Source: Watersipora subatra (lineage: Eukaryota; Bryozoa; Gymnolaemata; Cheilostomatida; Watersiporidae). Taken from it: 64,000 nt of DNA. The stretch lies in assembly GCF_963576615.1 (NCBI RefSeq), contig NC_088717.1:24951344-25015343 (forward strand), given 5' to 3'. The notes under the pieces are model-generated. The model did no database searches and had not been told where the DNA came from. It saw only the letters and a list, made by a program, of their open reading frames with translations. The position numbers were made by a program, and so were the translations under genes. Below, piece by piece: positions 1 to 64,000 of the stretch. Position 1 is the first letter of the stretch. The number at the start of each line of letters is the position of its first letter.

Positions 1-137
1 TGTTAAAGTTTTTTCTATTTTAATTTTAAAACACCCTGACAGTCAGATTACCTCAAACATCAAAAACAATTACAAATGTTACAAAAATATGAATACTTCC
101 TAATAAAATCTACTAAAATTTTGTGTAAATACATCTT
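1..137. mobile_element. Palindromic MITE family A, partial copy (right half)
   Basis: It shares the motif run CCTGACAGTCAGATTACCTC, CATCAAAAACAATTACAAA and TACTAAAATTTTGTGTAAAT with the right arms of the copies at 9.5, 41.6, 52.2, 53.2 and 59.7 kb. The left half is outside the window. It ends about 80 bp after the exon 24 donor. Confidence 0.75.
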
Positions 138-217
138 TAGGCTTTTTAGACACGGAAGACACAACCTACACTGAGAAGGGCTGGTGAAAGACTATCTATC
201 AACACTGAATGATTTAC

Positions 218-364
218 CTCTTCAATTGCTCCTGCAGGACTGAGACCATTGTTCTTGTTGAGTTGGTAGCGTCTGCTCGGGGCGGTTGAATAGTCCCGTT
301 TTGGTGGGGGCGGATCTACAGCTACGCGATATGACTTGAGGCGAGATGTTAAGTCTTCCACATT
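218..364 (-). CDS. mesh: mesh exon 24: tail with second KSYRVAVD motif
   Basis: It reads [20 protein letters not shown], then [11 protein letters not shown]. Acceptor TTTAAAG at 365 keeps phase 0. If the weak donor GAG|GTAAAT is used, the gene runs out of the window; if not, translation ends at a stop at 146-148 with C-terminal CVFRV. No AATAAA is seen on the minus strand between 1 and 146, which favours splicing. Confidence 0.78.
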
Positions 365-3300
365 CTTTAAATAGAGTTCTAGAGTTTTACAGTGACATAA
401 TTCAACAATAAAGACAACGAGTAACTGCGCTAAAAAACGTCCAAATTCAATATTTATTAGCTTCAAGTCTATGAAAAAAAAAGATTTTTAAAATCTGCTT
501 ACATATATGTAAATTGTCATTTAACAATGTTGTATCTGTTATATAACTTAAGTGCTACATAAATGATTGAAAGAATCTTCTTAAAACTTTAAAATATTTG
601 GTACTATAACTTTTTTGCAGATTTGCTTAACCTCAACTATGACAACCTGGACTATTGTATCATATTACATACCAAACACTTACTGTTAGCCACCTGCTGA
701 CAAGTGGCAATCTGAGAATTTATATTCTCTTGCTCTAACAAGTACTCCAACATAATAATATTTAAGCTGTTGGCTTAAGCAAGCTTAGCTCTCTATAGCT
801 TGCTAAGCTATAGAGACACAAGCTATATAGCCTAGCAAAGCTATATAGCTTGCTAAGCTATATAGCTTGTGTCTCTATAGCTTTGCTAAGCCATGATAAA
901 TTAGAACACTTGAAGTTGTTTGCCCTTTTTATTTTTTATTTTTTACAATGAAGGAAAAGACAAACAATTAAAAATTTCTTTACAGGAATATATAGTGACC
1001 TATTGTTTGTATTATTATTATTATTACTATTTGTAGGTTAAATACATTCAACTACTGCATGAGATCATTTACGGTCGTCCTTGATATAATTAATTACTAG
1101 CTAAACGCCTAGGGCTGCAAGTGTAATGAAAAGGCTTTTGCACGAAAGTTTATTTTTAATGGTCTGTGTTTCTTTACACAACAAATTTGAGAAACTTAAT
1201 CTAGTAAGTTTACTACAACAACAACAACCATTATTATAAAAAATATTGCGTTACAATATCTTAAACAATCTTTATCTTTTAGTGTGCCAACCTAAGCTGC
1301 AGCCATTAAGGATTGGCAGGCGCATAAGTAAGGGCACAAGTTGTTTGTCACTACAGCCTTTAGACAGGCTTTAGTATGCCTGTCTGCAGACCTGGAGATT
1401 CAGAGCTCAAATCCAGTGCAAACCGGATTTTCATTCCTAAAACTTTATCGCTAAAGCTGGACACACGAATGACAAACGACCCACAGCCAAAATCTGATGG
1501 TAAACACCGAGATTTATACATGTAGATTGATCCCAAAAAGAGTTGGATGACATTGACTTGACCTTGACATTGACCTCAATTGACATCAGCTCAGCACAAA
1601 GTGTTATGAGTTAGCTCAGGTTTAACAAACCGGTTAAACTTTGTTAAACTGTTAATAAACCTGTTTAATTTTGTTAAAAGTCAAATGTGTCCTAATAATT
1701 TAAGTTTAAACTTACACAAAAATGGGTTTTGTTATTTTGATATCACCTGAAGCATTGTTGGTAAATTCATTCAGCATTATATTCAATACCATGCTAGAAT
1801 TGAGAGCCTATTACGAAAAGATTCTATATTTAGACTGAATTTTGTCTTTTTTGTAACAGAATTTTATAACTTTTATGACCTTGACATTACATTTCAGTGT
1901 TCTTTTTAACTTCAAAATCAATTTAAAAAAGTTAAAATATAAAATAGTGAAGATAATTTGCTGATGTGGAAACTCACTTTCTCACTACTGTGATGGCTTT
2001 CTGTAACATCCGACTCTTCTTCAGATTCAGGTGGACTACAATTCATTGGGGACTGGTCGACAGCCACCCGATAGGACTTTGAACCAATGGCAGGAGGCAA
2101 GGCTAACTATAAGAAACCAATGAGATAAATATAGAGTAGGAAAAAAGAACACACCTGCTTGAGTTGCTCAGGTAACAAGTATATGAATGTAATCAAGCAG
2201 GAAGTATGGTTGGTGAGAGTGTGCTCTAGAGTAAATTACATAACAATCCTGCATCCGATTTCATAAAACAAATTGCTTCACAATGCATGTCATTTCTAGA
2301 AAAATTGACTTAATTCAAATCTTTGTATGCTGTGAAGCAAAATTACATGACATGTTATGACATTGCATGACAATATGTAGTGTTTCTTGTGTCACCTGAC
2401 AGCACATGTTATTATATAACACCATACAATAATATGCGACATCCAGGGCATCGCATGGCATCATGTTGTGCTTAAAACTATTTATGGATTTACAGCTTTG
2501 GTTTGTCATGCAGTATTAAGCTCTGCATATGGTAGACAAGAAGTTGCATAAAAATAAGTTTTTATGGTAAAGCGTATTCAAATAATTAGCTAGGAAAAAG
2601 CAACAAAAAAAAAATTATATTTGGGATCAAAGAATTTTGGCTCGGAAAACATGCATGTGGAAAGTTTAATAATGGCTTAGTTTGTGTTTTAGAGTTGTCT
2701 TCCTTAAAATGTTTGCGTTGGATAACTGCTATCAAACAAAAAAGCTCACAACTCTCAAATCAATTTTTTTTATTCTATGCTTGCAGTCTACGAGCGAGTA
2801 ATCAGAAATACTTATTAAGTTTTTTTTATATAAGCTGCAGGTTTTATGGATAAGTTTTAAACAGCTGACATGCTGCTCATATGGCAACGTTTGTAAGCAG
2901 TTATTTTAATAATAGGCATGACTTTAAACTAAGCGAAGATAGATAAAGAGAAAACAACAGTTTTTTACAATATATGACCAGAACGTTGAGAGCAATCCCT
3001 TGAAGATCGAGTATGATGATATCTTATTCAAGCAGAGGCTGTGCGTGTTTTTAAGATCCATTGTTGTTGAAACTATGAATTTATGATTGTGGCTGGACAC
3101 TTCTGAGTCCAGTGGTAAGAGAATCTCGAACAACACCCAGTTGTAGGGAGAAATTTAAGTTTGGATGTCATTCTCATCACCATTAGTGACTTTCTTGGGA
3201 TTTGAACCCCTACCTGTTGTTTACAAATCATGCGCTCTAGACCACTAGGCCACTGCTGCTCACCGTAAATGCTTACATTTTAACATATTGCTGTAAGTAA

Positions 3301-6300
3301 ACTAGTTAAACGCTTGTTAATAATTAAATATGCAGACTATTTACACGCTCCCCTTTTTTAATTTGATTTTAAAATTTAGACTATTGTTAAAAATGCAACT
3401 TGACAAAAGCTACACGAATCTCTTTTAAAATATTAACTCTATTACTTTGGTAATAGAGTTATTAATAGAGTTATATTTGGCTACAGAACGTTTCTAGTCA
3501 AATGAAAAATTAATTTTAATAGTCCTTTTATTTAAACTAAACATGATTACTATAGCTACAAAGACTTAAGCATATTGCGCCATAGTTATTTTGAATATAA
3601 AACCAACACAAGTTTATTTTAGTAAAAACGACCACAAAGTATGAAAGTATTTGATTTTAAAATAAAAATGAAGTTATGGCAAAACTTGAATTTTATTCTT
3701 GAACACATAAATTAATTTATATTACAAAACCCTTTATGTTTTAATTGCAACAAATTCAAAATTTTAATTTCAATTTGTGAAATTAATTTAATTTTATAAT
3801 TTAAAACTAAGTCAAAATGCTTGAAAAATTTAAAAACATTCTGTTTGATGCTGCTGATTTTTCTAGAAAAAGTTCACTTGCTTTAGCATCTGTTTCAGCT
3901 TATAAGTATGGCAAGATCATTATTCCTACTTACAGTTTCTTGTGTATCTACAGGAAAATCTACAGTCACTGATTCAACGTCCTCGCTTTCAACGCTTGAC
4001 ATCTCGTATTCTTTCTTATCATCTACTATATTTGCCTTCGTATCACTACAATTATAATGAGCCATTTAATACAATTCAAATGCCGATGAACTCATAACAA
4101 GATAAAGAACCACAATATGTAGACAAATAATTAACTGCATAAATAAAAAGAAATCAAATAATGCACATCTCATTGTGGTGCTGGCTTCAAACTTGGTCTT
4201 TTTTAAAACACGTTCACAGGTTAAACCCCTTAAAAAATTGAGTTGTTTATACTTTTGGTGATGAAAATATTCTGTCATTATAACAATATTTTTCCTTGTG
4301 AATAGCGGAGAATAGACAAATATGAACTTTATTATCACCCATCAATATTGTAGAAGTGTTCAAAGCAAATTAGACCATAAGACAAGAAATAAAATAAATA
4401 GTAAACAAAACAGAAAGCCGAAAGGTACCATTAGGATTCTTTGGGTGTCATCGATTGCTTAAAAACTTAGAGAATAGCCCAGATCCTAGAAGGAACTAGT
4501 CAAACTTCCTGTAATAACTTCAGCAAAAGAGAATGTAGCCATGATATGAACTTATTTTGTACCTAATCTATAATGTTGTAATTTATCTATATTTCTCAAA
4601 GTTTGTGTGTATTCGTTGTTTTTATTGCCCAGCTATAGCAATTAAAATCTTGGAATTAAAAATTTGCATCATGCTGAAAATTTTTAATCCAATTATCTAA
4701 CCATTAGACCATGAAAGCTTTTGCGATACATAGCACATACTACATAACATATACACCCTTTCCTGTTTACACACTAAAAATGAGGTATTAATTGAAACAC
4801 TACCAACTCTTTTAGCTCTATGAAAGTGACGCTTTTTCGCCACCGCCGTACTAGGGCTAATTTATTTTTAGCAAAATGGTATCAACAATGGATTCTCCTG
4901 AAATTAAAATTTGGCTATTTGTGTACTGATTATATACAGTGGAACTTCGGTTCTCGAATGCTTCGATTCTCTGCCAACTCGGTTTTCGACCAAAGATTTT
5001 GAGAATTGTTCGTCTCGGATCTCGAGCATAAATTCGGTTCTGGACCAAACCGGAGCATGCGCATAGGAATTGGAACAGCTCCAGAAACAGCAAAAAACCA
5101 TTCGTTAACAAACAGAGAAGCAATTTACGCTTTATAAATTTTCTACAAAAAGGGAGGAACTATCTGGGACACCGTCTCTTCTACCGAAGAAGTTTGCTAG
5201 GGAGATAACCCCTCCAGTCGAGTTACCCTAAATTGTTTTGGAGGAAGATTATCCTTCAAAAGTGTGAAGTACACGTGCGATTGCTGTTTATATTTTCTTT
5301 TTCCTACGATTTTTGATGTAACTGATTTGCTGCATTTTTTGCTGTTTCATTATCAATTTTTGCAATTTTTGTTATTGTATCTTAACCTTTAATGTTTCTG
5401 ATGTTTTAAAAGCAAAACATACGAAATGTTTACTTTTGTTTTCTTTTTCTATCATAATAAATAGAAAACGTTTTATTAAAGTGAAATTTTCATTTACTGT
5501 ATGCAGTATACAGTACAATTTATTGTGTAAAATGTTGAGAAAATACTTTACCGAAATTGTTTTTTACAGACATTTCTTCTGATGAGAAAAATTGTTCCGA
5601 ATCTCCAACAACTCGATTTTCGAACAACCTTCTGAAATGAATTATGTTTGAGAACCGAGGTTCCACTGTTGTAATTAACAGATATACGTCGCTGAAAGTT
5701 ACGAAATTTTAAATTTACAGTGATTTGAAAACCTTTTCAGTTGTTTTATTTATTTATATTTTAGTTTTCCTTTTTTATAGTTTAGTTTAGAAAACCTTTT
5801 TCTCATGATATGAAGTTTGAAAGTTACAGTTGTTTGACAAAGTTTGAAAACCTTTACAACTGTTTATATTTTCTCGCTTAATTTATTTAAACTACACAAA
5901 ACACTTCTCTCATAATATGTAGTTTGAAAGTTAGAATGGCAAATGTTGCTATATGTTAAATACAAATTCATTTTCTGTCCAAAGCCTTTTTTTATTACCT
6001 GGGAAACACCGGTTTGTACAGCGAGGAGATGTCTAAATAATAAAAAGATAGTCAGCCCAAATACATGCTATAAAGCAAGTAGCATGTTATCGGTGAGCAC
6101 ATACACAGGGGATACACAGACATGCATATCTCATTTGATTATCTATTTCATTTGCCTTAACTTTGTGATAAATTCTACTACACAAGAGAAGTGTGTTCCA
6201 ATCTTACTAAAAAACCCTGGTTTATGCCCGATATTTTGCCATGAATTTTTTACGTTATTTTTGGTCTAGTTAAATTGTGCTGTGAAATGCTACCATGCTA

Positions 6301-6551
6301 TTATAGTGATTTTTTTCTATAGCTATTGAAGGAAAGGAGCCTTGCTACTACTTGTAGCAGGAGAAGCATAGGGCTAGCATAAAAGTTGGCATGGCTTTCT
6401 GTTTTGTGGCTGCAAGGGGTAGGCAAATCTTAGTATTGGTTTTACAAACTCAACTCCAGCCTACCGTAAACACTGACTGAACTCAGGATACCATGTGGAG
6501 TTCAAGTAAGTGGTTGAGTTGATTTTCTAAAATATTGAAAACATTGAATGC

Positions 6552-6602
<51 letters not shown>

Positions 6603-9600
6603 CTGAGTATTTACATAAAGCTGTGTACTTACATAAAATAGAGTACTTATATGAAGTCAAGTACTTACATAAGGTCGAGTCTTTACATAAAGCTGTTTAC
6701 CTACATTAACATAAATCTGTGTACTTACATAAAGCTGTGTACTTACATAAGTTCGAGTACTTACATAAAGCTGTGTACTTACATAAGGTCAAGTACTTAC
6801 ATAAAGCTATGTACTTACCTAAGTTCGAGTACTTACATAAAACTATGTACTTACATAAAGCTTTGTACTTACATAAAGCTGTGTACTTACACAGGTATAA
6901 ATCTTTTCTTAAGCTCCCTTTTTCGATGTCGATGAATGACAGCAAGGAGAACCAAAGAGAATATGAAGATGCTGCCAAAAAGAATCATAAGAGGAAGGGC
7001 AGCACTTTCATCTGTCAGTGTAGGAATCCAATGAAACGCTATTGGATCAACGACCTCTACGTCCACTGCAGAATCGGCGTAGTCAAAAGCATAGTCTGTT
7101 CCATTTCCTGTTCCATTGACCTCTATTTCCACATACTCATAATAATGTCGAACTTTGACATCTAGCGCTGACATATTAGTATGAAACTCCTTTACTGGGC
7201 GTACTTTTGATCTTGCTGCTACTGTCACACTTGAGCTACTTGGTTTTGTAGGTGTTTTAGGGAAAACTTTGGCTTTTGGAAAAGGTGTTGGGGCGGTTGA
7301 TGATGTGCTGGGTACTGAAGAGGTTGGAGTGGTTGTGGCAGTAGAAGTACGAGTGGTTGAAGTAGTGGTTGGAGTAGTGGTTGGAGTGGTGGTCGGAGTG
7401 GTTGTTGGAGTTGGAGTGGTAGATGGAGTAGTAGTTGGAGTTGTGGTTGAGGTGGTGGTTGAAGTGGTGGTTGGAGTGGTGCTAGGGGTGGTAGTAGTTG
7501 TTGGAGGATCAAATATAGGAAATCCAACTGAAATACATGAAAACAGGAGATAAATATGATCACGATAAATTTTTAACCTGTTTACAAATTGTAGCAAAAT
7601 CAATGATTGGTTGCATATTCGCGTTTTTGTTGGTGAACAACTGACTTTAACGGCTAGTTTCTAGATCCTTAGAGCGACTACTTGACAAATGATTATAATG
7701 TTCACATGTAGCCAGAATGCACGTGAATTCAGTGAATTCAACTCAAAAGGATCATAACATATTACATCTGTTTCCTGCGCTTAAGACAAATCATAAAAAA
7801 ATCTAATAATATAAATAATACTAATAAAGATACTGTAAAACCTCAAATTGAATGCCACGGCACAGCATTTTTCAACCCTTCATTTATAATGACATGATAG
7901 TAGAGGTGACGTTCAGATACACGATAGTGTTGCATGTCCTGATGAGCTCATCAGAATTTTATGAAGATGAGTTTAACCCTTTACAGGCAAAGCAATGCAA
8001 ATTTCGCCTATATTTTGCATTCTCCTTTTGGCAGATAGACATTAATGTCGTCAGCCTCAACATTTTTCCTAAACTTTTATTTCTATCTGCTGAATTACCA
8101 GATGGAGTTGAACAAGAAACTACTTTGATTAGTTTAGCCTGATACAGTTATTAATAATTTTGATGGCTTTCATTCAACAATTGAAAAGAAATCTGTAAAG
8201 CTTCGGTGTTAGAAACCAATTTTGATATGCCGTAACAATGGCTGCTATTATGTTGTACAGTGTTCCTAAAGAGTATCATCATTGTTCATAAAAACACCTT
8301 AAAGTCTTCAGGTCAGATGATAAACCACATTATGGACGGCTCTGAAAAAAAATGATTGGATTTAAACCTTACTGACTTTGAATCAGAGTGTAGTTCTGAT
8401 GATTGCGTCAATCGATCTTTTCAGGTACACTATTACTAAAACCATAACAACCACTACAGCAACAGGAACAAATTAATGGCTATTGATGTAACTTATTCAT
8501 TATTAGTACCATTTGTGATCATTTTTCTACTAATCACTTTCTATTATGGTTTCGCAAAGATTATAGAATGCCAAATTGACAGACAAATAAAGGTGGCATT
8601 AAATTAAGCGGGTGGCACTGTATCTTTGACCCTTCCATAGTGGCATTTTATTATAGGTGGCATTCAAATGAAAGTGGTGTTCAAATAGAGGTCTTACGGT
8701 AATTAAATATTTGTTGTGTTAAAGACCTTTGATATCACATGGTGATTTTTCTACAGTCTTTCCTTTAGTTTACCATAAGCTGCACCAAATACCATCACAG
8801 GAAAGGTGAACTCGCTCTTTCTGGTAATCTAAAGACTCTTTATATCTTGGAACGACCATTCTTTGCTTTGCCAAGAATGGTTGTTCCAAGATGTAAAAAG
8901 TTTTTAGACTGTACAACGTTTTCAGTTCATATGTGGATAACAACAGGTGTTACTTAACTTACATAACACTAAATGGGTTTCCAGTTTAATCAACAGCATC
9001 TTGACATGGTATGCACAGGTTTCACCTGGCTACATGTTTGCGGGTAACAGATACGGCGTCAGAGCTAATATGCAACACAACCACTTGCGAAATCTATATA
9101 TTTGTAAGTCTAAACATGAACTTGTACTAAAATATTATTAGATTTTATTAGAGAGTACTGGTATTTTTCTATTATTTGCAACTGTTTTTGATGTTTGAGG
9201 TTATCTGACTGCTAAGATGTTTCAAGGTTAAAGTCAACAAAATTTTATGGCAGCTAAACACTAAAATTAAGCCAAATTGACATATGTCATGAGGCATATA
9301 TAGTTCTAAAGAGACTGAGAGAATAAAGATGTGTAACGCTGCAACTTGAACACAATAGCCGATATCAACTATAGCAACTAGTGACGTCATTTCAGCATCT
9401 ATTTGTCTTCTGAGCGATGTAACCCTGATTAAGTTTTGTTGATTTTAATATTGAAACATCCTGACAGTCGGGTCATCTCAAACATCAAAAACAATAGCAA
9501 ACGATAAAAAAGTATCTATACTCTTCGATAAAATCAATAAATCTTTTGTGTATAGGTTCACCTTCAAAACCAATCATACATACCATAATTGCACTTATCG

Positions 9601-12600
9601 GTTATCTTCGGTGTCCAGTCTCCCGAGGTGCTGCATGTGTGCATCTTACCAGATGATTTATTTAATCTGTAACCAACTCTACAGGAGACGACTTGTGTTT
9701 TAGACCCAGCTGTGTATATGTGACCTTTTCTCAAGCCGTGTGTCACTGGCATGCCGCATGATATGACTACAACACATTGTATGATACATGTACAATGCAC
9801 TGTGGTCTGGCATGCAAAGCAGATAGTAAACTGGATTGTGATTGCCTCTGAGATTACATGTATTACCAAATAAATGTTTATTAATATTAACTGCTATCTA
9901 TAAAACTATTTGCAGGAAACCATCACGAAGCCCTTCAATAGACCGATGCTCACATAAAATGAAATGGATGAGCATTTGCCTTCTCCTGTCTCTATTAAAA
10001 CCTCTGCTTGTATGTATGTAGATTTTTTCATACGAGGTACAGTGAGATGAGGTAAGTTTATTTAGAATGGTGCATTTTGTGCATGTAGATTGACTTTAAT
10101 AAAATACTATTTAGAAAATTCGGAAAAACATTTTAATAAAACATTATTCAATAGCACTTTGTGTAAGATGATTTATAACAATAGTTAAACAGGTTCAACT
10201 ACCTGGTTGGTTGAAGCTGTTGAGGATATTAGCATATTGCGAGATCTGCTGAGCTGCCCCATTGTCATCTTTCTCAACCTTTGGGTATCTCGTCAAGGTT
10301 CTTGTGAATAAGGATTCGTATGAACCTACCAAAGCTGTAAGAACAGAAATAGACATCTGTATTACACTGATTTGTCACAAGCTTTCATCAATCTATGAAC
10401 TTCATCCTTGACAAGAATAAGCAAGATAAACATACGGTGATATAATAAATTTATAACACAATAATATATACATATAAGCCTCAGTGTTTGTTTTTTTTTA
10501 TTTTTATTACACCCTGTGTCCAGTTATAGCATTTCAGATCTAGCAATATAAAATCTCCCGACAATGGATTTGATCTCGGGACCTAAAGATTCAGAGGCAG
10601 CAAAATTAACCATTAAACTACACCGAATGAAACAGTTCCATCAAGCAAGTAGTCATTAAATTGGTCAAGATATTCACACTTAAAGTGCTTGCTTGGGATT
10701 AATAACCAACACTGTTGACCATTACGAGGAACAATTGTTAACCTGTCCCGAAACACTGGTATTGTTTTAGTATAAAGATTTTAGTAAAGATCTAGCTTTC
10801 AAAGTAAGTTAGTCAAATTTGTTAGGTAATACAATATACATGTATATATAGTACTTTATTGGCAATAATTTCGTTTCTCAAATAGGAATGTTTTTCAAAT
10901 TAGGCCATACAACGATAGTAAAACAGAAACAAAAAAAGAAAATAAAGCAACAGTTAGCTAATAAAATTGAATAAATAGTCTGATAAATAGGGTTTGAAAT
11001 ATCTTTCTCTGTTGTGAAAACGGATATTAGGTGGAAGATTGTTAAAGCAGCCAGCAATGATATTTTCAAAATAATTGTTAAAAAGATTGTATAAAATATG
11101 TTCATATCACGATTGTTAGAGATTGTATAAAGATTTTTCATGTCACGTAAGTTGAAGTGAGTTGAGAACCTTTGACTTTCATGTGAAAAATAAAGACACA
11201 AACCATGAAAAATCTAGAAACCTTGAACTGAAGTAAAAGAAATATTTAGCATAGGCAGAGTAAGAAGATGCAAAGATTTGAAAAAATTCTTCCTTGTAAT
11301 AATATATGCAGGAATATGATGTAGATTTGCAATGAGTCAAAATGCTTTTTTTTGCAACAAAATTAAATCTTTTGTGACATATCTTGGAGCTAGATTATAA
11401 TAAATGTAGTTACCATAAATAATATGGCAAAATATAAACTGATAATCAAATGCAATGGCAGATTTTGAGTTCACGTATGGCCTGCAAAACTGGAGCAGAG
11501 TCAATGACTTCGTGACCTTACTAAAAATAATGTCGACATGATTACTCCAAGAGAGTCGATCTGTCAAAACAAATCCTAACAATTTTGTCTCATGTCTATA
11601 AGTGATGGATTGACTGTTAAACTCAAGAGTAAAGCTGTTTCGAAGGTTTTCATTAGTATTATAAAAAAGAAAATTTGATTTTTGTAAATTGATTGTCATA
11701 TGACTTGAAGTACACCTTCTGAATAGGTAATTACTTGAATTACTAATAGTAATAATAGGTAATTATTACATTTGAAGTACATTTGAATAGATAGTTATTT
11801 TAGCAGATCTATATTATACTATGCTTTGACTTGTGGATACTATTTATCAAGAAAATGGTAAGCTACCTTACAGTGTAGAGTTCCAATAATGCAAATTGTG
11901 TTCAAAGGTATAAAGAGATTGTTAAGTTCAAAATGAAACTTATTTTAACATAGTCTGTGGAGTCATTTGTTTTAAATACTTAGAGAATGGGGCATGAAAT
12001 CATTCAAATGTATCTTTTAAAAAGACAGCACAACAACTATACATAAAAATTGCTCCTCTTCTGGCTTAACTGTCTAGCTTTAAGATATGTTTACATGAAT
12101 CACATGTTTAACTTGATGGTAACATATCAAACATTACATGTAACACTTACATGTATAGGCAAATATACCAAGCAGGTAAGTGTGTGTGCAAACTCAGCTA
12201 GCAGATGGTGAAACAACTCATTATCACCGTCATCTTATTAATTAATTATAATGTTGATATTGATACCGACATTCTTCAGACCAATACCGTAAAATATAGT
12301 TACGGTGTTATTAATAGGTATGAAAGCTGTAAATAAATTACATAATTGAACACAAACAGAGATTTCACAACCGAAATGAATAAAAAAAAGTTTTAAGATA
12401 TTGAGTCTACTGCTCACTCTGGCAGTTTCTGAAATTAATTTCAGCAAAACTGAAAATCTTTAGAGATAATGAACGATTCTGCAAGTATAACTATTACTGT
12501 CTACCTCATAGTTTGGCAGTTAAATTGTACCTACCATCTGCAGACGACTCCAAGCCAGATAGCAATGACTTTCTTTGAACTGAGCTCTGAAATTTTATAA

Positions 12601-15600
12601 AACACACGCTAAAACAAGTGTATGCCATTTGCAGTATTACCATGCATAACAGAAGTACAAAGTTTTGTTGAAAGGTTCTTATGCTTAAACCCGCTGCGAT
12701 AAGTATCAATGTAGCTTAAACCTGCTGCGATAAGTATCAATGTAGCTTAAACCTGCTGCGATAAGTATCAATGTAGCTTAAACCTGCTGCGATAAGTACA
12801 TGTATCAATGTAGCTTTCAAAATGAAGTCACATTTCTACGCAAAATTTTATTTCTTCCAAATGTTTGTTTCCATGGTCACAACTTTTTACGTTGAAACAA
12901 ATATTTTTTTTACAAATACATTTTATAATCTATCTGATTTGCCTTAAGACTCAAAACAGAAACAACAGAATTTAAAATAGTTATATTATCAAAAGTGCAT
13001 CGATATAACTATGTTAAAACTAAATGTAAAATCTAAGCTATATTTACAAATTAAATTAATAAGTATTAATTATCAGAAACAGTAGTATTTTATTGTTAAT
13101 TTATTTAAGAGATATTGGAATAAACATGCGGCCTCTGCATTGTGAACCTTCAAGAATACAGTAACTGACATAAGTACAGTATATAACTTACTCTAACTTA
13201 CACTACAGAACGTTCTATTTAATCTGTGTTTTTTATTATTTTTACACTCCATTTTTATTTTTATCAATTTTAATTCATTCACTCACAAAATATATATAAT
13301 AATATAAATCTTTTGAAAATTTGAGCCATTATATGTTGTAAATTACTTTGTATATTGACGCAAATATTTGCTTGAATCTTACGCTGCGTGTTAAAAAATT
13401 CATGCATAGACTCCTTAGTCAAGGTGAACCTTAAGTCAAGATTTTGCTGTTGTAATTTATATTAATAAACTTCTGTTTAGCATTTTTAAAGTTGATGAGT
13501 TCTACATAACTTAAAAATAAATTTGAGCGAACATCGAAATCGATACAAAAAAGGCGAGTAATTTTTTTATCAATGATTCTGTAACTTTTTAGAAGTTGTG
13601 AATAATAAATACATAACAAAAATATTTTTTAGTAAATTTCCACTTTGCATGCATGTACGTGTGCATGGGGGTGGCCATGGGTGAGAGCCTGTGTGTGTCT
13701 GTGTAAATACTAAGTTTTTACATTTTTGGCTTGTTTCATTCAAACTTAAAATATGTATGCCTTTGACCAGGCTGCCAATATATTTGATCTCAAAAATTTG
13801 TCTGGGTTTTTAAATAGCCACCTCTTAAACATCTAGTTAGAATCTCAAAAATGTGCCTTCACATTCATTGAAGGTGGAAAATAGACCTCACTAAATGCAT
13901 TCGTAGATTGGTATTGTGCAAGCAGTGTAGCAAATTACGGTATGTTGAAGATCAACACAAGTGTATATTTAAACACATGCTGCGGGCTCCTTGATTGGAG
14001 AGGAAAATAATCTCGGTAAAAATAGCAATAATAATGAAACTAATAGTGATTGATGACTAGAAAGTATTACTAAGAGTCACTGTAAGGAGACTGAACTATT
14101 CAGCAGGGCACTTGTTAGCTAGGATTCACATCTTGCAGAATATCTTATCAACTTAATACTGGTGAAACTAGGTCGAAGACAAGGAAATGCATCGGCTAGC
14201 TAAAACTATATTAATAAAACTTATTAGAGTAACATAACAATATTATTATACATATAATAGCAAAGAACTGTACCAAAATTTCAAATTCTTTTTGGTGGGC
14301 TGAGAAGCCTAGTCTTATTTCATCAACCCAGCCTTAGCCCGTGTTCCAAAATAGTGATAATAATATGAGTAATAATACTAGCAACCATTTGGCTACCAGA
14401 TCGGCCACAGGCTCAGTTACAACCAACCTTAATAAGAATGATAGTAGGTTATTGCACAGCTCACCAAAAGTGAACCTTGCAATGAAAGGTGGCAAGAAAA
14501 AGATAAGAGGCAAACAATGTTAACCCGAGTCCTTGCATGTGTTGGTGACGCCGGAACTAAAGCTGCGCTCATTATTTTTACCCACTTAAAATGCAGAATG
14601 TTGATATCATTGACAGCTAGTGAAATTAACACTTAACTATAAAAAGTATTTTCAAAGTTGTTCAGCCTGGTTTGTAATTAACCAGCTGAATGTCGGGCAT
14701 TGCGCTAGTAATAAAATAATTACCTAATTATTTTGAGTAACTTAAGCTAGTAAAGCTAGTAACCTACTATAATAAGAGCTGTGTTCTACATCTGAGGCCA
14801 GCTTGTGTTACGTTACTTATGTATAATGATCTCTAACGCAATTATGAGCTTAAAGTGTGCTAGCGATACATTATTCATCTGCCCTATTATTCCTTGCATA
14901 GCAAAAAGCTGCCTAGTGTAGTGGGTTAGCTTGACTGTCTGCAGGCCTGTAGGTTCTGAGTTCAAATACAGTGCAAAACAGTTTTGTCATTCATAGAACT
15001 TAATCACTATATCTGGACAGACGAATGACAGAGAAATACTGAAATTTATGTACATCTATATATATATTTCTCAAAGTTTGTCCGTATGTGTATTTGTAGG
15101 ATTGATTGTCTGACTATTATAGAAATTATTAGAATAGGTGTAGCTGGACAACAATGCAGACTCAAAGTCATGGCTTACCATCATTAGAAGCCTAATCTTA
15201 TTAAGCAGCTTAGTGGAATATTCCATTGGCAATATGCCAGGCTACTAGCTTGAAAGGTACAGTTGTTTGACAAAGTTTTAAAACCTTTACAGTTGTTTTT
15301 ATTTTTTCTCTTAATTTATTTCAACTACACAAAAAACTTCTCTCATGATATGTAATTTTAAAGTTGGAATGGGAAATGTTGTTATATGTTAAATACAAAT
15401 CAATTTTCTGTTCAAAGACTTTTTTATTACCCAGGGGTAGCACAGCTAGTAAATTTATAATTATTAACAGTACGCTGGCAGTCCGGTGAAATCTAAAAAA
15501 TTTGTTTCAATTATCGAGTGAAGCAATATTATTTTCTTAGTATTAGTGTTGCTTTGGATAGATAGACAAACACAGCTCTTATTATTGCAAAAATTAATAG

Positions 15601-16985
15601 CTTTAAAATTGCTTATTCCTTGTTGTAATATACATCACATCAGAGTAAGGTATAAAAACTGATGGCTTTTATAGATTCTCACCAGCAATGACCGTGGAAC
15701 TGTTACAATTATATGGAGGCTATGTTGAGTAGCTGTAATGACCAATCCAATGCCATGTACCAAAGCTATGGTGAAATTTGATTGGTTGGTTTCTTCACTT
15801 GTCCACATCTGTACTCCTAATAACAGACAAGCTTAATTGGTCACAAATACCTAAAAAAATGAAGCTTTAAACATCCAAGGCTTTTAGTTTGGACCACATT
15901 GAGGATAGCGAATTTTTTAAGTGTTATGATGCAATAAGGGCTAGAACAGAAATATCTGATTTTGGCTGTCTCAGAACAGCTGAAAAAGTACAAGAATTAG
16001 ACCAAGGCGATATCAAGTATCTTTTTAGTTCAGTTTCGTAAGTCTCACTAGCTGGTCTTGAACTTGTCATAGCAAACAGAACTACCTTTGAATTCTTGCC
16101 TTGACCAGCTCTTTTCAGTGAACTCTTTCTCAATGCCATCCACTATTACTGTAGTTTTCTTGTGTTTTTTGTTCAGAGAGTTGAGAGTTACTTCTACTGT
16201 GCTGCATTTCTCGGATCGCAAGGCTATCCCGGTAAGCAGCGGGCTGTCTGCTCCTTCAACTGCATTGTTCAAACAAGCATCGTTTATCATCGTAGTGTTG
16301 CCATGGATGTCTTCATTTTAATACATTTGCTAGGGAAGCTTGTTTATGTTGTTATTTTTAATGAAAAATAAACAAACTGAATTGCAAATAAAATGACTTG
16401 AAATACCAATAATTTAGCTATATATTGATCAGCTTTATTTCTTAAGAACCTTATCCACTGATAAATAACTTAACTTATACAATATTATTTTTACATTTTA
16501 TTTATTTTTTTTAATATTTATTATTTATTTGTATTATCACTTATATATATTATTTTATACATGTATATATAGGCAAAAAACCTCGCATTTTTGAATTTTC
16601 ATCATCGTCAGACAAACTTAATCTAGCTGATGTAATATCTGAACCAAGGTGAGAAACAAAAGTAGCCGAATAATAGACTATCAGAAATTAAATGGAAGAA
16701 CAAAGCAATAGTTTATGAGATGTCAGCTTTGATTGATGTTCTAAGCTTAGTAGTATCAGGTCCTCCTTGTATAAATTTTAGCTAAATAATAATTACTTAG
16801 AATAAAAACTAGCTTTTGACTTTATTATATCACATGGCAATACCTTTTTATTTATTGTTTTGTAGCACCATATGTAAAATACTTTTCCTATAAAATTGGT
16901 AATGGGCTGCCCAATAAAATATATACAGTATATATACACAATATATAAACAATATCTACACAATACAAATACAAACAACACAATA

Positions 16986-17035
<50 letters not shown>

Positions 17036-20000
17036 CACAATAATATACGTTCATTTCTTAGATTACTAAAATAACAAAAATACGAAGACATTTGAACATC
17101 GCGATTAATAATCTATAAATAAGCAGTGAGATTGAAAACTGCTCTAAAATTGGACTAGCTGAGTTTTATGAAGAAATAGAACCTTTTGTTAAATGATAAG
17201 AGCATTTACTTTAGTTACTTATGTTGATTAAGTTATAGCTGTGGTTCTTAACCCGGGTTCAATTTCAGGGTTTGGTCTCAGGTTTGGCGAGTCACCAAAC
17301 CTGAGACTAACAAAGTTCTTGGGGTTTGGTGAGACAGTCTCAGGGGTTTGTTGGAGGTCTCCCAAAGGCAATAGAAGAAATCACACTGATTTGCAAAGTC
17401 ATGTTTTATGTTAAGATATCGTGAGTTTGTGTACTGTATCGGTTTCATTCTTTAAAAGCAGTAATGTTAATGCACAGTTAATTTTGTGCACCAATAAAAC
17501 ATGTCTTGAATGTGAAAAAAAATTTAGATTTTATTTTTTGGTAAAGAATGGTTCGGTGAAAAGCATATGAAACTGGTAGCGCACAGTGCGATCAACCAAT
17601 TTAAGAGCCACTGAGTTACCGGCCTTGACATTTGACACTGATAGATAAAACATTCATTAAAAATTTAGTGAAAGAGAAATGAAAATCGTTTGCTGAGTTT
17701 CGTTAATTCTCCCACTCGTTGTTGGTAGTTGGGAACTAAAACAGCGCTGCTAGAGAAGAGATGTTTTACAGTTACTAGGCTCTGTGTTGGAAGGTCTGGT
17801 AGTAGTACAACCAAAAATGGAAAGTTATCTCATTTATAGGTTTCCTAGGCACACATGCGCACATACAAGTTACTGTTTTAGTACTTTCTACAGCAAATAT
17901 TTTTCTTTAACGTAAATCTCTGATGAAAAGGTTGTTGTGAAATTATATGCATTTATGTAACTTGTAATTAATGTAATCTATCTAAACTTTGCTAGATTTG
18001 GCTCACAACTAGCTAGTTAAATTTGCAAAAACAGTAGATATATAAAAAAATTCAAAGCACATCATTATTTGGAACACCGCTGTAGCTTTAAACTTACTAT
18101 TGGAAAACATTCCTTGTATGTTGATAGTGCCAGCATCTCTGTTTGATTTGAGCAGAATGTGGACACCTGTCTGGGTGTGCCGTTGGGTCTTGCCATTCAG
18201 TGTCAATACATTACCCTTGCCATAAATAGCAGCTAAAACAGAATAAAATTAAATGAGTAAATGTAGTTATTTCATTTTAGTATTTGTTCATCATAGTTAA
18301 ACAGGAGCTACACACAGCTATAGAACTTTCAATAAAATTGTCTTATACTGGCCTATTTATCAGTTCATGTACAATATGAGTTATGTATATGGTCACCGTG
18401 TATATTATCTGTAGTTTTTGATCAGGTTTTACAGAGTTCTCATAATAGTTGATTGTTATGGAGCACAAAGAAAGTGTGACTTCTTTTTTAGTTTGAGCAA
18501 ACCAAAATAGGCCGGTGCGCAATACTTTTTATTTGAATTGGTGTTAATATTGAAAACTTATTATGTAAATAACAATCATCGCTATTTTGTGATCTTACAC
18601 AACTCCTCCATTATAACAACAACTAATATATGTGGATGAGCACCCATATGAAACACAAAATAGTTTATAACAGGCGATAGACAATTAGTCCCAAGTCTCA
18701 AGTCATCAGTCCCAAGACATCAGCCAAATCTTGCCTATTGCCAAGATCTTCCAGATTTTTTTGATGGAGTTAACTTCATTGTTGAACTTGGATCTGCATG
18801 TGTTGGGTAGAGAGTTTTTTTGGAATTGTTCCCTGCTGAATTACTTACAGCCATACTTCTTGTCGGTTTCTGTGAAACAGCTCACCATCTAAGTCAATGC
18901 AATATGATCTCCCTGATAGCTGTTTTACTACCTTCACTGCCTTCCACTCTTTTTTGTGGTTGTGTAATCCTAGACCCTTACTGGCTAACCCTCAGCTAGC
19001 TCCGGCATGTTTTGAGCTGACCGGTTGTACCTCTCCTCACCTTTCTTTTAATTTCAAGCTTACTTTGGCAATTGGCCACCACTTCAGGCAACTCTGCAGA
19101 TGGTTGTGGCATGACCAAGTGGGTAGACTTGCGTAATATCTGCTTTGATGGACTTGCCCCAAAGTTTCAGTAAGGGTATTCCTGCACTCCAGAATAACCA
19201 GGTAAAGAGTTTTTACAGCATCTTGGTTGTCTTTTGGTGGTTTTGACCACTAATTTGGCCTTTTCATTGGACTGGTAATAGTGTGGGCTGCTTGTCGAGT
19301 GTGCAAAACCACAGGTGCTTGCAAACTGATGAAACTCAGCTGACACAAAGTATGCCACATTATCGAAGTCTACCAACTTGGGTACTTCTAATCTTGAAAA
19401 TACATGTATATATTTTATTGCGCATACGACATCTTTAGCTGACTGACTTTGAATTCTAGCAAACTCAAAACAGTCTGATGCGTAGTCAGCAGCCACTACA
19501 TAATGGTGCCTTTCGTACTCCAACAAGTCAACATCAACCTTGGGCCAAGGTTCAACGGGAATAAATTGGCTCCTGAGCTCCTTTTTTTCTCTGCTTGAGT
19601 CCATCAAATAGACATATAGAGCATGTATCACATCTTCTAGTGACTTCTTGGTCCATGCTCAATCAGAAAACAGTGTAGCTGGCTCCCTTGACTGTTGATT
19701 TGATTCCCTAAAGCCCAGCTTGAAGGCGGCTTAGCATCTCCGATCTCAGCGTTTAGGGAATCAGGGCTCATAAACTAAAAAAAACTCTGTCTTTCCCAGT
19801 AATATCATGTTTGAATAAGTTGTAGACTCTCAGGCTGTTTGGCAACAACTTTGGCCAAACCCACTTAGTATAATTTGATCATTCCTGCAGTTCTGCACCA
19901 AGTTGTCTTCTTTCGGATATCATCATAGACATGATCAGACATAAAACAATTGATTCGCTGTTCTGCTACTGCAAAAATATGTTCTCAATCAGTGGGTTTT

Positions 20001-23000
20001 GTTGGTGCTTCCATTTATGAGTCTACCGGGCCTGGCTACCTAGCTTTCAGACAACTTTTACATCTGAGTATATCTGCAGAGGTAGCAGGACAGATTGGAT
20101 ATGGCGAGAGACCTTGAAAGTAGGTTTCTTGAAGTTTATGATCAGTTATTAATGTAACAAGGCAAATACATGTACTATAGGTCAAGTTGAACTACGCTCA
20201 ATAGAGGCATAGTTTGGCGCACACTCTCTAGGCGAATGACACCAATAAGTTACAGGAATTATTGAGTAAGTCGAACAGACATGTTTTAAAAGTTAATTAA
20301 GAGAATTAATTAATTAGTTAAGATAATCAAATTTTTAAGGTAATCTAATAACATTGTAGAAGAGTCACGACGGTGAATTACAGGTTGTAGTAACAAAAAG
20401 TTCATAAGCTGAACAAACACAAGTTAAGCTGAAACTACATGTCCTTCTATACAAGTACATCAACCTTTATGTCTATAATTTGCTGAGTACACAATTATTG
20501 AGTAAATTGTTTATTTAACAATCTACATCATTGTGTAACTTTTAATTTAATTTTTTAATTTTTAGCTTTTAAGTGAAAGTTTCTTGGTTTACGCGGCACT
20601 CGTTGTAACTAATGGCAAATTATTTTCTTAAACCGACATTAAAAATTATTTATCCATTTCGGTTCTATGTTGTAGATATAGTTTGCTTTGATCTTTGCTA
20701 AATAACCCTTATGCTCTTATAAATAGAAAATATAAATTGTAGAAGTGTTCAGGTAATCAGCTGTAAGGATTTAAAAGGCATCGATAACATCCTATATGAT
20801 TTTATAAAATACAGCTTAAGGTATGAAAAGCAGTGATAATAATCACTTCCTACCAGTTTTAGCTGATTGGTAATGCTTGCAGTCCTTGGTGGGTCTTTGA
20901 TCCATGTACATGCCACAAGTAAAAGGAGTGGATGACCATAGACAACAGTACTGGTAAGTGATGACATCATAGAGCCAGTGAGAAAGCAAGGGCACATACC
21001 CAGGAGCATTGTAGGGTGGAGCACCTTTATAAAATAAAGTACTTTGCTAAAGCATGAATAACTGCATTCTTGTGCTACAAATAGATTCCAAGTTGCCTGC
21101 TGCCAACAAATGCTAAAATTACTACAATTGTATTTCCATGTTCCATAAAGTTGCTGTGCTCAATATCACAAGATATCAACAGAATTTACTACTTGGTATA
21201 CAGAGTCTTACTTGAGAAGTTGCATGAGCAACAATCATTTTTAGTAAGAAACCTTTTTGAAGATAGATGAGTTGAGTTTAGGAAGAGGTTGACACCAGTA
21301 AAGTAGAGTTTTTTATCTCCACTGGCGAGAGCTTGGATGACTATTATTGATTCAAATCTATCAACAGTGAACGTTTCTATGATGTCGAATAATATTCTCA
21401 CAGCGAATGACTGCATAAATTTAATGAAGTGAAATAGCGGGGAATGCATTTGAACTTCACTGTTTCTATGATTAGAAGTGAAAGCAACTCTGAATCCTCT
21501 TAATGCATGGAACCTCGGTAATCATGAACCTTTGGAATCCATTATCAATAGATCTCGCACGTCTCAAAGCGATTGCTCAGGGAAAAACTCATCTTACAAT
21601 TTTGTGCCTTCTTTTCCATTCCACAAAGCACTTGGCTTACACAAATAGAATGAACTAGCTGCATTACCCGTCTACAGGAATAGATTCACGCGCAGCATAA
21701 GGTTTATTGAGATTTGTCTTTCATACTGTAAAACAACTCCAAATATGCAGTTACATCTCCCTCTCTCCATCTCTCCCTCTTTCCCCTCTCTCCCTCTCAC
21801 CCCTCTCTCTCTCTCCCTCCCTCTTTCTCTCCCTCTCTCTCTCCCTTCCCCCCTCTCCTCCTCCTCGCTCTCCTTCTCTCTCTCCTTCTCTCCCTCTTTC
21901 CCCTCTCTCCCTCTCTCCGTCTCTCCCCTCTCTCTCCCTCCCTCTTCCCCCTCTCCCTCTCTCTCTCCCCTTCTCTCTCCCTCTCTCCGTCTCTCCCTTC
22001 TCTCTCCCTCTCTCTCTCCCCCCCTCTCCTCCTCGCTCTCCCTCTCTCTCTCCTTCTCTCCCTCTTTCCGTCTCTCCCTCTCTCCCCTCTCTCTCTTCCT
22101 CCCTCTTCCCCCTCTCTCTCCCTCTTTCTCTTCCTCTCTCTCTCTCCCCCCTCTCCTCCTCGCTCTCTCTCCCCTTCTCTCCCTCCCCCCCTCTCTCTCT
22201 CCCCCCTCTCCTCCTTGCTCTTCCTCTCTCTCTCTCTCCCTTTCTCTCCCTCTCTCTCTCTCCCTTAGTTCAACGCAACACATGCGGATAGACAACATTT
22301 TTGGTTTTTCTGTCGGGCGTATGAAGAAACAGTTTTCGGCGTGTGGCTACTTTTGAGCAGGCGACGTATAGCTGGTCATGGCTGATAGAGAACAGCGTTT
22401 TTCTAGTGGTTGCAAGAAACAAATGTTCACATGACCTTTCCGGTACACGTTGGCAGTAAATATTAATTAGATGTAATTTACTACTCATTAATTTATTTAA
22501 AGAGTAGTAAATTTTATTTAATTCACTACTAATATTGACTACTAATTTAATTTTACTACTTACTCATTTAATTAAGTTTGCTTCGTACGATCGAATCTGT
22601 TACAATATTGCCACAATCAATACTCATAGAGGATCTATTCTTCAGCCCTGAACCCTTGTATATAGTACATATCAATCAATTTATCTTTGTATAAGCTATC
22701 CTGCATTACTTATTTGAAGTCATCCTCTCATGTAAATTTTCTTTTTAACTTTTACACAAATAATCTCAAACTAAATATGAATTGTTCACTACTATCTTGC
22801 ATTCAGGATTCTTCTACAGTTTCCGTTCTATTGGATAATATGCCTGCAAATAGAGGCTTTTCGATATTTTGTTATCAGCAAAATAAAACATTACTAACTA
22901 ACTAACGATCGAATCGAAAAAAAAGACCGCCATATAATTTATTTATACTGCTCATATTTGGGAGTTATTGGTGACTCAATATATCGAGAAGACAACTCGT

Positions 23001-26000
23001 ACTATAAGCATGTCAGTATTTATCGTCCATCCCTACGATGAATAGCGGGTTACGTATTATAATAGAGGCGTGTACTAACCGGAGATTCCCGTTAATGCGC
23101 CCTAGCGGTGAAAAAAACCAAAGAATAGACACGCCCTTATATAAAAGTAGCGGCTAATAGTCGGAAAAGTACGGTACTCTATAAAGCGGACAGACAGATA
23201 CACAGATAGATAGACAGATAGATAGACAGACAGACAACGATTGCCGTTTATATAGTAGATTGTTCAATAAAAGTCAATGATTCTGGTCATATTGTAGTTC
23301 AGTTAAGTACTTAGAAATCCGACACACAGTACTTACATGTATGTTCACAGTATATACATGTATGTTCACAGTAGTTAAATGTATGTTCACAATGCTCCTT
23401 GATTGTATGTCAATAGGAAATTTTTTCCAGAACAGCTCTTAGCAACAATCAGCAGTGTCAAGAAAGAGCAACAATAACTATTAGCGGTTGGCAATAGCCA
23501 ATAACACTCAGCAACAATCAGCTGGTCTAATAAGTATTCAACAAATAGCACCAGCATTGTTTAATGGTATTTAGCAAATCTAAATGTTTGCATTTCAACC
23601 CATCGTTACTGCTATACTTCTAAAGAAAAAATTGAACAATCTAAGTGCAATACCCATGCTGTGGCCCTTGTCAACTGTTGATCCATAGATTGAGTCTCCC
23701 GCATAGAGTAGGTTTCCTATGTTATCATAACAGCACTGAGCTCCTGCTCCTGTAGGGTACCTGCAGCATTAAAACACAGGCTCTCCGTTAAGATTCAAAC
23801 AATACCTCACCTGTACACTTTAATAGCGAGAGTTAAAAATGTAACTTTGCCAATCAATAGAAAGTTGCCGAAGGTCAGTTAATGTACATTTTAAAATTTA
23901 TTAAATATTCTGTTTTTTAGCAAAGTTAATTTTTTATTTATTTGTTGAGTTTATAACATGAAGTAATGCATGGAGGAGGTTAAAATTTTTTCTCTATAAA
24001 ATTATAATTAAAGAGTATTTACTGTGAAGTATTGAAATATGTTAATTTTATTGAATAGTAAAAAAGCTCTAGTCTTATGCATATGAAACAAAAACTAAAA
24101 TTGTGGTCTCATATTAGGACAAACTTGAGGCATTTCACAATGAAAGCCCTAGTGGGAATATTGCTAACCTAGTTATGTATTGCTAGGCACATGCATAGAA
24201 AGCTAGGTGGATAGTGTATAGACAGATAAAAGAATAGATAGACAGTTGGATAATTATATAGAAAGTCATATGAATAGATAGATATATAGCTTGGCTGATC
24301 AATTGGTTAGATAGAATAATGCATACAGATGTATGAGAACATACAACATAATGGATGAAAAAGGACAGATAATACGTCAAAGGCATTTGTTCCACTAAAA
24401 ATCAAAGCCGCGTTACTGTCAGAGTTATACACAGTAGTTTGTTCTCTGAGTGCAACTCATTATGACCCCTTATTTTTTTCTCTTATAGGTATTGTGTACT
24501 ATTCGGTCAATGCTATGTGTAGATTTTTACAGAGTATTCTAAACAATGACATAACTAAATTGGTATTGATTATCAAAGGGAACTTCCCCTTAAACACGAA
24601 TATGATGAAAGAGGTGAAATCTAATCTTTGTTTGTATGCATAGCACATGTCATTACGCCATGGGCCTTTCCCGTGTTGGAAAAAATCTTTCACACTTGCT
24701 AAGGGAAGTTGGAGTTTCCAACATAGCCTTAGTTTTTAATGAAAATTACAATATAGGCATTACTGCGTAGCAAGGCTTCAGCAACAGAATATTTTGGTCT
24801 ACAATTCTAGAAGCTTCCAGAATGCATTCATTGCTTATATATGACATGAAGTCAGGCATTTTCATTCAGTTTACAGTTGGGACCTGTTACAACAGTTAGC
24901 AAGATGTCAGATGCAACAAGGAACTTGAGGCAGTATCACGACGAGAAGGTGAAGCCAGATGCAATGGAGAGTCAAATCAAAAGAGGTATAATGCTTATGA
25001 ATATGCATTGGGTGAAAGGTACAACACCTGGTCATATATATATTATGGTGAATAATGGTAAACATGTAATTGTAAGTATTTTCGGTAGAGCAATCAATTT
25101 ACAATCTTATGTATGTCTTACAGATGCAGGTATGAAGTTTATAACAACTTCAAAATATTTAAAAAAAATTTCAAATCACTTTCATAGCCCTCTATTACAT
25201 GTACCCCATACATTTCATCACCTGCTCATCTTTAGCTCTAAGTAATAATTCATACATTTCATCACCTGCTCATCTCTAGCTGTAAGTAATAATTCATACA
25301 TTTCATCACCTGCTCATCTCTAGCTGTAAGTAATAATTCATACATTTCATCACCTGCTCATCTCTAGCTGTAAGTAATACTTCATACATTTCATCACCTG
25401 CTCATTCTCAGCTCCAAAATGATGATTTTGCAGTCATGCATGTGCTTGCAAAATTAACATAGAAAGTTCTCCTAGGCTAGTTCTATTGAAAAGACTTACA
25501 CCTTTCTTAAACACATTCAGCTATTCATAGTGTATTTAGCAGAACCAATATATCTGGTTTGATTTATAAAAGCCTCTCTCTAGTCGTACTGTAAAACCTA
25601 TTCTTTAATCTCTGCTGATATTACCAAAATGCGTAATGTGATGAGCAACTGTCTCATAAAACTACCAGGTGCATCTTTATGCTTTACGACTGGAACCTCT
25701 CTAATGAGACCCCTTTAAACTAGAAATTAAATTCTATAGTCTTCAATTTCTAATATATAATATACACAATGCAATCTATAATGTATGATCTTTAATCTGA
25801 TATCAATAATTTATAATCCACAATTTACAATATATAATGAACAATCTTAAAATATATAATGCATAATCTATTATAATTGGTATATGATCTATAATCTATC
25901 ACATGCAATCTAGAATCTAGAATTTACCCTGCTCTTGTTGGTCTGTATTTTATACAAACATCAAGCTTTTTTGATTATCAAAACACTAATATAACTGTAG

Positions 26001-29000
26001 ACAACATATTCTGAGTAGGAGGCTGCATGGAGTGCTCAAATAGTTTTAAAGTGAATTTTTATTGTATTCCGAACACTTTGGTATCTTAAACCAAAGAAAT
26101 GTCTACACAAACAGATATACAAAAGAATTTACATTAGTGTCTTCAAGAATAATAAAAATTAACAATCAATTACTTATACCAGGATTTGGGTTAATGAACT
26201 TTCTTTTATAAAATAAGTAAAAAAAGTGTATCATTCTTCTGTAAGGTAGAAGTGTTGTGAAATGCTTTTGAAAACTTTGTAGTTATCTACTCAATTGACA
26301 ATATGAGAAGATAACAAACATTTAGTTCTGTGTTAAAGAAATTTAGTCAACTATACTGTTTTTAACCATACCAAGAGCTTTAATTCCAAATTTCACTGGC
26401 TACCAAACTTTTTTTATGTAATAGCCAAAGGTATTTTTTCAAAAATTCATAATATCTTATGAAATAAAATAATAAACATTTAATGGATATGTATTATTAC
26501 TATTATTATTATTATTATTGCGTCTGTTATAATAATGATAACTATATAATTTACATTATAATTTCTTTTATTATGGTTTTTAGTTCAATTTTATTGATAT
26601 TATTAGTTATTACCAGTACGCCGATCAGTTTCATGCACCATGAGAGATCATCATGAGTAATCAGTATGTTCATTATTAGTTTGTGAAGTGGTAAAGTAGT
26701 TGGGTGGTGTAGTGGTTAGTGTTCTAGTGTATAAATTAGAGTTTCTGAGTTTAAACCCTTGGGAAAAACTAATGTTTTTTTGACGTTCTTATAGCAGGAC
26801 TTTGAACAAACGGGCAGTTTGACTCCGTTCTTATTATAGTAAAGATTATTGTTGTTTTTTAATCTATCATTAGTATTATTATCATTGTCGCTATTATTAT
26901 TTTAGTGAAAGTCATCAATTGTTACTAACAACTTAATTAAAGGTGACTTATTTAATATATATCATTATGCTAAATTATTGGTAACAGGTAGTCGTGTTCT
27001 CTATATTGTCACGAGAATGCAAATCTGAATTACTGTAAAGCCTATTAGCTTTAAAGCAAAAGCTATTATAACTAAATTATTTGTATCAACATAAAGCCTG
27101 TGATCAATTAGCTAAATTAAAATAAATAATATGTAGCTTTTGGTTTTATATAACTCAAAAATAATTCTTTAGACAAACCGTTGGTACCATAATCGATAGA
27201 GACACTCAATTTCCGTATGATATATTCCCACGAGCAAACAAGCGGAGCGAAGTGTGGGAGTTTTTATGATAAATGCATGTGCACACAACTTACGAAAATT
27301 ATTCATCAACAATGAGACAAACCCGTGGCTAGAAATTTCATCAACAAATTTAAGCATCGGAATGTAAAGTCGTTAAAGTATAATAACGAGACAAAACACA
27401 TTTAAACCTATTTGAATATGTTACCAAGTCTTTGTAAACCGTCGGTATTATTTTTAAACTTACCCATCTGATCGGATTATACACAAATAGACAGATTAAT
27501 TTGAACGAAAATTGCCACAAAAAGCTTGAAAAGCTCGGTTTAATAAAAGTTAAGACCGAAAATCGAAACGCCAATAAAGCCGTGCGACAGATAGTAGAAC
27601 TATTTAGCAGTGCGCATTTCACGAGAAAACCATGCTCATTTCATCAGTCTATGGCATTTGTTACTTGTAATCGAATTTATTCAAAGGTTTCTGTAATAAA
27701 CGTAGACCATTTGAGGCGTAGACCGATTTACAGGTACGAAATTGTGAAACACAGTTTATCAGCCTGTGTTTTTTGTCCAATCACCGAAGGTTTCATTATT
27801 TGAAACGTTAGCCGAAATTCTTTACAACTTATGTACAAGCTAGGGCCGAACTACAATGCCCCTTCATGACGAAAACATTTTTTATTTTGCTACAGTTTTA
27901 TACGCGTGAATGCTCCTACTGCTTTTTGTTAAAGATCGCTTATCAAAACCATTCTACATTCAACGCAACCAACTTTCAAACTGTGTATAGCTTGCCATTT
28001 TACTTCTAATTTTGCATTTCAGAGTTATAATAAACATATTTCTTTGTTGTTGTTGAATTACATACATTACAGTAAATTAGGCCTACAGCTTTATAACACT
28101 TTTGTAACAGCTTTTATTTTGCTGCAGTTTGCAGAAATCTTCGAGACGCGTGAACGCTCATAGGTTTTCTATTATTGCTGTATTACTATATTAACAATAT
28201 TGGTTATTTTAATAATATCAGTGCATTCTACTTATAATATTGGCCAACATTGCATTTCTCCTATTGCAAGGGAGAGACATAAACGTGTAATATTTTCCTT
28301 TCATTGTTGTTGTTTGTCATGACCAAACACTTTTTAAATAAATTTTCTAAAAACCTATATAAATACCACAACTTCTCGATATTGCTACCTATGACGTTTT
28401 GAAATGTAAACAAAATTGTGTATTGGTTTTCTATTATTACTATATTAACAAAATTGATTATTCTAAAAATATCAGTGCATTTTACTTTTAATATTGGCCA
28501 ATATTGCATTTCTCCTATTGCAGGGGGAAAATATAAACATCTTTTCTATTCATTATTGCTTATTGTTGTATATAATAACACCCACACCCAGTACATTACA
28601 GCTACCATTGCAGTTATCCTATTGCACTGCAGAGCCATTTGATTGCTAATATTGCATTTCTCAACCATCAGTACCCTTTATTTTTTTGCCAATATCTCTG
28701 GCCATCTCTTTGGTCGTGGGCTGTATGACAGTGGAATTTCTAGTAAGTAAAACATGAGTTTTTTAAAAACACTTCAAGTCAAGTGGTTTTGTTTAGAGAT
28801 GGCTACAGGAGTGATTGAGCAAGTGAGAAGTAGCATTCCGAATGCTGGGAATGTTCAGTACACAGGAAGTCAGTATGAAGGAAATGCTACCAGAGGAGCT
28901 TCAGATTTTGATGTGATGATAGATGTGGCGCCCAAGGGAAGCAGTTTTCAGTATGAAAAGACCGACGCACCAGGATTTGGTAAGCTGAAATATCAATCAG

Positions 29001-32000
29001 GAGCTGACGATGGTTATACTGGCAAAGTGGTTACTGGAGATGGCTATCTGTCAGGAAAGAATGTCATTGAAAAGCAGGTGCTTGTATTATACTAATTATC
29101 AGTGCAACATTAATGTGCCAGTTTGAAACAAAACCAATGAGAGACTGCTTTTTAAATCAGTTTTAATGAGCTCTTTTACTGAAGGTAGAACACAAAAATA
29201 GTACAAAATTTAAAATGGAAAGTTGTTTATGTTTAACTCATTTTAAAGCCAAATTTCGATTTTTCTTGGTGTGTCTTGTGTGTGCTGACAAGCAAGAATG
29301 CTGCCAGCCCCACCTCCTATGATGCGATGCATATGCAATAATTCATAGCAATCAAATATAGATATAGGACACTATTATACTTTAGTGAAGGTGAAAAGAG
29401 AGCTTTGTCACAAGCTATAATCCTAATATTCAAACAGCCAATAGGAAGTCATACTAATATTTAAACAGCCAATAGGAAGTCATACTAATATTCAAACAGC
29501 CAATAGGAAGTCATACTAATATTCAAACAGCCAATAGGAAGTCATACTAATATTCAAACAGCCAATAGGAGGTTGAGTAAGAGTAAACAGAATATCTCAA
29601 AATCAAAATAAGCTAAGGAGGATGCAAAACGGCACATAATAGACTGTATATCCTTACTAATCAAGAACTATTTAGGGTTGATAGCAGAGACACTCGCAAT
29701 TATATCAATAAGTGGATTTGTTTCTGAACAATGTTCTGGCCATCTTAGACAAGCTTTGGCAAAAGCAGAAAATTTTTAAAATGTGTTTGTTTAAAATTGC
29801 AATTTATAATAAATGTAACCAGCATTTGTTCTTGACCTGTACTTGTGTACCCAAGCACACACATTAAAATAAACAATACAATAAGAAATTACACATGATT
29901 AAAACAGTGTTTTGATTTCTGTAACATTCAATTTTATTTTTAAAACAAAGAGCAGACGTTTCGGCTTTGGTTCTGAACCAGGAAGCCAAAACCAGAATAA
30001 ATATACTTTTGGTTCTGGTTCTGGACCAGAAGCGTAAAACCAGAATTAGCAGAGAGCAATCTTCTGGTTAAAATAATAATAGTTTATTAACATGATAACA
30101 TTTTTATATACTTGAGATCACTCTACGCAGCCGCTATAGTATAGCCATTAGGACAATGAAGCTGCATAGAGTAATCTTAAATAGCTTGATTGTGACCTTT
30201 ATGAGGCTAACAAAGTATAATTGATAACAGCATTGCTATTCATAACTTAAAAGCTGCCTAATACTATTGTACCTAAAATATATGACATGAAATGGAAAGA
30301 GTACAAATTCATGACTAGTCAATATGCTCCTCAGTTGTTTTACCTTTATTGACATAATCCTCTTACATCCTGTGATTGTGACCGATTTTCCAAAGAAAAT
30401 ATAACAGTAAAATGTTAACAACTTTACGCTGTTTGATTTCTTCATGCCTGGATGTATGCAAACAACCAATTATAGATTTGCTTGCATAGTCTGTTTTTGT
30501 GTAATGCCATGATAAAACTATATGACTAAGCATTCTAAGTTCTCAATACACAATAATACTCCAGGTATGTGTGTATAACACAAATTTATATATTGTGATG
30601 TTGTCTCAATTTTAGTGCAGTTAAAAGAGATATTTTAGGTGTTTTCATAAAATTTAAATTCGATTGATAAAGAAACAAGATTTCAACTACTATTACAATT
30701 TGCTAACTTTTGGGCTATTGTAATTATAAAATTGATAGACAGCTGTGTGCAATATACCTAAATCTTTAGCATTTCTTATTACTCTTTATTATTACTGTTA
30801 TATGACAACATCTATGACTAGGTTTGTAATGAGTGCTGCTTATGAGATAAAAAATTAGGCCATCTTTAACATGTAGTAGTTATTTAGTAGCTGTGTAGTA
30901 TTTATGTAGTAATTATGTGGTAATCATGCAGTATGTGGCAGTTATGCGATAATTATGTGGTGACAGTGTAATGCCCAAGCATTACCTTAGTTAGATAGTC
31001 AAACAAGAAGTTGTCTATATAAATGTAATGACAAGACTTAACATTTTTTTTCACCTGTTTTGCTGCTTGTGCAAAATAGTAAAACATTTATAGATTGTTT
31101 CATGAGAGAATAACTCTCGATTAAAATAAAGTGGTTTGCCCGCAGTAATTTTTGTAGAAGGGTTAAACGTTGTGACGGTCAATATAAAGTTGCTTTAATA
31201 GTGTTTGCCTTTGTGTTTGATATTGGTAGGTACAGCCGGCGGTAGATAAATTGATTGGTGTTCAAAACCACGGAGGACACCTGAATGTCAACGGAAGAGA
31301 GATTGATGTAAAGCGATCAGTACACGGACCAGCCATTACTCTAGATCTAAAGTCAGGCAAGCACGAGACTCAAGTAGATATTGTACCGACTGTTGGACCA
31401 GAACATGTCACGGGAGGGAAAGAAGGAGTCAGCTTCGTGGCTAAACCTTCCAGCAACGCAGTTAGTACTTCCTTTGTACTTGGTTAAAGAAACAATTACT
31501 GCACACTTGTTTGCATTCTGAGAAAACATTACCTCTACTTTCTTAGCACAGTATTTTTCCATATGCTGCATGGGTCTTTCTGCTGAGATAGCTTGCTAAA
31601 CCTGTACATTTCTAAGCCAAATAGAGTAAACAGCCATCAAATACTAATCATTTCACGACTGCTGGCTCGTCACCTGATACTCTGGCCCAAATATCTAGCG
31701 ACCTGGCCTCTTGACAAATGACCACCAGTTGCTATAGCTAGACTATCTAGTAATCTTGCTTAAAGGCAGGTAGTCACCAGAAGCTACATATAACTAGACT
31801 ATTTGCTTAGGTTGTTAGATCACCACCAGATGCTGTGGCCACACTATCTAGCAGCCTTGTCACTTTTACACTTCTATTATATAGAATTCTGTTTATTGGA
31901 ATGTATTCGTCAACTAAAACCATCAGAAGTTGACATTCCTGCTTTTTGCTGCATTTTGATTCAGTGTCATTGATGAGAGCAAAATGACCATTTACATGCG

Positions 32001-35000
32001 TTGCTTTGTTTTAGACTGGAAGTAGGAGGGAAACAGAGTGGAGACAATCTACTGCCGTACAGGAGAAGGAGACATTTAAAGGGGTTCACCACGGTAACCA
32101 GGTACACAGTGAAGTTCTCAAAGATGCGAAAACAGCGCGAGCTGAAAACCCTGCACTACGTGAGTTGAGGATTGTGTTCGCGCTTTTATCACAAACAGTG
32201 ATTTTGAGCTTGTGAGATATGGAAGACACCGACTCACCAAATGTAAATTTCATTTTTTGAACTTTTATTGTCGATTCAATTCTAGTCCTAGTTCTTAATC
32301 AGTTTCATAGAAGACAATCTAGAAGTTACTTTTCGTGAAAGAAATATAACAAAGTTTGAAAATTGAAAATTAGCTGCAAAGAAATATTTTATTAGTCGAT
32401 CAACCTATAAATAGCTGATCAACTTATAAATAGCTGATTAACCTATAAACAGCTTATCAACCTCTTAATAGCTGATCAACCTATAAATAACTAATCAACC
32501 TATAAATAGCTGATCAACCTATAAATAGCTGATCAACCTATAAATAGCTGATCTACTATATAAACAGCAATCGTTGTCTGTCTGTCTATCCGCCTTATAG
32601 AGCGGTCTTTCCTTTTATCGTCGAGCGAATTTCGGTCGTATGAAGCGAACTGAACTAACATGAGTAGTGACTGTAAATAAGTTAAAAGAGCGGTCTTTCT
32701 TTTTCCATTCGGCCGTACGATGCCAACTGAATTAATATTAGTAGTAAATATCGTAATTTCGGACTATTAGCCGCTACTTTTGTCTGACGATTTGAGCCAC
32801 GCGGCTTATATAAAGGTGGGCGATTCTGTTGTTTTTCTTTCACCGCTAGGGCACACTAACCGAAATCTTCGGTTAGCACGCTTTTAAACAGCAAAGTTGC
32901 TGCCGTGTTAAAAAGTACCGTCCTGAGTTCTGCGGCCTATACAAAGGTGTCTATACAGCTATACAAATGTACTACTCATTAAATAAAATAGATTAATAAG
33001 TAGTGATTTACATGCAATTAATATTTACTGCCATCGTGTACCGAGAAGGTCACATAAACGTTGGAAAAAAACGCAGTTCTCACCTACTAAATTTCCACAT
33101 CAAAAAGGTAAGTGTTTCTTATAAAATGTTATATTGTCTATGAATTGCCACATCTCCACTACTTAATAAAGTTGGATTTGCCGCTGTTCGTGATAGTGGG
33201 ACATGTTCATTTCCTTCAGCAGCTGAGTTACTAATTTTTTTCCAGCTACGAGTAGGCCTACTGTAACTTACTATTACAGAACTTGCACGTGTACTCCGAG
33301 GGTTGCGATAGGCGATTGTGAAAAGAAAGAGAGCAGCTGCTATCAACTTACTGTCACCCTGCTTCAGCCATGACCAGCTATACGTCGCCTGCTCAAAAGT
33401 AGGCACAAGCCGAAAACTGTTTCTTCATACGCCCGACAGAAAAACCAAAAATGTTGTCTATCTGCAAGTGTTGCGTTGAACTAACATTGTGTTATTGTTT
33501 TATGTTCTTCATGTTCTGCTATACCACATGCAGCATTTTCTAACATATTTTTCAGTATATATATCTTTTCATGCATTTGTTTTCCTTATTGTATCTCATA
33601 CAAAGGCTATCATGTTGGCGTTTTGTTTTATTATTGTAAGGTGCTAATGCTGTATCTGCCTTGACATCATACTGTCTGTGCTGTTATACATATAAATTTT
33701 ATTGACACAACCTCATTACTGTTTGTATATACCATGTCAAAACACAGGCTAATAATAGATGAAAAACTGGTGAGCTATGATTAGTGTTTTAAGAATGTAG
33801 AAGTCTCCATTCAGTAAATGCTGGCGATAACAAAATATTTTGTATAATTTTTTAAAAGATGCAAAACTTTTCCATACTGCCAGTTTGAAGAACTTCAGTT
33901 TGCCTAGCAATGTCAATTTCATTATCAGTTCTCTGTACACAAATAGGGCAACTCCGATTTGAGTGGTTTGAGACTGATGCATTGTAGACTAGCTGTAAAA
34001 CTTATGACAGATTTACATTGTTCTCCCCTACATTATTGACCTATATGACTGCATATGTGTATGCATAGTGTGATCAGGGCAAAAAATTCAGTAAACTGCA
34101 TATTTGGAGTCGTTTTACAGTATGAAAGACAACTCTCAATAAACCTCTTGCTGTACATGAATCTGTTCCCGTGGACGGGTAATGCAGCTAGCAGTTTGGG
34201 GCCGTGGCGTCACTCGGGGATGCGCGGGAGACCTTTATCGCCCCGAGTGCAGCGAGAGTATCCAGGCGCGGCTTTCCGGATGAGTTGGCGAGTGCGAGGC
34301 GATTGATTGCGAAGCGATTGAGTGCTAGGCGATTGATTGCGAGGCGATTGATTGCGAGTGAGAGGCGATTGATTGCGAGTGCGAGGCGATTGATTGCGAG
34401 TGCGAGGCGATTGATTGCGAGGCGATCGATTGCGAGGCGATTAATTGCAAAGCGATTGAGTGCGAAGCGATTGAGTGCGAAGCGATTGATTGCAAAGCGA
34501 TTGAGTGTGAGGCTATTGATTGCGAGGCGATTTATTGCGAGGCGATTTACTGCGAGGTGAGTGCAAGGCAGTTGATTGCAGGGCGGGTGCGGGCCGATTG
34601 ATTGCGAGGCGATTGATAGCGAGACAAGTGCAAGAGCGCGATGGTCAACTGCGAGGCGGGTAAAGACTGGTCAGCCAAGGCGGGTAGACGCACCATAGTT
34701 GGGTATGACGGGCCAGGCCATAGACGGGTATGAACGGACGCATTAATCTAGACACATGAATCTAGAATATTTACTAGATGTTACACGCATCTAGCTGTAA
34801 AACACATTGCAGATTTCCATTGTTTTCCCAACATTATTGACATAATATGTGTATGCATATTCAGGGCAACAATTTCGGTAGACTGCATATTTGGAGTTGT
34901 TTTACAGTATGAAAGACAACTCTCAATAAACCTTATGTTGCACGTGAATCTGTTTCTGTAGGCGGTAATGCAGCTAGTCAACCTATAAACAGCTGATCAA

Positions 35001-38000
35001 CCTATAAATAGCTGATCAACCTATAAATAGCTGATCAACCAATAAATAACTGATCAACCTATAAATAGCTGATTAACCTATAAATAGCTGATCAACCTCT
35101 AAATAGCCAATCAATCTATAATTATCTGGTGATGCATTTCTTTCTAAGCGACTATAAGTTAGTCTTTGAAATTTAACCACACTGTGATTGGATCAAATAA
35201 AATAAGAGTGATAATAAGAATAAGAGGTATTGAATTAAAAACTGGAATATAAACAAAAACCTTCATTAAAGATTAAACAGTTCCTTTATTTATTGATGTA
35301 AACTCTTGTTCATATCTAGTCAACTTCTTATGGCTTCTTTTAGTAATAAAACATTACTATTTTCTTTAAGTTATTAGCTAACTTTTGATTGCTCCAACTT
35401 CTGATACCGACAAGTTGCTACTTTGATTCTTATCTAGATAATTGACTGAGTAAAAAATGAGGTTTTCTTCTAATAACTCATCATCACTAGGCTTTGTTCT
35501 GCTTTTAGCTCAACTTCTCACTAGCTTTTCATTGATCTTTCAAACTGTAAGGCATGACCACTTGCAAATGTGCTTGTTTTGTCATGTCCTATATGGCTTC
35601 CTTGTCTATCTAATATTATTAATTCTTGAAAGTTTAAATTTGAAAACCAACTGCAAAGTAAAAATGCTTTTTGAGAAAAATTCAATGTAGGTGAATAAAG
35701 GTTTGATTCCTGAACTGTGCGAACTTTTAGTAAGTGCTTGATTGAGTAGTTTGTTACTGAATTCAAACCAGAAAATCTACAACTTTTCCAACTACTTTTC
35801 AAATTTACATTAAGCAGTAAGGCTACCAGTACTCGTATACTATTATTAAAACACACATTTATGTAATAAACTAATATGAAAGGAAAACAAGTTGTTTGCT
35901 AAAAAAAGACTACTCTAAGATCTAAGGCTGCAGACATATATTAAAGATAAAGAATTGGCAATAAAAATATAATAATATAAAAAGGAACTAACAACCATCA
36001 ATCTATCGATATACATGTACTTATAAAACTCAGGTCCTATTGTACTCTTTCTTGAAACTGGTTTCCTAGAGAAATATTATAAGTGATAGCTGAAGCATCT
36101 CAAAAATATTGCTGTGGGCAGGATTCAAACTCATGACAATCAGTTTAAGATGGCAACATCCTACCAACTGAGCCAATTCAACAAAAGTGCAGACTTTTAG
36201 AATAAGTTTCACTATAATAAAACATATACCGTAATGTTAGAATCATCTCACGTGAGAGAACAGTCATGAGAGCAGACTTTCTACGGCTTATTTAATTTGA
36301 CAAAGTAAGTCTATTTGAAGCAATGCTAGGCTCAATTCACAATCTTAGAAGTTTTGATTTCTATATAAATGTGCCACAACCTATCTGATTAAGAACTCAA
36401 GAATGCGCTTAGGCATACATTAATGACAACAGCCAACAATGAACGTGTTCCTTGTGTCTCATTACTACTCTATTATAACAACTTGGTCGGGTCAGACGCA
36501 GTTATAGCTCGTTTGAATACTACGTAACCCATTGAATGAGCAGTGGTCATTTTGGTAGGATTATATATAAAGTCATGATTTCAAATGGTATCTCTATGAT
36601 TCCCTAAAGAAGCAAGTTTAATTAAAAAGAAGCATAGAGTTATCTCTAATAAGCACATTTACAATGTCGGGAAAAAGTTAGTTTGATCAGTAACATCAAA
36701 GGCAAGATAACTCCACCTAAACATGTCTATGTCTCTTTTTGATGCTGTCGTCTACATGCATGCTTCAGCCAGCTGACCTATTTTTTACTCTATTATTAGA
36801 AAGCATGCCTGACCCATTTCTTTCTGTATTATTAGAAAGCATGCCTGACCTATTTCCTTACTCTATTATTAGAAAGCATGCCTGACCTATTTCCTTACTC
36901 TATATTATTAGAAAGCATGCCATCATACGTCGCAAAAACAGCACAGATGAGTCTCATTGCAAAGGATGAACAGAGAGTGAGTCAAGGCAGTCAACCAAAA
37001 TCATGGAGTCCCGCTGAATCTGCTGATAGATTGCAAGATTTAGGAAAGGTAATATGTGAGATAACTTGGCGGTATTTATGTAAAACAGGAGACTAAACTT
37101 AGTAACGAAATTGCTATGAGAATCACCAGTAAGGTGCTAGAAGGGTATAAATGCTTGCGTAAATACAAAAGGTGCTTTTGCATTCCTTTCTCGTAAGAGG
37201 TACTCACCCGTTTACATGTGGGTCGTTCTGATTTAAATTACCTGGTCTTAGCAAGTTCAAAAAAAATTCAGTAATTTTCATTCTGATTGAGGCACATGAT
37301 GGTACACCTTAACAGATTCAGGCAGGGTCTGTTGGCAACAACATAAGTCCATATTTGGTGTTGGATCACTAATTTCAACTGTTCAACATCTTTACAAATT
37401 CTTTAATCTCTGGAGCGCTTGCCTTATAACAAATACATTGAAGTTATTTTAATAAGGTTGGTTGTCGGTAGATTAATTGCTGTGACGATCTCATGTTGCT
37501 AAAAACGGCATGGAGAAGATAACTCCAAGTTTATAGATTTATGGTGTTTATGAAAAGAAATGAACAACAGGTGTTTTACAGTTTACCATTCATGATTTGA
37601 GTTTATTTGGTAGGAGTTGTACCAGGGACTAGACAGAGGGGACATGAGAAATCCTCATAATCCAGCAATGAATGTGCTGAGTAAGACAACTGCTGCCGAT
37701 AGACAGGAATGGAAACAACAGATAGGGGCTGATGGGAAAGGTCTGGTGAATCTAGCAACAACTGAACCAAAGAAGTAACATTGACTTAAGCCAAACCAGC
37801 TATCACAGAGAGTGTGGGCTGAATTGATTAAAAGTTTTGATTTTTAAACTGGTAATTTGGCATGGTAGACTGAAATATTCCCAGATATCTGTGATTAGTA
37901 TGAGTAGCTTAAAACACATAGTTGTCATTCCTCACAATTGGCTAGTTTTTAATGTAGCTGATACGTATTTACAGCGATAGATGGTATGACAGTATTACCG

Positions 38001-40203
38001 TCATCACTCTGAACTTGAGTACTGCCTTTTTGTATTGTATAGTTACTGTCTTCTAGTAGATTAAATGTAGGTGGCATTTTGAGTCATTATTTTTTAGATA
38101 AAAACATTTGTCGTGATAGTCGTTCACATGCAGGCCGAGCTGACCAGCTGTCTGTTTCTATTCATTGGCTAGTTGGTAATAAAGTGTAGTAGAAAGGATA
38201 AACACATGAGCACTACATACACAACAGTAGCCAATCAGCAAAGATCAGCAAAATACAGCTAATAGGATTGGCTCTAGGTTAGCGTTAACACTTACGATGG
38301 CCATATTGAGCGTACACAGTGTTCAGCCCTCTTGTGGTAGTAACAGTTGGCAACATCCACTTTGTTGTACATGTTACAGCCAGGGTCGGGTACAAACCTT
38401 CCGATATCACCTATGGCTTGATCTTTGGAACAAGGGCAGTCCTACACAAAACCAAACAAATAATACACAAACTAGTAAAGTTAATAAGCAAGGTACCTCT
38501 ATTGGTTAGCTATTGTAAGTTCTTCTGAAGCTGAGAATTGGGTGCACAAACAGTTAGGCACATGTGAGAGCTTCAAAATAAGTACATGTAGGTTATAACC
38601 ATGTGTTAGGATGTGCCACTACTGAACATGGAAGGTTAGGGGTAAATATGTTTGGAGTCAATAACTTGCAGTAAAGATTAGATACAAAAACAGGCATTTA
38701 ATGTGCTACCATCTAACACTGCTTCCTTCAAAGCTGGTTCACACTACATTGTCATAGGTCAACGTTAATCCAACAATACTTCTAGTGAACACTTCTGTAA
38801 AAACAGTGTCACGTAATCACACACCCATTTGCATTTACATCAGCTGGCAGGCTGCGGAATAGCATTTTCATTGCACAATGCGTTGTAAAAGTGGTGAAAT
38901 ACTAGTCCTGCAGCCACTGTCATGAAATAAAACCCTGATCAAGCAACATGCGACAGCTGTCATGAATGCTCAGTGAACCAATGAGAAAGTGTGACAGCCA
39001 CAATCTTTGCTAGCGTATTAGTGTTGCCTCAATAATGCCATCAATTTATGTTACCTACACATGATCAACAAATAATGGTCAAGAGAACAATGCCGACATG
39101 CAGTCATATAGTGAAAACCTGTATTAAAAAAGAGGCTGTGCGATGATGCAATAACCTCTATGACAAACTGTCTTGCAAAAATGTTCCTTGGTCTGCAGTT
39201 CAATACTAACCGATTATCTCGGCCGTAATATTTTGCTAGGCGTTACATTATGCACACTTAGAAAACAAGGCATGCACATGAAGATATAAAAATGCTTTCC
39301 TGGAAAAGAAGTTATGCTCATGTAGTCACATGAAAGATTATCATAAACTTCAGGTGTAGCCTTGGGAACACAGAATACACTAAAAAAGTGAAATTGTGTA
39401 ACAAAGTGTTTCCGCTCTGTTGAGTTTTGCTGTGAGTATTTGCTAAAACATTCTACATTTCCACAATAAACAAGTGGAGATTACGTACCTCTAGTTCACT
39501 CAGCCAACCAAGTCCTTCTCTGCTGTCCTCCACAAACCAGTTATAGCACATTTGGGCTGGCCAGGTCTTTCCCATGACACGATCAAGCTTCTGGTTGACA
39601 AACCAGCCCAAAGCAAGAGGTCTAGACCACAGGCGTCTAAATAATGGAATTATACATTGTAGGATATATCAAAACCCTAACGTTGCATAACATGTAAGCA
39701 ACAGTTAATAAAATAAAACCCTAAAAAGTGGGGTAAGTGAGCGGACAAACAAAGACGGAATTTCCGCTCAGACTTGTGATATCATAGTCAGGAATACTAG
39801 CCAATTTGTTGAATGGGCAAAATAAGTTGGACAGGTGGATGTTATCATTTATGCAAAGAATATTATAGTGTTTCATATTGTTCACTTTTCATATTGTTAT
39901 AGTGATGTCATAGCTCTTCTCAAGTTGGTACCAGTAAACAGAAATTAACTGCAACAAAGAATCCTTCACCTTATACTGACAGGACTGAAATGCATTTTCA
40001 TTCATCTAATTCTTATAACCAGAGTTCCAACATGTTTAAAAAGTTAAATTAAAGAGCTAATTAAAACCTATTACCATCCTTCAATGTAATGTTGATATTG
40101 AAAATGAGGCTAAATAAATTTGTAAGGGAAGTCACACTATGGAATACAATAAATACATTTTATATGACAGCAGTGCTATATAAAACAAATATATGTATGT
40201 GTA

Positions 40204-40283
<80 letters not shown>

Positions 40284-43200
40284 TATATGTATATATATAT
40301 ATATACATATATATATATAAAATATATGCAGATTTAACAAATTTACAGAGCAACAGTGCCACACTGCCTCCTCTCCAGCTGAAGATTTCCAGGCTATGTA
40401 GAAGCAGTACCCAAACATGTTTAAAATTTTGTTGTAAACTGACCCAGGAGAGTTTTTGTCAGGAGAATTTGCAAGCTCTAGGACTAAAGCTCCAACAGCC
40501 TTTTCTTTACATCTATCTTGGCAATTTAGTGTTGAGGGGTCCAGCTTATAATGCCCGGAGTTGCCTACTCCTTCCTCCACAGTAATCTCTTCTTGCCACC
40601 CATAGCTCTGCAATAGATCATGTAACACGAATTGATTTAATCTAAAAATTTAGAAATTGCTGACCCTAGCCTTATTTTCAGGTACTCATTAAAATTTAAA
40701 TAAAGATGAACACGCGTTGCCCACATCACATAGATATGAAGCTAAGCGTGTTCTTTGGTGTATTCATACTTCAAAGGTTTATTGATTAGAGCAAGGCAAA
40801 TACTGCAACTCAGTGAAAGTATATATCAAGTTATCCTGTGGAAGATATCTAAAATCTGGTCAAAATAATTCATGAATAAACACATTTTATTTACAAGCGA
40901 CGCGGCCCTCAAACAATTGCTTAACTTTCATGTTTTTTCTACCACCAAGAAGGTCTATAACCTAATGAATACTGCCAATAGCAGCTAGTTAAATGTTGAA
41001 AAGGTGAACTCATTTGAAAGCATTACGAACTTTATATTTTTGTAGAAACCCAGCTTACCCAGAAACCCAAAAACAACAGCTTCCTTGTAAAATGAAGTAG
41101 ACTATGTACATTTTATTCATTTATTCAACTTATTTAAATAATTATTTATACAAGACTAACAACTTTCTAGAAAATCTAGTCAAAAATGTACCTAAACATA
41201 AATTTACACATTTTTTTGTAGATTTTATCTGAAAGTATCGGTATTTTTCAATCATTTCCAATTGTTTTTTATGTCTGACGAGATCTTATTGTCAGGATGT
41301 TTTTAGATTAAATCGATAAAACTTGATCGCGATTAAAATGTCCAGAAGAAAAATTTGTGTGAAATGATTTCATTAAATTTTATCATTGTGATAATTAAGT
41401 TACAGCATTATGCATCTTTATTCTGTCAGTCCTTGCAGTTATAGACATCTTAATCACCCTTTCGATTGGTCTGAGCACTTTAATTGTGCTCATGCTGTAT
41501 CCCTTCTAATTTTGAACATACCGACAATCAGATCACCAAAAGCAATTGCGAATGATATCAAAATATGATACTTTCTGAATAACTATATAATATAATATAA
41601 TAACTATACAAAAAAAATGTATAAGTTAATTTTTAATGGTAAACACAAAAAAGCTGTTAAAGCTGCTACTTCAAATGGCTTGGAATTCGATACTTCTACA
41701 AAAAGACTGCTCAACAACATGACATTAGCAGATTGTTAATACTGTTAACACTGTTAAGATGTTGTTAACATATTGTTTTACTTAAACATGGCCCAACAGA
41801 GCCTTTAAGATATAAATATCTTACAGGAGATATCTTCAGATTTTCAGTAGAGAGCTACATGTGCAGCACACATTTGAGAAATAGTCATTGATAGTTTTAA
41901 TAAATACTTATTTCAGCAATGACATGTAAAGATTGTAATTATGGGAAAAGTTAAAATAAAAATGCTTTTTGTTATTAATCCATAGTTTGTTAAGAGTTTA
42001 GAAGATGAATTATGGCAATGTGCACATCAAAGAAAATCTAAAATTGTTCTACATATATAAATATTGTTAAATATCAAAAAATATTTGCCTTTCTGGTTTG
42101 ACCGAAGTATAACATAGCATTATCTGCACACTATGACAAAAAATTAAAAAAAACAAGTTGATAACCATCAAAAAGTTGTCAAATTAAACACTGTCTTTGA
42201 AAATACTTATTTATGCAGCTGCATGAGAATAAGTTGGTAGACCTTTGGACTGTTAGTAGCATCGTAATATTTAATTGGCCAGCAGTAATTATCAATCACA
42301 AAAAAAAGAAAAAATGGGCGCTAAATAAGTTGGTTACATTTCCTGAGAGTGCCTTTAGAAACAAATTTTTTTAAAATTTTGCTTCTCCTATAAATATATT
42401 TTCTTATGATCTGAGATAATAAAGAAAAGGAATTCAGGTGGTAAATGACACAGAGGTGGTTCCGTAATTACAATCACCTTTTTATGACAATTGAAATACT
42501 TTTCATTTTTGTTAAAAACAGTCTCTGCGCGCTTACTGATTTGAACTCTTGGTAAGTAAAGAGCTTTACACTAAGGGTTCCTCTGTGGTGAGATAACTCC
42601 TTCGGCTCCCATCTCATCTCCAGGTTGTCACTTGGTTTTATAGCATTCCAGTTATCGAGATTGACCAAGTCAACCTTGTATGGTTGAAAGACCGCTGTAG
42701 CAGAGACATAAATATGTCATTGAAAGGTAGATATATCTAGAGAGATGAGCCAGTAGATACGGTTGATAAGCCTGTCCATAGTCGGTGCATATTTATTTGT
42801 CTGAAGCCACGTTGAGAGAGTTAGAAAAAAAGAATACACTCCACAGGATTCAAACACAGACATTCAAGTTTCAAGCCAAGCACCCTACCATCTGCACTAC
42901 TTCATCGCCTTGCCACATCTAAGAATATTGGTACATATAGTTATTACACACGCTAATCTCTGGGACTGCTTGCCTACTAGTTCATTCGTCTGTGGAAGGC
43001 CACAGCTGGATAAAGGAAAAAAACTGCAGCAATTAAGATTCAAACTCGTTACCATCTGCTCCGCTCAACTACATCGCTGAATGTTGGAATAATTGGGCAG
43101 ATAGTAATTACGCATGACGATCTGTCACAACGTGCTGGACGGCTTGATGATACTTGATACCTTAAAGATTTAAGATAACAATGAGAAATGTTCAAATACT

Positions 43201-46200
43201 TTTTTTAATTTTTACATTCTTCTTTTATTTCTGAAAGATAAGAATGCAAGAAGGGGTAGAAAAACTAACAAGAATAAACTAAACATATTTTAGATGTATT
43301 CATGAATAAATGCGAGTAGAGAAATAATCAAGTCAATAATTTCATAAATGAATTGATACATAATAAAGTGAATTTTTATGTTTGAGTACATGAATAAATG
43401 TGCATTAAGAACAAATTAAACGCGCATCAGTAAGGAGATAAACTATTCTATCATAAGTACAAGGGGTGCAAGTCAGGATAATAACATGAAATGTGAATAC
43501 TGTAGACAATTATATTCTAAATAGTTATTATTATTGTTACTAGTATGCTGGCAGTATGTGTGTCATGAAAGACCTTCATGCGTAATAACTATGTGTACAA
43601 TTATTCTGCAATGCAGCAAGATGGTTGAGCTAAGATCTTGAGGCGAGTGCTCAAACTCTAAGGTCTCTGGTAGGAGACCCGAGTTAACGCAGAAATTACC
43701 AACCATACGGGTTAACTGGGGTGAGGAAACAACTTTGTATACAGTTATAAATATATAACTATATATAATTACATATATAATTATATATATATAAATATAT
43801 ATATATATAAATATGTAATTGCATATATATACAATTATATATAAACATATATATAAATATATATATATATATACATATATATACATATACATATAGATAC
43901 ATATATATATATGCACGTATATATGTCGTTGGTGCTGAGAGGGTTAAAATATTCTAAAAATACTCATTAAAATGTGTCTTCTGTATTATTTAAATACTAA
44001 ATATAAAAAATAGAGTAACTCAGTTGCTAATGGATTTTAAATGGCAATAAAGTAAAGGTTTTTCATGTATTCTACCTAAACTATTAGCGATATATACACA
44101 TTCAACCCTGCTTTATGGAACTGACACTTTTATGCAAGTTAAGTGGTCTAGCACATTTAAACATTACTTGTTCTTTAGTTTAAATGTTTACTATGGTAGT
44201 CATACTGTCAGAGAGGGTAACTTTCACAATGAGGATACAACAATGTATGATTTATTGTCTAAAATCTTTGATCGATGATAGGCCTTACATGTCAGGTAAA
44301 ATGTCTCTTTGGTGTAAACCTCAACTCCATCAATCAAAAGCGTGAACTTGATCTCTTTGTTAGCATAAAACACAGGAGCATAGCAGAGAGCTTTGGAGGG
44401 GCGCAGAAACATCCCCTTCACCACCTGCAACCAGTGATATTAGGATATGAGTAAAAGCAGAACATAAGCCACCCTAGCTTTTAAACTGCAAAATGCTTGA
44501 TCGGCAAGTCTAGATACAAGTAGTTGCTAGTTAATACTACACTTTTTTTTAAACATTGAGTAGCAGCTTGTCTCTCTCTCTTTCTCTCTTTTCCTCTCTC
44601 TCCTAACTCTCTCTTTCCCTCTCTCTCCTCACTCTCTCTCCTCACTCTCTCTCCTCACTCTCTCTCTCTCTCCCTCTCTCCCTCTCTCCCTCTCTCCCTC
44701 TCTCCCTCTCTCCCTCTCTCCCTCTCTCCCTCCCTCCCTCCCTTGCAGTTAGTTAAAGCAGCCAAGACCGTCTGTAGTTTAGACTTGCGTCTTTTATAAG
44801 ATTTCTGATCAGCTCGATTAAAATCAGTGGGTTTACCATGAGTTTGTACTGATCAGCCTTCATTTTATTCCATAGAGCCAGCCGCATGCGAATGTTTTTG
44901 TTATTTCGAGTCTTCCATGAATTAGGTTTTCTCTCTCTTTCTCTCTATTTCTTTTTTATATTATTCTCTTCCTATCTCTTTCCTTTTTTCTACTCCCTCT
45001 CTTCCTCGCCCTCTCCCTACCCTTTCTCTTTCTCTCTTTTTCTTTTGATAGAAGATTTTTTCTTATTTCTTTCTCATTTTCCTTCTCTCTCTCCTTCCTC
45101 CAACCCTCCCCTCCCCTTCTCTTTTTCTATCTTTGTCTGTCGACAGAAGATGTATCCAGTGGGCAAGAACAGGCTGAGACAGGCTAGTATTTCCATTCTA
45201 TTGCAGAGGCTGACCGATAGATTGGTTTGTTTATTCCCACCCTTTAGATGCTGCCTAAGCATATCCCTAGTATAGGGCAGTGCTTTTACACATGTTGTTT
45301 GTGGTTGTGTATGTATCCCCATTTGTATGGATGTTGACGGTTTAATCGCCATCAACCCGACCCAGAAATGGGTTTTATCGGATTACATATGCTACCGGTA
45401 GCAGGTTCATATAGCCAGACTGAACCTGGGTTACAGCCACACAGATAGATTTCTTTGTTAGCAAGAGATCAGCTCAATGAGATGGCCAATCACCTTCCCT
45501 CATCGCCTCACAACTCTGTTTCCACTTTACGCAAACTGGGTAGTCCAGTGCACTATTGTACTTGTGACTCAGGCGCCAGTGTAAAAGAGTAAACCATCAT
45601 CCATTATGATACAAGACATATTTATTATTTATACCTAAAAAAATTTTCTAAACATAAGATTATTCTCACTTTTTGACTCCATCCCATCTACTGATGCCAA
45701 ATGGTTGCTAGGGCAAAAGGCTATAGCTAAGGCTTACTGTCACAAGATGACTTTAATAAAGTTGTATAATATGATAGTATTACTAGCTTTTATAGACAGA
45801 TATCATTATAATATTACTGAATGAGTTAGGAACCAGAGCCAAGATATCAATAATGCGTGATACATATGAGAAGGTTAGTGCTTTCATACATGCGTATGAT
45901 AGTGAAGTTCTCTAAACCATGTCCATGGGTAAGCACACACTCTCTGGTCCCCTGTTTGCATTTACTTGGGATCTACTAACCTTTAAATCTATCTCGATAT
46001 AAATCTATTTATATAAAACAAAGTATTTATCGGGTCTGTCTGGGTCTATGACAGTAAAGCACACTTCGATCTTTTTGTATAAGCAAACCCACAAAGGTAA
46101 AGAGACTGCACGTGTTTCAAGAACATTTTAACTAAAATATGAAATTTTGCACATATTTATGTGCACAAATCTTGCACATACAAATTTTTGCAATTTTGGC

Positions 46201-49200
46201 CAGACATGTCTGAGTCCAGCGGCAAGGAAACTTCAACGACTGGTGGCACTCTCAGTTGCAGAGAGAAATTTAAGGTTGAGTGTCATTTTTGTCACCACTA
46301 ATGGCTCTTTTAGCAGTTGAACCTCAAACTGTTGTTGGCAAATAAAGTGTTTTACACCTCTAGGCCATGGCGGCTCTCTTTAAGTACCTATCCTAGTAAA
46401 GAGTTGTGAACACGCTTCAAACAAAAAAGTTAGGACTGAAAATGAGCTAAGTCTGTAGCCATATTTATTATGAAAATGCTCATGGCACCATCACTTACTT
46501 GAGAGAGCTACAGAGCTATATACGAAGGTCATTGTTTACGCAGAATGGGATACAATTTTACATATTTAAAACTAAAGATAATATCACAAAGGAAATCCTC
46601 GCCAAATAGCTCTAACCATAGGAGGGCTGTTAGAATGAATAAGGGAATCTCTACCTTTCGGGAGTTACACCCTCCTTTCGGGAGTTACACCCTCACGCTG
46701 GTTTTGTGGGAGGAAATGACTGAGTTAAGAACCTGAACCATTTTCAGTCGTATTTTAATTATTCTAAAATATCTTACAGATCTTATTTATAAGTTAAGAA
46801 ATTTTATTTCATTATAGATTCTGTATTTTGATCTGATCAACCATTTGGCCAAGCGATTAGAAGGAGATGTACCTATCAGCATGCTCAATATGACGAATAA
46901 ATCAGCAATTCATATTTCAACTACATGTACACTGTGTGACGGTATAACAATATAAAAAACCAAACGCAACCAAACGGTTTCAGTGTAGTGATGCTTGGCT
47001 GATAACCCATGCTCAACCCTTCAGCCATAATAAAATGCTAATAGTTTGGGTTGGAATGCTCTCCACAGAAAAATGTCTTTTAATGGCTATTACCTGGTTG
47101 TCTGCCAATGCATTCACCTGGCTTTGGGTTATCTTTTAGCAACTTATAGATGTAGCAGCAGCCATGTTGGATATGAAAATCAAAACGCTTGATTGGATAC
47201 TTTTTGCTCTTTGAATTTTTACTTTAATATTTCACTAGCCAGCTATTCACATTATTTTAGCCTTAGGGTATGCAATCATACACAGATAAAAATATAAAAC
47301 AAATAGACTGATAGTTTCCGACACTAAAGGTGCGCTTACAGCAGGATGACTTATCAAAATTGCCTCCACATTAACACAGTATGTTGGTGTTTTATAAAAG
47401 GAAAAGCGGTTGTAAAACAACTTTGTCTCTGTTGCTGACACAAGATCAGCGAAATGCTGCATACTATGTTTGTCCATTTTTATTGCAGTCATTTACGGAG
47501 CACAACATTGATTTCTCCTATTATATCTCCTAATAGCGCCAAAAATACAATGGCGATATATTCCACTTTTTCAAAAGATCAAATAAAATAACATTAATAG
47601 CTTTAGGTGGGCTTGCACCAAAATGAGTTAAAATAATACTAGTTACTAACTACTAATTACTCACCAGTATTACGCTACGTTTACATGGCATGTGTATGTA
47701 GTACCAATGAGTAGCTTTGCTTTTTTTTACGTTGATAAGCAGTCAAAATGGAATGGATATCAATGTTCTATTTCATTGGCTAAAAAATAGAGCTATTCTG
47801 GGTAATCAGAGTTTGAGATGGTTTGGTGTAAAATTTTTGTAAAAACGTATTTCAATTTGTAAACTGGCTAGTAGCCATTTCATTTCAACTCAAACTCTCT
47901 CAGAGGAAACACAACTCCAACCAAAATCTTGGTCTAAAACACACCTTCGGAAGCTTCATTATGAATTTCTTTTACATCTTGCTACAAACTACAGCCATGC
48001 TGGTCAAAATCATTTTGATCATAAATGGATTTGTAGCTCTTTGATTGGCCAGAATTTATGTCTTTAAAGTATTTATATTAGCCATGAATTGAAAAACTTG
48101 GTGAAAATATGAACCCAGTTTTTGCAATGCTTTAGTACCTGCGTTCCAAACTTGCATTGAATTGTTTTAGACCGAGAGAAACAGGCATTTGATATCTCTA
48201 CAGGGTTTCCTCCTGTCATAGGTCCACTTGATGGAGACAGCAGCAGAGGCATCGAGGCTACATAAAAAGAATGTAATGTATCTCCTGATGTTGATAACAA
48301 CCTTGAGCTAAAACATTAAATTTGAAAATATTTTACTATTTAATTAAGTTTACAGTATTTTTATATTAGTATAAATTTTCTTTTTCCATAGTCTTACAAT
48401 AATTTTAAATTACCAAACTTCATTAAACTTTGAAAAATGATTTAAAAACATTAAAATACAAGCTTGAGTTAAATTTTAACTTTGTGGATTTTGTGATGAC
48501 TTTAGATGTATGATTTTTGTCCATTTAACCTCAAATCTTAAGTTGTATTTTTGAAAATATTAACCAGCAAATTTTTAATTATAACGAGCAGTGAGAGTTT
48601 AACTAATAGGAAACAAGAAGTCTGCTGTGTTGCCTCCTAAGATTTTATTGAAAATCAGAGATAGTGTCATAGTGAACATTCTTTTAAGCAAAAATGTTGC
48701 AATCCTAATGTTTTCCTCAATGCTTGACAGGAGAAAAGCACCATCTGGCCAATCACAGCTAAAGATTCACACATTTTTTTGGTTAAAAGTCAAGATAATT
48801 TATTAGCCGCTGCTATTTGACACATTTGTTGATTGAACATTAAGCAAAAATCAACTTTAAAAGTCAATGCCAAAACCAGAGTGCCAACATGTCTGATTAG
48901 AATGCTTTCTGCTGATCAGTTTGTGAGTATTACCTGGTCGTCTGCTAACACATCCATGAGGCCTGGGGCTGTCCGCTGACAACTCATATATATACTGCCC
49001 CTCTGATTCACTCGCTTGTTCTATGTCGATGTCTAAGATGTTACTACCATATGCCAGGTTGGTAAATCCTTCTCCATTCCCAGCATTTATCCCAGCCTAC
49101 AATATACTCTGGCTAGTCACCTTTCATGCTAGAGCTCCCTACTGTAGGGGTAGCACGGACGGGTGCCAGTGATAGCGGCCTGTAGAACATGTGCTTGCAG

Positions 49201-52200
49201 CTGAGATAAAGCTACCGTAATTTTGGTTGCCATCTGCTCTATTGAAAATTACAATAAAATACAATATGATATAATTTGATACAATATGATATGATACTAT
49301 ACAATGCAACGTGTTAAAACACAATACGGTGCAATACCAGCAGTACAACTTGATATAATACAATACACAACACTTAAATAAAACAAGTCACGGCACACAT
49401 GATATGAGATGATGTGACACAATACAAATTAAGGGCTGGATAACTGTTATAGTTAGTGCTATGGGAAGTTTTGCTTGAAGGAGACATGGCAATGCGATAT
49501 AGAATGATGCAGTCTGGTACAATGCAATATAATGCTATATATTGCTATAAAATGCTATACTACACACTGCAATGCAATAGGACGCTATACAATGTGGGAA
49601 AATGCAATACAATGTTATGTAATGCTATACTATACGATGCAATACGGTAAAAGGCTTTACAATATTATACTACATGATGCAATGCAATACAACACTATAC
49701 AATGCGATACAATGCGATAAAACATGATACAACGCAATACAACGTGATACAACGCGATACAACGCGATACAACGCGATACAACGCGATACAACGCGATAC
49801 AACACGATTCAACGTGATACAAAACAATACAATGTGATACTATGCGACACCAACTGAGAGTCTGACTGTATAACAATCGCATGTACATGTATATCTAACC
49901 TTGGGAGAAATATTGCCTGAATGTGATTACCACTTTACACAGAAAAAATGGTTGCATGTAGTTCCTGATATGCGTCAGAGTTAGTAAGGAGTTTAGCACT
50001 CAACATAATGTCTCCGTATGTAGGATATGATTTGCATCAATTGCAAAATCTTTGATGCAATTTAGAAGAGCAAGTCATGTCAACTATAAAACAATTAACG
50101 GATTAAAGTTACCGGTTAACGCAATCAACCAGCTTATGGAGTTACTGCTGTGCGGTAACCACCCATAACTGTGCTATACCACCCATAACTGCCAAACTTC
50201 CATTGTAAATTTTTAGTAGCTATAGTTAAACCTATACGTAAGTACATTTAAAACAATAAGATATCTGCTACCAGTCAAACTCACTGAAGAACTCCTAACC
50301 CCATCTCTTTTAGTTTTATTTCCTTTTCCTCATTTTTGAATGATGTAGATTACAGTCAAGTGGTTATGATACAACTTTATGATGTAATTATTTACCCAAG
50401 GGAGCATAATGCCTGGTTCCCATATACGTAGCAAAGCACCGGCGGTAATATCGCGCAGCAAAACACTTGCGGTGCTCGGCGGTGCTCGGCGCAGTTTAAT
50501 GTTCACATATAAGCCACATCGTTAATAATATCGTAAACATAATTGCGTAATCAAATAAAATGTTCGCTTGCCATGCCGTTCTTATAATGGTGACCTTTAC
50601 CCGTACAGTGCATTTCGGGAAGGTTTTGCCTGCGGCCGCTTGCGAAATTTGAACACGCGCAATCTCTTGCGTTGACCGCCGACATCCACTGGCGGTGCAC
50701 TGCGATCCGCGGCGTGTAGGTTCCCATTTTACCGCAATAGCCTGCGGTGCTGTCGCCGGTGCTTTGCGGCGTATATGGGAACCAGGCTTAAAAGTTTCAC
50801 AATTACCACTTAGATTTTATGCAGCTGATAGGTCAAACATTGTTAGAAAGTTATAAGATATCCAATTAATGATAACGCTGTTCTTACACATTAACTAATT
50901 AATTAGCCGCAAAGCTAAGCCAGTTGAAGATAGAGAAGAAAAAATTTTAGACACACAGAATAAACGTTTTTTTTAAATTTGCTACTAGAACTACCAGCTT
51001 CCAATACTATCATCGGAGGATACATTTGGAGTAACGAATTATAGACAGTTACAATGCAAAGATGGATGGGTGCAACAAAAAGGTTTTGTAGCTTGTCAAT
51101 ATTCTGTGACATAATTTGATAAAATCTGAGAGTTTTTTAAAAACTTTTAAAGCAATCAACTTATGCACAAATCAGCTGACAGATTGGTGCGGTAAAAGGA
51201 TTAAACGTATTAAACAATTCCAGAACCAGAAGGAGGCTTGAAGTTGCTCTCTCTCTCTCGCATGCTCGTCACCAATGATAACATACTGTCTAAATATTAT
51301 TTTGCCTAGCTTGCTGAAACAACAGTTTTGAGTGGTTGAATCGACTACCAGCATGTAAAAGTGTGTTACGGATTTGCTAGAGCCTGTACCTACTGATCTC
51401 CATTTCATAAACCAAGCTAGGGGAAGTCCCTCCACTCACACGATTATTCTTCATTCCATTAGCTCATTAATCACCGGTTGTCATGGCAACTAGGCAATTG
51501 TCATAGATAATCGGGCTTAGTAAATGGATTTGCAATAATATCACTGCTCTGCCTAATAAATATTTTTATTGCTAAAATTGTTTACAGCTCTCCATTCTAG
51601 GTGAGGCTAACTTTGGTAGAATTAGTACTGACTAACCGCATACATCATGAGTAAATGATTTGAAAGTTATGAATACAGCTTCGTGTTTGCCTAGAAACTG
51701 TAAAGCACCAGGAGTGGTGCATTATAAATGAGGTATTAAAAATGAACTAACAGAATTTTTTAGCAGATTTTATCAGAAAGTATCGGTATTTTTCTATCAT
51801 TTACAATTGTTTTTGATGTGTGAGGTGATCTGATTGCCTGGATGTTTTTAGAGTGAAATTGATAAAACCTGATCACAATTAAAACTCAGAAGAGAAATCC
51901 ATGTAAAATGACATGATTACATTGGTATAGTTGATATTGGTTATTGGGTTTAAATTGAAGCGTTATAACTGTTGTTAATTGGGTTTTAATTGAAGCGTGT
52001 TTGTAACTGCAAAGAGATGGCAGAATACATTCTCGTATATGGGTATGTATTCTGTCATCTCTTTGCAGTTATAAACATCGTATTTGCCCTTTCGTTTGAT
52101 CTGAGTGTTTTATTGGCGATCAAGTTCATCGATTTAAATATTAAAACATCCTGGCAAGCACACAGCCTCATATATCAGAAACAATCGCAAAGGATAGAAA

Positions 52201-55200
52201 AAATAGCGATACTTTCTGATAAGATCTACTAAAAAATTTTGTGTGTAAGTTCATTTTTAAACTTACCTGCGCATGCGGTGAGTCGGCGCCAATTCCAGTA
52301 TTGGCTCTGCCTCCACTGGCCAGTCCTCCATCCCATACAATAGTTTTGTAGTTAAAAACAGCATAGGTAGACTCACCGTCAGTAGATATAATCACTTGAA
52401 ATGTGTTTCTCTAAAACAAAACCGTATGTGAAGGAATTATGCCCTAGCATTGTTTCCTCAGGCATTCATAGCAAGTGAATAGAAATTGTAACTAACTGGG
52501 TAGGGAATGTGATCTGGGTTGCCACTAAAGAAAGATATCTTGTTCCACGAGACAGCGAGAGCATTCTTGGATGAGTATCTGGCAGTGGCAGCTTTTGACA
52601 CGCTTTCGTGAATAGCCGAGTCTACCTGAGATAGAAAACGCTCTCTTGGTGCTGTTGAGTAGGTAACAGACGCCTCCTTGTCTCTGTCAAATATCATTAC
52701 ATAGAAATAAATGATAAACTTAAATGCTTCCAGATTTGTTCAATAGCCAAATTGAGGATTAGAGCTGATTATGGTTGATTTATCAAAAAGTACTGGCATT
52801 TTTTTATCATTTGATGTTTGAAGTGAGCTGACTGACTAAATGTTTCAAGATTAAAATCAACAAAACTCGAACGCGATTACAGTGCTCAGATCAAGCAAAA
52901 GTGCACTTATAATGACTACTGTTGCAAAGAGACTGACAAAATTGAACTCAGCATATATCAGCTGATAAGCGATATAAGCGACAGCGGATACAAGCCGATA
53001 TCGACTATAACAACGGTAACAACTAGTGACGCCATTTTTCAAGTGTTTGTCTTTGGAGTATTTTAGTAATGATCATGTTTTGATAATTTTAATTTTAAAA
53101 CATCCTGACACTCGGATTACCTCAAGCATCAAAAACAATCGCCACTGATGAAAAAATAACGATAATTTCTGATAAGATTTTCTAACATTCCGGCCAAGTT
53201 TATCTTTACAGCACAAATACACTTTGACACGTTGTTAACTACAACTCAGGGAATTTATAGCCAGATTCTAAGGCTACTAGTAGCAAATAACGTCAGTGGT
53301 GATCAATTTTTAAATTATCTGACATATTGAAAATCACAGCATCGTTGAACTGCTGTCACAATTTACACTTTTATTACTCACAAACAAAATGTCATGATTA
53401 GGATTTTTCCTTAGAACAACATCAACAAGTTTTTGCAGCTATTACTGTAACACTTTTATGTGAAATTACGGAAAGTATAGATCAAAAGCAAAAGGAAAAT
53501 TTAAAATGAAATGTAACAGAAAAACTAACAAACAGAGATTAATCTCACAGCCAAATTGTGGTAAACATGTAACATTGAAAAAACACATTGAAAAAGCAGA
53601 ATACACAACTTCATCAAACAAAGGAGATGACTTCAGCGAATCTTTCTATGAAAATGATACCAACTCATTAAAGACATTCACAGCATTTTAGACACAGTGA
53701 ATTTCTATAACCAACTTATGTGGCTATATGTGTGTGTCTACATGTCTTACTCATTGAGAGGTAGTAAGAAACTATGTTCCATTTTCAACTGTCATATTCT
53801 TGAAAAACTCACGCAATAAAAAAGATTAAAATTGCAAACAAATTTTGACATAAACCAAATTAACAAATTAACTCTGAGAATGAAAGCTAGGCTGAATATT
53901 GACACCATATAACTATGCGTTATAGCCTCAGGTCTCCGCACATAAGTTATCTAAGAAGAAAGGAAGATAGACATACTATTTGTTTAAGATAAGCTAGGGA
54001 AGCAAGCTGATGATAAACGTGCTAATATTCACGTGTGTGGGAAGTCTCTACTCATGAGACCTAGAAAGAGAAAGTGGTGCGAGCTTACTCTTATTATTAT
54101 AGTGAAAGGGACTGGCGCTTGTATGTACCTATGTATATTGAATACGGAACTGCTTGACTCATTCTATTCAACTGCACACTTACACAAGATCATATATTGA
54201 TGATATTAAATAAAATAGTTTCCATATACTGGAGTACAATTATAATAATCTGATCTCCATCTCTAACTGCCTCTAGTACTAAACCATCTTCTAAAATTAG
54301 GGCTTCCTTATATTATGATAAACCCAGCAGAGGTAGGCTGATATCGGCAGATGGGGGTCGATATGGATGACTCAGCTGATGTGGCAGATTCGGCAGACAT
54401 TAGCAATCCCGAAATATAAGTCATAGCAACTACTGAACATTAATTAACAAACAAGAAACCCAATTGAAACACTAAATGATTTGATTAACTAAAATCCTGT
54501 ACAGCAATTAAAAAGATTTGCCAAACAAAAATTAGTAATAGATACTTAAAGCATATAAAATATAGCCGGGCACTATAATACTTTATAAAATATAGCCGGG
54601 CACTATAATACTTTATAAAATATAGCCGGGCACTATAATACTTTATAAAATATAGCCGGGCACTATAATACTTTATAAAATATAGCCGGGCACTATAATA
54701 CTTTATAAAATATAGCCGGGCACTATAATACTTTATAAAATATAGCCGGGCACTATAATACTTTATAAAATATAGCCGGGCACTATAATACTTTATAAAA
54801 TATAGCCGGGCACTATAATACTTTATAAAATATAGCCGGGCACTATAATACTTTATAAAATATAGCCGGGCACTATAATACTTTATAAAATATAACCGGG
54901 CACTATAATACTTTATAAAATATAGCCGGGCACTATAATACTTTATATAATATACCCGGGCACTATAATACTTTATATAATATAGCCGGGCACTATAATA
55001 CTTTATATAATATACCCGGGCACTATAATACTTTATATAATATAGCCGGGCACTATAATACTTTATAAGTTTTTATTGCCAACAACTTGGTTCCATTTTT
55101 ATTTTTCCATGATGATTAAAAGATTAATTTTCTGGTAGCGAAATGACATTATATAAATATCACTTCTATGTTTTTACTACAAACAGGTATCTAAAGCATA

Positions 55201-58200
55201 CCAATTTGCAGAGCATTACAACTACCAGCAAGATAATTTCATGTCTTTTGTATGGTTTGCCTTGAAACATTTTCTTTTTGATAGGTTCAGACAGGATCTC
55301 TTATTGATGCTGTTTGACTATGTCTTGTAAAATGGATTTTTCGATTAGTTAAACATGGAAAGCTAATATAGGTACGCAATAAACCCTTTTATATGCTACT
55401 GTGTAGAGTAATAGGTGAAGTGGTATCAAGTGAACCTTCACACTGCGATTAGACTTACTGGCTGTCAATTCTTGTAAGAAGTTTCATAATGACTTGCATG
55501 ACCTTGTTAGACTATGTTGCTAGAGTATCATGAGGCATACAGTATCATATATAATATACATTAAAGCTAAGTGGAGCAATCAGGGTTACAACATCTTGGC
55601 ATATGTGACTAAGTTTGACACACGAGAGAACATTTAACCTGCTGGTAAATGATGCCAGGAGACAATGTAAGTGAACCTCAAGTGATTGGCTATGTGCTAG
55701 AAAAAAAACATTGTCATAAACTCAAAAAACTGATTTGTATATGTCATGATTATTAAATGAAAAAAGTCTCAAAAGTGCCAGGCATTTATAGAGAGAGTAG
55801 CCTTTTGTTGTTACAAATTAAAGTTGTTCAGATGAAGTTTTCATAATTTGTAGTTTGACTAGATCATCACTAGACCATTTCATGTAAGAAATATAATCAA
55901 TGGTGAGTTTGAAGGAACAGGTGGCAAGCCTCGGCTCTCTTCACCTGTGATCATAAAATATCCTCGCTTAAGCTCTTAAGCTAAAACAAGTTTTTTGTCT
56001 CAATTGTAGTGGTTGCTAAGAATTTCAATAGTGATTTAGCATCGCAAAGCTGTTACTTACCATAATTGGTGCTATGTATTTGGCAGCAGAGCAGCAACTG
56101 GATATAATCTTAAAACTGCCAGTATAAAAACTGGTAAGTAATCAGCTATCCCAGCTTTATTTGTAGGTGGTATGCATTATATTAGTGCAACCCTACAGAA
56201 CCCTACAGATATTAAATAAACCCACTAGTTAGTCAAACTAGTCCTTGGGCAGTCCATGACTTGTGAGAGATCTTCAAGGATAACTACTATACATACAATT
56301 ACAATTAGGTGCAGAAGGTGACTGATTGGTGCAGATAATACAGAGTTACTTCACCATGCTGGAAGTAATGAGTTCAAAACATGTGTGATGCAAACTTTTT
56401 TCCAACCTATGTTATGGCTTCAGATGGACAGGCGGACACGGCTCTTATTATAGTAATGACCAGCACCTTTGCAGCTCTGCATGCCTTGAGAGATCATCGT
56501 GTGTAATAACTATGTGTACAATTATTCTTAGATGTGAAAAGGTGGTTGAGTGAGACAGATGTTAGTGCACTTGGCTGAGTACCTGAGTTCCTATTCGCTT
56601 TTTGAACACTCTTTGTGTGGCTTAAGAGTAAAGATTAGAGGGATTATTTTTCATCTAATTTTACAGATATCGATGACAGCAGCACACTTTAAACAAGGTT
56701 ATGACTTGGAGTCTGATAATAAGTTGACTCACTGTGTTTTTAGCAAGGTAACTATTCAATATAATACTTTTATCAGAAGTCATCAGAGATAGTTGGATTA
56801 GTTGTACCGCAGTGCTGAGATAGCAGCCTCTTATCTCTGACGCATACAATAAGAATCCTAAATATTACAGTCTGGACTCATCATCATTTACATTGTGAGT
56901 CATTTGAGATGATTATATTCTGATGAGTGTTTATTATTTATCTCTTACAAATGAAAATAAGTCTACAATAAAAATAGTAACTTTTAGAATAGACAAAGAA
57001 TCTTAACTAATTTAGACTTAATTTATACTATATAACTGGATATTGATTGAAGGTCAAGTACGAATCATAAAACCTTGTGTCAGAATATCTACTTACAGGT
57101 ATTCATCTGGGCGATACTGCATCCTTGCTTTGAATGCAACTATTGACAGAGGATCCTTTGAAGCATCGGCTAAAGGAAATCTAGCCTTAGGGAACTTTTT
57201 TAGTTCTTTGTCAATAGTTATATAACCATTAGTTGAAATCTGTAAATATAGGGCAAAAAGATAAATATATATGTAAGTGCTAAAGAACTGAAAATTGATA
57301 TTAGCTCAATATGACACCGTCTCGTGTTTTTCAGCTTCTTTAATACCATCTTTGGCAACAAGTTTTATCTTCAAGATATTCTCAAAAGCAGTAACAACCT
57401 TTTTTTAATTTAATTCAGAGCTAAAGCACATGAGATTTGCTTTAAAAAAAGGAAACATGTCAATTTAGCAAGCTAACTATAATTAGAAAGAGCACAAGTA
57501 AGTGAATGGGAAAAAGATAGAGTAAGAAATAAGAGAATGAGACAATCACAGAATGAGAGAGTGAGAGAGTGAGAGAGTGAGAGAGTGAGAGAGTGAGAGA
57601 GTGTGAGAGAGAGAGAGAGAGTGAGAGAGAGAGAGTGAGAGAGTAAGAGAGTGAGAGAGTGAGAGAGTGAGGGAGTGAGAGAGTGAGAGAGTGAGAGAGT
57701 GAGAGAGTGAGAGAGAGAGAGTGAGAGAGAGAGAGAGAGAGTGAGAGAGTGAGAGAGTGAGAGAGTGAGAGAGTGAGAGAGTGAGAGAGTGAGGGAGTGA
57801 GGGAGTGAGAGAGTGAGAGAGTGAGAAAGTGAGAGAGTGAGAAAGTGAGAGAGTGAGAGAGTGAGAGAGTGAGACAGAAAGAGAGTGAGACAGAAAGAGA
57901 GTGAGACAGAAAGAGAGTGAGACAGAAGGAGAGAAAAAAAGAAAGTGAGAACGTGAGAAGAGGTGAAAGAGAGTGAGTGAGAGAAAGTGAGTGAGAGAGA
58001 GTGAGAGAAAGAGTGTGAGATTGTAGGAGAGTGAGAGAGAGAGTGAGAGAGAGAGTGAGATAGAGAGTGAGGGTGTGTGAGAGAGTGAAAGAGAGGGCGT
58101 GAAGAGAATGAAAAAGAGAGAAAATATTTATGAGAGAGAGAGGTAAAGAGAAGATGAAAGAAAGCGAAAGAGAGGGGGAGAGATAAAGAAAGAGAGTAAG

Positions 58201-58338
58201 AAAGAAAGAGAGAGAGTGAGTGTGAGAGAATAAGAGCAAGAGATAGAGAAAGAGAGGGTGTGAAAAAGAGGGATAGAGAAAGAAAGAGAGGGTGCGAGAG
58301 AGAGTGTGTGTGCGTGCGTGCGCGTGTGTGTGTGTGGG

Positions 58339-58379
<41 letters not shown>

Positions 58380-61261
58380 GAGAGAGTGAGAGAGAGAGGG
58401 AGAGTGTAGAGAGAGTGAGAAAAGAGAGAATCTCTCACTCATATTAAACTAGAACATGGTAATGCTTAAAACTGGAGTTCTACAACATGAACCAGTAAAA
58501 ACGCCGCTAACGATATGATATTGCCAAATACTTTACATTATAAATATACTTTTATAGATTGTAAGATTTTAGGGTAAGTATTTTACAAGTTGAAACCTGC
58601 AGCTGTTTCTTTTTAGAGTGATATATGGCTAGAAAAAAGCCATTAATTTATGGAGGCATGTTACTGGTTTATCATAATTTTCTCGTTGGTAGTGTTTGCT
58701 TTATGTAAAACAAATAGGTATCTGGTCATCCAGTGTGCAAACTAACCTATTATTTTATATTTCATAATACCTGCTGCCAACTTTGTTGCCGTGGCAACTG
58801 ATAAAATTTAAAAATCTTTTGCCTTCAAGTGTGTTCTTCGATGAAACTATTAACCAAGGTTCTCACCCATATTCTTGTTCCTTTTGGAATAGTTTTCTTA
58901 TAAATAATCAAATCAAATGGCAAAGCTAAGGAAACTCCAGAATCTAAAGTCTTTGGTAGCTCTTGACCGTTTCCAATTTGGAACCAGCTGTTGCCTACAA
59001 ATGGATAATAATTTCTGTAGCCTCCAGTTGCAGCAAACCAAAACTAGTACATTATTGGCAAAAGGTGCATTTCATGAAGCTATGAGAACACGATCTGTTC
59101 ATTTGACTACAAATGACAAGTTGCTAATGAAAATTGTTTAATACGAGGTGAAGATATTTATTCCCTGATAGTAATTCAAGAATAGTAAATTTTTACAAGG
59201 TTTACAAGAAAGATAGACTTTTTAATCAAAGACTTATTTAGTTCTCCCTATTACCAGGAGAAACAATAATCTTCTTCAACATGTTGTTGGTTGATAAATC
59301 ATCTCAAAAATGATTTTGTATAGAATTTTAGTAGATTTTATCAAAAGGTATCAGTATTTTTTTTACCTTTTGCAATCATTTTTGATGTTTAAAGTGATCT
59401 GACTGACAAGCAAAATGTTTCAATATTGAAATTAAAAAAACTTGATTTTGGCTAAAATGCTCAGATCAAGCAAAAGTGCGATTATGGCATTTATAGTTGC
59501 AAAGAGACAGACTAGAGACGTGCAACACTTCAATTTGAATGAGTTAACGGATATTAGCTATCACAACGATAACTAATAGTGACGTAACTTTGTACATATT
59601 TATTTTTGAGCAACCAAGTTTTTTTAATGTAAATTATGAAACATCATGGTGGTCAGATCACCTCAAACATCAAAAACACCCGCAATTAATAGAAAAGTAG
59701 CCATACTTTTTGATAAAAACTAGGGCCTACTAAAACTCAGTGTAAGTTTATCTCACATTGGGAATGGATTAAAGTACTTAGTAGTTGGTGAGAGTTGCCT
59801 AAGCAGCTTGTCTTTTGGATGAAAACTGTTGTGTCATGTTAGGAGGCCATTATTTTTGAGTTTCATCAAAAATGACTTTCATTACAAAATTTCTCCATAG
59901 CTTCAATACAACGAAGTTAATCTTTTCTAGCACGATTCAAATTTTGTGGGCAGTCAGGCATACAAATACCTCACGAAATTTGGATTAGTACCAAATGTTC
60001 CATGATGTAAGCAAAAAGGTATTTGTCCCATTCACAATTTGAGATGATTCACTAAAGCACGGTAGCTTGAAAAACTGTTATATCTACTAGTGATAGGGCA
60101 CTAGAAAATTCTTTGACTAATAAATCTCTTTCCGCAAACTTGGTTAAAATTTGCTATTTTTGAGTTACTATCAGGTAAAAAAAATTTTCCCCATTTAGTA
60201 AATACTTTTACTATTGGGAACTTTAACTATATCCTGTTGCTTAAACATTGATTAACTCTCTAGTGTAAAAGTTATTGATGTTCACATTGATTGCTTTAGA
60301 TTTATTGGCTGAAGCATAAACAGTCTGAGAGTTTAAATAATCAAACTCTCAGAATAATCAACATAGTGTAAGCTCGGTGTTTTTCAATAAAATACATACA
60401 TGTGTTTTATATAGAAAAATAGATATATGAGAATATCTGTAATAGTAGTTATATTTGTAAATTTGCAATAAAGACAATCATAGTAATTATAACACTATAA
60501 CTGTTGTGAAAAGTACTACTGCGTTACAATACTATTATTGTGAAAAATATTGCATTACTAATGCTTATTTTGACTGAAGGAAACTGAGAACAAAATAAGT
60601 GAGGCTTATGAAGGTGTTAAGGAATAGATCAGTATGATTTGGTAGCCTAGTCACCTCTCTATCGAATAAAGCTGGATCTTATGGCACTCGTAGCTTGTTA
60701 AAAAGACTGTTATTGTTATCTAAATTTGTGAGTCAGAAGAACTGACCAATGACATAATTATTGATGAGATGTGGTCAATAAGACGAATCAATGTCTAGTT
60801 TTCAACTAGATTTGGTCTAAGCGGTGAACTAGGCGTAAAAGAATGATTATAATGGGGGGTCATTCGAAAATACTAAAAACACTAGTGATGTAACATACAT
60901 TAGACATCAAGGCCATGAGACGACCCAAGCTGAATATGTAAAGTGTGACATTTATGTACTCGCTTAACATAGTTCCCTAGCAATGGTTTTTGAAAAAAGC
61001 CAACAAGTATTTAGTCAGTTTTGCACACAGAGCTCTGTAGACTTTCAGTAATTGTGATAATTGTGCACACAACAACACAAAAAATTACATCTGCGTTTAG
61101 GTTGACTATAAATGTGAAGCGACATGTATTTTGAGATAAAAATAGTAGGTTTCTAATACTTGAAGTGACTAGTCATGATAGAATCACAAGTTAACATAAC
61201 TACCTGCATACGCATACGAGAGAAACGAAAATGTGAAGAGAACCGCCCAAACCCACTTCAT
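218..61261 (-). CDS. mesh: Mesh-like septate junction membrane protein (24 exons, 3' end probably outside the window)
   Basis: I assembled this gene from 24 minus-strand exons: 61261-61204, 59021-58867, 57239-57097, 52683-52497, 52410-52267, 49096-48934, 48257-48139, 44424-44289, 42694-42537, 40607-40444, 39636-39489, 38441-38296, 23760-23654, 21024-20854, 18232-18098, 16259-16086, 15816-15683, 12586-12535, 10334-10203, 9766-9584, 7527-6891, 4045-3934, 2106-1978, 364-218. All introns are GT..AG and every junction keeps the frame (3834 nt, 1278 codons). Approximate domains: signal peptide 1-19, NIDO 20-283, IPT/E-set 284-475, AMOP 476-666, VWD 667-831, sushi 876-936, Thr-rich stalk from 943, membrane helix about 1113-1134, cytoplasmic tail to 1278. 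This order is that of insect Mesh, a single-pass protein of smooth septate junctions in gut epithelium; vertebrate relatives (MUC4, SUSD2) share only parts. Family and architecture are near certain; orthology and junction role are inferred. No stop codon is confirmed. Confidence 0.9.
781..890. repeat. Large inverted repeat
   Basis: The 24-bp arms 807-830 and 858-881 are perfect inverse complements (CTATAGAGACACAAGCTATA inside), with further short AAGCTATA palindromes around and between them. It could form a cruciform or an RNA hairpin within the exon 23-24 intron (365-1977). Confidence 0.8.
1345..1530 (+). repeat. tRNA-derived SINE, partly degraded
   Basis: A box-B-like AGCTCAAATCC at about 1406 is preceded by CTGTCTGCAGACCTGGAGAT and followed by a GACACACGAATGACA segment. 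The same blocks occur at 14915-15050, where the box-A-like TAGTGTAGTGGGTTAG is also present. Confidence 0.65.
1978..2106 (-). CDS. mesh: mesh exon 23: tail with first KSYRVAVD motif
   Basis: It reads [20 protein letters not shown], then a Glu/Ser acidic cluster (SEEESDVTE). Acceptor TTATAG, donor AAA|GTGAGT; 43 codons, phase 0 to 0, so it could be skipped without a frame change. Confidence 0.82.
2107..3933 (-). other. mesh intron between exons 22 and 23
   Basis: It holds a minus-strand tRNA-like SINE at about 3085-3265 and a hairpin AACTCTATTAC/GTAATAGAGTT at 3435-3460. Nothing else was recognised in this AT-rich stretch. Confidence 0.6.
3085..3265 (-). repeat. tRNA-derived SINE
   Basis: On the minus strand, AGCAGTGGCCTAGTGGTCTAG (about 3260-3240) resembles a box A region and GGGGTTCAAATCCC (about 3212-3199) a box B. 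A related copy lies at 46200-46385. This is not a functional tRNA, as no cloverleaf closes. Confidence 0.75.
3934..4045 (-). CDS. mesh: mesh exon 22: acidic cytoplasmic tail
   Basis: It encodes [20 protein letters not shown] and a further Asp/Glu/Val-rich stretch. Acceptor ATTGTAG, donor ACT|GTAAGT; phase 2 in, 0 out. Confidence 0.8.
4937..5668. mobile_element. Non-autonomous pogo/Tigger-like DNA transposon
   Basis: The ends CAGTGGAACTTCGGTTCTCG and GAGAACCGAGGTTCCACTG are inverted repeats of about 20 bp, and TA precedes the left end. No transposase frame remains. The superfamily is inferred from the CAGTGGAAC-type end and the TA target. Confidence 0.75.
5735..6015 (+). mobile_element. Helitron-like fragment, family B
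   Basis: It is about 85% similar by eye to 15240-15449 through CAGTTGTTTGACAAAGTTT, TAAACTACACAAAACACTTC and GTTAAATACAAATTCATTTTC. It breaks off at a diverged TTATTACC-tGGGaaacaCCGG end where the other copy has a hairpin plus CTAG. Confidence 0.55.
6557..6602. repeat. (TA)n microsatellite
   Basis: About 22 TA dinucleotides lie immediately before the tandem array at 6600-6890. Confidence 0.95.
6600..6890 (-). repeat. Tandem array of 5' splice-site-like units
   Basis: Units of about 16-20 bp (plus strand ACATAAAGCTGTGTACTT) read on the minus strand as TGTAAGTACACAGCTTTA. GTACTTAC occurs 12 times, i.e. GTAAGTAC on the mesh strand; the first is the true donor of exon 21. Confidence 0.9.
6891..7527 (-). 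CDS. mesh: mesh exon 21: Thr-rich stalk and membrane helix
   Basis: After VGFPIFDPP comes about 70 residues of Thr/Pro/Ser repeats, a mucin-like O-glycosylation stalk, then a juxtamembrane region with NGTGNGT glycosylation sites and the helix [20 protein letters not shown] (about residues 1114-1133). The basic stop-transfer segment [12 protein letters not shown] sets the C-terminus inside. The donor CCTGT|GTAAGTAC is the first of a tandem array of donor-like sequences. Confidence 0.93.
7833..8699. mobile_element. Non-autonomous TA-target DNA transposon
   Basis: Left end TA|CTGTAAAACCTCAAATTGAATG and right end TTCAAATAGAGGTCTTACGG|TA are imperfect inverted repeats flanked by TA. GTGGCATT blocks repeat near both ends. 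The 96-residue ORF inside (7852-8142) matches no family I know. Confidence 0.7.
8829..8907. ncRNA. Long stem-loop, miRNA-precursor-like shape
   Basis: The arms TCTTGGAACGACCATTCTT and AAGAATGGTTGTTCCAAGA pair with one G-U-type mismatch; with flanking partial pairing the stem reaches about 35 bp around a 9-nt loop. Shape alone cannot separate a pre-miRNA from a remnant of an inverted repeat. Confidence 0.35.
9130..9567. mobile_element. Palindromic MITE family A, copy 2
   Basis: It has the family's left arm (TTTTATTAGAGAGTACTGGT ... TTTTTGATGTTTGAGGTTAT) and right arm (TCATCTCAAACATCAAAAAC ... AATCTTTTGTGTATAGGTTC). It ends about 15 bp downstream of the exon 20 donor. Confidence 0.8.
9584..9766 (-). 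CDS. mesh: mesh exon 20: sushi (CCP) domain
   Basis: A single-exon sushi domain with four cysteines in the order C-(24)-C-(15)-C-(13)-C, starting [13 protein letters not shown], with the usual Gly-Tyr before Cys3 and a Trp (GDW) between Cys3 and Cys4. The exon is flanked by phase-1 introns on both sides, as is common for sushi exons. A MITE terminus lies about 15 bp after the donor. Confidence 0.93.
10203..10334 (-). CDS. mesh: mesh exon 19: VWD to sushi linker
   Basis: The residues [16 protein letters not shown] resemble the 'E-S-L-F-x-Y' element that follows VWD in Mesh and SUSD2-type proteins. Acceptor TTACAG, donor CCAG|GTAGTT. Confidence 0.85.
10335..12534 (-). other. mesh intron between exons 18 and 19
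   Basis: It holds a minus-strand SINE-like segment (about 10485-10640 lies just downstream of exon 19's acceptor side), a LINE relic (10870-11700) and otherwise unrecognised AT-rich DNA. Confidence 0.6.
10870..11700 (-). pseudogene. Non-LTR retrotransposon (LINE) reverse transcriptase relic
   Basis: The 120-codon frame 11699-11337 matches the end of a non-LTR reverse transcriptase: [14 protein letters not shown], then [17 protein letters not shown] and a QK near its end, as in 'K-T-x-x-h-h-F ... K-F-L-G-h-x-h-D-x-x-L-x-W-x-x-H'. A second frame at 11201-10878 is a degraded continuation. No ORF1 or intact catalytic FADD box is present. Confidence 0.75.
12535..12586 (-). CDS. mesh: mesh exon 18: 52-nt exon at VWD end
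   Basis: This is the smallest internal exon and encodes [17 protein letters not shown]. It falls where VWD domains have their 'G-L-h-G' turn. Acceptor ATTTCAG, donor GATG|GTAGGT; both phases fit their neighbours. Confidence 0.75.
12686..12815. repeat. 31-bp tandem repeat, four copies
   Basis: The unit TAAACCTGCTGCGATAAGTA followed by TCAATGTAGCT is repeated four times, the last with a short ACATG insertion. Confidence 0.9.
14905..15060 (+). repeat. tRNA-derived SINE
   Basis: Box A-like TAGTGTAGTGGGTTAG and box B-like GAGTTCAAATAC sit about 35 bp apart, followed by the family tail (GGACAGACGAATGACAGAGA). The 1345-1530 copy shares the tail. Confidence 0.75.
15240..15449 (+). mobile_element. 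Helitron-like 3' end, family B
   Basis: The segment ends with a short hairpin (TACCCaggGGTA) followed by GCACAGCTAG and a host T, the arrangement of a Helitron 3' terminus (hairpin then CTRR, target A/T). The 5' TC end was not found. Confidence 0.5.
15683..15816 (-). CDS. mesh: mesh exon 17: VWD later strands
   Basis: It encodes [20 protein letters not shown] then [20 protein letters not shown], matching the VWD pattern of a Gly, 'h-x-h-x-x' and hydrophobic strands before a Pro. Donor CTG|GTGAGA, phase 0. Confidence 0.85.
16086..16259 (-). CDS. mesh: mesh exon 16: VWD middle
   Basis: It reads [10 protein letters not shown], then [20 protein letters not shown], the central VWD strands (T-x-h-x-x-V-x-V ... 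h-x-V-x-V-D-G). The phase-1 acceptor is AATGCAG at 16260; donor GTAGTT. Confidence 0.85.
16260..18097 (-). other. mesh intron between exons 15 and 16
   Basis: It holds a (TA)n tract at 16987-17032 and a hAT-like MITE at 17239-17613. No exon was recognised. Confidence 0.6.
17239..17613. mobile_element. hAT-like MITE
   Basis: Inverted ends CTGTGGTTCTTAACCCGG and CAGTGGCTCTTAAATTGG (minus strand) are flanked by imperfect 8-bp duplications AGTTATAG and AGTTACCG. An internal 12-bp stem TCTCAGGTTTGG/CCAAACCTGAGA lies at about 17277-17308. An 8-bp target and these ends fit hAT. Confidence 0.72.
18098..18232 (-). CDS. mesh: mesh exon 15: VWD start, without GDPH
   Basis: The residues [17 protein letters not shown] align with the usual VWD opening 'G-D-P-H-h-x-T-h-D-G', but Asp-Pro-His is replaced by Lys-Gly-Asn. 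VHILLKSN and INIQGMFSN follow as expected. Acceptor TTTTAG, donor GTAAGT. Confidence 0.83.
18233..20853 (-). other. mesh intron between exons 14 and 15
   Basis: Most of it is the Gypsy relic (18850-20110). The rest, 20110-20853 and 18233-18850, shows nothing I can name. Confidence 0.6.
18850..20110 (-). pseudogene. Ty3/Gypsy retrotransposon pol relic (integrase)
   Basis: The frame 19631-19167 reads as a Gypsy integrase core: [28 protein letters not shown], a diverged D-N (DFDNVAYF for the usual S-D-N-G-P-x-F) and [14 protein letters not shown]. Further on, [15 protein letters not shown] and RNRQEVWL at about 18930-18850 match the end of pol. Stops and frame changes separate the pieces, and no LTRs were seen. 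It lies in the mesh intron between exons 14 and 15 (18233-20853). Confidence 0.82.
20854..21024 (-). CDS. mesh: mesh exon 14: AMOP to VWD linker
   Basis: It encodes [20 protein letters not shown], then YQYCCLW and [14 protein letters not shown]. This Cys-rich linker is typical of the AMOP-VWD proteins. Acceptor TATAAAG is short of pyrimidines; donor ACTG|GTAGGA. Confidence 0.9.
21757..22266. repeat. (CT)n-rich microsatellite inside Helitron copy 1
   Basis: About 510 bp of CTCTCTCCCTCT-type sequence on the plus strand, with higher-order units such as CCCCTCTCCTCCTCGCTCT repeated. The Arg/Glu and Ser/Leu/Pro ORFs here are artefacts. Confidence 0.95.
22270..22420 (-). pseudogene. Helitron PIF1-like helicase C-terminal relic
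   Basis: The minus strand reads [20 protein letters not shown] then [17 protein letters not shown] before a stop. This is the 'G-Q-L-Y-V-A-x-S-R-h ... K-N-h-V-Y-x-x-V-L' end of Helitron helicases. The rest of Rep-Hel is missing. Confidence 0.85.
23654..23760 (-). CDS. mesh: mesh exon 13: AMOP end
   Basis: It reads [19 protein letters not shown], the conserved closing element 'G-x-x-C-C-Y-x-x-x-G-x-L' of AMOP. Acceptor CTGCAG; donor ATGG|GTATTG is weak but gives the phase needed. Confidence 0.9.
24805..24822 (+). promoter_or_regulatory. Perfect four-unit heat-shock element
   Basis: The bases TTCtaGAAgcTTCcaGAA fit the HSF consensus of alternating TTC and GAA pentamer cores with two-base spacing, with no mismatch in four units. 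It lies 13 bp upstream of the TATA box of the cGLR gene. Confidence 0.85.
24836..24871 (+). promoter_or_regulatory. cGLR core promoter: TATA box and initiator
   Basis: TATATATG starts at 24836 and the initiator TCAGTT lies at 24866-24871. With A24868 as +1, the TATA box begins at -32, the heat-shock element at -63, and the leader is 36 nt. This is the classic spacing for TATA-Inr promoters. Confidence 0.8.
24904..24985 (+). CDS. cGLR exon 1
   Basis: It encodes [20 protein letters not shown] and seven more residues. The upstream TTG at 24877 is in frame but is not a likely start; the ATG at 24904 lies 36 nt after the predicted initiator. Donor AGAG|GTATAA, phase 1. Confidence 0.83.
24904..37778 (+). 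CDS. cGAS/Mab-21-like nucleotidyltransferase (cGAS-like receptor candidate), nested gene
   Basis: Six exons, 24904-24985, 28797-29077, 31230-31460, 32015-32159, 36912-37048 and 37614-37778, join in frame to 1041 nt (346 residues plus TAA). All introns are GT..AG. The N-lobe carries GS at 51-52 and [10 protein letters not shown] at 61-70 (metal ligands D64 and D66); HGPAITLDL at 153-161 and QVDIVP at 169-174 give the third acid, D171. The C-lobe has the family's S-Y-x-x-K-T (MPSYVAKT) and a final N-P-x-x-N-h-h element. cGAS, cGAS-like receptors and Mab-21 share this fold; active members make cyclic dinucleotides on sensing nucleic acid. The intact triad predicts activity, while Mab-21 itself is usually inactive. 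The protein has no cysteine, so no zinc thumb. Ligand and product are unknown. OAS is less likely because the C-lobe is Mab-21-like. Confidence 0.88.
25215..25400. repeat. 44-bp tandem repeat, four copies
   Basis: The unit runs TTCATACATTTCATCACCTG CTCATCTCTAGCTGTAAGTA ATAA, four times, in cGLR intron 1 about 230 bp after exon 1. Each unit carries TGTAAGTA, again a donor-like word, here on the cGLR strand. Confidence 0.9.
26695..26840 (+). repeat. tRNA-derived SINE
   Basis: GGTGTAGTGGTTAGTGTTC resembles a box A region and GAGTTTAAACCC a box B; the tail includes GTTCTTATTATAGTAA, also seen near 56445. Confidence 0.75.
28150..28560. repeat. Direct duplication of about 110 bp
   Basis: 28165-28275 and 28420-28535 share TATATTAACAA, AATATCAGTGCATT, TAATATTGGCCAA and ATTGCATTTCTCCTATTGCA in the same order. 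It lies just upstream of cGLR exon 2. Confidence 0.8.
28797..29077 (+). CDS. cGLR exon 2: catalytic GS and DxD
   Basis: This exon holds the N-terminal helix ([14 protein letters not shown]), the GSQYEG nucleotide-binding turn and the SDFDVMID metal site. Acceptor TTTGTTTAG at 28796; donor AAGCAG|GTGCTT, phase 0. Confidence 0.93.
29430..29575. repeat. 31-bp tandem repeat, five copies
   Basis: The unit is AATATTCAAACAGCCAATAG GAAGTCATACT, in cGLR intron 2. Each unit holds the word CCAAT. Confidence 0.92.
31230..31460 (+). CDS. cGLR exon 3: third catalytic aspartate
   Basis: It contains HGPAITLDL and the third Asp in TQVDIVPTV. Acceptor TTGGTAG; a second acceptor six bases on (TACAG at 31235) is also in frame and would drop two residues. 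Donor GCA|GTTAGT. Confidence 0.92.
31665..31870. repeat. Degenerate tandem repeat of about 80 bp
   Basis: Blocks such as CACCAGATGCTGTGGCC and ACTATCTAGCAGCCTTG recur two to three times with drift in cGLR intron 3. Confidence 0.55.
32015..32159 (+). CDS. cGLR exon 4: start of C-lobe
   Basis: It reads [20 protein letters not shown], matching the Trp-x-x-Ser...Glu helix that opens the Mab-21 C-lobe, then [15 protein letters not shown]. Acceptor GTTTTAG, donor CTAC|GTGAGT, phase 1. Confidence 0.88.
33359..33482 (+). pseudogene. Helitron PIF1-like helicase C-terminal relic, copy 2
   Basis: The plus strand reads [20 protein letters not shown] then [12 protein letters not shown], nearly identical to the relic at 22270-22420, and ends at a stop after VLR. 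Upstream helicase motifs are absent. Confidence 0.85.
34285..34620. repeat. GC-rich minisatellite in the Helitron
   Basis: Units built on GCGAGGCGATTGATT and GCGAGTGCGAGGCGATTGATT repeat about 18 times. The composition is unlike anything else nearby. Its Arg/Leu/Ile/Ala ORF is a by-product of the repeat. Confidence 0.9.
36100..36185 (-). repeat. tRNA-like SINE fragment
   Basis: On the minus strand TGGCTCAGTTGGTAGGATG resembles a box A and GAGTTTGAATCC a box B. No intact cloverleaf was found. Confidence 0.6.
36791..36920 (+). repeat. Tandem 3' splice-site repeat at cGLR exon 5
   Basis: The block TATTATTAGAAAGCATGCC occurs four times, with AG at 36799, 36835, 36872 and 36911 (spacing 36, 37, 39). 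The last is the exon 5 acceptor. Confidence 0.92.
36912..37048 (+). CDS. cGLR exon 5: SYxxKT segment
   Basis: It encodes [20 protein letters not shown] and ends [10 protein letters not shown] before donor GTAATA. The acceptor TATTATTAG is the last of four near-identical copies; using the third (36872) adds 13 in-frame residues. Confidence 0.88.
37614..37778 (+). CDS. cGLR exon 6: C-terminus and stop
   Basis: It reads [20 protein letters not shown] and ends TTEPKK before TAA at 37776. Acceptor TTTGGTAG, phase 0. The N-P-x-x-N element corresponds to the closing P-x-x-N-L of Mab-21 proteins. Confidence 0.88.
   Translation, partial: ELYQGLDRGDMRNPHNPAMNVLSKTTAADRQEWKQQIGADGKGLVNLATTEPKK
38178..38183 (+). 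terminator. cGLR polyadenylation signal candidate
   Basis: AATAAA occurs 400 bp after the cGLR stop and only 113 bp before the edge of mesh exon 12 (38296). Cleavage would fall just short of, or near, the antisense exon. Confidence 0.5.
38296..38441 (-). CDS. mesh: mesh exon 12: AMOP middle
   Basis: The residues [12 protein letters not shown] follow directly on exon 11, as in the AMOP 'L-x-x-C-P-C' motif, then [20 protein letters not shown]. Its donor opens the 14.5 kb intron that holds the cGLR gene. Confidence 0.93.
39489..39636 (-). CDS. mesh: mesh exon 11: AMOP domain start
   Basis: It carries [20 protein letters not shown], the AMOP signature 'C-x-x-W-x-x-x-D-x-x-x-x-x-W-L-x-x-L'. AMOP is an extracellular domain of adhesion proteins such as MUC4 and Mesh. 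Donor GAG|GTACGT. Confidence 0.93.
40206..40320. repeat. (TA)n microsatellite with GTATATATAC interruptions
   Basis: Nearly pure TA over 115 bp. ORFs of alternating Ile/Tyr on both strands come from it. Confidence 0.95.
40444..40607 (-). CDS. mesh: mesh exon 10: linker before AMOP
   Basis: It encodes [20 protein letters not shown], then a two-Cys element (LNCQDRC). Acceptor ATTGCAG; donor TGG|GTCAGT was chosen because it ends in the phase 2 needed by exon 11. A dinucleotide (TA)n tract lies about 180 bp into the following intron. Confidence 0.83.
40608..42536 (-). other. mesh intron between exons 9 and 10
   Basis: It holds a family A MITE at 41191-41640. The rest is unrecognised AT-rich sequence. 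Confidence 0.55.
41191..41640. mobile_element. Palindromic MITE family A, copy 3
   Basis: Left arm ATTTTATCTGAAAGTATCGG with TTTTTATGTCTGACGAGATC, right arm GACAATCAGATCACC and ATGATACTTTCTGAATAAC; the ends TAAATTTACACAT and ATGTATAAGTTAATTTTTAA are inverted. Confidence 0.8.
42537..42694 (-). CDS. mesh: mesh exon 9: E-set to AMOP linker
   Basis: The reading [20 protein letters not shown] continues with LEMRWEP, a beta-sandwich-like linker. Acceptor GCTACAG, donor TCA|GTAAGC. Confidence 0.87.
42695..44288 (-). other. mesh intron between exons 8 and 9
   Basis: It holds two minus-strand SINE-like fragments (about 42840-42910 and 43025-43085), a repeat end shared with 56.4 and 61.8 kb (43540-43720) and a (TA)n-rich stretch (43740-43925). 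Confidence 0.6.
43540..43720 (+). repeat. SINE-like family C copy
   Basis: ACTAGTATGCTGGCAGT, CATGCGTAATAACTATGTGTA and CAATTATTCTGCAATGC with GTTGAGCTAAGATCTTGAGG recur at 56430-56610, 61785-61905 and 61910-62010. The last part is tRNA-like. Confidence 0.65.
44289..44424 (-). CDS. mesh: mesh exon 8: E-set second half
   Basis: It reads [20 protein letters not shown] then [12 protein letters not shown], the E-set pattern with 'h-C-x-x-P' and a following 'h-x-h-D-G'. Acceptor GTTGCAG, donor ACAT|GTAAGG, phase 0 in, phase 1 out. Confidence 0.9.
44572..44744. repeat. (CT)n microsatellite
   Basis: CTCTCTCCTCACTCTCTCTCC-type units grading into CTCTCTCCC and CTCCC repeats. Confidence 0.95.
46200..46385 (-). 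repeat. tRNA-derived SINE
   Basis: On the minus strand GAGCCGCCATGGCCTAGAGG and TTGAGGTTCAACT match the box A and box B regions of the copy at 3085-3265; CTGGACTCAGACATGTCTGG also matches that copy. Confidence 0.7.
48139..48257 (-). CDS. mesh: mesh exon 7: IPT/TIG domain start
   Basis: The residues [19 protein letters not shown] match the IPT/TIG opening 'h-x-P-x-x-G-p-x-x-G-G-x-x-h-x-I'. This corresponds to the Ig-like E-set domain described in Mesh. Donor CAG|GTACTA is weak; the frame supports it. Confidence 0.88.
48934..49096 (-). CDS. mesh: mesh exon 6: NIDO end
   Basis: It begins [14 protein letters not shown], the Gly-rich close of NIDO, and ends HGCVSRRP before donor GTAATA. Acceptor TTGTAG, phase 0 in, phase 1 out. 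Confidence 0.9.
49245..49850. repeat. Degenerate 10-bp satellite
   Basis: Units of the type GATACAACGC and AATGCAATAC repeat with a 10-bp period; 49740-49800 is five nearly perfect ACGCGATACA units. Confidence 0.88.
50410..50788. mobile_element. PIF/Harbinger-like MITE, GC-rich
   Basis: The inverted ends GCCTGGTTCCCATATACG and CGTATATGGGAACCAGGC match perfectly over 18 bp. TAA occurs on both sides (50407-50409 and 50789-50791), a 3-bp target typical of PIF/Harbinger. The interior is rich in CGGCGGTGC, unlike the AT-rich surroundings. Confidence 0.82.
51735..52260. mobile_element. Palindromic MITE family A, copy 4, abutting the exon 5 donor
   Basis: The ends TTAAAAATGAACT and AGTTCATTTTTAA are inverted and the arms stay complementary over about 150 bp. 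The centre is a hairpin with arms AACTGCAAAGAGATGGCAGA and its complement near 52052-52077. The right end (52260) touches the six-base donor GTAAGT (52266-52261). Confidence 0.88.
52267..52410 (-). CDS. mesh: mesh exon 5: NIDO C-terminal half
   Basis: It encodes [19 protein letters not shown] followed by [10 protein letters not shown], the strongly conserved NIDO signature 'N-T-F-Q-h-h-h-x-T-D-G-x-x-T-Y-h-h-F-N-Y'. It is 48 codons, phase 0 to 0. The donor CAG|GTAAGT is followed directly by the end of a MITE (51735-52260). Confidence 0.95.
52497..52683 (-). CDS. mesh: mesh exon 4: NIDO middle
   Basis: The residues read [17 protein letters not shown] and later [13 protein letters not shown]. 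This is the NIDO segment in which 'a-v-x-W' precedes the central strands. Acceptor TTTGACAG, donor CCA|GTTAGT. The intron to exon 5 is only 86 bp, the shortest in the gene. Confidence 0.9.
52765..53212. mobile_element. Palindromic MITE family A, copy 5
   Basis: Left arm TTATCAAAAAGTACTGGCAT and right arm CATCAAAAACAATCGCCACT ... TTCTGATAAGATTTTCTAAC; the central TTATAATGACTACTGTTGCAAAG matches copy 6. Confidence 0.8.
54548..55068. repeat. 30-bp satellite, about 17 copies
   Basis: The unit CTTTATAAAATATAGCCGGG CACTATAATA is repeated head to tail almost without change; the last four units alternate between TATAGCCGGG and TATACCCGGG with TATATAATA. It has no spacers, so it is not a CRISPR array. 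Confidence 0.97.
56430..56610 (+). repeat. SINE-like family C copy
   Basis: GAGAGATCATCGTGTGTAATAACTATGTGTACAATTATT-type sequence (in pieces) followed by GGTGGTTGAGTGAGACAGA, related to 43540-43720 and 61785-62010. Confidence 0.65.
57097..57239 (-). CDS. mesh: mesh exon 3: NIDO core
   Basis: The exon opens with [10 protein letters not shown], the hallmark 'h-S-x-N-G-x-I' strand of NIDO, and continues through FPLAD and FKARM to PDEYL. Acceptor TTTACAG, donor CCT|GTAAGT, phase 0 in and phase 2 out. Confidence 0.9.
57240..58866 (-). other. mesh intron between exons 2 and 3
   Basis: It is dominated by a GA-type microsatellite (57548-58437). Confidence 0.8.
57548..58437. repeat. (GA)n-type microsatellite, 0.9 kb
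   Basis: GTGAGAGA units grade into GAGACAGAAAGA and GAGAGAAAGA, with a short GTGTGTGCGTGCGTGCGCGT stretch near 58310. On the mesh strand it is a 0.9 kb pyrimidine tract (TCTCTCAC). The Ser/Leu/His ORFs are artefacts. Confidence 0.96.
58867..59021 (-). CDS. mesh: mesh exon 2: start of NIDO domain
   Basis: The reading begins [10 protein letters not shown], the Y-x-x-Y-P-F start seen in NIDO domains, and ends KGTRIW before the donor GTGAGA. The acceptor GGAG|GC was chosen because it is the one that matches phase 1 of exon 1; a nearby TACAG would shift the frame. The acceptor is the least certain part. Confidence 0.8.
59022..61203 (-). other. mesh intron 1
   Basis: It holds a family A MITE (59301-59755). 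I see nothing else to name in 59760-61203. Confidence 0.6.
59301..59755. mobile_element. Palindromic MITE family A, copy 6
   Basis: Left arm GATTTTATCAAAAGGTATCA with TTTTGATGTTTAAAGTGATC, centre CAGATCAAGCAAAAGTGCGA, right arm CAGATCACCTCAAACATC and ACTTTTTGATAAAAAC. Confidence 0.82.
61204..61261 (-). CDS. mesh: mesh exon 1: signal peptide
   Basis: It encodes [19 protein letters not shown] plus one base of the next codon, a typical secretory signal peptide with an Ala-x-Ala cleavage site. The donor is GCAG|GTAGTT, phase 1. This ATG was chosen because it opens the signal peptide and lies about 41 bp downstream of a TATA box. Confidence 0.88.
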
Positions 61262-61312
61262 GCTGAGTTTCTTGAAGCTGTCAACTATACACACTGCTGG
61301 CCTATATAGACC
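61262..61312 (-). promoter_or_regulatory. mesh core promoter candidate
   Basis: A TATATAG box reads on the minus strand at 61308-61302, about 41 bp before the mesh ATG, implying a start site near 61277 and a 5' leader of under 20 nt. The start site itself is not recognisable. Confidence 0.55.
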
Positions 61313-61784
61313 TGCCGACACCAAAAGACGCTCCCTTCGAATAAATTCAATAGATATAAGGTATTCGTATAGAAGTATTTATTTAGCTGATAACATTGTT
61401 GCCTTTTGAGCTTAAAGGATTTATGATTTCAGCTACTGGTTGTGTTTACCTTTTTCTTTAAGAGCATATGTTGCCTCCCGGGTTATTCAACTTAGAGCAG
61501 AGGCTATATATAGCTTAGGCTAGCCACAAAGATGAGTTTAAGGCCTTATCTACTCATCCCTACAGGCAGACTTGCCTAATCCTTCTCCATGAAGTGGTAA
61601 GACTTTTAAAAAGACAAAGTGGGCACAAAGTTACTTTCTTTTCTACTCAGGCTACAGCAACAATATCTTACTTCTAGTCAGTGCAACTCCTAAATACCGT
61701 ATATATTAATGTATACACTGATCTCATGTATAATTCAATAAGTATTTCAAAACAAAAATTTGCATTATTATAGATACTAGTACG

Positions 61785-62010
61785 CTGAGAGTCTCACTTA
61801 CTGTGAGAGATCGTCATGTGTGAAAACTATGTTCAAAATTATTCCGAACTGTGGCTAGATGGCTGCGAGGTTTAGGGGGGGGGGGGGGGGGAGTGCACTT
61901 GTCTCGTTCACAATGAGAGATAGTCATGCGCGATAATTATGTTCAAAATTATTCCAAACTGTGACTAGGTAACAGCGGGATTTTGTGGTAGCGCACCTGC
62001 TTTTTGCGAA
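61785..62010 (+). repeat. Two tandem SINE-like family C copies and a G18-type run
   Basis: GAGAGATCGTCATGTGTGAA and GAGAGATAGTCATGCGCGAT begin two copies of the same segment, each followed by TATGTTCAAAATTATTCC. A run of about 18 G lies at 61875-61892 in the first. Confidence 0.75.
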
Positions 62011-63574
62011 ACAATTTTTAACAAACAGTAATGGATTTTAGTGCTCAAAAATTCATGACTTATAGTTTGAAAAATACAGTAGTCAAAGATGCAAATGAGT
62101 AGCGTTAAATTAGGCTATTTCTTGTCCCTTCAGCATATCCTCACTACCCCTACTAATTGCCTTCTATGTTGACCTAAATGACAATATTAGCCTTTTTGTT
62201 TTAGCTGAGGTCTCTAGTTAGATTACTAAAGAGCTCAGTTTTTAAACCTAGGATATTGCTGTCAAGCAACTATTCGTTCCCTAATCACATAGATATGAAT
62301 AAGCTTTTGGAATATAATTAAAGGTTTAATCAGATGCATTAAAAGGAATAGTAAATGTATAATAAAAAACTACTGATTCAATTAAACGCTCAAAACAACC
62401 AAATCTTATTTCTGTTTTTGGACAGTTATCAGATCAAAAGGTAATGAAATTGTACAAAATAACTATTTTTAGAAATCATCACAAATGACAAGATGAATCA
62501 AACTTTCAAAAGGTACCTACTTTTTTGTTGGTATTAGATTGAAATCATTTAGGATTTGCTTCTCTTGCCAGCCATCTCTCCAATAGTGCAGTTAAGAGAT
62601 GAGACGTAATTTAAGAGCTGTGTCAATGATAGTTAAGGAAAACTCAATAGTATATTGAGGACATTATTAGTTCGTCATGTTTACATATAGTTTATAGAAG
62701 GGCGATTAAAACTATTGTCCCGGTTATTGACCCTTAAAGTATTTGAATGTCTCTTGAGCATGTTGTATAATATAAGTGTATAGCAAGAGGAAACTTAACT
62801 TTATAGCATAATCACTGAATGAATGTTTTGGCAACCGTAAAAAAACTTAGTTTAAAAGTTTTAAAGATTGGTTTTAAAATAATACAACTGTTGAGGCAGA
62901 GCTATTTTGATAAAACTAATGCCTATTTTTACCTGTAAAGCAGTCAAAAATTGTATGCCCATTATGGTTTCAGAAAGTCTAGTAAAAGGATTCCATAAAA
63001 AAGCTTTTGCAGTAATTAACCTAGCTTGAGGGAGGCTATTAATTTTTTGACAAGTGAATAGCCTTGGGCACATTAATTTTGCTTGCAAATTTATGTGTAT
63101 AAGTACGGGTGCGCACAGATAGTCACATCAACCGTTTGCATCTCTACTGTGTTGGTGCGATGGAAATTTCAGCATGAGAAGAGACACATGTCGTGTTACT
63201 ATTGGCTAATTATAAACTATTTCAAAGTTTATAGTTGGTCAGCAACAATTAAAACCCCAGCTTTGTTGTTAGTACAAAATATTATTTACAACAATAATAA
63301 TACTGCAGGAAAAATATCAAGATCGATTCATCAAAACTTCATATTTCATCAAAACTGATGACATTTTCACCTAAAATTTAATCAGACTTCATACAAAGCA
63401 TAGGTGAGTAAACAATGGAGTAGCAATGAGAGTATGTTCAATTTTGGTCTTTGTTCCAGAATAGATACATATGGTAGTTAAAAAAATATTTCGGTTACGG
63501 AAACGTCGAGAACAAATTGAGTACATTTTAGTAATGTGTATCTGTGTAGGTCTGGTTGGCTCGCATAGTTTCAA

Positions 63575-63975
63575 TGCATTCATGACATATCATAACATAT
63601 CATAACATATCATAACATATCATAACATATCATATCATAATATATCGTAACATATCATAACATAGCATATTATAACATATTATAACATATTATAACATAT
63701 CATAACATAACATATTATAACATATTATAACATATCATAACATATTATAACATATTATAACATATTATAGCATATCATAACATATCATAACATGTTATAA
63801 CATATTATAACATATCATAACATATTATAACATATCATAACATATTATAACATATCATAACATATTATAACATATTATAACATATCATAACATATTACAA
63901 CATATTATAACATATTATAACATATCATAACATATTATAACATATCATAACATATTATAACATATTATAACATAT
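63575..63975. repeat. 10-bp satellite
   Basis: Some 40 units of CATATTATAA or CATATCATAA follow each other with a strict 10-bp period, close to one turn of the helix. Confidence 0.96.
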
Positions 63976-64000
63976 AAACAGGAATAGCTTGACTCTGCAT

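Follow-up and report, generated by a model that had tools for sequence, protein, structure and literature searches.

The cGLR gene, its host gene and its protein

The window analysed here, a 64-kb stretch of DNA from Watersipora subatra, carries a plus-strand gene that, when spliced, is the NCBI entry "cyclic GMP-AMP synthase-like receptor 3 [Watersipora subatra]" (cGLR); the joined exons reproduce the protein, P0001, exactly. In its entirety, promoter included, the cGLR gene is nested antisense in an intron of a minus-strand host gene, and this intron splits an AMOP domain. The exons are as follows.

24904..24985, plus strand: cGLR coding exon 1 (first of the joined exons that give P0001)
28797..29077, plus strand: cGLR exon 2, with the GS loop and the DFD catalytic motif
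31230..31460, plus strand: cGLR exon 3, with the candidate third catalytic acid (QVDIVP, D171)
32015..32159, plus strand: cGLR exon 4
36912..37048, plus strand: cGLR exon 5
37614..37778, plus strand: cGLR exon 6, with the stop codon TAA at 37776-37778
38300..38440, minus strand: host gene exon, first AMOP part (ends approximate, by eye)
23650..23765, minus strand: host gene exon, second AMOP part (ends approximate, by eye; on its own it matches AMOP profile positions 70-105, E 1.5e-6)

Three placements of the exon 1 junction encode the same protein, and the one chosen has GT-AG. A 379-aa model with a GTAAGT donor at 25072 was set aside because the NCBI protein uses the donor at 24986. Joining the 25072 donor to an acceptor at 28784 keeps the frame open and adds 33 residues in the N-terminal part, and the 379-aa product is a possible alternative splice form. 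A tandem repeat (36773-36921, four copies of about 36 bp) has the splice acceptor of exon 5 at its end, and each of its units bears an acceptor-like end, ATTATTAG/AAAGCATGCC; these are possible tandem acceptors.

The joined minus-strand pieces of the host gene match AMOP positions 2-104 with an E value of 5.1e-26, and we presume that this gene is perhaps mesh/SUSD2-like. By eye, the minus strand has more host exons near 39490-39640 and possibly also past 42 kb, which would place the start of the host gene far to the right of the heat-shock element (HSE) described below. Two other minus-strand open frames, at 19167-19658 and 11337-11762, resemble by eye pieces of a retroelement integrase and reverse transcriptase.

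The earlier note had called the plus-strand gene cGAS-like, and the family, motif and fold analyses agree with it. Pfam assigned the cGLR protein to Mab-21 (E 1.3e-7, above the cut-off), with Mab-21_C below the cut-off (E 0.0026); submitted as single exons, one of two gave no family and the other gave Mab-21 below the cut-off (E 0.0082). The criteria for cGLRs include a G[S/G] activation loop, according to PMC9980059, and P0001 has G51-S52. The [E/D]h[E/D] catalytic pair is present as D64-F65-D66. For the third acid, expected 50-90 residues later, there are two candidates, D147 (80 residues on) and D171 in QVDIVP (104 residues on); judged from its context, by eye against cGAS, D171 is the likelier counterpart.

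A single-sequence fold prediction of low confidence (mean pLDDT 50) was submitted to Foldseek. Three of the 783 matches to this low-confidence model had an E value of 0.001 or less, and all three were cGAS or cGLR; the best was 7lt2 (E 8.3e-6), and the TM-scores were 0.25-0.32. Both homology and fold thus point to the cGAS/Mab-21 family. The protein shares with Tribolium cGLR (7lt2), Stylophora Sp-cGLR1 (8gjy) and human and mouse cGAS the Mab-21 nucleotidyltransferase domain, the GS and [DE]h[DE] motifs and, as far as the weak model shows, the fold. It differs from them in its very divergent sequence, its lack of cysteine and the HSE in its promoter.

The zinc ribbon of vertebrate-type cGAS contains cysteines. 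Cysteine is absent from all 346 residues of the bryozoan protein, which therefore has no zinc ribbon of the cGAS type. This ribbon is tied to the ligand, in that RNA-sensing insect cGLRs are without it and it belongs to DNA sensing in vertebrate cGAS. Judging from its sequence, the cysteine-free bryozoan cGLR is in that respect closer to the RNA-sensing insect cGLRs than to vertebrate cGAS. A protein search of a kind that detects only relatives with short exact words in common returned the protein itself and nothing else, both at E values up to 1e-3 (1684 candidates) and at E values up to 10 (2034 candidates, 5.8 billion sequences). The cGLR is very divergent and perhaps restricted to bryozoans. 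A sequence search of the PDB with the 379-aa model gave two matches, the better at E 2.2, neither of which was cGAS.

The heat-shock element and the probable core promoter

Upstream of exon 1, the following features were found.

24579..24587, strand not assigned: second kappaB-like 9-mer GGAACTTCC, doubtful (same loose pattern as the next)
24711..24719, strand not assigned: kappaB-like 9-mer GGAGTTTCC, doubtful (loose pattern written after sight of one site)
24805..24822, plus strand: four-unit HSE of the palindromic pattern TTCnnGAAnnTTCnnGAA (12/12 match, the only one in the window)
24836..24843, plus strand: TATA box TATATATG (13 nt 3' of the HSE, 32 nt 5' of the initiator A)
24866..24871, plus strand: putative initiator TCAGTT (from sequence and spacing; predicted start A at 24868)
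24868..24903, plus strand: predicted 5' UTR of 36 nt with no ATG (from the putative initiator)

An HSE is defined by a minimum of three alternating nGAAn pentamers in register. The earlier note had claimed four HSF pentamers without mismatch at 24805-24822, and both the sequence and the coordinates are correct: TTCTAGAAGCTTCCAGAA reads as TTC, GAA, TTC and GAA separated by TA, GC and CA, so that all 12 fixed bases match and four perfect pentamers stand in register. Read in the GAA-first register the same element has two mismatches, and the TTC-first register gives the perfect match. The spacings of 13, 32 and 36 given in that note are also correct if counted with the initiator A (24868) as +1, the cGLR ATG being at 24904, 36 nt past this A.

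A scan of 63,983 positions in both registers found 12/12 matches at one position, 11/12 at none and 10/12 at nine, one of the nine being the perfect HSE itself shifted by 5 bp. Outside the register of the HSE, no position in 24300-24959 exceeded 9/12, and this region thus contains one HSE; several HSEs, as in HSP70 genes, are not obligatory. A perfect three-unit HSE, GAACCTTCAAGAA, lies at 13144-13156 and is the only other three-unit HSE in the window, where about 0.3-0.4 per 64 kb and register are expected by chance. The stretch 24400-24990, examined as a possible repeat copy, occurs nowhere else in the window.

The HSE is situated 13 nt before TATATATG, that is, upstream of a TATA core promoter as in heat-shock promoters. 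Published accounts describe, for abalone HSP70, a predicted TATA box at -27 to -32 and five HSEs, one of them closer to the TATA box, and, for Drosophila hsp70, four HSEs, each with three or four pentamers. The bryozoan promoter resembles the former in having an HSE close to the TATA box and the latter in having an HSE of three or four pentamers, but these HSP70 promoters have several HSEs and a chaperone product, whereas the cGLR promoter has one HSE. Of the 47 TCAGTT sequences on both strands of the window, one has a TATA[AT]A 24-34 bp upstream of it, and this one is in the cGLR promoter itself. With a looser initiator, a TATA box at such spacing occurs at 11 of 204 sites in the window, so that TATA box and initiator alone are weak evidence. 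The layout as a whole, from HSE through TATA box and initiator to ATG, supports the view that this is a promoter of the HSF-driven type.

The loose kappaB-like pattern has nine sites in the window, two of which fall in 24400-24903 (504 bp), where about 0.07 would be expected. The stricter 10-mer GGGRNWYYCC has no match in 24400-24903, nor have the ISRE, AP-1 and STAT-type patterns. Because the loose pattern was written post hoc and the strict one gives no match, the two sites upstream of the HSE are a hint only, and a weak one, of a possible Rel input.

A possible chance match and other possible roles of the element

We consider it probable that 24805-24904 is the core promoter of the W. subatra cGLR gene and that HSF induces this gene on heat or proteotoxic stress. 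The element might instead have arisen by chance within an AT-rich intron, the cGLR promoter being ordinary or located elsewhere, for example at an upstream non-coding first exon. To estimate the chance rate of HSEs, Markov models (orders 1-4) were trained on the 64-kb window. Per 64 kb, the models predict 0.0064-0.0036 perfect sites of the TTC type (order 1-4), 0.0129-0.0077 perfect sites in both registers, and 1.8e-5 to 3.0e-5 perfect HSEs per 150 bp promoter in both registers. In 12 Mb of simulated sequence (orders 1-3), 0 to 0.0053 perfect sites per 64 kb were obtained. Sites with up to two mismatches numbered six against 4.8 expected from shuffles; near-matches are thus no commoner than in shuffled sequence, and only the perfect HSE match counts.

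These rates, about 0.004-0.006 sites in the window in the TTC register and 2-3e-5 per 150-bp promoter, argue against a chance match, as does the fact that HSE, TATA box, initiator and ATG fit together in position and order. On the other side, an assumed 25,000 genes should between them have 0.45-0.75 perfect HSEs by chance in the 150 bp upstream, the looser TATA-initiator pair recurs in the window at the frequency given above, and the HSE stands alone. The earlier note had judged a chance match at this place very unlikely. With many windows and motif types read, chance is to be regarded as unlikely. A genome without a heat-shock regulon should contain fewer than one such case, and a genome with one should contain many real ones. 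The comparison speaks for a real element but is no proof of one. On balance we regard the chance match as unlikely.

A real HSE could also serve constitutive, developmental or germ-line expression, through HSF or another HSF paralogue, and not an immune response to heat. HSFs also have non-stress targets, and we infer that a single proximal site would be compatible with modest control. However, the strongly inducible Drosophila hsp70 likewise has HSEs of three or four pentamers, and we hold this role to be improbable. It is more improbable still that the HSE is an intronic enhancer of the antisense AMOP-domain gene: the element is indeed intronic to that gene, about 1 kb from an AMOP exon, yet its distance from the cGLR TATA box is that of a promoter element, and the further minus-strand exons seen by eye put the host start far to its right.

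Proposed heat induction and comparison with other sensor genes

Induction of the cGLR by HSF, the reading that we prefer, would proceed from one strong HSE, which occupies about -63 to -46 of the core promoter. On heat or proteotoxic stress, trimeric HSF would bind the four pentamers and increase transcription from the TATA/initiator promoter. The cGAS-like nucleotidyltransferase would then accumulate alongside the chaperones and, on meeting its ligand, would produce a cyclic dinucleotide.

The earlier note knew of no description of such a link between proteotoxic stress and cGAS-type immunity. For nucleic-acid sensing at large this is too broad: mammalian ZBP1 is reported to be induced by HSF1, and Nematostella RLR promoters respond to heat, so that sensors of nucleic acid under the control of stress are already known as a kind. 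The narrower case of a cGAS-family enzyme was not found: in a limited search of open-licence literature, no title or abstract opening reported that a cGAS or cGLR promoter contains an HSE. The novelty would lie in an animal whose HSF directly controls an enzyme of the cGAS family.

According to a review (PMC9499459), which cites Yuan et al. 2022, the promoter of mammalian ZBP1 contains an HSE, and in heat stress HSF1 raises ZBP1. The bryozoan gene is like ZBP1 in encoding a nucleic-acid sensor, in its case a putative one, and in having a promoter HSE. ZBP1 is, however, a mammalian Z-nucleic-acid binding RHIM protein and the bryozoan cGLR a predicted nucleotidyltransferase, and induction by HSF1 is reported for the former and only predicted for the latter.

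PMC12530282 describes reporter lines for RLRa and RLRb of Nematostella vectensis that respond to 37 degrees. These heat-responsive promoters resemble that of the cGLR in belonging to sensor genes of an invertebrate, there antiviral RNA sensors, but RLRa and RLRb are RIG-I-like genes, unlike the bryozoan cGLR. Neither HSF nor heat shock element occurs in the main text of PMC12530282, and a possible trigger is the increase in resident viruses that it describes within 30 min. The paper also reports that in the coral Stylophora at 34.5 degrees CGAS-like1 was lower and STING2-like and others were up; heat induction is therefore no general rule for cGAS-like genes. In C. elegans, according to PMC12919956, resistance to bacteria is promoted by HSF-1 and protection from virus is conferred by heat shock, and there appears to be antagonism between HSF-1 and the intracellular pathogen response.

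Several points count against a cGLR induced by HSF. The HSE is a lone one, against five in abalone HSP70 and four in Drosophila hsp70, and the Stylophora CGAS-like1 is lower in heat. Many windows were read for many motifs, which makes such a coincidence less surprising. The fold match comes from the poor model described above, and no relative of P0001 was found at E values up to 10 with which conservation of the HSE could be compared. A further reading, which we put forward only tentatively, is that the cGLR is a heat-shock gene kept low and armed by HSF, possibly with a second input from Rel/NF-kappaB through the two kappaB-like sites. Nucleic acid set free in heat, whether viral or self, would then be sensed at once.

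If the proposed induction is correct, an invertebrate cGAS-family sensor is directly controlled by heat-shock factor, and proteotoxic stress is joined to cyclic-dinucleotide immunity by a direct HSF-to-cGLR axis in animals, parallel to the reported mammalian HSF1-ZBP1 link. It would also explain in a simple way part of the activation of antiviral genes by heat in some marine invertebrates. For Watersipora itself, PMC3082523 gives a thermal limit of W. subtorquata; the Hsp70 measurements in that paper are from two tunicates.
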